Source: Umbilicaria muhlenbergii (Eukaryota > Ascomycota > Lecanoromycetes > Umbilicariales > Umbilicariaceae). From it: 64,000 bases of DNA. Both the position numbers and the translations under genes were made by a program. Position 1 is the stretch's first letter, and every line of letters begins with the position of its first letter. Positions 1 to 64,000 of the stretch are shown one piece after another. The stretch covers positions 3,071,088-3,135,087 of the forward strand of contig KK106984.1 of assembly GCA_000611775.1 (NCBI GenBank), read 5' to 3'. The notes under the pieces are model-generated. The model did not search any database. It worked only from the letters and a program-made list of their open reading frames with translations, and had not been told where the DNA came from.

Positions 1-1
1 A

Positions 2-420
2 GCTTCTCTCGTTCGCGACGGCGCCGGGGAAAACCACCTGCTGAAACAGTGGCTGCAGTTCCAGACCACGATGCACGGCCCGGTGAGGCAGCACATCTTC
101 CGCTGGACCTTCACGTCCCCGCTCCCCGCCGCGCGCGCGGGGTACGTGGCGAATTTTCCGGCGGGTGTTGCAGGTGCTGGGGACGAATTGGCGGGGAAGG
201 AATGGCTGGTGGGGGGGAAGTGCAGCGCGGCGGATTTGAGCTACGTGACGTTCCAGTCGCGGATGGGGGCGATTATGGGGGACGAGGCGCCGGATATGTG
301 GGTGAGTTTCCGAGAGTTGATGGGTGGTATAAGCGGATGTTGGGACGGGCGACGGTGCAGAAGGTTTTGAAGGATCGCGATGATGCGTTGGAAAGACTGG
401 CGACGCTGGGGGGGAAGTAG
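2..420 (+). CDS. Glutathione S-transferase, C-terminal part (5' cut by window edge)
   Basis: The frame is open from the first bases and ends at TAG 418-420. It reads as the all-helical C-terminal domain of a fungal Gtt/Ure2-type glutathione S-transferase. Typical pieces are a Trp-rich helix (KQWLQFQ), the WLVGGKCSAADLSYV segment that matches the family N-capping box and hydrophobic staple region, and the closing helix GWYKRMLGRATVQKVL. Family members conjugate glutathione to electrophiles in the cytosol. The thioredoxin-like N-terminal domain with the glutathione site lies outside the window. The frame changes once near 307-311: the text runs to ...APDMW in one frame and resumes as GEFPRVDGWYKR in another, as if one G were missing from a G run. 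No intron signals fit there, so it is either a real frameshift or a consensus error. The family call is fairly safe; the subfamily is not. Confidence 0.75.
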   Translation, partial: FSRSRRRRGKPPAETVAAVPDHDARPGEAAHLPLDLHVPAPRRARGVRGEFSGGCCRCWGRIGGEGMAGGGEVQRGGFELRDVPVADGGDYGGRGAGYVGEFPRVDGWYKRMLGRATVQKVLKDRDDALERLATLGGK

Positions 421-2479
421 GGGGGTTGCTGAGGATGGGAGGTTGGTGCTGGGGCTTGTGGTAGATGTGGCTTTCGAGGTGGTTGTGATTGTAGGGGGGT
501 TGGCGCGGGATGGGGAGAGGAGCTGAGAAAGGGGTCTGCATGGCTGGCGGTGGGCGGGCGTGTGAATAGAATAGATGGTGTTCTTTCAGCTGGGAACCCT
601 CTGGTGTGTTAATAGTGAAAGCGATAGATTTGAATCCTTGAAGTGGATGTTCTAGAGATTCATGACTTCTACGATCTCCGTGTTAAGTAGTCTTCGAAAT
701 CTGCCTTGCTTGTCGAGTTGTTGAGGGGACCCCCGACTAGAGACCGTCAGTTGTTCTATAGACACACCTGGGGGCAACGCGGTAGAATTTGTGATGACAA
801 ATTGGGCAATGATGCTCACAGCAAAGTATTGAAGCCCTTCTGCATCTGTTTCCAAGAGTCTGGCCCATCCAGATTGATAGAGTCGCGTGCGCGGAAGCCG
901 CGAGCCGGAGCTAATCAAGACAATGATGCAGTCTCCTAGGCTGCTGACAGCAACCGCCAAAAGCGGCCGCTGGAGCTCTGAAAGTGCCCCCGCACTCCTC
1001 ATGGACGGACCCTGCCTGAAGCGGCCCTTATCATGATGTAGCAGCAGATGGCAGGCTCGGTAGGACATGAAAACTGCAACTGTTGACCTCTGCAAAATCG
1101 ACCACTACCGCGATCGACGAAAAAGCCCTAACACCGCGTTCCTGAGGCACCTCGACCTGCTCTCACTTCGACCATGTACTGCAGTCGCAAAGATGATTTT
1201 TGAACATCAAGCAGCAGCTTTGACATGGCCGCTTTGATGACCATTGGGGGCGAGCCAGGCGAGCGGTTGGGCGGTTAGGGTTAGAGACCTTATCACTCTC
1301 ATATATTTACCTTAGTTTCAAGACGTCAATCGATGTAAGAACAGGTTGGATCCATTGCGAGAACCTGGTCAAGATACTCCGTACTCGTGAGCATGCCTGC
1401 AAATAAGGGTCGAGAATTCAGCCTTAACGTCCGAACCCTAGCCGCCAGATCATGGTGTTTGTCTAGGGATGCAGCAGAATGTCAGTCGATCAATTCTGGT
1501 GCGTTGCACTCCAACATCCGAATCACAGTTTTCAGATAACTTATCACTCTTGTTGCCAAACTATGTTGGCGTTCCAGTCCGTCTCGGGCCGAGCAGTGCA
1601 GCCTTGCAGCGTACAGCGGCATGCCGGCTGACATGATGCCCACAGTTTTCCTCTGGATCAACGACCGAAGTTTCCTCTGATTTGTGCTGGGGAGTTGTGG
1701 CACCAGAGTATCAACCAGGATACAGATTAAATGATCCGCACAAGGACTTGTGCCGGTAAACACCTTTCATCCAAGGATACTCTACCCAACGTGAAATCCT
1801 GTTATCGGAGTACCTTGCAATGCATTTTGAATGCTCATGGGAGCCCTGCCTGTAAAACGCTCGCCACCCAGGCATCCATCGGAGGACGCCTCCTCAGCCT
1901 ACCCCAACTGAAAACCGAGCTCCATTGCCTCTTTTCACATGTCCAATCTTTAATCCCTCAGATACCAAGAGATTTCTACCGAGGCGTCGTTCCTTGCTAG
2001 CTCTCTATGCTTCGATTTACTCACAGCCAAGGTTAAGCCGGAGCTTTCTCGCCCCCCTCGGGCACTAAAAACACCAGTGGCACCTTAAAGCTCTATCATC
2101 CAATCGATAACATTTATCGGAGTAAAGGACCCTCATTGAGAGGTCGTTGACACTCCACCATGCCTTCAAATCTCTTAGAAGCTCAAACTCTGCGGATAGG
2201 GTGCCCTCCATCGACCCACCGGCGAGTTGTCTTGTACGCAAGTGGCTTCAGCACTCAACGACCCTTACACGGATTTTATATAAAACTTCGGCGCTGCCAC
2301 TGTTCAACTCAATTCATTCCTGTCAATATCTCCTAGGTCACCAGTAAACGAACGCGCCTGCCGGTCCGTCAGATCTCCGAAAACCCTCTCACCTCTTACA
2401 CTCGACATCATCCAGAGCCCAGCCTGTACCTCTCCACTTCTACCCATATCTTCGGAGAGACACCCAGCCTACAGCAGAC
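421..2479. other. Intergenic stretch without a recognised gene
   Basis: About 2 kb between the transferase and the HAD hydrolase. Short open frames occur on both strands, but none has a recognisable domain or convincing splice structure. A minus-strand frame at 1482-1763 has a helical-looking C-terminus but no known family. A motif at about 709-738 recurs in two other intergenic regions of the window (see findings). A 10-base TTAGGGTTAG stretch lies near 1276. Confidence 0.5.
2277..2284 (+). promoter_or_regulatory. TATA-like box upstream of the HAD hydrolase gene
   Basis: The sequence TATATAAA lies about 200 bases before the ATG at 2480, followed by C/T-rich stretches of the kind seen around fungal transcription starts. 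The spacing suits a TATA element followed by a 5' leader of about 150 bases. This is inferred from position and sequence only. Confidence 0.35.
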
Positions 2480-3841
2480 ATGGCGAGCGCAGGCAAATTG
2501 CTTCCGCCACCGGCGAGGAGACCTGCCATTCGACGTCTCTCCTCCATAACAGCCACTCCCGAAGAAATGTCGACCGGACCAATAGTCGTGGTGCCGCCAA
2601 AGCACATGATGGCTCCCAGTGATGCCCACGAGACCGCTGCCGCCTTGGAAATGGCCAAGCACCATCTGAAAGACTTCGGTTCGGGCACCAGCACACCGAT
2701 CACGCCTCCAGCAACGACTGCCACAGGCTCATATGCTTACGCTTTTGATATCGATGGAGTGCTGATCCGTGGTGGCAAACCCATACCGGAAGCGATTGAG
2801 GCTATGAAGATGCTCAATGGCGATAATGAATATGGCATCAAAGTGTGAGTTTGTTCCGGACGCAAGCCCCAAAGTGCTGGTGCTGATATCCCTAGACCAT
2901 ACATCTTCCTGACGAACGGTGGCGGCAAGACGGAAGAGGAGCGATGCTTGCAACTCAGCCAGCAGCTCGAAGTCGAGGTTTCGCCAGGCCAATTCATCTG
3001 CGGTCATACACCCATGCGAGAGATGGCCGAGAAATATGGTACCGTTTTAGTCGTTGGTGGCGAGGGAGAAAAATGCCGTCTGGTTGCGGAAGGCTATGGA
3101 TTCAGGGATGTTGTTACTCCTGGCGACATCATCAAAGACAACAAGGACACCACACCTTTCCGGAAGCTCACAGAAGATGAAGAGACTCATTCGAGGGTGC
3201 GCAACTTTGCAGAGGCCGAAATTGAGGCCATCTTCGTTTTCGCCGATAGCCGTGATTGGGCTGGTGATCAGCAAATCATCTTGGACCTATTGATGTCGAA
3301 GAATGGCCACTTGGGCACTCGATCCGAGACCTTTGACGAGGGTCCTCCCATCTTCTTCTCGCACAATGATGTCGTCTGGTCTACTTCCCACAACTTGACA
3401 CGTATCGGCATGGGAGCTTTGCGGGCATCGTTGGAAGCCATGTTCAAGGCCGTCACGGGCAAGGAGCTCACGACCAAGGCCTTTGGCAAGCCCCAGCTCG
3501 AGACCTTCCAGTTCGCCAACCGTCTTCTCCGACAATGGCGAAAAGAAAACCATGCCATCAATAGCCCTCCCGATACAGTCTACTTCGTGGGCGACACTCC
3601 CGAGTCGGACATTCGTGGGACGAACGAGTACAATGACTCGGAAGTGTCTGAGAATGAGTGGTACTCAATCCTGGTATGTTCCGGCGTTTATGAAAAGGGG
3701 ACCACTCCGCGGTTCACTCCGAAAGCGACGGTAGATAACGTACTGGAAGCCGTCAGGCATGGCATGAAGCGCGAGTACGGGAAGAGGTTGCAGGAGAAAA
3801 CCGGCTTGAAGATGGGAGACTCTGTCATCGTTGAGGAATAG
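2480..3841 (+). CDS. HAD-superfamily IIA hydrolase, CECR5/YKR070W type
   Basis: Two exons, 2480-2844 and 2896-3841, flank a 51-bp GTGAGT...TAG intron with a GCTGAT branch-like site and give 436 residues. Motif I is FDIDGVLIRGG (first Asp at about residue 90), followed by FLTNGGGKTEEER and, near the C-terminus, VYFVGDTPESDIRGTNEY, the motif III/IV loop of HAD enzymes. This is the order of subclass IIA phosphatases of the human CECR5 (HDHD5) and yeast YKR070W family, proteins assigned mainly to mitochondria and with no settled substrate. About 88 residues precede motif I. They are rich in Arg, Ser and Pro, and the first 20 (several Arg, no acidic residue) could be a mitochondrial presequence. 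The start chosen is the first ATG of the open exon. The family is secure; the reaction is presumed phosphohydrolysis. Confidence 0.9.
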
Positions 3842-5065
3842 ACGATGAAGCACGGGGTTATTTCCTGTTCGTTGGCGTTGAGTTGAAAGGGAGCTGTACA
3901 CGGAAGTGCTCCGGGAGCACCTTACTCGCTCTTCCTCGTACGGGCTCCGGCGTTGGCATTTCCTGGTTGTTTTGGCTCACTGGATGATCTATACCCCGGC
4001 TCCAAAATGGAAGCAGCTATATAATGTTGGATGGAGTATAACGAATAGACTAATTGAACACGATCGAATCGAGAAACTTCTCCACCCGGGTTGAAGTTGT
4101 GTGCGCACGAGGTCCCACCACACATGATCACTTCCACTGCGGTGTCGGCCTGTCGTACACCGCTCAGCTAAAAGCAGTCATGATCATCCTGGAGCCCCTG
4201 TACTAGAATTGCGACCGAGGACTGACGACCAGAGATGCACGAGCGTTGACTCGCATGAGGTCTAGTTCTGTGCGCACACCGCCCCAGACTTTGATATTTC
4301 CATCAACCGTAATGGCGCGCAAGACAAATTCTCCATGATCGCCTCCATTGCATGTCGTGTAACCCTCCGGGCCAGCCGTTCTTTTCGCCTCGCGACCGGA
4401 AAGGGGATGTGTGAATGCGCCCCCACTCTCCAGGCCACAGCGGGCTCCAGTTAGGGAGGGACGCTTAATGGCCGGCCCCTGGACGCCGCTGGGGCTGAGC
4501 GGGATCTTAAGCGTGTGCGGTGACTGGTGCGAGGGTTCGGGCCTGGTGGGGTGTGGCCCTGCATAAGCAAGAGCGCCCTTTCATTAATTGCGAAAAGGAA
4601 GGGTAAGGCAGACCTGGAGGGAGCCGGGGGTGCATAAGTGCATAATATGATCGTCTCTGCTGCATGAGCAGGATCCCCCTCGCCTTCCGATCTGCACTCC
4701 TTCCCTCCACCCCCACATGCAGAAATCCCACCCACGCAATCTCGACGGGACCGTTACGCATCACAAATACATACGATGCTACCCTCAGCTGGTTTGTGTG
4801 AAGTCTTCCGCAAAATCTGAATTCTTCTTCACGAGCATTGGTGGCGTTCACAAGCTCATTGGATTGGCATGCGAAACAAAGAGATCGCACGACAGCCACA
4901 GAACTGGGCATTGACAAATAACACGTGAATAGCATCACGCAACGAAATCGACCACGCGCCGGTGCGACTACAAAAACCCATGCTCCTCCCAGCGACAACA
5001 CTCCAAGAGCACACAACGTCAGAGTATCCACGACAGCAGTGACCAATCTTGACATCACTGCAACA
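3842..5065. other. Intergenic stretch without a recognised gene
   Basis: About 1.2 kb downstream of the HAD gene and upstream of the Ser/Pro-rich protein. Only short frames without recognisable domains are present. An in-frame ATG at 4928 could extend the next protein by 46 residues, but the later ATG at 5066 has a better context (CAACAATGG). Confidence 0.45.
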
Positions 5066-6259
5066 ATGGCTCCTCGGGCCGCCTCACCTCCTCTGCCCAT
5101 GATCTCACCAACCACAACCTCAACAAAAGAGCCTCAACCCTCTCTCCCGTCATCGACCGACCTACTCCGCCCTCCCACACCACGACGAAACACCGACACC
5201 TCTACCCCCCCTTCCTCCAACCCTCTCCCAGCACTCGCAACGGTAACACTACGCCCACGCAACCGCTCCCCATTCTCCCGCAGTCATCTACGCTCCCACT
5301 CTTCCAGCAGCTCACTTTCAGCACCGCCAATGACACGCGCACACTCATCCCCCGTCGTCGACACCGCCGGCTGCGTCATCATGTCCACCCCCCCAACGCA
5401 ACCCATGCCTCCACTCGCCCCCTCCATCTCCACCCCCCGCCGCCGCAGCCCCATGCGCCGAGCAACGGACGACACCTACCCGAATTTCAACTTCAGCAGC
5501 GCCCTCGACATCGGGGAAACCATATCCGAGAATTCGGAACTCGAGCTCACCCCCCGCGGTCCCAGGAGCCCCAACCCCAACCCCGACCCCGACAACCGAC
5601 AACCTCCGAACTCGCCCCTCTTAACCCCCCACGCCACCTTCCCACGCTCCCGCCGCCGGCCTGCCTCACCCCTGCACCACTTGACTTCCCCCGTCGGCAT
5701 CCCCTCACTAGGTCGCACGAATCAACTCCGCTATAGCGTCTCCTCCCCGTCGCTTGCCACCCTAAGCAATAACAACAACAACAACAACAGCAATACCAGC
5801 AGCGGCAATAGCAGATACACCGAACCGTACCCCACCTCATCCTCAACCTCCACCTCCTTCTCCTCCTCCAGCATGCCCTCGACCCCAACCTCCCTCCGCT
5901 CCCGCTCCCCCAGTATTTCATCCCTGGAAACAATCCCCGACTCGCCCGACGCGGAAGAAGCGGCGCTGGAGGCGGAACAAGTGGCGCGTCTGAAGGCGGC
6001 CGCGGATCGGGAGTCCGAGAGTGGCAACAGTCTCAGCGAAGAGGGAGGCGGGGGCAAGGAGAGCGCGGGGGCGAGGAGACGGAATGGTGGGAATGCGGGA
6101 GGGCTGTTTGGGACGAATACCGGGAGTGGAAATGGGTTTGGGGGCGGAGGGGGGATGGGGTATCCCGGGGGGAGTCGGGCGGATAAGAGGAAGAGGTGGA
6201 GCGTTTGTGGGGCGGAGAGGAGGGGGGATTTGGATCTGGAGACGATTTGGGAGGATTGA
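5066..6259 (+). CDS. Ser/Pro-rich protein with conserved fungal C-terminal tail
   Basis: A single-exon frame of 397 residues from ATG 5066 (context CAACAATGG). An upstream in-frame ATG near 4928 would make it 443. Most of the protein is low complexity: Ser, Pro, Thr and Arg, with many SP/TP sites, an Asn run around 5767-5790 encoded by an AAC microsatellite, and a Glu/Ala patch followed by a Gly-rich linker. The last 20 residues are different. They contain KRWSVCGAERRGDL and DLETIWED, a tail that I recall as conserved among otherwise disordered hypothetical proteins of filamentous ascomycetes. That tail is the best evidence that the gene is real, because composition alone could produce an open frame here. 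No enzymatic domain is visible. The many phosphorylatable SP/TP sites suggest a regulated, intrinsically disordered protein; this is inference. Confidence 0.75.
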   Translation: MAPRAASPPLPMISPTTTSTKEPQPSLPSSTDLLRPPTPRRNTDTSTPPSSNPLPALATVTLRPRNRSPFSRSHLRSHSSSSSLSAPPMTRAHSSPVVDTAGCVIMSTPPTQPMPPLAPSISTPRRRSPMRRATDDTYPNFNFSSALDIGETISENSELELTPRGPRSPNPNPDPDNRQPPNSPLLTPHATFPRSRRRPASPLHHLTSPVGIPSLGRTNQLRYSVSSPSLATLSNNNNNNNSNTSSGNSRYTEPYPTSSSTSTSFSSSSMPSTPTSLRSRSPSISSLETIPDSPDAEEAALEAEQVARLKAAADRESESGNSLSEEGGGGKESAGARRRNGGNAGGLFGTNTGSGNGFGGGGGMGYPGGSRADKRKRWSVCGAERRGDLDLETIWED

Positions 6260-6769
6260 GGGGGCGGTGGGGGGTGGGGGGTGGATGGACGGTGCGGGAG
6301 GGTTTGACACAGCGAAGGGCGGGGAGTGGCATACTTGGGTGGACGCAGCGGGGAAGGTGGTCGGTTGTGGAGCTGGGGGAGAGGGGAGCTTGCTGGCGGC
6401 GGATTTCTTTACGGGAGTCGACGACGGTGCGTGATTGACAGCGCCGGACTGCGGATTGCGGATCGCACGTTCCACGGCGTTCATGCGTTGATGGCGTTTT
6501 GGAACGCCGGTGGGGGGTGGAGAGGTCCACTTACACTGATCCGGCATTCGCATTCAATCATCCATCTTCCACAGTCTCATCCCGAACGGACGTCAGAACT
6601 CCCAAGACCGCAACCATCACTCTCGGTGAGGAACGTGAACGGGGTGGAATGGAAAGGATTGGGCTCGAGAGTAGCTATGGCGTTTATCGGTTATCGGTCA
6701 TCGATCCGGCGGGCGGTTGTGGGGCGATACCCTCTTTTCTTTACGGTTTTCTTGTTTTGTTCTGACAAG

Positions 6770-6809
<40 letters not shown>

Positions 6810-7474
6810 GAATGGACGGGTAGCATAAGATGCAGATGCAGATGAGATGAGAGAAGACCAAGATGAAGACGAAGATGAAGAAGCAGAGATATAGCATTGA
6901 TGCTGAGGTGAGATGTGGTGAGATGCGATACGATGAAGATGCGATGAGATGAAGACGCAGATATCAACGCCGTGATGATTTTCAATGAGTGAAAAGAAAC
7001 ACCCTCATCTCGTCTCATCACGATCGAGGAGCTGCATCCGAAAATCGTCAGATGATTCAAATTACCCATGACCCCGTAGTGCGATGCACACCCGAGGAAA
7101 GGAAGCCCAACCACCGCACACAAGTCCCAGCGAGCCATAGGACATGCAGGAGATAGAGAATCATCACCGGAGAGCTGCGAATGCTCGCAAAGCGAATGGA
7201 AAGTGCGTGCGCCGAGAAAAACTCCGCTCCCGTGCTGTGCTTGCGTCTTCTATTCTATTCTCCTTCGTCTAGGTAGATTTTTGCCCGTGACCCTGACCAC
7301 TCAAACTTCACTTCGACCGCCCTCGTCCTTCCTCTCCTCCCGCAAGCCCGCTCCTTCAAAGCGCCATCCCATTCATCCTCCCCCCATCCCCATCCCCATC
7401 CACATCCACCCCCCCATCCCCCTCCACCTTCCCATTACCCTCCCCCACCTTTCCCTTCTCTTCTGCACCCACCC
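6260..7474. other. Intergenic stretch between convergent genes
   Basis: About 1.2 kb between the 3' ends of the Ser/Pro-rich gene (plus strand) and the amine oxidase gene (minus strand). It holds a CAAT microsatellite and a purine-rich GATGAA/CAGATG tract at about 6829-6962. Open frames here are products of composition bias. Confidence 0.5.
6770..6809. repeat. (CAAT)n microsatellite
   Basis: About ten perfect tandem copies of CAAT. The run lies in the 3' region between two convergent genes and is likely polymorphic in length. Confidence 0.95.
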
Positions 7475-9303
7475 TCACCCCCACCCCCCCGCCAACCACT
7501 TCCCCATCAACCCTCCCCTCTCCCTCCCCCATCCCCCCTCCCCACTCCACCACGCCCCCGTCACCGTCCCCAACGCCACAAACGGCGCCGTATGCTCGCC
7601 CGCGAACCAAACCCCCCTCTCCGGCATCCCCCCCCTCAACGCCTCGATATCCCCATCAAGCCTGACCTCCTCCTCCTCCCCATGACCCTCTTCCGCAACC
7701 AAAAAATTTGAATAGCTCCCCCCGCCGGCCAGCTCGTCCGCCTGCCACGCCGTCGCCAGCACGCCCCTGGGCGTACACCCCGCCGTCCCGGCCTGATAGC
7801 CCCCGAGTCTCGAAAAATACGGTTCGAAAAACTGCACCAGGCGGTTGTGGTAGATGGGGGAGTCGTGGGGGAGACCGGCGACGAGGTCGACGACGTGGGT
7901 GGCGCAGGGGCCGTGGATGTAGAAGAGGAGGGTGGGGTGGGCGGTGTGGGCGGGGAGGGCGGAGAGGGAGACGGCTTCGATGTTGTAGTGGGAGGGGTTG
8001 GGGGGGGCGTACAGGGGGGGGAGGAAGTGCGTGAAGAAGGGGTGTTTGGGGGGGGAGGCGGGGTTGGGGGTGGGGACGGCGCTGTTGACGGTGTGGCCGC
8101 CGGCGCTGGATGAGATGGAGGAAGAAGAAGAAGGGGTCGAGGTTGAACTGTCAGGCGCGTCCCAGAAGGCGGTGGGGAAAGTGATGTAGACTTTTTCGAG
8201 GCGGCCGTAGGAGATGTTTTGGATGGCTGTGACGATACGAGCGGGAAGAGGAGGGACGAAGGTTGAGATGTTGCGTTTGAGATAGCCGAGGGGTGCAGTC
8301 ATGACGACTTCGTCGAAGGTGTGGGTGGAGCCGGTGGAGGTCGTGATGAGGACTTCAGGGTTTGGAGATGTGTCGGAAGAGGAGGGGCGGGATTCGATGG
8401 AGGTGACTTTGGTGGAGAGGTGGACGGTTGCGTTGGCGAGAGCGGTGGCGGCGACGTACGAGAGGATGGATTTGTAGGTGGAGGCTACGAAGAGGTTTTC
8501 TGGGGAGAGAATTGTTCAGTGGACGGTAGTTGGGGTGGAGAATGGAACGAGACGGACCTCCTTCAATACACTCCTCCAACCAGAAGAATTTCAAGCTTTG
8601 GCGTTCGAGTGGATCTCCCACGAACGCTCCCCACATCTCCGCCATTTGAAGTACGATCCGCTGCTCCGCTTTCGTAAGCCCCTTATCCTGGACCTGTTCT
8701 TCTATATAGTCCCGCAGGCTTCTCGTTGGTGGAATGGAGGCTGAGTGTTCGTTGCTGTATTTGAAAGCGTCGGAGATCATGCCCCATACTACTTCCGAGT
8801 ACTGTGCAGCTTTGGTCTCGGGAATAGGGTGGCCAAATTCATCGAAAACAGCGGATGTTTCGGGGACGGAAAAGGTGGTAGTACCGCTTTCCTTGGCGAG
8901 ATCGATGAAGGGATTGTTGTTGGTACCGTGGATCCAATTAGGGCCTCTAGTTTGGGTCAGGAAGATGTACGACAGTCATGGGAGGGAAGTCTTGCAGGTC
9001 AGCCCAATGGCCCAAGTGATTACTTTGATGCATCTATGTTCGATGAGAAGGGATCCTTCGTTCTTCTTGAGAGGGACCTACACGCCCACCTATTCGATCT
9101 CGGCCTTCGAAGACGGTGACCTTCATGCCTTTATCGCTCAAAATCTGTGCACACCTCATACCGGCCATTCCTGCACCAACGACACAGATATGAGGCGTAC
9201 GGCCCTTGGGCAAAATTCTTCTGATCATACTGGATGGTTCCGAATGCTTTGACGACCCCGCCTTACGGAGATTGCTGGGTAAGTCGTTTGCGAGTCCAGA
9301 CAT
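7475..9303 (-). CDS. Flavin-containing amine oxidase (polyamine-oxidase-like)
   Basis: Four exons on the minus strand: 9303-9082, 9033-8996, 8946-8558 and 8499-7475, giving 557 residues. The N-terminus carries the FAD dinucleotide fold HICVVGAGMAGMRCAQIL, then FEGRDRIGGR joined across intron 1 to MHQSNH, and LGPNWIHGT across intron 2. These are the hallmark motifs of FAD amine oxidases of the Fms1/polyamine oxidase group. The C-terminal FAD-contact motif is present as GVWFAGEHTAPFVALGTVTG. A Ser-rich insertion of about 30 residues lies in the substrate domain, and the far C-terminus is Gly-rich. Intron 2 (8995-8947) starts with GC rather than GT, and the joined protein is correct only with that choice. 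Members oxidise polyamines or other amines with release of hydrogen peroxide; the exact substrate cannot be read from sequence. No peroxisomal signal is seen (it ends in GGWG). Confidence 0.9.
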
Positions 9304-10348
9304 TGAGGTTGGTTCCTGTATTTACCGACGGTTGTAAGCCATATGTTTGCGTTGAGGAAGTTACTCCTGGACGTTAATCCGGACGTTGACCTTCCAGAGG
9401 TAGAGCAAAGGCATAGGTCCATATGAGATCGCTCCGAGGGCGGGCAAGCAGCGTGTTGTCCAAGTCCAGGATGACATAGCAGCACTGGGACCCCCTCATA
9501 ACATCTCTTGCCCGACCCCATCGCGAGAGCAACAAGCGCTACAGCATGAAAGAATAAGTAGACTGTACCCACGAGATGTGCGGCAGCAATTGGACAGCAT
9601 TAGCAGGCTTGAACGGCGGGAGGACTCCATACATAGAGATCACCCTGTACGTTCTACCAGCAGGAGAATAGTAGATTACAGGGAAAACAACTCTCAGACA
9701 CATATAACGATGTACTGGAACTGAGATCTAATGTCAAGAATGGGAAGAGGCCGGCTGGCGGCGTTTCACTGAGAGGTAGCAATAAGAGAGGAAGTATGGC
9801 TGAAATATAGAGTACTTGGCAATACGTACCACAGTATTTTACACTTTCAGTCTCTTCGCTGCTCGTATATAGAAGTCAAAACGATTTACGGTGTGAATGC
9901 GGGCAAAGTATCCTGATGATGCGAACAGCAGTTCAAGAAAGCAGCGGCTTTAAGAAGCCGCGTGGTCGGAATTGTCCGCGCATCCTTTCTTCTTTGCCCA
10001 TCCTTGTACAACATGTTATCGTCCTATGTGCTTCTATCAAAAGTATTCGCTAACGAATCAATGGGGAACACGTCTACGGCCACAAGATCCGTGTCTAAAT
10101 GCAAACCACTCAAGTTGGAAGAAGGTCACGAGCATGTTCCTTATCTCTAACATCCGTGCAAATTGTCCCTATTAAGGTTCCCCAGTACTCAATGAGACTC
10201 GGGAGACTACCTAGTAGATGCGAGGAAGAGCCCCAGAACAGCAGCCACATGTGCACACTAATCCTCAAGCGATACATGGTTGGTAATATCCAATGGACCA
10301 TTCCGCTTCATCATCAATCGTTCAACACCCCACTCCCATCCCACCGCA
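9304..10348. other. Intergenic stretch without a recognised gene
   Basis: About 1 kb between the start of the amine oxidase gene and the 3' end of the homeodomain gene, both on the minus strand. Only short frames without domains are present. It should hold the amine oxidase promoter and the homeodomain gene's 3' region. Confidence 0.5.
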
Positions 10349-12404
10349 TCACCGCCACGCACCCTGGCTCAAAGACAGCAGGTTCTGCACGCAATCCAAG
10401 TCTTCCTCTTCACGCGGTAGACTTGAGCAACTCATGAATGCGGCAACATCCTCGTCATCCTCGACATCTTCACCACTCCCGTCACCACTGCCTCCCGTCT
10501 TCGGAGTTGGACGTCTCGGGGTGATGTTTTCTTGATTCAACAGAGCGTCTAGACTCGTGGAATGACTCGGGATGTGTGCACTGTCCCTGAGAATGGCACG
10601 TCGAGCCTGACTCGAAGTATTCGGAGCCCTCGCTCGACGCAGATTGCTAGTCTGAGTGCCAGGCTCCCAGTTCTCTTTGTCAGAGTCTCCTGATGAGGCT
10701 TGCACGGGTGTTGGCTGGGAGCTCGGCTTCCAACCCTTTTCCTTAACCGACGCTATCTTCGGGACGTTACCATTACCAGTTTGCAACCTCGCCACGGAAG
10801 ATGTGGTTCGCGCAAGCTTTGGCTTCATGCTTTTCTGAACAGAAGGTTTCATCCGCTTCATCGCTTCATTGCTGGACGCCTGCGCATTCCGCTTATTGGG
10901 GTTGGCCGACAAGGCTTTGTTGCTCCGGGATCTTATTAACCCAATGGCGCCAATTGCTGAACCACTCTGTTCTTGCTCTGCTTGCTCGGTCAACGCATTA
11001 CGAGCGTCGATATCGCAGTAGAACTCCCACGTTCGGGCGTCACGCGATCTACCAGTCATGGTCCGTCTTGGCACCTGTAATGGCATGACATCTGGATACG
11101 GGGAGAACGGGTTCCCTGGTACGACCGCGCTCTTGCTCCTTTGAAGCCCACTAGGCCGCTGCGAGCTTACTACGGGTAGTGGCTGCGACCGCGGTGGTGA
11201 CGGAGAACTCCCATCGTCCGTGGTAACTTGCGCTTTACCGTCAAGAGACATAGACAGCCGAATAAGCGATGAAGTACGCTTGAGGGGATGAGAGAGTGTC
11301 GGAATGTCGCCCAGGGCAGTGATTTGCATGGCTGGTAAAGTTGTGGATTGAGAAGTAATAGGTACATATTGCTGCGAAGACTGGGTTTGCTGGACAAATG
11401 GAGCGCTACGCCTGTTGGCCAAGTACCCTAACCCAACTGTTGACGGTGTAGATGGCTGCGGCAAAGTGTACGGTAGACTACCGCACGTGGCATGTTCGGT
11501 ACTCTGCCTCTGATTACCGGTTTCCGTAGGCGTTGGAACGGTGGGAAGAGGAGCTGACACGTTCAACGCAACCGAGTTCAACGTACCAAGTGCCTGCGGA
11601 GTTTCGGGAGATTGTCGGGCTTCAATCTGGGGTTCCACACAACGTGCGCCAAGTGCATTAGCTGCCTCAACTGTAGCCTGCTCCGGGCTAGCCTTGGGAG
11701 ATATGCAATCCTCCGACACATTGCTTTGGCTGGAAGCCGCGTGTTGTTGGCTGTTTTCAAAGGCTGAGCTCGAGAAGGTCGTGCTGGATGTGCGATCTTG
11801 ACTCGAATTCAGACTAGCCATGATCTCCTCCGGCGACAGAGGTCTTGACTTTCTACGTGTCATTTGACGGCGGTTCTGAAACCATATCTGCAAAAGTTTC
11901 GAGGTCAGCTTTTGCTGGATTGCCGAATATCCCTTTCTCCTTCCGGAGCCTCTTGTACAACCCTCCAATCCTGCTCCAAGCAAGGTCCTGAGACACAACA
12001 TAAGCACTAACCTGCACTTCTTTCTCACCTAATGCCACACGATTAACAATTGCTACCCGTGCAGCTTTGTCTGGCTTTGGATTTCGCTTGTACGCGGCTT
12101 CGAGTATGGCGTGGTCTTCAGGGCTGTAGGGATGATTGTATCAGTAAGATTTCAGCATCTAGCAGAATTCGCGGCGCGTCTAGATCTTCTGGGCAATGCA
12201 CATTGAGACCTACCTGGTCCGCCTCCGCTTCTGTCGAACAAGCGGTTGATTGTCCACGTTGGGGGGCAAGTTGTTGGTCAGTGTATCTTGGGAGTGGACC
12301 AAAAACGCAAAGCTCCCCCGAGCGGGATCGGAGACAATGGTGGGGTGCTGTTGAGGAATAGATGGTGCTATAGTCGCGTCCAGGACCGCGTCCTTGCTGT
12401 CCAT
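10349..12404 (-). CDS. Homeodomain transcription factor, Yox1/Yhp1-like
   Basis: Three exons on the minus strand: 12404-12214, 12123-12012 and 11887-10349, giving 613 residues. The homeodomain spans about residues 56-115. It has a basic arm (RQKRRRTSPEDHAIL), helix 2 around KPDKAARVAIVNRVAL and the recognition helix EVQIWFQNRRQMTRRKSRPL. Both introns fall inside the homeodomain, and the phases join cleanly. The rest is disordered and rich in Ser, Gln and Pro, with short basic patches. It ends in an acidic stretch (DVEDDEDVAAFM) that could act in regulation. Among fungi, this layout of an N-terminal homeodomain with the RRKSRPLSPEEI extension resembles the yeast Yox1/Yhp1 cell-cycle repressors; assignment to that group is inference. 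The protein should act in the nucleus. A 3-kb gene-free region upstream is typical for a regulated transcription factor. Confidence 0.9.
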
Positions 12405-15400
12405 GGCTGTGAACGAAGGTGAGTATAAACCGTATACGAGTAGAACTATATCAATCAATGGCATCGCCCTGTTCCCATAAAGCTGCTGTCATGAAGACAT
12501 GATTGTAGAAGTGTAGGTGACACGGTCGAAGCGCGTCGACGAAGACGGCTCAAGGGGAGCATGATATTGGCCGACTCGCTTCAGGCCAGGCTAACCGGGA
12601 CGAGGCTTAGTGAAGCCTAATCAAGCCAAGAAAACCCCCATCAGGATTAGGGCAATAGGGGCTGTGATATCTTCAGCAATCATCATGTGCTGTTCTACGT
12701 TTGACTACTCGCAGCCCTGGCTTCGAACTGGTTCGTTCTCAAGGACGTAAGATGGAAGCGGGCGTCATTCTTCTGCGCAGAATCCGGGCTTCTATTCAGA
12801 ACCAATGGTCGACACACCCATCTCGCTCGAGAAGGTGCAGATGCATTGATACCCAGCCAACACTCAATAAGATCTTTTCCACGATGTCTCTATTTCTTGA
12901 TCATGCTACTTCTCCTGTACTGCAATGTTATGTTTGCTGCTGGCATTGGAGAGCCTCGATTGCTTCGGAAGATAAAATGTACTCCAGCACATTGGAGGAT
13001 GTCGTGAGATCACCCACCAACTTCATTAGTGAACAGCGATTTCTATCTGTGTCATTTACGACTATAAGATCCTCGAAACGAACGCTTTCATCACCAGGAG
13101 CGGCTTCATTGTGGAACTCTGGCCGATACTCATCCCTGGGGATGCGTAGACGGGAAGTCGTATTCAAGTTCACCGCAAGAATAATCAATCGGCAAACGAG
13201 GACGATCTCTCCAAATCTTCTCGTTCATCATGCAAGTCATTGTTACCCTTGCAAGGTCTTCACAAATTTGGCTTAATTCACCAGAATAGCGCCCCCAAAT
13301 CGCCGATATAGGTCTCGCCCACTTGGCTGTGCAGCCAGCAAACTTCCAATAACAACCGCCAGGGTCAAGGAATCGTGCCTCGATTTGCATCGACGAGGAA
13401 ATCGCAAGTCGAGATGCCAACTGTATCGCGTCGGCAAGACCGCGTGGGTGCGGTGTGTCTCATACTGATGGCCAAGGTAAATCCCGCCACTGAAGGTTAA
13501 ACCGAACAAGATAGCTTAAACTGGATCACGAGAGGCATTTGAAGGCCCAATTGCCACTCGATGAAAAGCTCAATAGAGACGCAATGGATTTCGGCCCTTT
13601 TCCATAGGAATGGTCGAAATTATCAAGGCAGTTACGAGCTTTAGTGACTTGGATATGACGCATGATTGGGTACTAACGATGCCCTAGTCCGGGCGTGCGG
13701 GTGAGCTAAATGCGTTCGCGACCGATGCTGCAACGCAATGGTCTCGAACCAATCTACGGACTGCAATCGCAACCTAACAGTCCACCGTCGCTCCCGCCGA
13801 CGGCAGATCACGAGAGAGCGCACGATCAACGATAGAGTTGCGAGTCGCGGGTCGCGGGTCCGTCAACTCACCCTGTGTAGTCTTATGCAGCCCTCATGCA
13901 GCCCTGGAAGGCAGATGCAGATGCAGATGCAGATGCAGATGCTGACGTAAACGCAGACCTTACTAAGGTACCTTACGCTGATCCCCACGGTGTCAAGTGC
14001 CTCGATCACCATCTCCTCGTCCTCCCAACCTGCACGATATCCCTGAGTTGACTCTGGATCCCAAATACGCCTCGGTCATTAATACCAGGCAAAGGGTCAT
14101 TGGGCATCAATCCTGACGCCTGTCTGCCTGCTCATGATAGGCATCGGTAAAGAGCCAGGGAGCCGAACTTTCCTCGTCTCTTGCTTGTCCAACGTCTTGC
14201 CGTCTTACTAGTTGGCTGATTGAGCCGCAGCAATTTGCCTCGACTAGTCTCAGGCGCACATTCCCGTGCATGGGTGGGCCATCCGTTGATTGGAGTTGCC
14301 AAACACACCTCCCGGACGTGGTCAAGGCAGTGACGTTGCATTGGGGGCAACGTAGAACCCTTTTGCATATCTCATTATGCTGAGACATAAATTGAGAGGG
14401 TTTAAAAGATTCCAGATGGCCGCTTGGGTTGGCTCGCGCCAGCGTTTCTGCTTTTCAATGCGGCCGTGCCCTATGTGACAGTGGCGCCTTAGATGACGCG
14501 GGAAGCAGAACAATGACTGGATGACACCACTGCGGCGAGTCATTATGGAAGGATTGCCTAGGTTGATTATTTTCGTCTACCAAGGCCTCTCATGAGGCTT
14601 ATTCTTATGAATTGAAGTGCCACAAGCGTCTTTCCCACGCATGTATATTCGATTCAACTACATTGTCTCTCAGACTTGGGCGAGAAAGAGAGGAGACAAA
14701 TCCCAGCCGAACCCTCGTCTTGCTTTATGGTAATCTCGGGCATTGCCCTCATCATCTGTAACTCTCGTCCCGTCAGCCTATACTCATACGGGGTCAAATG
14801 CAGTGCGAGCTTATCTGACATGAGACTACGTTCTTGGTGGACCAGCTTCTTCAGCCGTTCGCTGCCTGGGAAGAGGATCACGCACGAGGGGCTAACAGTG
14901 CTCGCGGGCACGGATTGACCACAGACAGGCCCATCGCCTCGTCCGGGTATTACGTCCCACGAGTCTGCCGGTACCGAAACCGAACCGTCGGTCGTGCGAT
15001 TAGTCATGTGCTCCTATTTGGCAGCTACTCGGTGTTTGATTGACGGCAATCCCAGGCAGACACAGTGCCAGTCAAGGAAGCCTTGCCGCTAGCCAGACGT
15101 GGGAGCAGTCAACTCGGTGGTTGGTAGCCCATCCTACAGCTTCAATATAGGGGCGTCAGGCACCATCCAAAAAGACTCACAACTTGGGCAAGCTGGATCA
15201 TTAATTCCATGTTCTCAAGCTCCTTTGATCAACATATCACTGGTTGTAGGCACTGCCGTGACTTACGAAGAGACTCCAAACGATTCCCTCTATGAGCCCA
15301 TTGGCTTCGAGGCGGTTCTATGGATTTGTGGCTTCGGAGCGGCTCTCTAGCTGCTTTCGGAGTTGCGTTCGACCCTGCTATTGAGGGATCACTCTGCGGC

Positions 15401-15508
15401 TCCTGAAGACATCCAACTCCAGCAGATGACCGAGTAATGTGACCATGTTTCATCCACTTCATAAGGGTTCCCAGCTCTCGCCTGGTCTTGAAAGTCCAAA
15501 AACCAACG
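12405..15508. other. Long intergenic region upstream of two divergent genes
   Basis: About 3.1 kb between the homeodomain gene (minus) and the NmrA-like gene (plus). It holds a GCAGAT microsatellite and many short frames. Overlapping minus-strand frames at about 12928-13420 look vaguely protein-like, but they match no family I know and could be a decayed gene. No RNA gene was seen. Confidence 0.45.
13911..13942. repeat. (GCAGAT)n microsatellite
   Basis: Five tandem copies of the hexamer GCAGAT followed by a partial unit, in intergenic DNA upstream of the homeodomain gene. Confidence 0.9.
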
Positions 15509-16549
15509 ATGACGAAAGTAGCTATCGCTGGTACCGGTGGCGTGGCCTACTGGATCGCCCATTACCTGTCCACTGAGACATTTCATCCCTTCATTCTATT
15601 GTCGAGGGCGGTAAAAGGAACCCTTACCTTTCCTCAGATAAAGTCACTTCGCTGACTAGGGCCAGCCGAAACCGTTACTCACCGCCAAAGGCTGGCAGGT
15701 TGTGGTTGTCAACTATGCCAACCAGAACGACTTGCAGTACAAGCTCGCGGGCGTGGATACCGTCATATCCACCGTTACCGGTAATCCTCAAATTGCGCTC
15801 ATTGACGCCGCCGCCGCCGTGAGAGTCAAACGCTTTGCCCCTGCCGAGTTCGAAGGCCAACCATCATTACGGCCACAGGCAGACCCGCTGGATCGTGGAA
15901 AGCTTGCTGCCCTCGCACGACTGCAACACTACAGTGCTTACGGCATGGCATTTACCAGCTTCGTTTGTGGCATCTTGTATGACCGCTTTGCCCCCGGAGG
16001 TATGGCTGCTTCCAATATTGGCCTTGGATCTGGCGTCGCCGCCGAGGGAGATTATGTCATGGACATTCGGAACCTCAAAGCCCAGATCCCACGATTCAAC
16101 GCGACCGGACAACCAGTGCGGATCTGCATGACATCTGCACAGGACATTGGCCGGTTTGTGGTTGCCGCCATCGACTTGAATGAGTGGCCTCGTGAGCTCA
16201 GGATGCGTGGAGAGCGGATGACTGTCCTCGAGGTCGTCGCCGTTGCGGAGCAGATGCGCGGTATATAAAACCCATTACTCACTAACGGTCTTTCCATCAG
16301 CACGCTGACACGACTGCAGGAAGGAACTTTGAACACGAAGAGTACGACCACGCCGAGAACACCTTACCTTGGCGCCTGCACCACGCCCAGATCGCGCAAA
16401 ACGTCAAACAACAATGGCAAGCGCATACACTCATTGCCACAATGGACGGCCGCTATGACTTTCCCAACGCCAATCTCAATAGTCTCGTCAACTTTCAACC
16501 AATCCGGTTCCAAGACTGGCTACAGCTAGCGTGGCAGGGCCGGCTTTGA
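15509..16549 (+). CDS. NmrA-like NAD(P)-binding protein (isoflavone-reductase-like family)
   Basis: Three exons, 15509-15610, 15660-16260 and 16320-16549, give 310 residues. The N-terminus TKVAIAGTGGVAYWIAHYL carries the GxxGxxA dinucleotide-binding turn after a first beta strand. Next come the SRA segment, a second strand (WQVVVVNYAN), GVDTVISTVTG and RFAPAEFEG, the usual landmarks of NmrA-like and isoflavone-reductase-like atypical short-chain dehydrogenases in fungi. The tail RYDFPNANLNSLV followed by RFQDWLQLAW is also typical of the fungal family. The last intron (16261-16319) has two possible acceptors; CTGCAG at 16319 keeps phase and follows a GCTGAC branch site. Such proteins are cytosolic NADPH-binding reductases or redox-sensing regulators. 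The substrate is unknown, and no cluster partners lie beside it. Confidence 0.88.
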
Positions 16550-17744
16550 CAGCAGCCGCCAATTCATAGCCGTCGAACTAGTTTCGTGGCTGTTGTGCTT
16601 GGGTCGGTAGACCTGACTGCGTTGTTGAAAACTAGCTCTCACGTCATTATCTCCTTCAGACATCTCCTCCTCTTCTGAAACGTCCTTGGCTTTCATTGTT
16701 CGTGGCAGATTTGTCTGAGCAATCTATTACGAACATATCTTCTTCATTCAACATTTGCCTAGTCATTACCAGCGGCTTCCAAGGCGCCCCATCGGGCCTA
16801 ACACCTTGAGTGTGTCTCTGGAACTTGATAGGATTAGACTATATTAGACATTCGGGCAATCATCAGGCACTTGCCATTTAGCTTTACATTTGTGCATTCA
16901 GTCCTCCGACTAGCTTGTTGCACGACAGAGCCTATGAGAGGATGATTTTTCCAGGCATTGATCTATCATTTCTTCCTCAATGTGACCCACCACGCACATC
17001 AATATTGGATCTGACAGTGTAGTCACCACGCATCGCATCAACCCTTTTGGTGCTTATCAAGGGCCCTTCCAACTCAGTCCGTTAACCCCACCACTTTCAA
17101 GATCCGGATCGTAACTTTCCATTCAACATCCATTATGCTTATGATCTCCCATGCAATAGACTAAGAACTTTCGATATACATAGCTTCATTGAATACCTCT
17201 CCTACCAAAAACCACTTCCAAATCCCTCGCCTAATAACAATCACGAATCTCAGTCTTGTGAACAGCATCCAAACAACAACATCCGGCCCCATCTTAACGA
17301 ACCCGGCTCCATGGCCCTTAAAATGGATAGCACACGGATGAATTGTAGACTCGTCGACCCAGCCCCGCCGCCTAGGTTTCATACCCTAGCAATTGCATGC
17401 GTAGAGTCCATCAATCCGCACAGGAATTGCTTTCGCTCTTTCCACGCCTTGTGAGTGCCAAGCCCTGCTCATGACAACTCCACCGCCTCGCATACCGACG
17501 GCCACATCTGATCCCCCCCGCCTCCCAACCAAACTTCCTTCCACCACCCCGCCCCATCTGCTATTCTCGATCCTCGAGCCCTCAACCCCCAGGGCCCCAC
17601 TCCCAACCTCACCATCTCCCAACCTCCGCTCCCTTCACCATCTTTCCCCCCTTTCCTCGCAACCCTCGCAGACCCTCCCTCCCGCACCCAACTACCCTCA
17701 AAGCGACCTCGCAGTATCGGTGCATTTGACCTGAATACCCACCA
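16550..17744. other. Intergenic stretch without a recognised gene
   Basis: About 1.2 kb between the 3' ends of the NmrA-like gene (plus strand) and the Pcc1 gene (minus strand). A C-rich, low-complexity section near 17470-17720 creates long biased frames on both strands that I do not accept. A minus frame at 17161-17382 has no known relatives that I can name. Confidence 0.5.
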
Positions 17745-18166
17745 TCACCCCTCCCCCGCCAGCGCCAAAACATCCCCATCCAACTCCCCCATCACCCCCA
17801 GCACGACCCCCAAACTCTCCATGAACCCATTAACCGCCACCCGCAACATGCGGTTAGTGGTCGCTTTATATTCCGTCCTGAGAACCGTTTTTTCTTCCTC
17901 CCCAGCAGTATGCGACTCGACCCCATCAATTTCGGAAGCGGCGGTCAGAGCGAAAGAGCGGCGGACGAGCGGGGAGAGCTCGGCGTCGACTTGGAGGGCG
18001 AGGAGGGCGGTGGAGGCGAGGCGGTGGGTGGGGAGGGGGACGGAGATGGCGCTGCGGGGGTTAGTGGGTTGCGTGGGAGGGGGTGGAGGTAGGGGAGGAA
18101 GTCGAGATGGGGGGCGTACAGTGAGCAGGGGAAGGCGGGGTCGATTGGCGACGGGGGCGGGGGCAT
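17745..18166 (-). CDS. pcc1: Pcc1, subunit of the EKC/KEOPS complex
   Basis: Two exons, 18166-18120 and 18051-17745, are joined across a 68-bp GTACGC...CAG intron and give 117 residues. The start MPPPPSPIDPAFPCSL leads across the intron into AISVPLPTHRLASTALLALQ. This is the first strand and helix of Pcc1, whose family consensus is a short strand, then P(F/L)PTxRLA. VDAELSPLVRRSF follows, and later the diagnostic second helix TNRMLRVAVNGFMESLGVVL. Pcc1 dimerises and forms the core of KEOPS, which makes threonylcarbamoyl-adenosine at position 37 of tRNAs and affects transcription and telomeres in yeast. A Glu/Thr-containing insertion (about EIDGVESHTAGEEEKT) makes it longer than yeast Pcc1 (88 residues). 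The gene is easily missed because the antisense strand has a longer biased frame. Confidence 0.9.
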
Positions 18167-19853
18167 TGTTGGGAGATGAGGCGGGTGGGGTTGGCGACAA
18201 TGAGGTTTGGAGGTTGAGGGTGGCGGTTAAGGTTAAGGCGTTGAGGAGGGTGTTTAATTGTGAGGGATCGCTAGGGTACGAGGACTTATTGCGAGATGGT
18301 GAGTCAGCCTTACGAGGTAATTTATTGGTGCCGCTAGTGAGGGGGTCGGTATTTTAGGTAACCCTAAGATCTATCGACTTGCCGGCGGGGACAAGAGAAG
18401 TGGCAGGTTCCAGCTAGGCTCCTTGTATGACACAACAGTCAAGGCAGCATGTGTGAGTCATTGAGGTGGTTGTAGGGATGAGTGACTCCTCTCGCCTTCC
18501 CTGCCTGCATTGAGAGCTCCTTAAAATTTACCCTGGCTTTTGAGTAGTTGAGGGGACACCCTGTCACTCGTTTTGTCCATGGTGCTGCCCTACGAGTCAA
18601 CTACAAATAATAATGGTTATGTCTCCCTACAACTAATTCGTTGCTAAGCTGATTGATATGAACTCATCTTTGCCATAATCGAGTGGCGAAGGAAAGGCTT
18701 TGATGTAGGCTGAACGCGGGGTATTCAACTATCTTGTATAAGGCGTCTTTCGATTGCCTACTACTTGTATCACATTACGACTTGGCTGTACCACCATCTT
18801 AGCAAAGCTACCCTCCTCGGCAGCGATTCCATGGAGTTTTTGATGCTAGATGTCAGAACGCATAGATCCCGTTGAAGTGCCGCCACCATTCTCTGTGGAT
18901 GCTTTCTTTTGAAGGGCGTCGAGTGGCTCGTCTGTGTAGACGTGGCAAGTCCTCGGCACTCTGGAGGGTTTCTCAGCTGGCGTTGAAGAGTAGCAAGTAT
19001 TGTGACCCGGCTCTTAGAGATATGCGCAACGAGAGAAAGGGCTATGGTACAACGAAATGGTCATAGTCGGAAGATCTCGGCCAGTTTAGAGGTGCATTGC
19101 AAACAGTGTGGTGACCAACTTGGTAGCGAAGAATCTGGGGGACAACACCATAAGCACCAAGTATGTGATAGACTATAAGTGCAGAGGAGCATGGGGGAAG
19201 AGAAAGAAAGCAGGAGACATTGTAGAGAATTTTTCGATAGATATTGAAGTGTTCATATAGGCGCCTAGAGACCCTCCAACACCAACGTCCTCGAGGATAT
19301 ACAATAGTGTCAGGCTGTAAAGGCGGGACAGTGCAGAGGTATCACCAATTCCGATCCCAGTTCCCAGCGCTTGAGGGCAGTGGCTTGAATCTTCTCTTTG
19401 CACTCTTTTTGCCTGTTGCCGTGGCAACGAGCGCGAGTGGTGCTTTCCATGTTGGTGCTTAGTGTGCGAAGCTCAAACGCTCGGGCATTCCCAAGTGCAA
19501 CGTCAGCTGTCCGCAGAACAAAGCGAGCTGTGTTTGGTCGCAACAGTCCCCACATACACATTCTCTTCTTCCATCATTCTTAGATGCATTGAAGATAGAT
19601 TTATCCCATCACACAGCCACAGAAGTGCATCTGTTAGAGGCCCGCTCTTACGACAAATTCTGCGCCGGACACATCCAGGGTCAACAAACAGTTGCGACAT
19701 TTCGACCATCTCGATCTGCGACTACCCGGGCATAACAATAACATTGCAAGAACACCTGAGAACGACGACACCTACAGCCACTCAGCCTCACCAAGAAACG
19801 GCGACTTGTGCCCGCTCTAACCTCCTTTGCATCGACTGGCCTTCGCGGCCACG
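18167..19853. other. Intergenic stretch without a recognised gene
   Basis: About 1.7 kb between the divergent Pcc1 and Cdc14 genes, so it should hold both promoters. A sequence at 18546-18575 resembles motifs near 709 and 46513 (see findings). The last 300 bases before 19854 are C/A-rich and look like a Cdc14 leader. Confidence 0.5.
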
Positions 19854-21840
19854 ATGCCACCTTCTCCAACTTCCCCGGCTCCGGCTGCCCATGCTGTCAG
19901 CTATGGACAAGTGATCGAGTATATACAAGGTACATTCATTCGACTGGTGCGAATGGCTGAGGGAAACCTATTTCTGGTGCCCCCATATCCTACAAGCACC
20001 ATGTTCTGACTATCTTTTCTTTCCAGACCGTATCTACCTTGCCTCATACACCCACCCACCAAACGAAACAACACCTTTCCCATATCCTTCCACAGCCAGT
20101 CGCTCTCCTCAAAAACGATCCTCAAAGTCCCAGCGTGGTCCCACTCCAGCGCCAGTATCATCAGGTCCAAAAGTACACCCTCCTGTCTATTTTACAGTCG
20201 ACGACAGCCTCCTCTACAACGCATTCCACGCCGATTTCGGGCCACTACACATAGGCCATCTGTATCGCTTCGCAGTTACACTACATGATTACTTGGGTGA
20301 TCCGGCAAATGATGGCAGAGGTGTGGTGTTCTGGAGCAGGGCAGACTCGCGGAGTCGTGCGAATGCTGCCTGCCTGCTTGCTTGCTACATGGTCCTCATC
20401 CAGGGGTGGGCACCGCACCTGGCGTTGGCACCCATTGCGCAAGCCGATCCGCCATTGATGCCGTTCAGAGATGCTGGATACAGTCAGGCAGATTATGTTC
20501 TTAACGTTCAAGATGTCGTCTACGGAGTATGGAGAGCGAAAGAGGAGGGATTGTGCGGGCTGAGAGACTTCAGTCTGGAAGAGTGAGTAACTTACTGGTC
20601 TACCCAATTCGCCCACGCTGATCCTGGCAATAGGTACGAGAGGTTTGAAAGGGTAGATATGGGTGACTTCAATTGGCTTACCCCGCAATTCCTTGCCTTT
20701 GCATCCCCACAACATCAGCCGACAGCTCCGATACCAACTTCATCACCACTGTATGCGACATTACCAACAACGCTGGCCGCTGTTAAGTCTTCGAGCCTCC
20801 CACAACCGTTCAAGAATGTGCTTTGCCACTTCTCCTCCCGCAATATCGGCCTCGTCGTGCGTCTAAACTCCGAACTCTACTCTCCATCCTACTTCACCGC
20901 TCTTGGTATCAACCACTTGGACATGATATTCGACGACGGTACTTGCCCACCGCTTGCCCTCGTCAAGAAATTCATCAAGCTCGCCCACGAAATGATCACC
21001 GTCAAGCACAAAGCCATTGCCGTCCACTGCAAAGCCGGCCTTGGCCGAACAGGCTGTCTAATCGGCGCCTACCTAATCTACCGCCACGGCTTCACCGCCA
21101 ACGAAGTAATATCCTTCATGCGCTTCATGCGCCCCGGCATGGTCGTCGGCCCCCAACAGCACTGGCTGCACATCAACCAAGGCACATTCCGGGAATGGTG
21201 GTTCGAAGACCTCATGAAAGAAAAACTCGCCCTCCTCCTCCCCTCCACCCCCACCAAATCCCAATCCCAGCGCCAAAAACTCCTCACCAACACCCAAACC
21301 GCTACCCCCCCCCAAAACCAACCCAAACGCGCCGCCCTCGGCGAACTCACCCACAACGAAACTACCGCCCCGGTCCCCGCCGACGACACCAACCTCCCCG
21401 CCCCTACCCCCGGCCAGCCGCGCAAAACCCACCGCGTCGACTCCCGCCACCACCCGTACGCCCGCGCGTCCTCCGCTGCATTCGGGCTCGAGAACGCCGC
21501 CGGGTGCGACGACCCGCCGGCCGAAGCGGTCGTCGAAATGCACGCTTCGCACTCGCACTGCTCGGCGCGCGGCGCGGACGAGAGCGAATCGGAGTGGCAG
21601 CTGCGGCTGCTGGCGCGGCGGCGGAGCGGCGGGTCGCGGAGTCCTGTCGTCGTCGGCGGCAGCGGGGACAAGAGGCGGGCGGTGAGTTATAGCACGACGA
21701 CGACGACGATGACGCGGATGCGGTACAGCAGCGTGGGGGGGGAGGGCGGGGAGGAGGAGAACTGGGCTGCGGTGGGGACGACGCCGGAGACGGAGAGGGA
21801 GAGGGAGAAGAAGGGTGGGTATGGGGCGTTGGGCGGGGTG
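19854..21840 (+). CDS. cdc14: Cdc14-type dual-specificity phosphatase, 3' end lost in assembly gap
   Basis: Three exons, 19854-19929, 20027-20582 and 20634 to the gap at 21841, give at least 613 residues. The N-terminal domain starts at YGQVIEYIQDRIYLASY and contains VYFTVDDSLLYNAFHADFGP, the Cdc14 A-domain. The catalytic domain carries the signature HCKAGLGRTG (Cys at about residue 341), preceded by INHLDMIFDDGTCPP and followed by FMRFMRPGMVVGPQQHWLH, all characteristic of Cdc14. Cdc14 removes phosphates from Cdk sites and drives mitotic exit, septation and, in fungi, conidiation; it moves between nucleolus and cytoplasm. The C-terminal tail after about residue 410 is disordered, Pro/Thr-rich and then Arg/Gly/Glu-rich, and runs into 100 unknown bases. 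The stop codon is therefore not seen; the few codons after the gap should not be used. Confidence 0.95.
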
Positions 21841-21940
21841 NNNNNNNNNNNNNNNNNNNNNNNNNNNNNNNNNNNNNNNNNNNNNNNNNNNNNNNNNNNN
21901 NNNNNNNNNNNNNNNNNNNNNNNNNNNNNNNNNNNNNNNN
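21841..21940. other. Assembly gap (100 N)
   Basis: A run of exactly 100 N, the usual placeholder for a gap of unknown length. It interrupts the C-terminal tail of the Cdc14 gene in a very G-rich, low-complexity section. Confidence 0.99.
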
Positions 21941-22785
21941 TGGGGAGGGGGAGGTCGTAGGTCTTGCGGCGGGGATGTTGAGTGGGGAAGATGTCGTGGT
22001 GGCGGGTGGTGACGTTGGCTTCCGTCGTTTCATTGTATGAGAAGTCCATCTGCCCGGGCCGGGGGACTGCTGGGCTGGGCTGGTGTCGGGACGGAAGGTG
22101 TGGGGTTCGCATCCGTTGCTCGCTGCTTGCTGCTCTTGGACACATCCATTCGCTCGTTCATGTCTTGTCGAGAACGCGCGCGCACTGCGGGGATTTGTAT
22201 AGGCTGGTTTATCCTTTCTCGATCTCTCGTTCTTGCATGCTTCGTTTTGTCTGTCGGTTTTGCTGGTGTTTGGATCGCTTTGCGGGGGTTTGGGCTACTG
22301 CTGCTGCTGATTTGGTCGGTGGGGGGAGTGAAGGGTGGGTGGCTGCCTCGCGCTGTGGGTTCGGTACGAGGGGGATGATAGCACGAGCATAAATGGAATT
22401 TTTTCTTCTATTGTGTCTTTGATGGTGCTGGGTGTGGGTGTGGGGATGAGGTGAGAGAGTGAGTGAGTGAGTGGCCAAGTAGCTCGCGATACCAAGGTCG
22501 AGAACTACCAGTGGTGCTGCCTGTCTCGTAGACAACGGCGACTGAAAATTTCACCCCATCCAAGCCAGGCCAGGTGACCTAGATAGGAAACAAAGTCGAT
22601 GAGCTATCTATGCCCGCTAACGCCTGTAGAAGTCTTCCAGCTGAAGAGGTAGAGTGAAATGTCCGCTCTGCGTGCGCTGATACCATGCGGGGAAGAAGGA
22701 ATTGAAGATGGAGATTTTGTGGATTGTATATACAGGGTATATCGAGTTCGACTATTCACTACAGCCGGCCCAGCTGCTTTCAGTT
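21941..22785. other. Stretch after the gap, without a recognised gene
   Basis: About 850 bases between the gap and the convergent gene on the minus strand. The Cdc14 stop codon and 3' region should be in the gap or just after it. G- and C-rich frames on both strands show no conserved motif. Confidence 0.45.
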
Positions 22786-25748
22786 TCACTGTTCCTTCGC
22801 CGTTTCGCTGGCACTCTCACCCTGAACCCTCGTTTCCCTCATACTCCCACTCACGTCTTCGCCCCCACTCCTACTCTCGCTTTCTTCACCACTTTTACTC
22901 ACGTTCTCATTCCCATTCTCCCCCGCACTCTCACTACTCACCGCACCCTCACTCGCACTCTCCACCCCACTGCCACTCCCTCTCTCACTCCTACTCCCAC
23001 TCCCACCCCCACTCTCCACCTCACCTACACTCCCACTCCCACTCTCCACCCCACCTACACTCACACTCCCACTCCCACTCTCCACCCCACCTACACTCAC
23101 ACTCCCACTCCCACTCTCCACCCCAGTCTCACTCGCATTCCCCCCCTTCCTCACGTCCCCACTTCCCCCCTTCTTCCCCGACCCTTCACTCCGCCTTCTC
23201 GCTTCCCTTTCTTCCTCCCTTGCCCGCCTCTCCGACCTCCTCTCCAATCTAACCCTCGTCTGACTATCAATCCCAACCATTCGAACCAAACCAGTCGGCG
23301 GCCGCCAGCTCTGCACCAGCCTAGCTTCGACCTCGGCGCCGGCCTCGCCTTCTTGATCCCACACGCCCATCGCACCGGTATCCCGCTCCTCTTCCCGCTC
23401 CTCTTCCTGCTTATCTTCCGGCTTAGCCAACCCCTTGATGAGCGGGCCCCAAGACATATGTCGCCGGATGCGAAACCCCGCACCCTCATTCTCGACTGTG
23501 GGGATCGGGGACGCCGTGTCCCCTTCCACCGGTATTCTGTTACCTTGCGCTCCCCCGGGGAATCGCTCTGAAGAGTCCAGATAGGCGGTGAGATCGGAAA
23601 ACGGGCGGTCGAGTTCGTCTCTCCTCTCCCCCACCGGCGCCGCCGCCTCCCCCCGCTTTTTCCCTTCTCCAGATCCGTCGCTACGAAGCCTATACCCCAT
23701 ATCGCCCTCCTCGAAAACCGGTACCCCATCCTCCTCTCCCCTTCCATCTCGCACACCAGACCCCAGCCCCGCAGAGTTCGGATCCGCCTGCCCATCCCGC
23801 CGAACCTGCGTTTCCTTTTCCGCAGAAGGCGGCAAAACGGGCACCATCCACCGCCGAAGTCTCGCCCCCGTCGCCAACTGATTCTCCATGTCATAAAGCT
23901 CAACCCTCCGGATCCTCGCCGGCCGAGTTTTCGGCAACGCCAAAAGATGCGCGAGGTGCTTCTGAAACATAGCCTCACTCGGGACCCACCCGAAGCGGGC
24001 GTGGGGAACGTCGAGTTTAGTCTGCACGACGGTGCCGAGGCGACGCGCGCCGATGGGCGCCGTACTGTCCGAGTTGCGGGCGTTGTGGGTTGTGACTTTC
24101 AAACTCATGCCTTGTTCGGAGAGAGCTCCAAAATGGGTATGGATGAGCATGTGCGGAGACTCGCCATCTTTCTCTGCCTTGGTGGGGAGGGGTTCGGGCA
24201 TAGCGTCCCTGGTCGAAGGGATAGTGCCGAAGATGGTAGTGCGGAAGCCGTGGACTGGGTCGAAGAGGACTTGAGTTTCGGAGAGGTCGCGCGTTTGTCC
24301 ATGTTTGGCCTCCATCTCGCGATAGATGAAGAATTGAACCACGTCTCCTGGCTTGACTACCTCACCGAGGACGGCGTGTTTTTCTGCTTCGAGATCTCCG
24401 TCGTCTTCAATTGTCGGCTCGGATGCTTGGTCGGACCGACTATAGGACGAATGTGGATCCAACGAAAGAAGACCTTGCTTGATACCCCACCCTCCTCCTC
24501 CGCTGAGGACTTTGTGGAGACGAGCACCATCCTCAATGTACGAAAAGATCCTTTTCTCCCTCGTACTTTGAGGCTGGCTGGTCCAAATTTCTTGCGGCGT
24601 CACAAGCGCCCAAACACCTATTCGTTTCTCCGGAGAACCGAACCGCGCGAAGTAGTTATGTATATCTTTCTCCAACTCTTCGGATGCGGGGACCTGCTCT
24701 TCAGGAGTATCCCCAGTCTGAATCCGACGTATGATATTCCCCATTGCCGCAGTCACGCGTCGGGGCACGGTGATGGGTACCAAGGGCAGACGCACACTAA
24801 GTTCACCTTCCCCGATTGACCTTGTCAAGTTTAACGTTTGCTGTGTCAATGAAGTCTGCTTGACACGCTTGAACTCTGGGTTTTCTCCCTTTTGCATCAC
24901 AGTCCACCGCTGCGCAAACATTGTTGAAGTCTGCCCGTTATGAAACATAGTGTTTGCTAGAGGTAGCTCGAGCGAATGCGTCGTGTATATCAGTGGTGGG
25001 AACCTCTCCGCAGCCCATTGCCGCCATGCCTCTGGAGGTTCGTACGAGAAAGAAATAGTGGAGCGTTGTTGGATATCCATGCTTTCCCGTTCTTGGCTTT
25101 CCTGGCGTGGAGACCACAGATCGGGAGCCGTCCGGTGGGACTCGCACAGAAGTAACGAGATCCCATCGGAGCCAAGACCGTGATTGTGCGGTATATCTGC
25201 TCCGATAGCTTTGAGATATTCTTTTGGAACATGTGGAACACTGTCGACCACTGCAACCAACAAATCGAACTCCCGATCGACCTCGAGCGTAGAGAATACA
25301 CAACGAAGGACATGTTGTAGAAAAGAAGAGTCCTCATCCAGGAAGTTCGAAAGGGACGGAGTGACGAAAAGGACAAGTAGCGGTGTCCTGTGAGCCAAAT
25401 GTCGTGTCAGACGAGGGAGCTTGAATGAACCTGATGACTGTGAGTGTCAGTGTGAGTCAATTGTCCATCTATCGGACGAGGGGTTCAAACAATAAATAGA
25501 GTTGAAAAACTTACAAATAGTGACAGCCTCCGGGAAAGAATTGAGCCCTGATAGAAAGGGGTGCCAAATTTTCCTTCAAAGGAGGCCTTGGTAACCACGC
25601 TTTCTGCTTCCTCCCTGTGTTGGGCCCATATCCTTGTCGTAGAGAACCACTGTATGTGGCCATGATTTACGGCCAATGGACGGTATCGTAGTTTCCTCGT
25701 CGTCCGTAGGCATGATAGACATCGGCGTGGAAGGAGAGGTGTTGACAT
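22786..25748 (-). CDS. Large conserved ascomycete protein with mitochondrial-type N-terminus
   Basis: Two exons, 25748-25515 and 25437-22786, give 961 residues; a 77-bp intron (GTAAGT...CAG, branch CTGAC) joins them in phase. The first 45 residues have many Arg, no acidic residues and hydroxylated positions (PLLPRRCLSCLRTTRKLRY, then FSTTRIW), a good mitochondrial presequence. Residues from about 85 on (APLLVLF-like strand, LTRHLAHRTPLLVLFVTPSL) begin a folded region of about 450 residues. It includes the Gly-rich motif SGGGGWGIKQGLLSLDP, which I recall from uncharacterised proteins of filamentous ascomycetes. No enzyme family is recognised. The C-terminal 250 residues are charged and then built of SGSV/GGVES repeats encoded by a DNA tandem repeat. 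A matrix protein is a reasonable guess; the function is unknown. Confidence 0.8.
22955..23140. repeat. Coding tandem repeat (Ser/Gly repeat of the neighbouring gene)
   Basis: A C-rich array in which a unit of about 36 bases (CTCCACCCCACCTACACTC plus CCACTCCCACT-like variants) recurs at least three times, embedded in shorter CCCACT repeats. On the minus strand it encodes repeats of the type GGVESGSGSVSV in the tail of the mitochondrial-type protein. Length variation would keep frame, since the unit is a multiple of three. Confidence 0.85.
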
Positions 25749-26627
25749 CGTTATCAGAAACAGTGGTCCTGCTTCTATAATCTGTCGGTTCTTGGGCGTA
25801 AATGGCCTGAGGTTGCGCAATGGGACATCGTGAGCATCGCGCTTAGTACTGATGCGGTATCAGTACACGTAAACCAGTTGTGGAACACCTCCAAGCCACT
25901 GACCTTCTAGATACTACAGGAATGGATCCTGTATATTATTTCTGCAACTTCTCGAGGGATTTAATAACGCGAGACATGGGCACCTCTAGGCTCCAAACTG
26001 CATACATTGCGGGATGTCGGCTACCGTAGTAGGGCTGAGGGCCTGAGGAGCGCCAGCTTAGTGTGACGGTATCGACGCCACAAATAAATAGGATTGTACT
26101 TGCTCCATGAAGCCCCATGATGCTACCACCATCATTCCCTTACACCTTCAGCGGGGAAAACCGTAGTTTACATCACAGTCCACGATCGCCCATGTCTTTC
26201 ATTTACAACCTTTACATAACCCCCCAAGCCACTTGAGCTCCCCTATCTGCCGACTGTGCAAGCCCATAGACATCCACTCCACGATCCTATCCCGAACCGC
26301 TACACGACTCAGCTTCTGACCGGACGTGAACATCTGACCAAACGTGAACTTCTGATCGGACTTGGACTTCTGACGGACGTGACATGAATTGGAAAATATG
26401 GTTTTTCTATAAGCGGTCTCTAGAGCATGGCACACACGTCCCAGTCTCCCCCCCCCACAGATGCAAGTAGATACCCCGTATTAACGTCATACAAGAAAAA
26501 GGTGGCCGCGATGTCCTAGATGCTCACCAGAACGCCCGGGCTATGGTGTACACACATGGCAAGGCTAGAACCCCAAATATAAACCGACAGAGCCTGAAAA
26601 GGAGAAAATGCACCCATCCAAGAGGTT
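25749..26627. other. Intergenic stretch with a short tandem repeat
   Basis: About 880 bases between the promoter side of the mitochondrial-type gene and the 3' end of the mannosyltransferase gene. It holds four imperfect copies of an 18-base unit. No gene is seen. Confidence 0.5.
26314..26386. repeat. Imperfect 18-bp tandem repeat, four copies
   Basis: Units of the form TTCTGACCGGACGTGAAC recur about four times with a few differences each, in intergenic DNA. No function is evident; it could be a chance local duplication or a binding-site cluster. Confidence 0.7.
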
Positions 26628-27843
26628 CTATTCGTCATAGTGGTATACCTGCACCAACAGTATATCAGTACATGTGTCTCGTACCCGTGTCCCGACGTCA
26701 TAGGGCCCGGGGCCAAGGAGGGAGAGAACTCACGAAATAATTCGGCAAGCCCCAACACGACCACCCCAATCTCCTCGCCATCTTCGCGAACCCTTCCGTC
26801 TCGATCAGGTGATAGAACGCAAACGGCGGGAACATTGCCCCGTCCCTATGTACCTCGGCCTTGACGAGCAACGCCGTGCCTCCGACCCCATCCAGCGACA
26901 TGATTTTCCTCTGATCTCGTCCCTCGTTCTTATCGGCCAACATGGCCATCAGCGTGCGGTACGTCGCCATATCTCTGTAGCCTTCTAGGATAATCTCGTC
27001 TTGTGCCATTTTCGCGGCGAGGGCCTGTGCCGCGCTGCTATCTTGCCAGGAATTATAGTCGTAGGGCCGGATGTCTGATTTGCCCGTCTCCTGGTTCGTG
27101 TAGCGCTGCATACAATTCGGGACGATGATTGGTTTATCGTGCGAGGCCAGGTCTTGGATCAGTGTTGGCGGCGTTTCGATGATATCGGAATCGAGCCAGA
27201 GAACCCAGGCGGTGGAGGGGCCGAGGGTGGTGAACAGAAGGGAGTTGCGGGCGCGGGACATGGCTGCCCGCCGCGCTTTTTGGTTCTCCATTTTATGGCG
27301 TTCAGCTTCATCTTGAGAGGGTATCGGAGGGTCGAAGTCTTGACGGAGGATGGTGATGCTCGCGAAGCGGTTTTGTTCAGCGCCTGATTGCGTCTTCGTG
27401 ATAGCGGCTTGGAGAGCGGAGGTCGCGGCGTTGCCTTCGCGAGTCTTCGGGATGATAAAGCCCAGGGCAATCAGATGGTGTGGATAGGTCAGAGCTTCAA
27501 GATTGTCCCAGTAGCCCTGATAGAAGCGAGCGAGAGGAGTCAGGATAAGGAGGGTCTCCGAGTTGCCGGCTGGATCGGCGGATGTGGTCAGGTTATTGAG
27601 ATGATAGTGAACCACAGGCGGCGGTGTTCGTTGGCCGTTGGCCTGGACGACTTCTTTTCGATAGGCAGCTGTGGGTGGCGATAAGGGATTGGAGGCTGGA
27701 AGATTGTGTTGTTGTTTGGACGTAGGAAGGCTCGGGGCTCCTTGCGAAGGGGAGAGGAGAAACCATAGGAAACCAATGGAAAGCAGCGCTGCAAGTATGA
27801 GGCTGATTGGACTGGCCCGTCGAATGGATCGGGCCATTGCCAT
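26628..27843 (-). CDS. mnn9: GT62 alpha-mannosyltransferase (Mnn9/Anp1/Van1 family)
   Basis: Two exons, 27843-26734 and 26648-26628, give 376 residues. The second exon encodes only seven codons (VYHYDE and stop), completing the family ending NYFVYHYDE. The protein is type II: a short basic N-terminus (MARSIRR), one membrane segment (about residues 12-29, ISLILAALLSIGFLWFLL), a Pro-rich stem, then the GT62 domain. Landmarks are ILTPLARFYQGYWDNL, HLIALGFIIPKT, the DxD-like metal site in VLWLDSDIIETP, and KIMSLDGVGGTALLVKAEVH. The family builds the alpha-1,6-mannan backbone of outer-chain N-glycans in the cis-Golgi as subunits of mannan polymerase complexes. Mnn9 is favoured over Anp1 and Van1 by the short stem and N-terminus, but that choice is less certain than the family. 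Confidence 0.9.
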
Positions 27844-29177
27844 GATGGGAGACTGTGTGCTGCACCACCGAGGGGGAATCGGCGAGCTTCGTCAGCGCGT
27901 CGCCCCTTTCGGAGGCAAAGTGTTCTCTATTCCCTAGACGATGAAATCGAACCGAAATACATTCCTATGGGTAGGATGATGCCTTGATGGTCATGAAGGG
28001 TTGTCCAAGGTCGAAGGCATGGTGGTGGGAAACGGAAGTCGAGTTGCTTCAGCTGCCTTACCTTACACCTTGCATTTGCAAAACTCCTGAGCGTCGAGTG
28101 CGCCAAAGTGCAAGCCTCCAAAAGCATCTCGGCAGCTGCCGGCCAAACCTTTAGCGTGGAGTCTAAACGCAGTCAAAGACCCTGTACAGTCGCACACTTG
28201 CTCTCCGTACCACCAACCATTCCAGTCCCGCGCCGGCAGTAACAAGATTTATGTACAACTATGCTACGTTCTCCATGTAACAGAGCGACGTGATCGATTG
28301 TGTCACTTGGATAGCCTGTTTCGGGGTGATTTCCCCCCCCCGAGACTACACCTGGTTCATGCTCGAGAGATGGCGAAGCGTAAAGAGATCCGCAAACATG
28401 GAATCTAAGGACTGAATACAGTGATCACGCTCAATCAATTGCTCTACATCCCTTACACGAATCCGTTTTATACTGTTCATGAACCATGTAGAGAGATCAA
28501 ACAATTCGACTTGAATGAGCTCCTCTAAGCTACCGAGCCCTAAATCAATCCAACCCAGTCGTAGAGCCCCTATCCAGTGCTACCAAGTCTCTCGTCGCTG
28601 TCCAACGGCCTATGCACAAGATACGCCCAAGAGCAACGCTATATGGAAACCGGGCCAAGCACGAGAAGGTGGTCGCTTGCGAGCTTTGTTACTCCGAAAG
28701 CGACATCGAAGCAGCCAGGCAGTGCACGCCGCCAACTTTGAGTCTTGCGCACTACCAAACGCGCCATCTCGGGAGACATCAACACCGTAATGCCGGAGTA
28801 GAAAGCCGTGCTTTAGTCGCAAACGCAGAAGGGGTAAAGAGTGTGTTAGTATCGTGTGGAATCGTGTTGCTTCGCTCAAATGTCGCTCGAAATGTCGCTC
28901 GAAATGCCGGTGTATACAAGAAGAGAGCCGGTGCTTTTGGGACTTTTGAAGTTGTGAGAGGAGAAATTGAGAGACGAGGGACGCCTTCAGGTGGAAGACC
29001 GGGATCCGGGGATCTGCCAGTGAAGGCCCATCTGGCTGCGCAAACCGGGTTAGGCGGAGAAAGAACGACACCACAAGGTGCCTTAAGGATCGGACCTCCT
29101 TAAGAAGAGGCGCAACAGCTCCAAGGAAGCTCGATCGTACAAGTGATAGGTTTGAGGCTTGAAAGCCCGTGCTCTCG
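27844..29177. other. Intergenic stretch without a recognised gene
   Basis: About 1.3 kb upstream of the mannosyltransferase gene and downstream of the proline-rich protein gene. It contains a short direct repeat (GTCGCTCGAAAT twice near 28882). Biased frames on both strands show no domain. Confidence 0.5.
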
Positions 29178-31988
29178 TCACGAGCCTTGCTTTTCCTTTG
29201 ACTTCCAGAAGTGCATCAGGCGACTCATGCGGCTGCCCTTCTTCTTCTCCGTCTTCTCCACATACTCCGGTTGTGGGCGCTCCTCGATCGATAGTTTGCT
29301 CCTTTCTCCGTAAGAGCCTCCAACGAGCCTTGAAAGACTGGCAAGACTGGAGCGCTTGCATGCGGATTGACGCGTACGTGCAGGTACCGCTGCTGAGATT
29401 GAAGGAGGCCGTTCTGCACTCAAGCGCGCATCTGGGTTGAAACCAAACCGCGGTGCAGGATAGGCACTGATCATGGTAGAGGCACTGCTCGTCAATGACG
29501 GTACATCGTCGACAGACACTCGGAGGTCTTGCCCCATCTCACCGGCCCGTGACGAGCTGATGGTAGCCCGGTCAGTAATGGAGGAGGTCGCTGTGCCAAG
29601 GCGAGGTACGTCGAAGGAGTTGCCACTAAAGTCCGGTGAGGATACCACTGATGACGGAGTTTCAGGTGTGACAAAGTAAAAGCCAGGCCTTGGAAGACCA
29701 AGCTCGATAGGCGCAGACGCAGGGCGATTGAACCGGGGATCATTCGATAATGTGGGTTCGATGATCGTTTCGTCAGATGATTTCGTGATGACGGAGGCAC
29801 GGGGCTCTTCATGGGCTTCAACTATATCAATGGGGCTAGTTTCCTCGTGAATGATCTCCGACTTGAGAGATCCGGCTGACTTCTGCTGCTTGACGCTGCT
29901 GCTGAATTGCCTCCGTTCTCCGTCGCTCAGTCCACTGCCCTTCCGCTTTAAACCTCGTTGATTGGAGCTCTCAGGATCCGAGAGATCGGAGTCGGCAATT
30001 TGTACGCCAAGGCCGAGAACGCCGCCAGTCCCATGCGGTACGTCTTCGCTGCTCGCATCCAGTAGCGATGGCGTCGTTGCTGGGCGTTCATCGTCCTCTT
30101 CCTCCTCTTCCTCAAATACGTCGGCCATTGTCGAATTGCTATTCAGACGCGGTATTCGGAATTTCATGGGAGGCATTTCAGGTGCACTTTCGGCTCGTCG
30201 GTGATGGTAGTCGGTGCCAAAACTAGTGAATCCTCCTGCAGCTCCGCTGCTATACATTCGACGTCTGGCGGAAGAAAAGCGGGCGGTATGAGGACTATGG
30301 GGTTCTTGGCCCAGTGTTGGAGTGTTGAATGGCCCTAGAGCAGCATCGAGATCAAGCATTGGACTCAGAGCTTCAGAATCTAAATCCGGACTTGATCGGC
30401 GTGGCTTCCAGCTCATGTAGTCGGATTGGACTTGAGCAGGCTGAGGAGCCTCGTCGAGCGGCGTATGGATCACGCAAGTGGTGTCTTCATCAAAGTTCAC
30501 ATCTTCCAAGTTGAAGTCTGTTGGAGAACAGTAGTTGCGCAGGGGAGGAGTGGGAGATCGTCGACTCATAGCTTTTTCTTTCGGACTTGGGTGTCTTCCC
30601 TTACGTGATAATATTGATCCAGCCCATGTCTTTACTTTTCTCTGCCTCTTAGCGATCTTTGGTTCGGACCCTGACCTAGATCTGCTACGCGATGTTCCGT
30701 CGTTAGTTGACGCCTCCCGGCTATTGGTCCGCTGGATCTCTGGGGTTTCTGGTAGTGAGACCGGGTATGAAGGCTCGGGACGCTCGACTTCAGGGCTGTT
30801 CTGGAGGGACATGCCACTTGTACAACGGTCGTTGCCGGCGAAGCTCCTTTTCCGAGGCGATTCAGATGAGCCGCCAGCCTCAACACATTTGCTCGACGAC
30901 ACAGAAACGGAAGCTGAGTCCATAGGTAGACCGGAATTCTCATTGTTACCAGGGTCAAGTCGAAGTCCACTCATGGTAGGATCAGTGGTGCTATGCCTAG
31001 TCTCAGTAGTACGATATTCGACAGACGCATCCATGGAATGGCGTCCCCGCTTGGCAGAAGGTGGGCTTGAAGTACCACCACTAAGGATCGATGATGTGCT
31101 GCCCGTGACCGAATGATTGGCACGAACGGTTGACATGCTGCTCGAGGTCTCGGAAGAGACGGTCGACAACGGCCGTGGTATAAACTCAATCGTGTCGGAA
31201 AAGCCAACTCTGGCCACACGGGGTGGGCCTGGTGTAGGGGCGCTCTCACGGCGATCGAATGACACAGTCGCACGGTGGCCACGCGATGGAAGTTCAGGGT
31301 GCGAGATCGACCTGTTTATGTCCTGGAGGAAGCCAGATCGCCTGTTCGGATCTGAGGGTGTTGATGGTGCACTGCCGGCTCTCGTCGTAAGGTTGTCGGT
31401 TGACGGCTTCAAGATCATCGAGAGATCGTGACTGGATACAGCACCCGATCGACGGTGAACATGACCACGCCTAGCCGTTGGTGGGCCAAGCTTGGGGGTC
31501 GCAGGAGGCGGGGGTAGGGATCCTTCACCCTTCGTAGGACTTGTGCTCATCAGGCCCGGTCCGCCGGCCTTCCCATCTCCGCCAATGAACTCGCTGCCAC
31601 CTCTCCGATGCCCACCGGCTCGAGGGTTTATCGGTATGCTCTTAGTTGGAGATGGTGGGACGACTTCAACGCCAGGGCTTGTGTTTTCCGAGGCCGCAGG
31701 ATGGAAGTCAAAGGCTGGTAAGGCATTGATGGACAGTCTTTGAGGTCTTGTACGAGTCGCAGTACGTCTATTGCCCGCCGCACCCATTGACAGTATAGCA
31801 TTGTGGCCAGCAATTGCCGGCTGAGGTTGCTGTTTTTCGTCGGGCCCAGCTTGCACAGGGAAGACGAACGGCGGATTTGGTTCTGGACGACCTGGGACAG
31901 GGTGATCATGGTAATGAGGACCGAGATCCAGTGAATCGAGGGTACTTCGTCCTATGAAAGGCTGTAGAGGTGGAGATATTTGTGCCAT
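29178..31988 (-). CDS. Pro/Ser-rich protein of the fungal 'cell wall proline rich' type
   Basis: A single-exon frame of 936 residues starting at ATG 31988. It is mostly disordered: Ser, Pro, Thr and Arg rich, with many SP sites and several acidic runs (VFEEEEEEDDERPAT). Recurring conserved islands are LSINALPAFDFHPAA, RRGHVHRRSGAVSSHDLSMIL, ARVGFSDTIEFIPRPLSTVSS and a basic C-terminus (SRMSRLMHFWKSKEK). In Aspergillus and other ascomycetes, proteins with these islands are annotated as 'cell wall proline rich protein'. There is no signal peptide here, so the historical name is doubtful. The basic amphipathic C-terminus and the histidine/arginine islands look more like a cytoplasmic protein regulated by phosphorylation or 14-3-3 binding (RRSGAVS-like sites). 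That role is inference. No intron is needed. Confidence 0.8.
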   Translation of the reverse strand: MAQISPPLQPFIGRSTLDSLDLGPHYHDHPVPGRPEPNPPFVFPVQAGPDEKQQPQPAIAGHNAILSMGAAGNRRTATRTRPQRLSINALPAFDFHPAASENTSPGVEVVPPSPTKSIPINPRAGGHRRGGSEFIGGDGKAGGPGLMSTSPTKGEGSLPPPPATPKLGPPTARRGHVHRRSGAVSSHDLSMILKPSTDNLTTRAGSAPSTPSDPNRRSGFLQDINRSISHPELPSRGHRATVSFDRRESAPTPGPPRVARVGFSDTIEFIPRPLSTVSSETSSSMSTVRANHSVTGSTSSILSGGTSSPPSAKRGRHSMDASVEYRTTETRHSTTDPTMSGLRLDPGNNENSGLPMDSASVSVSSSKCVEAGGSSESPRKRSFAGNDRCTSGMSLQNSPEVERPEPSYPVSLPETPEIQRTNSREASTNDGTSRSRSRSGSEPKIAKRQRKVKTWAGSILSRKGRHPSPKEKAMSRRSPTPPLRNYCSPTDFNLEDVNFDEDTTCVIHTPLDEAPQPAQVQSDYMSWKPRRSSPDLDSEALSPMLDLDAALGPFNTPTLGQEPHSPHTARFSSARRRMYSSGAAGGFTSFGTDYHHRRAESAPEMPPMKFRIPRLNSNSTMADVFEEEEEEDDERPATTPSLLDASSEDVPHGTGGVLGLGVQIADSDLSDPESSNQRGLKRKGSGLSDGERRQFSSSVKQQKSAGSLKSEIIHEETSPIDIVEAHEEPRASVITKSSDETIIEPTLSNDPRFNRPASAPIELGLPRPGFYFVTPETPSSVVSSPDFSGNSFDVPRLGTATSSITDRATISSSRAGEMGQDLRVSVDDVPSLTSSASTMISAYPAPRFGFNPDARLSAERPPSISAAVPARTRQSACKRSSLASLSRLVGGSYGERSKLSIEERPQPEYVEKTEKKKGSRMSRLMHFWKSKEKQGS

Positions 31989-34791
31989 CCTCGCTGTCGT
32001 GACCTTGGACGGTACGATTTCATCAAGGGTGGAGCAACCTCCACTGGTCCGTGTGTCCCTCCAGTGGTCTATTGTACTAAGGTCGTTGCTTTGGATTATG
32101 TTGTCTATCGAGCGTTTGGCGTCAATGTCTGGAAAGATCTCGGGGTCCCTGGATGATTAAAGGTCGGTACGGCAGGGTAAAGGAGTGAGCCGGGCGTGAT
32201 TGACGCTCCGGGAATTGTACGGCAAGTAGATGAAGACAGCACAGTGAAGGGCAGATGCTCAGCTGCAATGAGTTGTCAGCCCCGGTGAGTAGGGCGTTGA
32301 AGGGCGTCTCACAAGCAGGGTGCAGGGAACGAACGGGTGGAGAGTCACGTACCTAATGAGAGTGGATGCGAAGCTGCAAAAGGGCGAATGAGCGTGGGAA
32401 AAGGAGTGGACGGCGACGAGACCTCGCAGAGAGCAAGTCTGCAGGCAACGGGCCCGATGATGCTGAGGATCGGAGTGGGGATAGGTAGGGTCAGGAAGGA
32501 CCTTGAAGCGGGATGGGCACGCCCAAGGTGGTCGAGGAGGTGGAAGAGGCAAGTTCAGCAGTGCCAGAGATGTACTACTGCTCTACGCTCACTGGAGAGG
32601 GGGCAGGCTTGGCACTTGCAATCCCGACGGCCAAGCGAGATTTCCGATCAGCTGCCAATAACAATCCACTCGCGACTCCACCGGGGCCTGTGTTCTCTCC
32701 GCCACGCACGCCAATTCGTGCCCATTCGTGCCCGTTCTTCCTCGTTGCTCCCTTCGCCGGACCTGCTGGAGTCGTGGTTTGGGCAAGTAGCAAGTAGCAT
32801 GTAGCAGGTAGGTAGCAGGCAGCAGGCAGCAGGCAGCAGCTGGCAGGTATCCGTGAGTGCATGTACATGCGCATAATTGCTACTTCACACGACCGTGGTC
32901 CCTACGGTTCCATTGGGGTCTCCGCTGCGCTTTGGAGTCGTACCGCATGATCGTTATGTTTGCTTCCACTGTGCTGTTATCTTCAGGCATCGCAATGCGA
33001 CCAATGATGCGTCGGGAGGCGCTTCATGCGTCCTACGTCCTGCGTTCCCCTCACTGCGAGGGCGAGCACGGACAGCATCTGGGACGGAGGCAGTACGGTC
33101 GTGGTACAGAGGCTTCAGACGTACCTCATCCCATTCTCCAGACGTGATAGTGCCGTGTCCGTCATCATTCGAATCACAAATACGTACATTAGTGAGACGG
33201 TCAATCGACGAGAGCCTTCAGGTCCTTCCGATTGTAGTAAGCACTTGCCCCTGATCAGATAAGGTGACGCCTCTCGTAAGGGACTGTGTAGCGATTCCAG
33301 CCTTTCCACGCTTTGCAGCCCATGTCCCCCGGGGGGGATTGCAAACCCCTGGCCATTCCCGGCCGTCCACTCGCTCTTTTCCGTGCTTCAGCACAAGCCA
33401 CATCATCCACGAATGCAGCGCATCTGACGGCCCAGTGACCAAACACCATGCTAGTCCTGTTTGTCCGCGCGGGAGCTACGAGACTTTTCTCATCCTCCCC
33501 TACTGTCTTGATATCCGGGGACGGCACAAGATTAACTAACCTTCGTGGGCCAGATCGACCGACACTATTTGTTGGCTCCAACAACGTGCGAGACTCGACA
33601 GGCGAGACCCCGTACTAGTGTTTTTTCCCCATCAACTACACTTCCTTAGATATAGATTAGAAGATTTTCATGAGCGTACAGAGTACAGATCCGTACCTTG
33701 GACGTGCCTAGTAACCGCGAGTGGGTTTTGGGCTCTTGCCTGCTTGATGATCTACAGCGCTGCAGGCTGGGCGCAGACAATCTACACCGCCAGGGCGACC
33801 CGCCGCAAAGCTCGCACACAATGTGAGGAGAGAATAATGGCTCATGCAGAGATCTGGTACCGTATACTCGCAATTCAGTGGACGGATGGTACTGGTGATC
33901 CGATTGCACATGGCGTTCATGCGGAGCAGGTAAGACGCTGTGTGACTACGGGCAGCCATTCAAATGTCTTTACGCTTCAACGGTTATTAACTTGTACCAC
34001 AGGCTGATTCCTTGTCTATTATGTGTTTCATACATCGTGCGGGGCGGCTCCAATCAGCAATTTCGCACATTGTCACCTACGTGGCAGATAAATGCTTTTT
34101 CATGTTTCTACTTTTGAAGTCCTACTTACGATCCTATGATACTACTGTAAGGATTCTCGGAGCATCTTTACGCAGCTTCTTACTTGGGCTAAGCCTCGTG
34201 CAGGTACGGAGTACGATCAAGGGCGAAGATCGACGTCCAGGACGAGTGAGCGCATCGGGGCTTCTCATGCTCGTGTTCTACGGCCATAAGAAATTCTAAG
34301 TTCCAGAGATATTACCACGGCCTCGGGTCAGCTGAACGAATGCCGTTCATGCTGCGTAACGGGGAAGCAAGCAGCCGTATCGGTACCTAGGTTTCTGTTT
34401 CATATGTCACCTGCCACTCTACCTTCCCGCTCCGATGTATATACCAGGCGCTCCAACGGAATCAATAAGAACAAGACCCACGTGCCCGGTGCGAGGCAAT
34501 TGAGTTTGATTCCGGACAGTGGCGGTAGAGTAGCAACAAGTCGTTTGATACTGCTTCCTATTTACTACTGTAAAGATCATATCGTAGAAAATTCAAGGAC
34601 CACGTTGTGGACAGAGAAAATCTTTCATGTACTAGGATGTAGAACACCTTACAATGCATTTCGTACGCCTCAGGAATCGAAAAGCCATACTCTGACAGCC
34701 CTCCTAACTCCTCGCTGTGAAACCACGAAAGAAGTGTTCGGTATCTCACGACCGATCCATACTGTGATACCGCACCCTATCTATCCCGCAA
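31989..34791. other. Long intergenic stretch without a recognised gene
   Basis: About 2.8 kb between the proline-rich protein gene and the 3' end of pex4, both on the minus strand. It holds a GCAGGCA repeat and many short frames. The plus-strand frames at 33618-34299 have no recognisable domain, and the stretch shows no RNA gene that I can identify. Confidence 0.5.
32787..32846. repeat. GTAGCA/GCAGGCA microsatellite
   Basis: A degenerate tract of seven-base units (AGTAGCA, GGTAGCA, GGCAGCA) repeated about eight times in intergenic DNA. Confidence 0.85.
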
Positions 34792-35525
34792 TCACCTCTC
34801 GGCCGTAAGTTCCCTAGTATAGAATCTCACCAAGCCCTCGGCACCCACTAGATCCCTTGCCCTCAGCAACGCAGCCACGTCCACGTTCAATGGTGAGTCT
34901 GGTTCCGGGTACGTAAGGAGCTGATGTATCGAGGTGAGCGTTTGCGTGATAGTGTAGGCCGGGGTCCAGGACTGTTTTAGCAGGTCGAGGCAGATCTCGC
35001 CGGTCTGTGAGGCCCGGTTGTCAGCGAGGAGTTGGCGTGGATATGAGAGATCGGGGGAGATGGTGAAGGGAGGAGAATGGTTGGGTTACCTTGAAGTGAA
35101 CGTTAGGATGGCAGATTGGCGTTAAGAATTTTATTGTAGGCGGTGCCATGGGGTAATTGTCCGGTATCCTGATGTCGAGTCTCCACAATCCGCCTGTTCT
35201 CACTCAGAGGACCCGATTAGCTTTTGTTTTCCATATGAACGCATGTTCACCAAGCATTTCCCAAATGAATAGCCCTCCATCTGCCACCGGTGCAGTCCTC
35301 CAGATTGCGGCGAGTCTTGGACGAAATCCTCATAGAGTGGGATATGCCCGCACCTTCATAAGCACTCCCGTCTACGCCCTTCATGACAGCATCCCAATGT
35401 TGGATCTGCGACTCGCTGACCGGGCCGAGATGCAGAAGCGCGGGGTTGGGATCGGAAGTATAGGATTGAAGCTCGTGGAGGAGACGTTTCGTGGATGATG
35501 GAGGGGAGGTGCGCCCGGCTGACAT
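34792..35525 (-). CDS. pex4: Peroxisomal ubiquitin-conjugating enzyme Pex4
   Basis: Three exons, 35525-35354, 35193-35090 and 35004-34792, give 162 residues. The order is an N-terminal helix (TKRLLHELQSY), the strand IRIPDNYPMAPPTIKFLTP, the E2 tripeptide HPN in ICHPNVHFK and the active-site Cys97 in TGEICLDLLKQSW. The ending NVDVAALLRARDLVGAEGLV is typical of Pex4 (Ubc10). Pex4 is held at the peroxisomal membrane by Pex22 and monoubiquitinates the import receptor Pex5 so that it can be recycled. The length equals that of other fungal Pex4 proteins. Intron 1 (160 bp) is longer than its neighbours and contains an open stretch that should not be read as coding, since joining around it restores the E2 fold exactly. 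No Pex22 gene is visible nearby. Confidence 0.93.
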
Positions 35526-35684
35526 GATCGGAGTTTTGGCTCTGGTCCAGAACCAGGAGCGAGTTCTTCAGAAGATAAAGGTTAGCGATGTATCGAGGAC
35601 CGGGGCAGGATGTGTAAGTTGCAGCTGGTCGGGGGTCCTAAGATGAGATGGGCTCGATGGGATGACGAGGATCGCCTGAGCGGG
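35526..35684. other. Short spacer between pex4 and a MITE
   Basis: Promoter-proximal DNA of pex4 before the transposon's target duplication. The element sits about 170 bases upstream of the pex4 start and could affect its expression. Confidence 0.5.
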
Positions 35685-35693
35685 AGCAGCCGA

Positions 35694-36150
35694 CGGCTTG
35701 TCTCGGGACACCTTTCGCCACCTACCGAAACTAACCAAATTTGTGATCGGTGAGGGCCTTGCAAGGACCTCACGCCCACTAAATTCTGGTGTACGGGGGG
35801 TCCTTGCAAGGCCCTCACTTATACCCGATTTAGTCAAGCTGCGGAAAAGTGGAATTTTCGTGCGGTTCCAGGGGTAAAAAAGCAGGCATATGAGTATTGC
35901 GGGGAAACTGGGGTTTTTCGTATAGAAGTCAGGGGCCTCCATTGGACTCTTCTACTATTACTTAGATAGAAATTACACTTGTTTTACATACAAACATCAT
36001 CGCCGCCATGTCTGCTCCTGCCTAGCGAAGTCTAAGTTTTCGCTAGTAATTTAGTATGTAAGCGGGCTGGCTCACCCTGGCATGGAGGCGCCAGCTAACC
36101 GAAACCGCTTTAGTTTCGGTAGGTGGCGAAAGGTGTCCCGAGACAAGCCG
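35694..36150. mobile_element. MITE, Mutator-like by its 9-bp target duplication
   Basis: A 457-bp non-coding element. Its ends, 35694-35734 and 36110-36150, are perfect 41-bp inverted repeats starting CGGCTTGTCTCGGGACACC. Both sides carry the same nine bases, AGCAGCCGA (35685-35693 and 36151-36159), a target site duplication. Nine-base duplications with long terminal repeats are usual for Mutator-like elements, so this is best read as a non-autonomous member. It encodes no transposase. The lack of any difference between the two long ends and the intact duplication indicate a recent insertion, upstream of pex4 on one side and downstream of the small secreted protein gene on the other. Confidence 0.92.
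35750..35818. repeat. Nested perfect 20-bp inverted repeat inside the MITE
   Basis: Two 20-base arms, 35750-35769 (GTGAGGGCCTTGCAAGGACC) and 35799-35818 (its exact reverse complement), enclose 29 bases. Each arm itself contains CCTTGCAAGG, a perfect palindrome. It could be a strong hairpin, a transposase-binding site or a second tiny element inside the first; no target duplication is evident at its borders. Confidence 0.9.
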
Positions 36151-36307
36151 AGCAGCCGAGGTCCGGGGGAAGGTCGACAGGGCTGAGCCGCAATCGCACG
36201 GGATCTGCTGGTCTGCTCACATCTTTCTTGCTTCACATTGAATGACTTTCGAGCGCAAGCCGACCATTACTCCGTCAGTAGGCGCCTTATACAGCCTCCA
36301 CTCCCTC

Positions 36308-36933
36308 CTAAGCCAACGTAATCATCCCCTTTCCAACCCAATTCCTCCCATCATAGACCTGAAAACTCGCTTCCCCATACCCATCCCTCGCCATCACCCC
36401 CTCCAAAGCCACGAATACACCCCCCAAAACGCCATACGTCACTTGATGGTTATTAGCATCGAAAACCGTAAGATGGAGACCCCCAACGCCCACCCAGTTG
36501 AACAGGCCATTCTGCAGCGGCCCGTCCCCGGATGCCTCGAGGTGGCTTGAAAGCCAAAGTTTGGCGGCTTGTAGCGTCGTATATACTGCGGCCTGGGCGA
36601 GGGACCGCCGGAGGGAGAAGGTGATGTAGGTGCTTGTACCTGGTGTGCACCAGATGGTAGAGCTGCTGTAGCCTACGCTGCTGCGACGGGGTGAAAGGGG
36701 CGGTGGCAGGGTGCGCGCGTTGAGGTGGCTAGGTGCCGGGGTTTGGGTTAACTCAGATGCGCTGGGGGGAAGGAGTGGGATGCGGCGTACGTTCCTGCTT
36801 TAGTGCCGGGCGCATTAGAGCATTCTTGAGCGCGAGTAGTTAATGATGAGATGGTGGCCACGATGGGTGTTGCACGGCTGGTAACAGTGAGGTGAGTTAA
36901 GGCAAATGCAATTAGTAGATTGAATGGCAGCAT
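36308..36933 (-). CDS. Small secreted protein of unknown function (frame broken once)
   Basis: Starts at ATG 36933 with a clear signal peptide (MLPFNLLIAFALTHLTVTSRA) and ends at TAG 36308; about 208 residues if read through. After the signal come a short Cys/Thr region and a Pro/Ser linker. A conserved C-terminal domain follows: WCTPGTSTYITFSLRRSLAQ, NNHQVTYGVLGGVFVALEGV and ASFQVYDGRNWVGKGMITL. I recall the last two motifs from secreted hypothetical proteins of many fungi; no catalytic residues are known to me. The signal peptide and the conserved domain lie in different frames. They would be joined if the G run at 36764-36769 had seven rather than six bases. A 29-base GT..AG segment there would also restore phase but is too short for a normal intron. 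So it is either a recent frameshift or a consensus error. Confidence 0.7.
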
Positions 36934-37139
36934 CTTGTCTACATTTTTATGAGCAGCGAATACAAGACGATTGTGCCGGAAAATTGGGGTTTTCTTATAT
37001 GGGGGCTCTCCCCGGGTGATGTGGGAGTCACTACGAGTTGCGGATAAATTGAAACAACCCTCAAACAGCGAACGCGGAAGACCGTGTCTTAGTTGGAGAA
37101 CAATCTTATAGCACATGTTGTTTGTGTTACCGGTGGGAA

Positions 37140-38459
37140 CTAATCAAAAGGTACCCTCCTGAACCTCTCTCCGTTACTGCCATTCTTACTCGCCTCCTGA
37201 TCCGCAGCAACCGTACTCGGAATCTTGATGCCACAACAATCGCCCCACGCTTCCCCTCTATGCACGTGCGTGTGTCCCGGAATCTCTCCCTCAACCACTT
37301 CCCCATCTCCTAGTTCACGCTGAATCTCATCTTCCTTGCTCATGCCCTCCGCGGCTGGCACCAACCCTCCGAAGAGAAAATGCTGCATAACCGGCATTTT
37401 GCCCAACACCTCTTTCACAAACATCCTTCTCATGCCCGCCTCCACTTTCCCCCAGTCTTTCGCGCCCGAGATGTCGTCGAGCATCGGCTGCGTCCACTTA
37501 AGACCCTTCACGCTCTTGGACCTGCTCGTCTCCCTCACCATCCCCAAATACACCCACTGATCACCCTCATCCTCGAGCAAGAGCTCGTTATGCACCGCCA
37601 GCGGCGTTACATAGTGATGATTCTTCAACTGACTTGCCCCAAACAAAAAGGGGAGGAAATGGTAGTCGTCTAGTCCCCATACCCCGTGCGACCCTGCCGG
37701 CTCGAGGTAGTACGTCTTCTGTAGATGGCGCATCAAGGAAATATATCTCGGGAAGATAATGAGAGCTAGAGCACGAAAGGTTGGTGGAGGAAGGAGGCCA
37801 AGGCGGTTGAGGCAGAGCAACCAGATTAGGAAATGTAGTTCGTGGCCGGAGCCATAGTCGATACGCTCGTGCGAACCGAGTGACGCGAGGAGATACGCGG
37901 AGCACTCTGTTTCTGCAGCCTCGGCATGCTCATCGAGAAGGTCTGAGCTGAGACCAAGTTGCTTATGCCAAGTGTGTGAGAGAGGTTTCAGGCTGCCAAG
38001 GAAGGGTCGGAAGGATGGATTCCCAAACCGAGACCCTGATACGCCGTCTGGAGGGTGAAGAGTGGTTTGGCGTTCTATGCCAGAGAGAATGGAGAGGATG
38101 GTGGTAATGATCTGAGGTTGAGAGGAGACAGACCCGGCGGAGGAGATGGGTTCAGAGGCGCAGGAGTCGGAGAGCGAGAAAATGAAAGAGAGTATGAGGG
38201 TGTAGGTAGGGGAGGAGAGGAAGGTTCCGTGATCATGAGGCGTCAGTATACGACGCGACGGGGTTGAGAAGATTATTGTGGACAGGTCAGGAGGCGGGGT
38301 GAGCGGCGGCGTAGGTGGGGGAGGAAGAGGGTTTTCGCGGGGCCGAGAAGGACGTTTGCGCGGTGTGAGGCGGGGAAGTTTCGCTGAGAGATCGGGGACA
38401 TTCGATGGTGCAGAATATGCCGCCGAAAGCGGCGAGGAGCTTGTTACTGCTGAAGGCAT
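37140..38459 (-). CDS. rrd1: PP2A phosphatase activator PTPA (Rrd1 type), peptidyl-prolyl isomerase
   Basis: A single-exon frame of 439 residues. After a Pro-rich N-terminus of about 60 residues the PTPA fold begins (RRILTPHDHGTFLSSPTY). Hallmarks are RIDYGSGHELHFLIWLLCL and GSHGVWGLDDYHFLPFLFGA, the PTPA signature, then KNHHYVTPLAVHN and VREVLGKMPVMQHFLFGGL-like text near the end. PTPA activates protein phosphatase 2A and has prolyl isomerase activity; yeast has Rrd1 and Rrd2. The long Pro-rich N-terminus and extended C-terminus (after GGLVPA) fit the Rrd1 branch of filamentous fungi better than Rrd2, which is an inference. The gene is divergent from rrp46, whose ATG lies 232 bases away. Confidence 0.93.
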   Translation of the reverse strand: MPSAVTSSSPLSAAYSAPSNVPDLSAKLPRLTPRKRPSRPRENPLPPPPTPPLTPPPDLSTIIFSTPSRRILTPHDHGTFLSSPTYTLILSFIFSLSDSCASEPISSAGSVSSQPQIITTILSILSGIERQTTLHPPDGVSGSRFGNPSFRPFLGSLKPLSHTWHKQLGLSSDLLDEHAEAAETECSAYLLASLGSHERIDYGSGHELHFLIWLLCLNRLGLLPPPTFRALALIIFPRYISLMRHLQKTYYLEPAGSHGVWGLDDYHFLPFLFGASQLKNHHYVTPLAVHNELLLEDEGDQWVYLGMVRETSRSKSVKGLKWTQPMLDDISGAKDWGKVEAGMRRMFVKEVLGKMPVMQHFLFGGLVPAAEGMSKEDEIQRELGDGEVVEGEIPGHTHVHRGEAWGDCCGIKIPSTVAADQEASKNGSNGERFRRVPFD

Positions 38460-38691
38460 ATTATAGCAGGGATGATCGGCCGTTGTTGTATTCCCTCAGA
38501 CAGACAGATGATGAGCTCAACTGCGGAAGGGAAGGGGCAGCTCCCCACGCTCTCCTGGGTCACGCCTTGCAAGGCTGCGGGAAGAAGCGAAAATGTGGGG
38601 TAAAGTTTCATTTCTGTCTTGCTCCAGCAAGTCCAGGGAAGGCACACATGCTCGGCGAGAAGAGCCAGGTGAGATCTTGCTCAGTAGTAAG
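38460..38691. promoter_or_regulatory. Shared intergenic promoter region of rrd1 and rrp46
   Basis: A 232-bp space between two divergent housekeeping genes that must contain both promoters. No TATA box is obvious. The plus strand contains a GTGAGA...AG stretch near 38669 that might be a leader intron of rrp46; this is not certain. Confidence 0.5.
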
Positions 38692-39548
38692 ATGACAGTT
38701 CCGAAAGTACCAAACGCTACCCTATCGAATCTACAACGCGCAGACGGATCTGCAAGCTACAGCTGGAACGGTTATTCCGTGATCGGTGCTGTCAATGGGC
38801 CTATCGAGGTACAAAGAAGGGATGAACTGCCAGAAGAAGCGGCTATTGACGTGGTCGTGAGACCAGCTGCTGGTGTCGGAGGTATTGGAGTATCACGCAC
38901 GTACAGAGTCCACGTCAAATGCTGAGACTGGAATAGGCGTGCGGGAGCGACACCTAGAGTCTATCATCCACGCTACCCTTCGCCACATTATTCTCGTCCA
39001 GAATCACCCACGAACATTGATACAAGTCACCCTCCAAGTCACAGCTACTCCAGGGAATGATTCTGCGTATGGGAAGTTACCGCAAGCAGCTTCGGTAAGA
39101 GCATTATCATCAATAAGGCTCAAGCAGCATCTAATCTCACTCTTAGGGCCTACCCATATTGCCTGCACTGCTACAAACAACAGTATCAGCACTACTCTCC
39201 ACTTCTCTACCTTTATCCATGACATTGTCGTCTACAATAGTTGCTGTCACGAAGACAAAGGACATTATCCAGGACCCATCCCCACAGCAGTTACAAAGAG
39301 CTGCATCAGTCCACGTCTTGGCCTTCTCTTCTCTGCGAGATTTGTTAGTGGCGGAAAGTGAGGGTGAATTTGACTTGGAAATTTGGGAAAGGGTACTCGA
39401 AGAAGGAAAGCGAATATGTCTGGGCGACGGAAATGGTGAAGATGACAGCGATGCTATGGATACCGAAAATATGGGTGGGCTCGATCGCGTGTTAAGAGAC
39501 ATTGTGGGAGAGAAATCAATCAAAGACCAGAAATGGAAGAAGGCTTGA
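38692..39548 (+). CDS. rrp46: Exosome complex subunit Rrp46 (RNase PH-like)
   Basis: Three exons, 38692-38881, 38937-39094 and 39147-39548, give 249 residues. The RNase PH fold is read from LQRADGSASYSWNGYSVIGA (the RxDGS/T and W..G..VI.A.V.GP pattern of Rrp46), GPIEVQRRDELPEEA, the helix HLESIIHATLRHIILVQNHP and RTLIQVTLQVTATPG. The C-terminal half has PALLQTTVSALLSTSLPL and the strands around STIVAVTKTKDIIQDPSP. The catalytic aspartates of bacterial RNase PH are not expected, since eukaryotic ring subunits are inactive. Rrp46 is part of the six-membered ring of the nuclear and cytoplasmic RNA exosome. An acidic loop (GDGNGEDDSDAMDTEN) near the C-terminus is a fungal extension. All intron phases join without change of frame. 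Confidence 0.92.
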
Positions 39549-41183
39549 ATGAAAGGACTGCATGAGGCTCTTGCCTTCCATGATTGGTGCATCGCTCGAT
39601 GCAGGACTATGGCACCTAGGCATGCTAACGGCCTGGGTTTGTCAGTCCATAATCGTACACCGCCACGTGTGACTCGGACCATATTGGAAGAGTGGAACAG
39701 GACCCCCAGCACAAAGCAGGACTGAGGATACCCCTGCAAACCGGGGTAGTTATCACGACTAGATCCACTAGGGACATCCCGCGCGGTGTTGCAGCAGGAT
39801 TCATAAGGTTATCAGCATGCTGCAGGCAAAACGGCGAAGCCCAAGGGAGCCTCCTATCGGATTGCCACGGATAGACGTATGTCGTGATCGAAGTATTCCG
39901 TATGACGTCTACGATCAAAGCAATTGCGTTCCTTGCTTCTCTCGTTTCATGTCGGTTCCAGACCTAAGAATAATCAATGCGGGCCCGAGTTCGCCGCCAG
40001 TCAGGAACATGACAGCCCCGTTGCATTTCAAGGGCCTTTACGGAGTATTCGTCAGCAGTCAGGGACTCTGGTCGATGGTGCCCCTTCTGGCTCTGTAGAA
40101 CCATAGAAGTCATCAAGGTAGGCCTGGTAGTCACTCGTATCTTTCCCTCTTCTTACTGCTTCAGCATTAGCCTAATTACACGTACTGGCGTCGGGCGCCC
40201 CCACAGTGCTGGAACGCCGAGAACCCTTCCTATTGCTCTCGATCATACGCCCCAATCACCTCCGCCTCCTCCGTTCGTCCATGCTGAGATCCCATCAGAT
40301 CGTGGACTTGATTGGCTTGCTCCAGTAGACAGTTTGAATCGCGCCCGCCACACAGATGGCAGCTGTCGCTAATCAATTTTGCATGGACCCTATTCGTCTG
40401 GTTTGACTTGGTTGGATCCAAGTGCCCTCCTACCGACATTATTGAGCGGTAGGTATCTTATGCATGAACAGTGCATTTAAACGTGCGGATCAGCTGCATA
40501 TTGGTTCTCTGCATGCGAACGATTGGATTGGGCCATATAAATATTAGGGACGCCTCGGTGTCCCGTTGATCCTTACTTTGCCGCACCTATCTTATGGAAA
40601 TCGCTCAGAGTCTCAAGAGAGACAGGACCGTCTACCGACCTTTTGGGTGTCGTGCCTTGTGTCCATAATTTCCCCCTGCGAGAAGCAAAGTGATCTTTCC
40701 GCCCGCTCCCTGGCTCACCCCACGATCTAACAGGCTAAGGCGTACCGCCGACATCATCATCAGCTAGCCAGGCACATATCCCGACCACTTGGAGCTTGGC
40801 ATCCCCGGTCGCCCAATTTCCCCATCGGAGACCTCGATCATTTGAGGTGGGGGAAATCCACGGGCGACGCTCTCCTGGGCCCGGATAGAGGCACGGGAGG
40901 TCGAATGCGGTAGAGAAGGAAGAAGGAAGAAGGAAGAAGGAAGGATTACCAAGCCGTGCATCTATTTCCAGCACAGCGCAACGTCGGAATTAACGAGTCC
41001 CGCCGAGTTTGCGTGCACGAGCCCTGACAGGCACAGGCAATTGTCAGCAACGACGACGATTCACTCCCACTTCGACCCCACCACGGACGGAGCACTCCGA
41101 GCCCACCGTCAGCGAATGGGCCCGCCCCTCCAAAGGCCTCCTCAGCCCCTGCGAATGCGACTGCAAAGTCGGCTTGCCCAACA
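39549..41183. other. Intergenic stretch without a recognised gene
   Basis: About 1.6 kb upstream of the NAD kinase gene. It contains a purine microsatellite (GAAGGAA units, about 40915-40944) and an AT-rich CATATAAATA site near 40534 that could be a distant TATA element. No coding region is supported. Confidence 0.5.
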
Positions 41184-43055
41184 ATGTCCATCAGCGCACA
41201 TCCAGCCCCGAAGAGCAGATCATCGTTGATAGGTGATGCGCTCCTCCGCGAATACTCCGTGCATTTGGACCCATTGAACACCAACGGAGAGACGCATACA
41301 AACCACGGCGTGGACGAGCCCAGCAGTGCCTTGTCGACTGCCTCGACCCAGGTTGCCAACTCTCCACACGATTCTGCAAACTCGTTGCCGCCTTCTCCCT
41401 TGTTTCCGAGACTCCGGGTGCCCAAGTCTTTCCGCAATCATCGAAAAGGCGCCTACTCGACCGACTCCTCCATACCTCAACAGACCATCATGAAAGCCCT
41501 CGCATCCCGGCCGCCGAACAATGGAAACCCGACCGTGTCCATCACAGCGTCCTTGTCCGGCCTGCTGAGCCCTTCCAATGAGGCAGACAATCATCGCCCG
41601 CGGCTCTCTGCAGCTCTTACCGACCTCACCGTTTCTCCCAAGACATCTCATTTCACCTCTCTACAGTCTCCATGCTTCTTTCATCAACGCTTCGATGATG
41701 CTGTCAACATCAATCATGTGCTCGAAGAGGTAGCTGCGGAGGATGACGGCATGTCACATTCGCGTCTCATGCAGACCGCTACCAGCGTCCGGGAAATCTC
41801 AAAACAGCTTCAAAGACGTCCGATCAAACGTGCTGTGCGGACGGTCATGATCGTTACCAAAGCCCGCGACAACAACCTGGTCCACCTGACCCGTGAGCTT
41901 GCAGAGTGGCTCCTTCAAACACCACGCTACAACTCAGATGTGGGCGTGAACGTATACGTGGACGCCAAACTCTGCAATTCGAAACGATTCGACGCAGCTG
42001 GGCTTCTGGCCTCGAATCCGCGCTACGAACATATGCTCCATTATTGGACTCCGGATCTCTGCTGGACACTCCCAGAGAAATTTGACATGGTCCTCACCCT
42101 CGGTGGTGATGGTACCGTTCTATACACCTCCTGGCTTTTCCAGCGCATCGTACCCCCGATCCTCTCCTTCTCCCTCGGCTCCCTCGGCTTTCTCACAAAC
42201 TTCGAATTCAAATCCTACAAAACGCATCTAGACCGGGTGATGGGTGAGCAGGGGATGCGCGTGAATCTACGTATGCGCTTCACGTGCACCGTCTACCGCG
42301 CGGCCGCGAACTTATCGGCCAAGGGCTTGGGCAGCAAAGCCCTCGGCAATGGTACGGCAACGCAGGAGATGGTCGAAGGCGAACAATTCGAAGTACTCAA
42401 TGAACTGGTCATCGACCGAGGGCCCTCGCCTTACGTCTCCAACTTGGAACTTTACGGCGACAACGAACTCCTCACAGTGGTGCAAGCAGACGGCTGCATC
42501 TTCTCCACCCCCACTGGATCCACCGCATACTCTCTTTCCGCTGGTGGTCCCCTCACCCACCCTTCTATCCCTGGCATTCTTCTTACACCTATCTGTCCGC
42601 ACACACTGTCTTTCAGGCCCATGGTTCTAAGCGACAGCCTCCTTCTCAAAGTCTGCGTCCCTCGCACAAGTCGCAGCACCGCCTACGCAAGCTTCGACGG
42701 CAAAGGCCGTGTCGAGCTACGTCGAGGCGACTGCGTCCAAGTCGAAGCCGGGCGCTACCCGTTCCCAACCGTAGTCGGCGAGGGCGGTACGGGCGGAGAA
42801 TGGTTCGAAAGCGTGCGGAGGGCTTTGAGATGGAATACGCGAGGAGCGGTGCAGATGGGGTTTGGACCTACGCGGAAGACGGGAGGGGAGGGGGAAGAGG
42901 AAGAGGAGGAAGAGGAGGGGAATGCTGACGAAGCGGGCTTGGAGGAGGATTGGGACATTGATGCTGATGCAGAAGAGGTCTTTCGCACGGCGTCGGATAG
43001 CGGATTCGCGCCTTCGGAACAGAGCAGTGGGTGTGCGAGCCCGATGCGGAGATAG
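41184..43055 (+). CDS. NAD kinase (ATP-NAD kinase, Utr1-like)
   Basis: A single-exon frame of 623 residues from ATG 41184. The catalytic domain starts near residue 215 (RTVMIVTKARDNNLVHLTRELA). It carries the NAD kinase signature GGDGT in MVLTLGGDGTVLYTSWLF (about residue 306), then ILSFSLGSLGFLTNFEF, the NE-like LNELVIDRGPSPYVSNLELY, and the second signature GCIFSTPTGSTAYSLSAGGP near residue 440. It ends in the lid region LSFRPMVLSDSLLLKV. The enzyme phosphorylates NAD to NADP, the source of cytosolic NADPH. The absence of a mitochondrial presequence and the long Ser-rich N-terminus point to the Utr1/Yef1 branch rather than Pos5. The tail is acidic (Glu run, then EEDWDIDADAEE). No intron is needed, which is usual for this gene in related fungi. 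Confidence 0.93.
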   Translation: MSISAHPAPKSRSSLIGDALLREYSVHLDPLNTNGETHTNHGVDEPSSALSTASTQVANSPHDSANSLPPSPLFPRLRVPKSFRNHRKGAYSTDSSIPQQTIMKALASRPPNNGNPTVSITASLSGLLSPSNEADNHRPRLSAALTDLTVSPKTSHFTSLQSPCFFHQRFDDAVNINHVLEEVAAEDDGMSHSRLMQTATSVREISKQLQRRPIKRAVRTVMIVTKARDNNLVHLTRELAEWLLQTPRYNSDVGVNVYVDAKLCNSKRFDAAGLLASNPRYEHMLHYWTPDLCWTLPEKFDMVLTLGGDGTVLYTSWLFQRIVPPILSFSLGSLGFLTNFEFKSYKTHLDRVMGEQGMRVNLRMRFTCTVYRAAANLSAKGLGSKALGNGTATQEMVEGEQFEVLNELVIDRGPSPYVSNLELYGDNELLTVVQADGCIFSTPTGSTAYSLSAGGPLTHPSIPGILLTPICPHTLSFRPMVLSDSLLLKVCVPRTSRSTAYASFDGKGRVELRRGDCVQVEAGRYPFPTVVGEGGTGGEWFESVRRALRWNTRGAVQMGFGPTRKTGGEGEEEEEEEEGNADEAGLEEDWDIDADAEEVFRTASDSGFAPSEQSSGCASPMRR

Positions 43056-44094
43056 GTCAGTTTGGGATGTATCGATATGAGATTCGACGACGTTATGATA
43101 GTTATTTTGGCATTGGGACCATTAGATATGGGGTTTAGGGCCGCTGCGCGCTAAAGGTAGATCTTATTCTTTAGCGGTCGCTATTTGGCGACGCTGTTGG
43201 AGGGACATGGACAGGGCATTTTGGCATAGCGATGGTGTTGCATAGTGGTGTCTCTGTGGTGGTCTGCATTGCTAGACTGCCGGTGAAGCGTACTTGGAGA
43301 AAGCCTGAAACTATTCTAGAGAATTAGCACCAACGATACTCAGGCTACTTCTACTGGAGGACACACTCAAGATTTGATGACCCATACGCTTTCAGAGAAT
43401 AGCTATACAGAATGAGCAGATATAGAAAGACATTCAGCCGCAGAAGTGTACAACTTGATTGTTAACCCTACAGCTTTGCAGCCGACTGTTTCTTATTATC
43501 TGCTTATGTGGTAAAGTCATTCAACTGGCAAGGTGACAAGCTTTAAAGGCTACTCAAGTGTGTCCTCCGGTAAGTTAGCCTGAGTAGTTATTTCCTGTTA
43601 TGTCGTGATACGTCGATTCGAATCCCACACCGAATGAGCCTATCGGGAGGGGCAATGAGATGCCGTACCTTACAGTTCAATGCATGCAGCCAACGATAGC
43701 TCTGAGAAACGTTACATTCGTCGCAGAACAACAATGGTGTACTAACAACTCAAATCCGAACCCAGAAGTCTAGACTCAACCAACGCCGCCTTTTCGTCTC
43801 GATATTTTAGGTTAATCAATACCCGATGTATCTGACCCTCCCCCGTACCATCTCGGGTCCTCATGTCGAACCAAAGCTCGCGCTGTGCCATGAGCTGCAG
43901 ACGCCACATGCGGCTGGATCACACAGTCAAGCCCACTCACTTCCCAGCTGCAAGCCCCCCCGGCCCAGGCATCTCCAACAACATCGCCATCGATCGACAT
44001 CTCCACCTCGCCCCTTTCCATCCTCTGAAGTATTTCCTCCATTCCGCACAAACCGCACCACAAGCCAACCCCCTCCTCTCCAGTCCCTTCCACC
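43056..44094. other. Intergenic stretch holding a MITE-like element
   Basis: About 1 kb downstream of the NAD kinase gene. The 250-bp inverted-repeat element is listed separately. The 250 bases before 44095 are C-rich and probably form the leader of the next gene; an ATG at 43863 in another frame is not supported. Confidence 0.5.
43337..43586. mobile_element. MITE-like element flanked by TA
   Basis: Imperfect inverted repeats of about 33 bases form the ends. The left end reads TACTCAGGCTACTTCTACTGG and continues into AGGACACACTCAAG; the right end reads in reverse complement TACTCAGGCTAACTTACCGG and continues into AGGACACACTTGAG. They enclose about 185 AT-richer bases. The outermost TA on both sides may be the target duplication typical of Tc1/mariner-type elements, but a 2-base duplication proves little. 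No coding capacity. The several mismatches between ends suggest an older insertion than the 35.7-kb element. Confidence 0.65.
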
Positions 44095-46252
44095 ATGTCC
44101 CCTCCACCATCCGCCTCCCACCCCTCACCCTCCACCCCCTCCCCCCCGGCTCCCCCCGGGACATCCACCCTCCCCTCCGCCCTCTCCCTCCCCGCCCACC
44201 CCATCGAACTCGCCGCCCTAACCACCCTCATCGGCTCCGCCAACGCCGAATCCCTCACCCTCGGCTCGCGCGGCGCCGCGGGCCTGCCCTGGGCGGCCAT
44301 GAGCACGTTCGGCGCGCTGTCGGTCGTGAAAGCGTGTTTGGCGGTGTCGACGCCGGAGGCGCTGCGGGAGACGTTTGGGTTGCGGAATGCGGCGACGGAT
44401 GGGGCGGTCGGGGTGAGGCGGGATTTGAAGAGGGCGGGGAGGGCGGCGGGGGGGATGGTGCGGGAGAGGAGGGAGTTGGGGGGCGCGGTGGGAGTGGGGT
44501 GTTTGGGGTTGCAGGTATGTGGTTTTTTTTTTTTTTTGTGGTTCTGCGAGGAAGGGTGAGGATGTTGGGGGTGAGTGTGAGGTGAAGGGTGGTTGTTTGG
44601 GCTTGGATGGTTTACTGTCTTATGGACGAGTGGTGCTCTCTGCTTTGTTGCTCGATGCGTAGTTGATGGCAGGGATGGATTTCTAGAGCCCGAAGAAGCT
44701 GGATTTATAGGGCTTTTGCTTGTTTGTGCATATGTCTTCGCCTTTTCTCGTTCGTTCTTGTCAAGGGAAATGCATCATTCTTCTGTTTATGACATATGTA
44801 GCAGCCTTGAAGAGGATTTAACGTGCACTCTAGCAACTTGTATCAGATGACGAGTTGAACCCTGTTCCTCAAATCGACGAATCCACAATCAAGTGGCTGG
44901 ATATATATGCGATGGACAACTATACGCAGCGCCTCCTCCAATCGTGTCCTTTCACTACTCCACCACAGGCGCTTGCAGTAAATCTCTACAGTTTCGACGT
45001 TCACGCTGATCAGGCTAAGAAGATCAGATCCTTTCAGGATTACATGTCCATCCTACTGTCTGCAGTCAAACTGATCGAGGTCTACATCCTCGGGAGGCGT
45101 GGAAACACCTCACTCTTCTGGGTAACGGCACTTCCCTGGGCCTTTGCCTTCTTCGCGGCTCCTGTACTTCAGCTATTTCATCTAAGCCGTCCGCATGTCG
45201 GCAGAGATCCTACAGGGATACAATTAGACATCCTGTCCGGTTCTCTCCCAACACCGCAGGTCCCAGGGGGTCAACGTACATTACTTCTGGGGGCACCTCA
45301 GAACGTCCGCCACCACAGCGCATGGCGTGTGATCTGGGCTCTCTCAGCCGTCATCGGTGTCGCAACACTCGTTAGCAGCTACGTTCTCCTCTCCAAGGAA
45401 GCGCAATACACAGTCTACATCTGGATCGGCTTCCAAACGCTCTGGCTCATCCTCCGCTCAGCATTCTACCACCTCGCCGAATCCGCCGACAGCCCCAGCC
45501 GACAGAGCGGCGTCCGCCCTCTCGGCACCGTCGGCAAATCCCCCTTCATCGGCAAATCCTCCCACATGAGCTCTCCCCAAGCGACCAGCCGCATCAGAAA
45601 CGTCCTGCTAGCGCTCTCCCGCCACCAAGTCCTCGCCCACCCCCGCGGCCCCCACTGCTACACCGAAGATGTCCATTCCCCCCGCGCCGTGACCGACATC
45701 CTCCACCGCACCCATTTCGAAGCCTGCTTCGCCCCGACCCAAAACATGGCCGACGGCCAAGCGCTCGAAGTCACCATCACCGCCATCCTCGGCGACACGC
45801 TCCTCTCCAGCGCCAGCTGGTTCCTCGGCACCGGCCCCACCAGCCCCGAGCTCTACGACTCCTGCCTCGTCGAACTCGTGCACGCCCAGGGCCAATCGTA
45901 CCTGATCCCGTGCGCGCGGGTCCTCTCCGGGCCCCCCAAAGGCAGCGGGCCCAAGGATTCCGAGTCGAGTATTATCCCGAATTTCGCGCCGCGGGGCGGG
46001 TCGAACGACCCGGCGAATATCACGTGGTGGTATTGGATCCCGTGTCCGGGGGGGAGGTGGTTGCAGCTGCGGAGTGAGGGGGCGGGGTTTTTGGGGAAGA
46101 GGCAGGCGGTGGTGTTGAGTGCGCGGGAGGTGACGAGGAGGTTGCAGGTGGGGGATTTGTATGTTAGTTTGACGAGCGTGGTGGATGTGGAGGATGTGGT
46201 GAAGAAGTCGATAGAGGCGTATGGGTGTTTGAGGGAGTTGTTTATGGCTTGA
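44095..46252 (+). CDS. Multi-pass membrane protein, conserved in filamentous ascomycetes
   Basis: Exon 1 is 44095-44514. The second exon begins at 44834 (CTCTAG acceptor, phase 0) and ends at 46252, giving 613 residues. The 319-bp intron is long for this window and starts with a poly-T run; an extra small exon inside it cannot be excluded. The N-terminal part has LPAHPIELAALTTLIGSANAES and AAMSTFGALSVVKACLA, conserved in fungal relatives. Hydrophobic segments follow at FWVTALPWAFAFFAAPVLQL, VIWALSAVIGVATLVSSYVLL and YTVYIWIGFQTLWLILRSAFY. A cytosolic or luminal C-terminal domain (about 250 residues) includes NITWWYWIPCPGGRWLQLRSEG. The start codon is the first ATG of the open exon; the sequence before LPAHP is low complexity, so the true start is uncertain. 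No transporter family is recognised and the function is unknown. Confidence 0.75.
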
Positions 46253-46575
46253 GTGGTTACGGGTGAGAGGGGAAGCTTTGTGGGTTCTATAGCTCTCCAT
46301 GTATCTACGTGATAACTCACCAAGAATCATGCCAAAGTCCTTGCCCGATACCAACCCTCAGGCCTATGTCCAGAATGAGTTGCAGTCTCCACCTAGGGTC
46401 CCTCTCGATACTACAACAGCGAAAGGGATGTATCCAGCTCGTTGAAGTGAATAATACAGGAATCCCTACCTTCTATCTCTGCGTCAACCACTCCTCAAAA
46501 CTTGTCATGATGATTAAGTAGTTAAAGGGACCCCCAGCTAAGGGCCGCCACATGATATGTACAACCGCCTGCCCC
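46253..46575. other. Spacer with a dispersed motif
   Basis: About 320 bases between the convergent membrane-protein gene and the dehydrogenase remnant. At 46513-46542 it carries one of three related motifs found in intergenic DNA of this window. Nothing else is seen. Confidence 0.5.
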
Positions 46576-47010
46576 TCACCACCCACACTTCATCTCGACC
46601 TCCCACGCCCCCCTCTCCTGCCCGTACAGCTCCCAAAACTTCCCCGCAATATTCCCCGGATTATTCACCTCCTCCTCCATCGTCACCACACCCCCCCACC
46701 GTCACCAACGCCACAAACGCCACATGCACGACCCCCTTATTCTCCTCCGCCAACAGCTTCACCAAACTCGCCTGCGCCGCCTTGGCCATACCCAGCGAGA
46801 AGACGTGCGCCACAGGCTGGTGAATGACCGCTCCGGACGTCACGAACAGCGCGGGATACGCCTGCGGCTTCGACTTGGCCAAAGCCTGCAGATGCGGCAG
46901 CAGCACCGTAGCCGTGGTGTAGAGCCCTAGATTCGGGACCTTTAAGTCCGCGACCATATCCTCGGTGGAGTATTCGCCAAACGTGCTGACTTTGATGCGG
47001 GCGGCGTTCA
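46576..47010 (-). pseudogene. Short-chain dehydrogenase remnant, C-terminal half only
   Basis: The frame begins abruptly at LNAARIKVSTFGEY, which in short-chain dehydrogenases follows the fourth strand (the NAG/NAA position). The N-terminal nucleotide-binding half is absent upstream. The remainder is family-like: a helix (LGLYTTATVLLPHLQALA), a strand ending in VTSGA, and a helix with SLGMAKAAQASLVKLLA where the usual catalytic Tyr-x-x-x-Lys pattern is not kept. The last 30 residues (VNNPGNIAGKFWELYGQ onward) lie in a neighbouring frame. They would join if the run of seven G (46691-46697 on the plus strand as C) had six. The missing half and the altered active site favour a pseudogene. It forms the left border of an island that contains a Gypsy fossil. 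Confidence 0.75.
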
Positions 47011-47229
47011 AAGTTAAGCGAGGATGAGGCTCCTAATGGGGTCGCCGCACCACGAGGGTGTCCGCAGAAGTGGACAAGGAAGATGGACGAGCTCAAAGAC
47101 TTGAGGACAATAGCAGCCACAGGATGTTGTGATCCTACACATGATGTTAGAATCTCGACCGTTTCTCAAAGGGAACGAGACCAAGGCTTCACAGCTATGA
47201 AATAACAAAGTTAGCAATTTCTTAAGCAA

Positions 47230-48800
47230 GATAAACGTCCCTAGGGGACGTTATTCTATCTGGGAAGTGAGGGTCGCTTTGGGGTACATTAGAAGTTTGT
47301 GATCCTGGGAGAACACAAGCTCTGGGCCAACCACATCACGGACCGCCTCTCCTACTGCGGGGTCTCCGATCTCAATCCTGGACCCACGGATTCCGATGAC
47401 AGCGTTAACGGAGTAGAGCCATGAGATGCTCAGAAGTAGACTCCGGTGTTCTGTACCTGCTATAGAGGATGGGAGCTCTGAGGCTATGAAGCACTGAATT
47501 TGTCTCCAGATGCCTTCAACATCAATCTTCAGGTAGACTCAGTGAAGGCTTTATCCGCACTCATGAGCGTGCTGAGGAATCGGGTGTTGCCATTCACAGC
47601 GATTGAATTGACGTTCCCTTGGTGGGTCTGCGCCTGGGACGATTTTCCCAGGGCTTTGCCTTTTCGTTTCTGATTTGACATGCGCATCAAAAGGCGTTTT
47701 TAACTCTCGGCATACAGTGGGAGACCAAACACAGAAATCCATCCAGATCATATCAATCTTCTGGGACTTTAGGAGCTGTCGGATGGAAGTGAGTTTGTCA
47801 ATGAACTCAGTTTCCTCATCGATGAGGCCCACCAAGGGGGCGATAGTGGCGGCTTTACCAGTTCTCTTCTGACCTTTCTTCCTGGGGCGCTCGTTTTCGT
47901 TCAAGACATTAGGCATACCTTGGAAGAAGAAATCTTGCCCGGTAGAGGCACCCAGCTAGAACGCTGTGGGGTTAACAGGAGGACGTGACTTTGTGGGGGC
48001 AGTTGAAGGCGCTGAGCTATCAGTATGAGGGCGTTTATTTAGGCCGGAGCCTTCCCCCAGGAGTACCTCTGTGGAGTTGATGTTACCACTAGCAGCCCTT
48101 GAGCCAGCCATCCCATACGTTATTGAGTGCACACTCACGGCTGCTGGAGGAGGAGGTGGGGCTCTCGGCAAAGTGTTATTTGTGGTAGCTGGCGTAGGAG
48201 GTCCTGCCGTGGATGTTGTTGATCACTCATGATCTCCAAATACCATGGTTCTTAAGAGCCCTTGTTCATTCCTTGACAATGCGGTCTCAACGCAGTTCCG
48301 GCTAGTATGCCCTTCTTCCCCACACCATATACACACGATGACTCCACTTCCCGGAATGAAGGTCATGGTACCATTAAGGTATGGGTTATTCGACCGGGCT
48401 CCTTGATCCCTGTTGTGGGCTTGGTCCGGGGCAGGACGCGGTGCGGAAGGTTGATAAGCCTGCCTAGGTGCTGGGGTAGGCTGGTGAGGAGGGTGAGGTG
48501 GATAGCAAGGAGCCAGTGTAGGGTGTGCTGGCGCTGGAGCTCGCGCAGGAGTAGTCCACGAAAGAGGTTGCTGCGGAGTATGTTGGTTGCATGTGTTGGG
48601 CGTGGAAAGTGGCTTTGAGTGAGTCGATTTGTAGCGGGGGCATATTCCTCTGAACCACTTCTCGGTAGAACTGAAGTTCCTGCGCCCTGGTGACTTCCTC
48701 CTGCAGACGGGTATATTCAGCTTTTGCCCTTTGGGATTCCTCCGTGACGGTATAGACTCCTAGGAGGGACCTATTGGATGAGGATCCTGCTCCTCGAGCG
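47230..48800 (-). mobile_element. Gypsy-type LTR retroelement fossil, gag region only
   Basis: Minus-strand coding traces of a Ty3/Gypsy-like element. In order there are a gag C-terminal helix and Pro/Ser-rich linker, a CCHC zinc knuckle (CIWCGEEGHTSRNC, about 48320-48360), and a region seen between the knuckle and the protease in fungal Gypsy polyproteins (IDMIWMDFCVWSPTVCREL). A short protease-like end follows (GDPAVGEAVRDVVGPELVF). No reverse transcriptase, RNase H or integrase and no long terminal repeats were recognised. The element is broken, with several interruptions, and only part of it remains, so it is an old copy. Borders are approximate. Confidence 0.75.
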
Positions 48801-48906
48801 AAAACTCAGCTTTATGAGCCAAGCGAGACTATGTAGGCTAACCTAACTAAGCAATTATGTTCGGGAAACTCCGTCCAACACTGCCAACATTATCCACAAC
48901 CTCAAC

Positions 48907-51084
48907 CTAAGCTTGCGGAGCTATATCTGCTTGCTGAACGGTGTCAAATTCTGCGCGGACTGTCATTCGCCATCTCTTTCCCCCAATGAACTTCGTTTGC
49001 TGATCCTCTGAGACAGGGTTCGAGACTCGAGTACCCTTCTGATCCCGCTCACCCCTTGGGTCATGCACGCCATCAACGTACTCCACATACGCGCAGGTGT
49101 TCCCCTCTTTATGACATCTATCACAAGCGTATGTTGTGCCGTCCTCTGTTATGCTGAATTTGGATTGACGCTTGCCCATGGCTTCATGAAGACAATTCCG
49201 GGTAAGAAGTTGACGGCTTGGAGGACCACTAGCCATTGTGTCAAGCAGAGTGTAGGGTTGCTGCCGAAAATCTTGATCATCTTTGCATCTTTGCAAGGCA
49301 GCTCTCAGCCAGACATCCTCTTCTGCAGTCCAATCCGTTGGTAGCGCAATGGCGTTGTATATTTCAAGGATCGTCTTCACTTCCGTGGACTGTGGAGGGT
49401 GTGTGATATGTGCAGACTGCTGCGACAGACCCTTCATGCTGCTGAGTGTTCTTTTCTCATCATCTGCTGTAAAAGTGGGAGCAAAGGGCTTCTGAAGTGC
49501 TGACTTGCTTCGCTTTGCTGCTGGTAGTTTCTGCAGTGAGGATTGCAAGTTCAAGGACCTCTTCTGCAGGGGATGAGGTTGTTCCTCTGTAGCAAAGTCC
49601 CGTGCTTTACCAGACAATTCCTCTGCTAATGATGCTCTTGCCAGAAGATCCTCCTCTCTTCGCTCAAGTAGAGCTGTTTCTTCTCTGATCAACACTTTGT
49701 GCTCCGCCATCTTTGCTTTATAGCTGTCTAGGCTACTACTCAAGCTGTACATAAGCTCTCCCTGAACGCGGTGAAACTCCTGCCTGCTAACCTGCATCTG
49801 AGATGCCTGGTTTGCACAATACTCATCTGCCTTGCGTCTCATATCATTGGAGTATGCATCTGCCCTGAGACGTACTCCTTGCGCTGCCTTCATTAATCGG
49901 TTATACTCACCCTTGTTTTCCTTTGTCCATTCCGTCATTCGTTCCATCAAATCAGCATTCATTGACAATAACGGCGCAAATTTTGCCTCCAAAGCCTTCT
50001 TCTCCGCAAGGTCTCTCAAGGTATCTCTGATCATCTCATGATTGATTGCATGTTGCTCTTTGCTAGCTTTTACGAGCGCCATGTGTTGGCCGACTGTTGT
50101 TTCAAGCCTCAGTTCCCAAGTCCTCATCGTGGTCTCTCGATCTATTATGGCTGCTTCCCGGCTTGTCACAGCAGTTGCTCGATCAGTGATGGCTGATTCC
50201 TGAGCTGTCACTGCAGTTTCTCGGTCGATCATGACTACTTCCCAATCCGCCATAGTTGTTGCTCGCTTGGTCATCGCTGACTGGTGGTTTCTCATTGCAG
50301 TATCTCGTTCCGTGATAGCCAATTCTCGATCTGCCATTGCAGCTTCTCGGTCTGTGATGACTGTTGCCTGAGTCGTAATGATAGCCTCCTGCCCCGTCGT
50401 AATGAGCTCCCGATTCATTATGGCAGCCTCACGCTCGGCGGAGGCAGAGTCTCGACTCGTTATGGCAGCCTCCCGCTCTGTAGAGGCGGAGTCTCGAGTT
50501 GATATCGCAGCCTCTCGCCCACTTGCAGCCGTCTCGCGACTTAAAACAAGAGATTCTCTTTGAAGGGTGCTCTGATATCGGAAGGTCAATCTTATCTCAA
50601 GTTCCTTGCCAGCCTTCCTAGCTTCCCGTGCGCACCGTTCTTCACCAATGGCAAGCGCCTTCTCCCGTATGCTTAGCTTCTCTTTCTCAAGTGCAATGAA
50701 ATCTCTCTCCCTGGTAAGCTTCGCGGTTTGATCGCTCTCAGCTTTGATAAGCTGATTTTCGTGGTCGGTCCTCTCCTGTGCAAGCCTGAGCTCATGCTCC
50801 GTCCTCTCCTGTCCAAACTTTTCAGCCTGTGCTCTCTTCTCCTTTGCGATTCGTGACTTGACGGTTTGTGCCTCCGTAACCAAGGTATGAAGCCCCGCGA
50901 GACTGTGATCACATTGTTCCTTCCATGGTTCTAGGAGGTTGTTAAGGATTTGTTGCCTTACATCTGCATTGCTGGTTGGTAACCCGCCGAGAATTCCCCT
51001 GCAGCTATCGATCTTCCGTGCCACTTTACCAAGGCTTTCTGGGACTGTAGTGACTGATAGAGATTCAGTGCTCATAGAACTCAT
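48907..51084 (-). CDS. Heptad-repeat coiled-coil protein with C-terminal Cys motif
   Basis: A single-exon frame of 725 residues. After an N-terminal segment of 75 residues comes a charged helix (75-175) with QERT/E repeats. From about 178 to 325 lie roughly 21 seven-residue units without a break, each close to AA(I/M)xxRE; examples are AAISTRD, SASTERE, AAITSRD and TAVTSRE. A second helical region follows (330-510). The C-terminal 180 residues hold a compact part with a SANT-like helix (DWTAEEDVWLRAALQRCK), a Cys motif (CDRCHKEGNTCAYVEYVDG) and GKRWRMTVRAEF. I do not recognise a named family. The C-terminus is the likely folded, conserved part and the rest a long rod. It is divergent from the ubiquitin-like-domain gene, 204 bases apart. 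Alternatives are a scaffold or a nuclear protein. The function is unknown. Confidence 0.8.
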   Translation of the reverse strand: MSSMSTESLSVTTVPESLGKVARKIDSCRGILGGLPTSNADVRQQILNNLLEPWKEQCDHSLAGLHTLVTEAQTVKSRIAKEKRAQAEKFGQERTEHELRLAQERTDHENQLIKAESDQTAKLTRERDFIALEKEKLSIREKALAIGEERCAREARKAGKELEIRLTFRYQSTLQRESLVLSRETAASGREAAISTRDSASTEREAAITSRDSASAEREAAIMNRELITTGQEAIITTQATVITDREAAMADRELAITERDTAMRNHQSAMTKRATTMADWEVVMIDRETAVTAQESAITDRATAVTSREAAIIDRETTMRTWELRLETTVGQHMALVKASKEQHAINHEMIRDTLRDLAEKKALEAKFAPLLSMNADLMERMTEWTKENKGEYNRLMKAAQGVRLRADAYSNDMRRKADEYCANQASQMQVSRQEFHRVQGELMYSLSSSLDSYKAKMAEHKVLIREETALLERREEDLLARASLAEELSGKARDFATEEQPHPLQKRSLNLQSSLQKLPAAKRSKSALQKPFAPTFTADDEKRTLSSMKGLSQQSAHITHPPQSTEVKTILEIYNAIALPTDWTAEEDVWLRAALQRCKDDQDFRQQPYTLLDTMASGPPSRQLLTRNCLHEAMGKRQSKFSITEDGTTYACDRCHKEGNTCAYVEYVDGVHDPRGERDQKGTRVSNPVSEDQQTKFIGGKRWRMTVRAEFDTVQQADIAPQA

Positions 51085-51288
51085 CGTGAGGATCTATATC
51101 TTTGAAGTGCTTCAGTACTGAGGACAACACAGGTGCTGTGCTGGTAAGGTTGCAACTCGTCAAAAGGGGCTACGGGCGTGGTTACCCGTAAGTCTGCCCG
51201 CAACCCTAAGTGACAACCCCTCTGATAAACCCTCAGACAACCTCTTTGACATTTCTCTGCTTGAAGCGCTGCCAACATCATTTACAGA
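51085..51288. promoter_or_regulatory. Divergent promoter of the coiled-coil and ubiquitin-like-domain genes
   Basis: Only 204 bases separate the two start codons, so the genes are likely to share control elements and be co-expressed. No TATA box or repeated motif is evident. Confidence 0.5.
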
Positions 51289-53365
51289 ATGTCCCATCAA
51301 CATGTTCTTACAAGGCATGCAATGCACGCTTTGGTAGCTGAGTTGACTCCTGATATTATTGCGTCCTCTTCTCTCACTCCTCTGCCTGCTGGATCGGCTC
51401 CGCTGCCATCTGGTATTTCCTCAATCTGTAACTCAGATCCAGAAATTTCAATACAGACAAGCTGGCAAGAGAAGATGCTCCTCACCTTCAACAGAGATCA
51501 ATATTACGGTCTGACCCAAGTCATCTACAACTATGTCAGAAAACATCAACAACATGTCGGAAAACATCAACAAAGCAAGGACACGGCGGCCTCCCTGATC
51601 GAGATATGCACGGGCGTGCATAAAGCAATTATCTCGAACTCTGACCATTCAAGCTCAGATCATCGTCAAATTGAGAACCAGATTGCTTCTCTACGGAGCG
51701 CACAGGCAAGTGGCTTGTCGCAGCTTATGTCAGCCATGAATTCTGCGGGGCTTCAGATGTTCGGACTGAAAGCGCTACTGGAAGGGTCTCTCTGGCTGTA
51801 AGTGTAGTTGACAAACACTGACTCATCTATGCCATGTCTGGCTTGATAGAAGGCTGACGAGGCCAGATTCAGAGAGTGTTCAGCCGAGGTCTTGGAGATG
51901 CTTAGAAGACTGCTGTGAGTCCTGTAAAAGCCCAGGATTCAATGTATCACTAAGTGGAAGCTTAGCACCTATAATCTCGAGATCTATGCTGGTGTCATGG
52001 ATATACAAGCGCGGCTACTAAAGACACCTTCAATATCGGGTTCAGACGGAATCACCTTCGAGGATGCCCTGGGTCGAGTGAGCGTCTTACCCTATACTTT
52101 CTTCAAGAACTGGCAAGTGAGTATAACACGTCTAAAAATGTTCCCTGAGGCGCTTCAAAAACTAATGTGATTAAGATTTTTGAGGCAATGCTACAAGTTC
52201 ACTTCTCTACATTACCTGGGGAGCACCAAGTTTCGACAGGGTATTATTTCATCGTCAGTTGCAAAGGTGATGGACTGGTCAGCAAGAACCACTGGACTCG
52301 AGCAGTTTTCCCCGGTTCCATGATCAAAATGTCTATCGCCCTGAGGAGCCTCCGCGTAAATGGCAATCGCTGCCCTAGGAAAAGCTGTCATTCCAGGATG
52401 GCAGTTCAGTCTTGTCCAACAAGAGGCATTCAAGCATCGTAAGCTAATTCCATCTCTCAATATATATGATACAATATTTCTAAACCACTTGTTACAACAG
52501 CTGTGAATGCGGCTTAACGTACCATGTCAAACGTTCATGGAGAAATCCCGAGTCAGCGCCTGCGACATGGGGAAAATCCACAATGAGTACAAACCTCCAA
52601 AAAGTCCTTGATGGCTTGAAAGATACCGCGAAAGGTATCGACGGAGTTCTAAATACTTGGGACCGGAAGGTTCAAGGTCACCTACATACTGTCACAGGAG
52701 AACCACTAAAAGAGGATGAAACAGACGACCTCCCTGAATTTGAATGCTTAACAGTGTGCAAGAGAATTCACACACTAGAATTAATCGACAAAGCAATGGA
52801 AGACCCATCCCGACCACGACTTATCTATGGCCAACGATCACTTAGATTTACAGATCAGCTACAAGTCGCGATCGAAGTCCTACACATAGCATTGGACATC
52901 CTCTTCAGCCCCGCAGAGACAAAGCGCTTTCCCACGATAGATGCTCCCAAGAGAGAACTCCTAGAACCCTACATTAACGACAGAGTTCGACAACTGAATC
53001 ACTACATCCACCGATTCTCCAAAGTTGACCGCGTTCCCAACACCTTTCTCTTCGCACTTGGATTGGTCCTGCTCGAATAGGCCTATAACAGATCACTGAG
53101 AGCCTTCTACCGGCTCGAAGATCTTAGGGGGGACGGCACAGCGGATCCGCACGTGGATATGGCAGTGGCGGCTCACATGATCAAGTAGAGTGATCCGCTC
53201 ATCACATCTGGCTACGCGGAGGCAGTCAGCCGCCTTCTGCATTGTGATTTCGACGTCGAAGACGCACTCCTTGATACCGCTGAACTTCGCCGCGCAATGT
53301 TGAGAGGGGTTGTGGGACCTCTTCTGAGAGCATTGGAGAATGTGAACCAAGCTGGACGGGGGTGA
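51289..53365 (+). CDS. Fungal ubiquitin-like-domain protein; conserved tail crosses two in-frame TAG codons
   Basis: Five exons join in phase: 51289-51797, 51867-51914, 51966-52116, 52176-52438 and 52501-53080, giving 516 residues to the first TAG. The N-terminal 200 residues are helical. The middle carries the fungal ubiquitin-like domain found in many accessory proteins of filamentous fungi: GITFEDALGRVSVLPYTFF, IFEAMLQVHFSTLPGE and WTRAVFPGSMIKMSIALRSL, followed by a CPRKSC...CECGL zinc-binding-like pair. A helical C-terminal region follows. In the same frame after TAG 53078-53080 the text continues with family-like sequence (SLRAFYRLEDLRGDGTADPH), meets a second TAG at 53186-53188 and goes on to VEDALLDTAELRRAMLRGVV before TGA 53363-53365. 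So the tail was coding until recently, or is read through. The role is unknown; relatives resemble effector domains of fungal NLR-type systems. Confidence 0.8.
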
Positions 53366-53530
53366 GAAGTCATTACGAACAATGTTATTCCACGGATGGT
53401 TGGTCGGTCTGATCAATTCTGAAGACCGGAGAGAGAATGGGATGGAGTACCCACTAATAGCTACTACATCAAAAATATAACAATCTATTATCCTACAAGT
53501 ACATAAACCCCCAACCTTTCACCCCCTTCA
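53366..53530. other. Short spacer
   Basis: Spacer between the 3' ends of the convergent ubiquitin-like-domain gene and membrane-protein remnant; AT-rich, nothing recognised. Confidence 0.5.
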
Positions 53531-54312
53531 TTAGCGGCAAGCACTGTATACGAATACCTCAACCCCCCATCTCGCAACCCCCTGCTCCTCGCTAAAAACC
53601 CCCAACCCCGTCACCACCCCATCCAGCCTCCCAACCGTACCATCGCCAGCGCCCTTCCATCCCCCACCCGATCCCCTAACCTTCCGACCCCACCCCCACT
53701 CCCCCCCCGCGAGCGCACCGGCTTCCTCACTATCGAGCAAATGTTCATGATCCACGACCCACCGCCTCAACCTAGGGCTATCATACACGAACGCGAGAAC
53801 CGAGGCCAACGACACGACATCCCGCGGCAGCGCCTTGAAATAAGCCGCGTAGGGGCAATACACCAGCACGGTCGTACCAGCCAAGAACAGCAGGATGACA
53901 AGACAGAGTCTCAAAGCGACAGGAACCATCACGAGCTGTTCAACCGGTGTCTGTACGACCCCTTCTACCGTCCGATGGGTATCCGAGATCCTATCTGTAT
54001 CCTGATACGCCGACAGCTCGCCCCCGCTAACATTCAAGATCGGCGGCAACCCCCAGGGCAGCCTCTCCCCAATGCGTTGAAACGCCCTCCCGCCCTCCTC
54101 CAACGAAACATTGCTTGCGGCATAATGTTGAAAAAGACCCCGAAGACACAATTTGCAGCCATCTGCAGCTCTGACGCATCAAGCAGCGCAGCGGGGTTTC
54201 GACCGGCGAGAGCGAACATCGCGTAGAACATGTAGTCGACGTTGAGACTGGAGACGCGGAAGTTGAAAGTTCTGTTGGAGAGGTCTTCGTCGCTGTAGCC
54301 GGTATCTGTACA
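53531..54312 (-). pseudogene. DUF3433-like membrane protein remnant, C-terminal part
   Basis: The text starts near 54312 without a start codon (TGYSDEDLSNRTFNFRVSSL) and ends at a stop at 53531. It matches the last quarter of the large fungal DUF3433 membrane proteins: NVDYMFYAMFALAGRNPA, NNVSL-like SNVSLEEGGRAFQRIGERL, a membrane segment (LRLCLVILLFLAGTTVLVY), then LPRDVVSLASVLAFVYDSPRL. The N-terminal three quarters with the other membrane segments are absent. The two halves lie in neighbouring frames and meet at an A run (54131-54135 on the plus strand) that seems one base short. Truncation is certain; whether the frameshift is real is not. It marks the right border of the accessory island. 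Confidence 0.72.
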
Positions 54313-54689
54313 TATAGGGGAAGGGGGTGTACACCTATCACCTCCCTACACATATTAATTGAGCTTAGGGTTAGGGTTAATACTAGCTTGTGACAGGACT
54401 TTTGGTGCCAACCGCAGTAGAGTAAGGCCAGCCTGAATTTTTCACCCACGTTCTTATGGTAGCCTGATTCAGTAATGGTCGCCTTGTTTTGTGTGTTGTT
54501 GGCCTTACCTTTCGAACGGGCGCTTTCGAAAAGCTCTTCTCTTCGTCAGCGCCGATCATCAGTTTGTGGCATTCTCAATTACTGGAAACGGAAGAAGTTT
54601 GTTCTACTAAACCCTTGAGAACTGCTAGCTTCTCCCTCGGTCGAAGGAGGAATGAGCAATGGTAATAGCTAAAGTCTAGCCAACCTAGT
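54313..54689. other. Spacer with a telomere-like repeat
   Basis: About 380 bases between the membrane-protein remnant and the metabolite cluster. Apart from the TTAGGG repeat nothing is recognised. Confidence 0.5.
54365..54379 (+). repeat. Interstitial telomere-like repeat (TTAGGG)2TTA
   Basis: Two and a half perfect units of the canonical fungal telomere repeat, about 50 bases beyond the truncated end of the DUF3433-like remnant. Fifteen bases is short, so chance is not fully excluded, but its place at a gene breakpoint is suggestive. Confidence 0.6.
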
Positions 54690-56070
54690 CTAGGGCGTAT
54701 CACCTCCTGCCTTGGAGCCGGCGAACATCTGATATATTCCACGCTGGAAAAGAACGCAGAGCTTTTGTATCGACCAGTCGCCGGGAGTCATAAGCTGAGG
54801 CGCTACGAATCCGCAGAGACCTTTCTCCCGATCAATGAACTAACAAGTCAGCGTTGACCAGACAGCGTATGAGGGGTGGACGTACCCAAACGATGTTCGG
54901 CATCCCTCCCCAGAGCACGGTGTTCTTTCCCATCCACCCGGGGTACTCATCCATCGACAGGATGCCGCCGAGACTCCAGCTCTTTTGGCCAGACACTGGA
55001 ATACTCATTCCATACAAAAGGTTCGCTTGCTCGTCCTCATCCAGCAGCTTCTGCAGCGCCATTCTACTCATTTCGTTTAGTTGAGGTGCAAACAGCTCTC
55101 TATACGAATCTTTATGCAGCAATCTTTCATCTTCTCGCAATACCGCTTGCAGAAGAATCATGAAGTCTCGCGCACTACCAAACGCCCCTCCGCCACCCAG
55201 GCAATCGCGGCTCCCGTTTATAATGTCAAAGCCGGCAAGCGGCACAGCCTTGCCGCTACCGGAAGGATTCCTCATGCTCATATCTGCCGTCCTGTGCTGC
55301 ATATCCGCTCTTTTGCCGGGCCAAAAGGTAGTGTCTTTCATGCCAAGGGGATCCCACACGTGCTTCGCCAAATACGCTTCAAGGGTCTCGTCAGTAGCGC
55401 GCTCAATCATTTTCCCTGCCCAGTCGGACCCTGGGCCGTACATCCAGCCTGTTCCAGGCTCGAAAAGAAGGGGGTTGTTGCAACGTGCCTCTATCGTGGG
55501 GCCTGACCAGACTCCTTCTCCACGACTTGTTCGCCATTTCTGCAGAAGGGGACTTGACGCGTCATAACACAGTCCAGAGCAGTGTGAAAGTAGCTGCCTG
55601 CGAGTGTCGTCACACTTGATTCAATGCAAGGAATACCATAGGTTCCTCACCTCAGACTTATAGCCATAGTCTTCCGCTTCAAATGGGGTTTTCCTGTGTC
55701 GTCGATGCCGGTGATGATTTCTATGCTCCCCAATTCTGGTAGAATGTTGGAGACATCCTCGTCGAGACTCAACAGCTTCCGCTCTACGCATTGTAAGGCC
55801 GCAATGGCTGTCATAAGCTTCGTGCACGATGCTATGGAAAGCACGGTATCTAGTTTGAGGGATTGCTTCGATGACTCGGGCTTCGTCGAACTGAGGCCCA
55901 TTGTTTTTGCATAATTGAAATTACCTAAACAGGAAGATCAGAGGCTTGAGCTATGACGAGAAAAGGCAATAAACAGCATACGTACCTTCCTTGTCTGCTG
56001 CTAACAGAATCACTCCAGGTAGCTCACCAGATTCGCAGGCGGTATGGAAGGCTTCTTCAAACAAAGACAT
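54690..56070 (-). CDS. LovD-like acyltransferase / serine beta-lactamase-fold hydrolase
   Basis: Four exons on the minus strand, 56070-55986, 55924-55651, 55597-54886 and 54839-54690, give 406 residues, close to LovD (413). The class C beta-lactamase SxxK motif is SIASCTKLMTAIAAL, with Ser61 as nucleophile and Lys64 as base. The second catalytic region is GWMYGPGSDWAGKMIE, with Tyr173 in place of the Tyr of the YxN motif. ISLRQLLSHCSGLCYDASS is joined across intron 2 and is typical of the family. The C-terminal half has SLGGILSMDEYPGWMGKNTV and ends in VAPQLMTPGDWS. Fungal members transfer polyketide acyl groups or hydrolyse esters. Position beside a reducing polyketide synthase, a P450 and an AF380-like protein supports an acyl-transfer role in one pathway. 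No signal peptide, so it should be cytosolic. Confidence 0.9.
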
Positions 56071-56587
56071 AACCGTCATGGAAAAGCAAAAATGTTTACC
56101 CACAAGCAGTTCGCAGCTACACTAGGGTGGCAATGAGGTGGCTGCACATCAACAATGCTCTTCCAGACATCAATTGTCAACCCCGGTAGTGGAACTGAAT
56201 TCGCTTTGTGAGAGAGTGTATTGTTACTGGCGCACAGTGACCCGAGTCCCGACCATGGGATTGCACTTGTATTGCACGTCGGTGAACACTAATTGAGGGC
56301 AATAACAGATCTCCTTTTGCAAACCAGTCATAGGCTGAGTAAGAATAATTCTGCCAAAGCTGAAACCATCTTCTTAGTCAGTAAGGAGGCGTAAGCATAT
56401 GCAGGGTGAGTAAAACGAAATACGGTAAGCTAGCATCCACGTACTCAGAATTACCTACAGTATTCTGAAAGATTCTATGACATCCTTTTCAGTATTTTAG
56501 ATCTTCCTTCATCATCGGAATATTGTGCTGGTATTTCGAGAGTTGTTTGTACTACAACAGAAGGCTGGCTATAGATCACAAATCGCA
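56071..56587. promoter_or_regulatory. Divergent promoter region of the acyltransferase and P450 genes
   Basis: About 520 bases between two divergent cluster genes. No Zn2Cys6-type palindrome (CGG-Nx-CCG) stood out by eye. An alternative upstream start for the P450 would need a non-ATG codon and is not favoured. Confidence 0.45.
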
Positions 56588-58360
56588 ATGGGGTTTTCTA
56601 TCGAAATTCGGACAGACCTTTTTCAATGCTTGGAATCGCTTCTTTCGCACAAAGTGACCCTTGCCGTTACTCTTTATCTATTTTATCTAAGTATCCTGCT
56701 TACCTACCGCCTATACTTGAGTCCACTTGCAAAGTTTCCAGGACCGAAGCTTGCTGCCGGGACCGGTTGGTACGAGACATACTACCAATTAGTTAAAGGG
56801 GGAGGTGGTCAATTCACATTTCATATAAAAAGCTTGCATGAGCAATATGGCATGATTCTCTTCATTTCATTTACTTTCTCCGCAAGGCTCAGCGATTCGT
56901 CCCGTGCAATGGTGTTCTAACAGATGTGGTAGGACCGATTATTCGCATCACCCCCTGGGAAATTCATATCCACGATCCAGACTACTACGAAACCATCTAT
57001 TCGTCATCTCAAGCTTTTGATAAGCCGGACTCTGTGGCCCACTGGTCCGGAATACGGAATGCCACGTTCACAACTCCAGGGCATGATCTCCATCGATTAC
57101 GCCGGACGGCTATTGCTCCCTGTTTCTCGAAGCGTAAAGTTCGGGGAAAGGCTCCTTTCATTCAGAGCCAGGTTGACAAGATCTGCGCTCGAGTTGGAAA
57201 TGAATATGCCGGGACAAATGACGTGCTTATCTTAGATGATATCTTCGCATGCTACGCGGCGGACGTGGTTCTTTATTACTTTTTTCTCCAGTCTTATGGA
57301 TTCCTGGACAGCCCGAATTTCGATTGCCCTTTCGCGCAATCAATGAAAGGTTTTAAGTCTATGGCGCACCCTTCGGCTCAATTTCCCTGGATACCTTGGC
57401 TGGCAAATCAGCTCCCGGAATTCTTGGTGTTGTACTTGCAACCACCGTTGGCTGCTATCATCCAAATGCAGAATGTGAGGACCATCCTCTCCTACTTATA
57501 ATTCATGTGCTAAATGAGACCTAGGAGATAGGGACCCAGATTCAAAGCGCTTTGCATCACAAAAACATGGATAAAGACTTTAAGTTACATGGGACAGTCT
57601 TTGACAAGCTCATGGAATCTGATCTACCACCTCAGGAGCTATCAGCTAAGCGTCTAAAGGATGAAGCGACGGGTCTATGTGGAGCTGGAATCGAAACAAC
57701 AAAATGGACCCTCGCGGTAGCGTTTTTCCACATTATCGATAATCCTCCTGTCCACGAGCGTTTACGCCAAGAACTGGTTGATGCTATTCAAGATCCCGCA
57801 GATCCACCACCTTTGGCACAGCTCGAGCAATTGCCTTATCTGATGGCGTGCATCGAAGAATGTGAAACATCCCTTCCACAATTGCTACAGGCATCTTTTC
57901 TAATCTAAATGTGCTAACTTTTGTCCTCCTTTCAGCTCTCCGCCTCTCCTACGGTGCTGTAGCACGCTCTCCGCGCATCTGTGATTGTCCTCTGCAGTTT
58001 GGCTCATGGACGATTCCCCCAAGGGTCCTTGTGAGCATGGATAGTTGGGACATGCATCATGACGAGCATGTCTATCCGGACAGCTTCGCTTTCAAGCCTG
58101 AACGGTGGCTTAATGATCCGAAAGGGCCAGATGGCCGGAAACATCTGCAGCATTACTTGACTTCTTTTGGCAAAGGAACCCGCATGTGCCTAGGCATGAA
58201 TTTGGCTTATGCAGAGATTACGATGGCCATAGCTTCCCTGTTCAGGCAGTTTGAATTTTCGCTCTTTGATACGGACAGGTCTGATGTTGATTGTTACAAG
58301 GATGAGATAGGACCGGTTCCAAAGCCTTGGACAAGAGGGGTCAGGGTCACCGTGAAATGA
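56588..58360 (+). CDS. Cytochrome P450 monooxygenase, CYP58-like
   Basis: Four exons, 56588-56849, 56924-57474, 57525-57861 and 57936-58360, give 524 residues. A membrane anchor (VTLAVTLYLFYLSILLTYRLY, about residues 24-44) is followed by the Pro-rich hinge KFPGPKLAAGTGWYETYY and, later, RITPWEIHIHDPDYYETIY. The I-helix oxygen-binding motif is GAGIETT. The K-helix ExxR (EESLR) is formed only when exons 3 and 4 are joined. The PERW-like FKPERW is present, and the heme loop is FGKGTRMCLG with ligand Cys468. This layout resembles the CYP58 group (trichodiene-oxygenase-type annotations). It should sit on the endoplasmic reticulum and oxidise the polyketide product. Intron 1 (56850-56923) would begin with GC instead of GT; no GT donor fits, so either it is a GC-AG intron or the donor is mutated. 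Confidence 0.88.
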
Positions 58361-58496
58361 TGCTATGCTGCTGAGCAGCAATTCAATCAGTATATCGGCT
58401 CTTAGAGCCTAGCAACGACTAAGACATAGACGCTAAACAAAGTTTGTACTCAATGGAGAGAAATTGTTAGGACACAATTTCATCGGACGTTGATAC
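58361..58496. other. Short spacer between convergent genes
   Basis: 136 bases between the ends of the P450 and hydrolase genes, containing both 3' regions; AT-rich with no strong hairpin. Confidence 0.5.
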
Positions 58497-59483
58497 TCAA
58501 GCGCTGAATTCCTTGTTACTTAATCTTCCATGAAGAACATCGTGAACGAAGCTGATCTGCAGCTTCATCAGATTTGGAAGATGCTCGCCTTCTAGAATAT
58601 CCATATGACCTCTGCTAGGCTCGACATGCAGTCGCTTAGGTCCAGACAATCTCTTAAAGTGACCGAGCTGGGCCTCGGGAGGAGAAAGCTTGTCGAGTTC
58701 GGGTACTATGAACATCACCGGTGTTGGATCTAAATGGTGCCATAGTGTAAATGGCTGCCACATCACCATTTTGTAATACGTTTGGATCGTGGTGCGGTTC
58801 ACATGGTTGGGCGCAATTTCTTTTCCGGCGCTTACAAGTTTTGCATACTGCTCTTGATCGATGCCAACACCAAAGCCTGCAGGATTCTCGCCTCGGTCTG
58901 TCAACATAGGTAGATACAAAGGCGGATTTCCTCTCGCTTGTGATTCTCGATCCCTCATACATTTGGCAAGCACTTTAGGAAGCTTTTCTGGAGTATATTC
59001 GAATCTCGTCATAGGGCAGACGGCAATGACAGCTCGTGCCCTTTTGTCGAGCGACGCTGCGCAGAGCGCGACCGTGCCTGCAAAGGACATGCCCCAGATA
59101 GCCATCTGGTCTGGCGCTACAGTTGGAAGACTGCCGAGGAAGCTGAGTGCATCTGAATAATCCTCCACTTGTTTCACTGGATCGATGTCGTTACGAGGAG
59201 TACCCTCGCTGAGACCAGTGGTTCGGGGATCATAGAGGAGGGCCGTAATCCCCGCGTGTTGAAAGGATTCTGCGACCTCTGGGAGCTTCATCATCTCTTT
59301 GACACAATTAAACTAGATTGCAATTAGACGAGGGTATGCGAGCGAACAGATGTATTGTAAGAGGGAAAGACTTACGCCCGGAGAGATTACAATGCCAGGG
59401 CCTTTCTCGACAGCAGGATATAAGCGTCCACTAAGAGTGATCCCGTCAATGGATTTGAAGTGGACTTCATTCTGAGGTAACAT
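58497..59483 (-). CDS. Alpha/beta hydrolase of the AF380 polyketide-transferase type
   Basis: Two exons, 59483-59376 and 59312-58497, give 307 residues. The start ATG 59483 (MLPQNEVHFKSIDGITLSG) leads into VISPGFNCVKEMMKLPEVAE across the intron. The motif ALLYDPRTTGLSEGTPRNDI is characteristic of the fungal cluster proteins related to AF380, the polyketide transferase of fumagillin biosynthesis. The nucleophile elbow is AIWGMSFAGTVAL with Ser112. Asp and His of the triad lie in VPELDKLSPPEAQ and PSRGHMDIL. Members catalyse release or transfer of polyketide chains from a reducing synthase, which fits the neighbouring synthase gene 670 bases away in divergent orientation. Simple esterase activity is the alternative. 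No targeting signal is seen. Confidence 0.88.
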
Positions 59484-60155
59484 ATTCAGAACATAGAGCT
59501 GCTCAGGGGTGCTAGGAAAGCAAAAGTTCCCTCTCGAAACCTTGGACTTGATGTTCTGAAATGCGGTGATTTGTGGGCTGAGCCACAAGTGTGTCAGAAG
59601 ACTGGCTTACTGCTTGCTTGTCACGTGTAGAGAACCTGATTGATGCTTACGTGAGAAGCACTCACTGTCCTCGACTTTAGTATGTCATGCCTTACGAGGA
59701 TTGGTATGGATTCTCTCGTAAGATCCTTCTAAGTTAATTTTTACAGGATCCGCTGGAGCTTACAGTCTGAGCTGACTGTCTTCCTTATGCTACCTTCAGT
59801 ATCTGCACATACGATGCCTTTCATGCCAATCACGTATTACCTTTTGCCCTCTCAGAAGTCAGGCCATTTCCTGCCAGTGATTGAGACCTGGGAGAGCCTG
59901 CCCAATGGGACCTCTAACCGCTTACTATAATCAGAGCTCAAAGGATCCTCTTGCAGCTTTGGAAGATTGCAAGGATCCAAGCCCGTTATTCTGCATAGTA
60001 CAAAGCTGTGTGACGACATCCTTGCCTTACTCATGCCGCGTTCCATCTAACAATCAAATCGCTCTCGCACCTTCGACTATTGTTCCCATATCTTTCTGCC
60101 ATTATGAGAACAACGTGAACAAGGACCCACGAAACAAGGCCGGATCGATACAATT
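59484..60155. promoter_or_regulatory. Divergent promoter region of the hydrolase and polyketide synthase genes
   Basis: About 670 bases between two cluster genes in opposite orientation. The minus-strand frame is open for about 100 bases upstream of the hydrolase ATG but has no other ATG, so it is treated as leader. No regulatory motif was identified with confidence. Confidence 0.45.
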
Positions 60156-63100
60156 ATGACCAGAGATACCTGCCAGCCGGGCGACGAGAGATTAGATACT
60201 GCGTTCAACTCAAACTATGTTCAAGACCCAGTGGCCGTTATTGGCTTGTCTTGTCGTCTTCCAGGCTGCAACAATTCTCCCACTGCTCTCTGGGATTTTT
60301 TGAAGCGAGGCGAATGTGCCAGAACCGAGCCTCCAGAGTCAAGATTCAATCTCAAGGGCCATCACGACGCTTCTAAGAAGCCTAGGACCATGAGGGCACC
60401 CGGCGGAATGTTTCTCGAAAATCTAGATCCTCGGGATATAGATGCTCAATTCTTTGGCCTTTCTAAAGTGTACGTGGAAACGGTGGAACGGATAACAGCT
60501 TCGTTCCCTCCCTCTCATAGAGGGGTCGTTTACCCTGATACAGAATGGAACTGATCGCTTGAGGGTTTCAGTGAAGCAATATCCATGGATCCTCAGCAGC
60601 GCCAACTTCTTGAAGTCGTGTATGAAGGACTTGAGAATGCTGGCATCAGTCTCGAAGCGTTGAAGGGAAAGTCTATTGGCTGTTTCGTCGGCTCTTACGC
60701 TTCAGGTAGGAACTACTAGGATTCTGTTTCCCTTTCAGCATTTTAAGATATATCCCAGATTATGGCGATTCCCAATCGCGTGATCCCGAAGATAAAGCGC
60801 CGGCTTCAACGGTTGGCGTTGGCCGCGCAATGCTGAGCAATAGAATAAGTCACTTCCTGGACATTCACGGACCAAGGTAACCCTGGACTTACCTTGTGTA
60901 GACTGGCCAATTTTAATTTCATTCTCTAGCATGACCATCGACACCGCCTGCTCGGGTGGCTTGGTCGCTGTGGATGTTGCCTGCCACTATTTACAGACGA
61001 GGGAGGTCCAAGCCGCAATTATCTCTGGTTGTAACTTGTACCTCAGTCCAGAGCACACTATGGATCCGTCCATGAGTGGCGCTGTATCTATTACAGGAAG
61101 ATGTCATACATTTGACACGAAGGCCGATGGCTATGTCAAGGCGGAGGCAGTAAATTCAATTATCCTAAAACGTCTCGATGATGCTATCAAGGACCGTGAC
61201 CCTATCAGAGCTGTCATACGTGGCTCTGCCACCAATAGCGATGGATGGACCGCTGGAATTGCTAGTCCTAGCTCAAGCGCTCAGGCTCTAGCAATCTACC
61301 GAGCTTACGCCAATGCGGGCATTTCTGATTTTAACAGCACTTGTAGGTCATGAGATTCTGATATCCCATTTCCTTGCGCTAAAACTCGCCCGTAGCTTAT
61401 CTAGAATGCCATGGCACCGGTACCCCGGCGGGTGATCCCATCGAAGTTGCTGGGGTTTCATTTGTATTCGGTGCAACACGCTCCCCTGACAAGCCTTTGA
61501 TAATCGGATCTGTACGTGTCATTTCTAACGACATCCGCTGAAACTCCCTGTAACTAACGATATTTCATATAGATCAAAAGCAACATCGGTCATTCAGAGC
61601 CTGCAGCCGGTATATCTGGGCTGTTAAAGACAATCTTAGCGCTTGAAAACGGCGTTATCCCTGGAAACCCTACCTTTGAAGTTGCTAACCCTGAGAGTAA
61701 GTTCGAATGGCAAAACCTTGGGTGCATTTACTCACCGGGAATGGTAGTCGATTTTCTTGCACAGAAAGTTCGTGCCTCGAAAGTGGCGCTCCCGTGGCCA
61801 AGTGCAGCATTCCGACGAGCATGCGTCAATTCTTTTGGATACGGTGGTTCAAATGCTGTCGTCGTCTTGGACGAAGCGAGCAAATATATCAAAGAAGCTA
61901 CACCGCATCATGTCTCTTCCTACTTCTCGGAAAGTGATGATATATTCGTCGACGAAGTTTCTGATCGACCACACGTTTTAGTGTTCTCGGCGAATGATGA
62001 AGCTTCTCTCAAAGCCTATTGTGGTGCTATGAACAGACACTTGATTAATCCCAGAGTTAATATCAAGCTATCTGACCTAGCGTTCACATTATCGGAACGG
62101 AGGACTCGTCATTTCTACCGCGCCTACGCCGTTGCTCGAAATACCAGGATAGACGAATCATCTTTTGTATACGGGAAGGGACGTCCTAACCCCCCTCGAG
62201 TCAGTTTTGTCTTCACAGGTCAGGGCGCTCAGTGGCCACAAATGGGCAAAGACCTCATCAATACTTTTCCTGCCATGAAGTCATTCCTCGAGCACTTGAA
62301 CTCTGAGCTTCAGAGCCTCCCAGACCCGCCAAGGTGGTCATTGCTAGGTGAAACAATGTCCAGATTTTGTCTTTGTAATGTAGCTAATAATTACAGAGGA
62401 ACTAGTAGAACCGAGGAAACCTGAACAACTTCGACTTCCAGAATTCTCGCAGCCTCTGATCACAGCAATACAACTCATGATCCTTGAAATCTTCGCCAAG
62501 TGGGGTATTCGTCCCCAAAGCGTTGTCGGCCACTCTTCTGGAGAGATTGCAGCGGCGACTTCTGCGGCCTTTTTGACGCCTAAGGAGGCAATCAAAATTG
62601 CCTATTACAGAGGAAAAGCTGCTGTTCTCGCCCGAGACGAATCCGTGGATGCAACTGGTATGCTTGCTATTGGACTCGGCCCGGAACAGCTCAATTCATA
62701 CACCTTCGCGTTCGACGTGCAACTTGCATGTATCAACAGTGCTAGCAGTGTCACTGTATCCGGGCGTCTCGGAGATTTGGAAGAAATTAGGGCACGTCTT
62801 CAAGCCGAGGGCCACTTCGCCCGAGTCTTACAAGTAGACTTGGCCTATCATTCAACTTTCATGACCAATATTGCCACGCATTATAAAGAGCTACTTCTTC
62901 AGAACTGCGAGCTGCCATTACGTAGAAGCGGAGACGTAACTATGTTTTCAACGGTCACAGGACGCCGCGTTGATGGCCAGGTTTGTGATGCCAACTACTG
63001 GGAACAAAATATGGTCTCTCCTGTACTATTCAAGCAGGCTGTCGAGGAAATGGTCTCCGGCGAGAATGGCCCGGATTTCCTGGTTGAGATTGGTCCCAGC

Positions 63101-64000
63101 GGTGCACTAGCTGGTCCTATTTCACAGATCAAGAAAGAGTTAACAGGACAGCGGTCTTCTATCGAGTATTACCCGGCTTTGAAGCGGGGTACAAATGCTG
63201 CGAATGCGTTGTTTGACATAGCGGGACGAATCTTCATTTCAGGAGTTCATGTGAACATGTCAGATGTCAACGAAGACAAATTGAACCCTGGACGTCCGTC
63301 GACAATTATCGACCTCCCAAACTACGCATGGAACCATTCGATAAAGTACTGGCATGAAAGTGAATCCAGTAAAGATTGGCGTTTCCGGCGATTTGTTCAT
63401 CATGACCTACTTGGAAGCAAAATTCTGGGAACCTCCTGGCATGCACCTTCATGGAGGAAAATTATACGAGTGCAGGACTTACCGTGGCTGAAAGACCATA
63501 AGGTATACATCACTCTGGCTTTAAAACAATCGAAGATGCTGATTATTAGCAGCTGGGGCGCGAAATTGTGTTTCCTGCGGCTGGATATTTGGCAATGGCG
63601 GTCGAAGCTCTGTATCAGACAAGTGTGTCTATTGGCAAAGTTGATGAGAATTGCAAAGTCAACGAACTCTGCTATAGACTGCGTGATGTCGTTTTCGCAA
63701 AGGCTATGGTTCTGGAAGAAAACGTCGATGGGTTGAAGGTCATGTTGACACTCACTCGGCTTCAAAACGCCTGGCACAAATTCAGGATCTCCTCGTCAAC
63801 TAAGGATATGTGGATCGAGCACTGTAAAGGGTTGATCTGTATAAGGAGACGTTTCAAAGAAGGTACTGCTAGTGAGGCTGCAAAGAGCAAGTGATTGGGA
63901 CGCTAATCTGACGCCAGACGAGCCAAGAGCTGTTCTTAAACCACTCAAGTATAGTACCCCTGCTCGTTTGTGGTATAAAGCTATGCAAGATGTCGGTTAC
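60156..64000 (+). CDS. Highly reducing type I polyketide synthase, N-terminal KS-AT-DH part
   Basis: Nine exons are seen, 60156-60469, 60572-60705, 60759-60876, 60930-61342, 61396-61511, 61573-61696, 61748-62347, 62397-63502 and 63553 onward; the gene continues past the window. The ketosynthase starts at [14 protein letters not shown] and has DTACSGG (Cys196), [12 protein letters not shown] and [19 protein letters not shown], the full catalytic triad. The acyltransferase has [17 protein letters not shown] and [10 protein letters not shown] (Ser653), with AYHST downstream, as in malonyl-specific fungal modules. The dehydratase starts at HHDLLGSKI and has WLKDHK joined to [19 protein letters not shown] (His974). 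The intron at 61697-61747 is a multiple of three and lacks stops, but removing it restores the usual NPEIDF motif. The open frame changes near 63.88 kb; an intron or sequence error there is unresolved. It is the core enzyme of the cluster. Confidence 0.95.

Follow-up and report, generated by a model that had tools for sequence, protein, structure and literature searches.

Which product is encoded by a compact group of four genes of polyketide families in Umbilicaria muhlenbergii, and how would its two acyl-handling enzymes, an α/β hydrolase and a LovD-like protein, contribute to it? The genes lie at the right end of a stretch of 64,000 nucleotides (the window; C4:3071088-3135087, in a genome of 34.8 Mb in 7 contigs), and the sequence was also read past the right end of this window. 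The reading we favor, with a probability of about 0.5, is an intact, compact polyketide cluster in which the chain is released as a medium-ring lactone.

Gene models and domain architecture

Splice sites were set by consensus, frame and family motifs, and each of the four genes yields a single open spliced frame with 0 internal stops. From left to right, the locus comprises a LovD-like serine acyltransferase/esterase gene on the minus strand (54690-56079; 409 aa; four exons at 54690-54839, 54886-55597, 55651-55924 and 55986-56079; Pfam beta-lactamase, 1.7e-38), a cytochrome P450 gene on the plus strand (56588-58360; 521 aa; four exons at 56588-56849, 56933-57474, 57525-57861 and 57936-58360; Pfam p450, 4.3e-57), a gene for an α/β hydrolase of the 7d78/GrgF family on the minus strand (58497-59483; 307 aa; two exons at 58497-59312 and 59376-59483; Pfam Abhydrolase_6, 2.1e-9), and the 5′ part of a highly reducing polyketide synthase (HR-PKS) gene on the plus strand (60156-64000), which runs on to window-relative position 68482 (C4:3139569). 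These intact splice models and their Pfam domains confirm the first-pass annotation, which had placed four such genes here and had expected the PKS to continue beyond the window, as it does for 4482 bp. The four strands alternate as that annotation described, but the arrangement is one of two divergent pairs: 508 bp separate the start codons of the LovD-like and P450 genes (intergenic region 56080-56587) and 672 bp those of the hydrolase and PKS genes (59484-60155), while 136 bp lie between the stop codons of the P450 and the hydrolase. The first P450 intron (56850-56932) has an apparent GC-AG boundary, and a branch-like CTAAC precedes its acceptor. A PDB search returned distant matches for this protein (best 5.5e-24) and was of no help in defining its subclass, given in the first-pass annotation as CYP58-like; the family-level assignment obtained here is Pfam p450.

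The complete HR-PKS gene has 19 exons and 18 introns and encodes 2412 aa. A TAG-CAG pair at 63547-63552 offers two acceptors, and choosing the downstream one, which the paralogue on contig C3 suggests, would give 2411 aa; the least certain introns are 63503-63549, 63863-63917, 65102-65191 and 66956-67013. The domain order is KS-AT-DH-vestigial MT-structural KR-ER-KR-ACP, with Pfam matches to KS (3e-66), AT (3e-48), two DH halves, ER, KR (7.2e-56) and ACP, uniting in one protein the KS, AT, DH, ER, KR and ACP that mark an HR-PKS. A PDB search with the protein did not help in subclassifying it. Eight of the nine catalytic motif patterns familiar from such enzymes were found. The literal DH pattern HxxxGxxxxP has no match in the HR-PKS, the stretch in question reading DHK(Q)LGREIVFP, and the same form of the motif (DHKMGAEIVFP) is carried by the C3 PKS. 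Extending the annotation over the whole PKS, as had been proposed, thus recovered ER, KR and ACP domains but no recognizable methyltransferase: for residues 1291-1480 of the MT region Pfam gave no hit with E values as high as 10 allowed, and the SAM motif pattern was not found in that region, so that a functional C-methyltransferase, which is optional in the HR-PKS family, appears to be lacking. The MT region of the C3 PKS is alike by eye, and both copies are without a recognizable MT, each with an ER of its own. Since the MT region shows neither a SAM motif nor a Pfam match, an unmethylated product is expected.

A diverged second module in the genome

A diverged second module is located at C3:3008950-3032671, containing a P450, an SDR, an FAD-linked (BBE) oxidoreductase, a weak MFS match that falls under the family cut-off, a hydrolase and an HR-PKS. 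At E ≤ 0.001, the window hydrolase has at least one other relative in the genome, the C3 hydrolase, which is 57.9% identical (C3:3022036-3023130) and sits divergently beside its PKS across an intergenic region of about 1.1 kb; both family hydrolases found thus adjoin related HR-PKSs. The C3 and window PKSs are 44-80% identical in aligned blocks. In the KS region, the C3 PKS is 57-78% identical to the window PKS against at most 48% for other PKSs, and in the structural KR-ER region the values are 51-70% against at most 56%. The P450 comparison has a smaller margin, in that the C3 protein is 47.7% identical to the window P450 and the two others compared reach 45.1% and 42.4%; nonetheless, a quartet tree of four P450s taken from a longer match list, with rows anchored on the window protein, joins the window and C3 P450s with an ultrafast bootstrap of 100. 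On C3, the P450 and the hydrolase are separated by about 11 kb, an interval that holds the SDR and the FAD-linked oxidoreductase. A second weak P450 match occurs on C3 at 3019142-3019432 (30%, E 5e-5).

Because C3 keeps the PKS, the hydrolase and the P450, these three genes appear to travel together while the other tailoring genes differ. The first-pass annotation had grouped the genes into one cluster, a grouping that synteny tying the P450 or the hydrolase to unrelated neighbors would have contradicted; instead, synteny links the PKS, hydrolase and P450, although not the LovD-like gene, and we regard it as very probable that the three form one cluster. The genome therefore carries the PKS/hydrolase/P450 module twice, in diverged form and with different tailoring genes in each copy, and the C3 locus is the fuller candidate lactone cluster of the two. 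The GC3 of the hydrolase gene is 0.490 in the window and 0.814 in the C3 paralogue, a large gap for two copies of one gene, which perhaps reflects drift beside an AT-rich tract or different origins.

The intergenic regions were also compared. Within the window cluster, the two divergent regions have six 9-mers in common, against an expectation of 3.1 and a maximum of 11 among 200 samples, and they share no 10-mer; this lack of a shared promoter motif was counted against the full reading. The hydrolase/PKS intergenic regions of the window and C3 have in common the 12-mer AAGGATCCTCTT, which has 5 occurrences in the genome; it was not counted as a promoter signal, because it was noticed post hoc and because two regions of these lengths (672 and 1139 bp) would have a 12-mer in common by chance about 9 times in 100.

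The hydrolase and its proposed role in chain release

Among solved structures, the hydrolase is nearest to 7d78 (2.1e-75), followed by GrgF of the gregatin A pathway (6lzh; 3.8e-66), with identities of 42.7% over 286 aligned residues and 40.3% over 283, respectively. The first-pass annotation had named it an AF380-like transferase; these nearest structures place it better in the 7d78/GrgF family. The PDB entry 7d78 bears the title 'DltD domain-containing protein' and is, as we take it, DcsB, a medium-ring lactone cyclase. The nucleophile is Ser112 in a GMSFAG motif, and the aligned Asp and His are kept, so that the protein combines its relation to 7d78 with a Ser-His-Asp triad; it also forms a divergent pair with an HR-PKS, both in the window and on C3. 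Serine is likewise the nucleophile in the C3 hydrolase and in 7d78, the latter with the same Ser motif, whereas GrgF, which shares the Asp and His, has a cysteine (GLCFGG).

This difference bears on a gregatin-like outcome, in which the hydrolase would produce a furanone by linking two chains of the same PKS through a C-C bond. Such an outcome would suit an identity to GrgF almost equal to that to 7d78 and the presence of a single PKS in the cluster, GrgF likewise having a single HR-PKS as its partner. The replacement of Cys by Ser, however, argues against chain fusion. Moreover, according to the account in PMC8902786, GrgA produces one of its two chains with the help of a trans-acting enoylreductase and the other without it, whereas the ER here lies within the PKS and a separate ER gene was not seen. 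We therefore consider C-C fusion highly improbable. Lactonization, hydrolysis and transfer stay unseparated by the nucleophile, since a Ser triad serves all three.

A closer competitor is that the hydrolase would transfer the PKS chain to a separate acceptor alcohol, in the manner of Fma-AT/AF380 of the fumagillin pathway, or would hydrolyze it to a free acid, without lactone formation. Fma-AT, which passes a PKS chain on to fumagillol (PMC8902786), is comparable in that it is described as a stand-alone enzyme handling acyl groups for an HR-PKS, and the Ser triad fits this activity as well as lactonization. The hydrolase's protein family is said to include both transferases and hydrolases, and the best NCBIfam name for the protein itself, below the cut-off, is the lactonase UilS; both points were weighed against the lactone, as was the near-equal identity to the chain-fusing GrgF. 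In contrast to the fumagillin system, terpene partner genes are not seen near the cluster, and no acceptor-making gene, whether a terpene cyclase or a second PKS, is present among the annotated genes nearby. The gene order also fits a lactone cluster, as set out below, and we rate transfer or hydrolysis without a lactone as rather unlikely.

That lactone cluster is the one for aspinolide in Trichoderma arundinaceum, in which a P450 (TARUN_4153, 513 aa), an α/β hydrolase (TARUN_4154, 306 aa) and the asp2 PKS (TARUN_4155, 2338 aa) are adjacent (PMC9592644). The asp2 end of the cluster, as given in that gene table, and our locus share the P450-hydrolase-PKS order, with proteins of 521, 307 and 2411-2412 aa here, a match by class, order and length. 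According to the same source, the 10-membered lactone is no longer made once asp2 is deleted, and one mutant shows a joint rise of asp1, asp2 and the ten intervening genes; the account assigns ring closure to ASP2 and leaves the role of the hydrolase aside (PMC9592644). The SDR and FAD-linked (BBE) oxidoreductase of the C3 module also belong to classes that appear in the aspinolide gene table. Further, the aspinolide cluster, as described, holds an acyltransferase gene, and the lactone that it makes bears an ester side chain. Pinolidoxin carries an ester side chain as well. It is described as another 10-membered macrolide (PMC6891577). There are also differences: the aspinolide cluster contains a further PKS, asp1, that supplies the side chain, as well as three P450s and a neighboring Zn2Cys6 gene, and its acyltransferase has 500 aa as opposed to 409 aa in the LovD-like protein. 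Instead of an asp1-like diketide synthase together with an asp2-like pentaketide synthase, there is one HR-PKS here, and no regulator or transporter was recognized among the ORFs scanned near the cluster.

The P450-hydrolase-PKS order shared with aspinolide serves as the tie-breaker from which we infer a lactone rather than a free acid or a transferred chain, and the full reading is held at the probability given above because the hydrolase is nearly as close to GrgF as to 7d78. In the favored pathway, the ACP of the HR-PKS would carry a growing chain, presumably short, that is reduced and unmethylated. The serine hydrolase of 7d78 type would then take this chain and close it onto one of the chain's own hydroxyls, releasing a medium-ring (e.g. 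10-membered) lactone, whose ring the P450 could subsequently hydroxylate or epoxidize. Finally, the LovD-like enzyme would most likely attach a small acyl group, delivered by CoA or a carrier protein, to a free hydroxyl as an ester.

A product of two acyl parts, as the first-pass annotation had suggested, is possible. One form of it would have the single HR-PKS supply both halves, with the hydrolase closing a longer chain and the LovD-like enzyme esterifying a shorter chain from the same ACP; if true, a four-gene pathway would do the job for which aspinolide employs two PKSs. Counted against this variant is the fact that GrgA and CalA, the two known cases of one PKS making two chains, switch through trans-acting partners in the account cited (PMC8902786), of which none is seen here, and it must be considered improbable. 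Every part of the cluster is of a known kind, and the whole resembles known fungal lactone pathways while being otherwise an ordinary orphan cluster. Among the matches listed from open-access titles and abstracts, none described a cluster in which a LovD-like gene accompanies a 7d78-type hydrolase and a single HR-PKS. The two copies of the module form a natural pair for asking how this hydrolase family sets release as lactone, acid or transfer.

The LovD-like gene and the cluster surroundings

The LovD-like protein is closest by E-value to the PDB chain Pc15g00720 (6kjc; 4.5e-78), presumably a lovastatin esterase, followed by LovD (4lcl; 2.5e-77), and its identities are 38.0% to LovD, 35.9% to Pc15g00720 and 39.8% to a paralogue on contig C1. 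Four LovD residues, Ser76, Lys79, Tyr188 and Trp390, have known roles. The first three are kept, as the Ser64-x-x-Lys67 motif and Tyr176, whereas Gly380 occupies the column of Trp390, a position that is also non-Trp in Pc15g00720. The first-pass assignment to the LovD family therefore holds (38.0% identity), but acyl transfer does not follow from it, since the LovD homologue CalJ of the calbistrin pathway cannot acylate and instead hydrolyzes an ester made by CalD (PMC8902786). LovD-like genes occur in HR-PKS clusters, as in the case of rasfonin, for which the literature proposes Rsf3 as an acyltransferase. Unlike the LovD, CalJ and Rsf3 systems, our locus has no clustered partner diketide synthase: the KS matches listed nearby on C4 are the cluster's own PKS and a PKS 81-87 kb leftward. 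The latter (C4:3044287-3049902) reads by eye as non-reducing, for which reason a link to the cluster was rejected.

These features bring in the alternative that the LovD-like gene encodes an esterase or is a bystander, and that the product receives no ester. CalJ and the proximity to Pc15g00720 speak for it, as does the best NCBIfam match, below the cut-off, to the methyl acetate hydrolase AcmB, together with the Trp390 substitution. LovD-like genes are found at no fewer than four places in the genome; the neighbors of the copy on C1 look by eye like a P450, an Fe-S assembly protein and a kynureninase, apparently housekeeping genes, and no PKS match lies near this copy among the matches listed. 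Given these neighbors, LovD-like genes seem to occur outside PKS clusters as well. Furthermore, the C3 cluster is without a LovD-like gene, its single weak match (E 6e-4) falling within the P450 locus, and the GC3 of the LovD-like gene is 0.576 as opposed to 0.489-0.494 in the other three cluster genes; this absence and this difference were also counted against the full reading. What ties the LovD-like gene to the cluster is its position, including the region common to it and the P450. On the other side, it is the immediate divergent neighbor of the P450 (508 bp), its Ser-x-x-Lys motif and the counterpart of Tyr188 are kept, and Pfam gave no match for the four ORFs between 48.9 and 54.2 kb to its left, so nothing else claims the gene. 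For the LovD-like enzyme, hydrolysis or the lack of any role is only a little less likely than transfer, and an esterase or bystander is a serious contender, if somewhat short of even odds. With no second PKS clustered here for a side chain, the locus bears on whether a LovD-like enzyme can work without one.

Further left, four of nine long ORFs have a Pfam match (NAD kinase, dual-specificity phosphatase, PTPA and Anp1) and five have none. Rfam and tRNA scans of the whole window gave 0 matches. To the right of the PKS, where the first-pass annotation had allowed for more genes, one SDR gene was seen (window-relative 68846-69829, minus strand), followed by AT-rich sequence. This SDR is weakly like that of C3 (33% over 127 aa) and was not counted among the cluster genes. 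From about 71 kb (window-relative) rightward, GC falls to about 30%, and another five samples of 10 kb each, reaching as far as C4:3261087, have GC contents of 30.8, 42.6, 32.9, 31.8 and 31.1%. A long AT-rich tract, mostly of about 30% GC, thus extends over C4:3142087-3261087, starting about 2.5 kb past the PKS; it could be RIP-affected or centromeric, and by eye its short ORFs resemble decayed retrotransposon remnants. On the left flank of the cluster, a 728-aa ORF on the minus strand (48910-51093) without a Pfam match contains 42-bp tandem repeats and extended repetitive segments that look coiled-coil-like, and a short TTAGGGTTAGGGTTA-like run at 54366-54384 is telomere-like while being internal to the contig.
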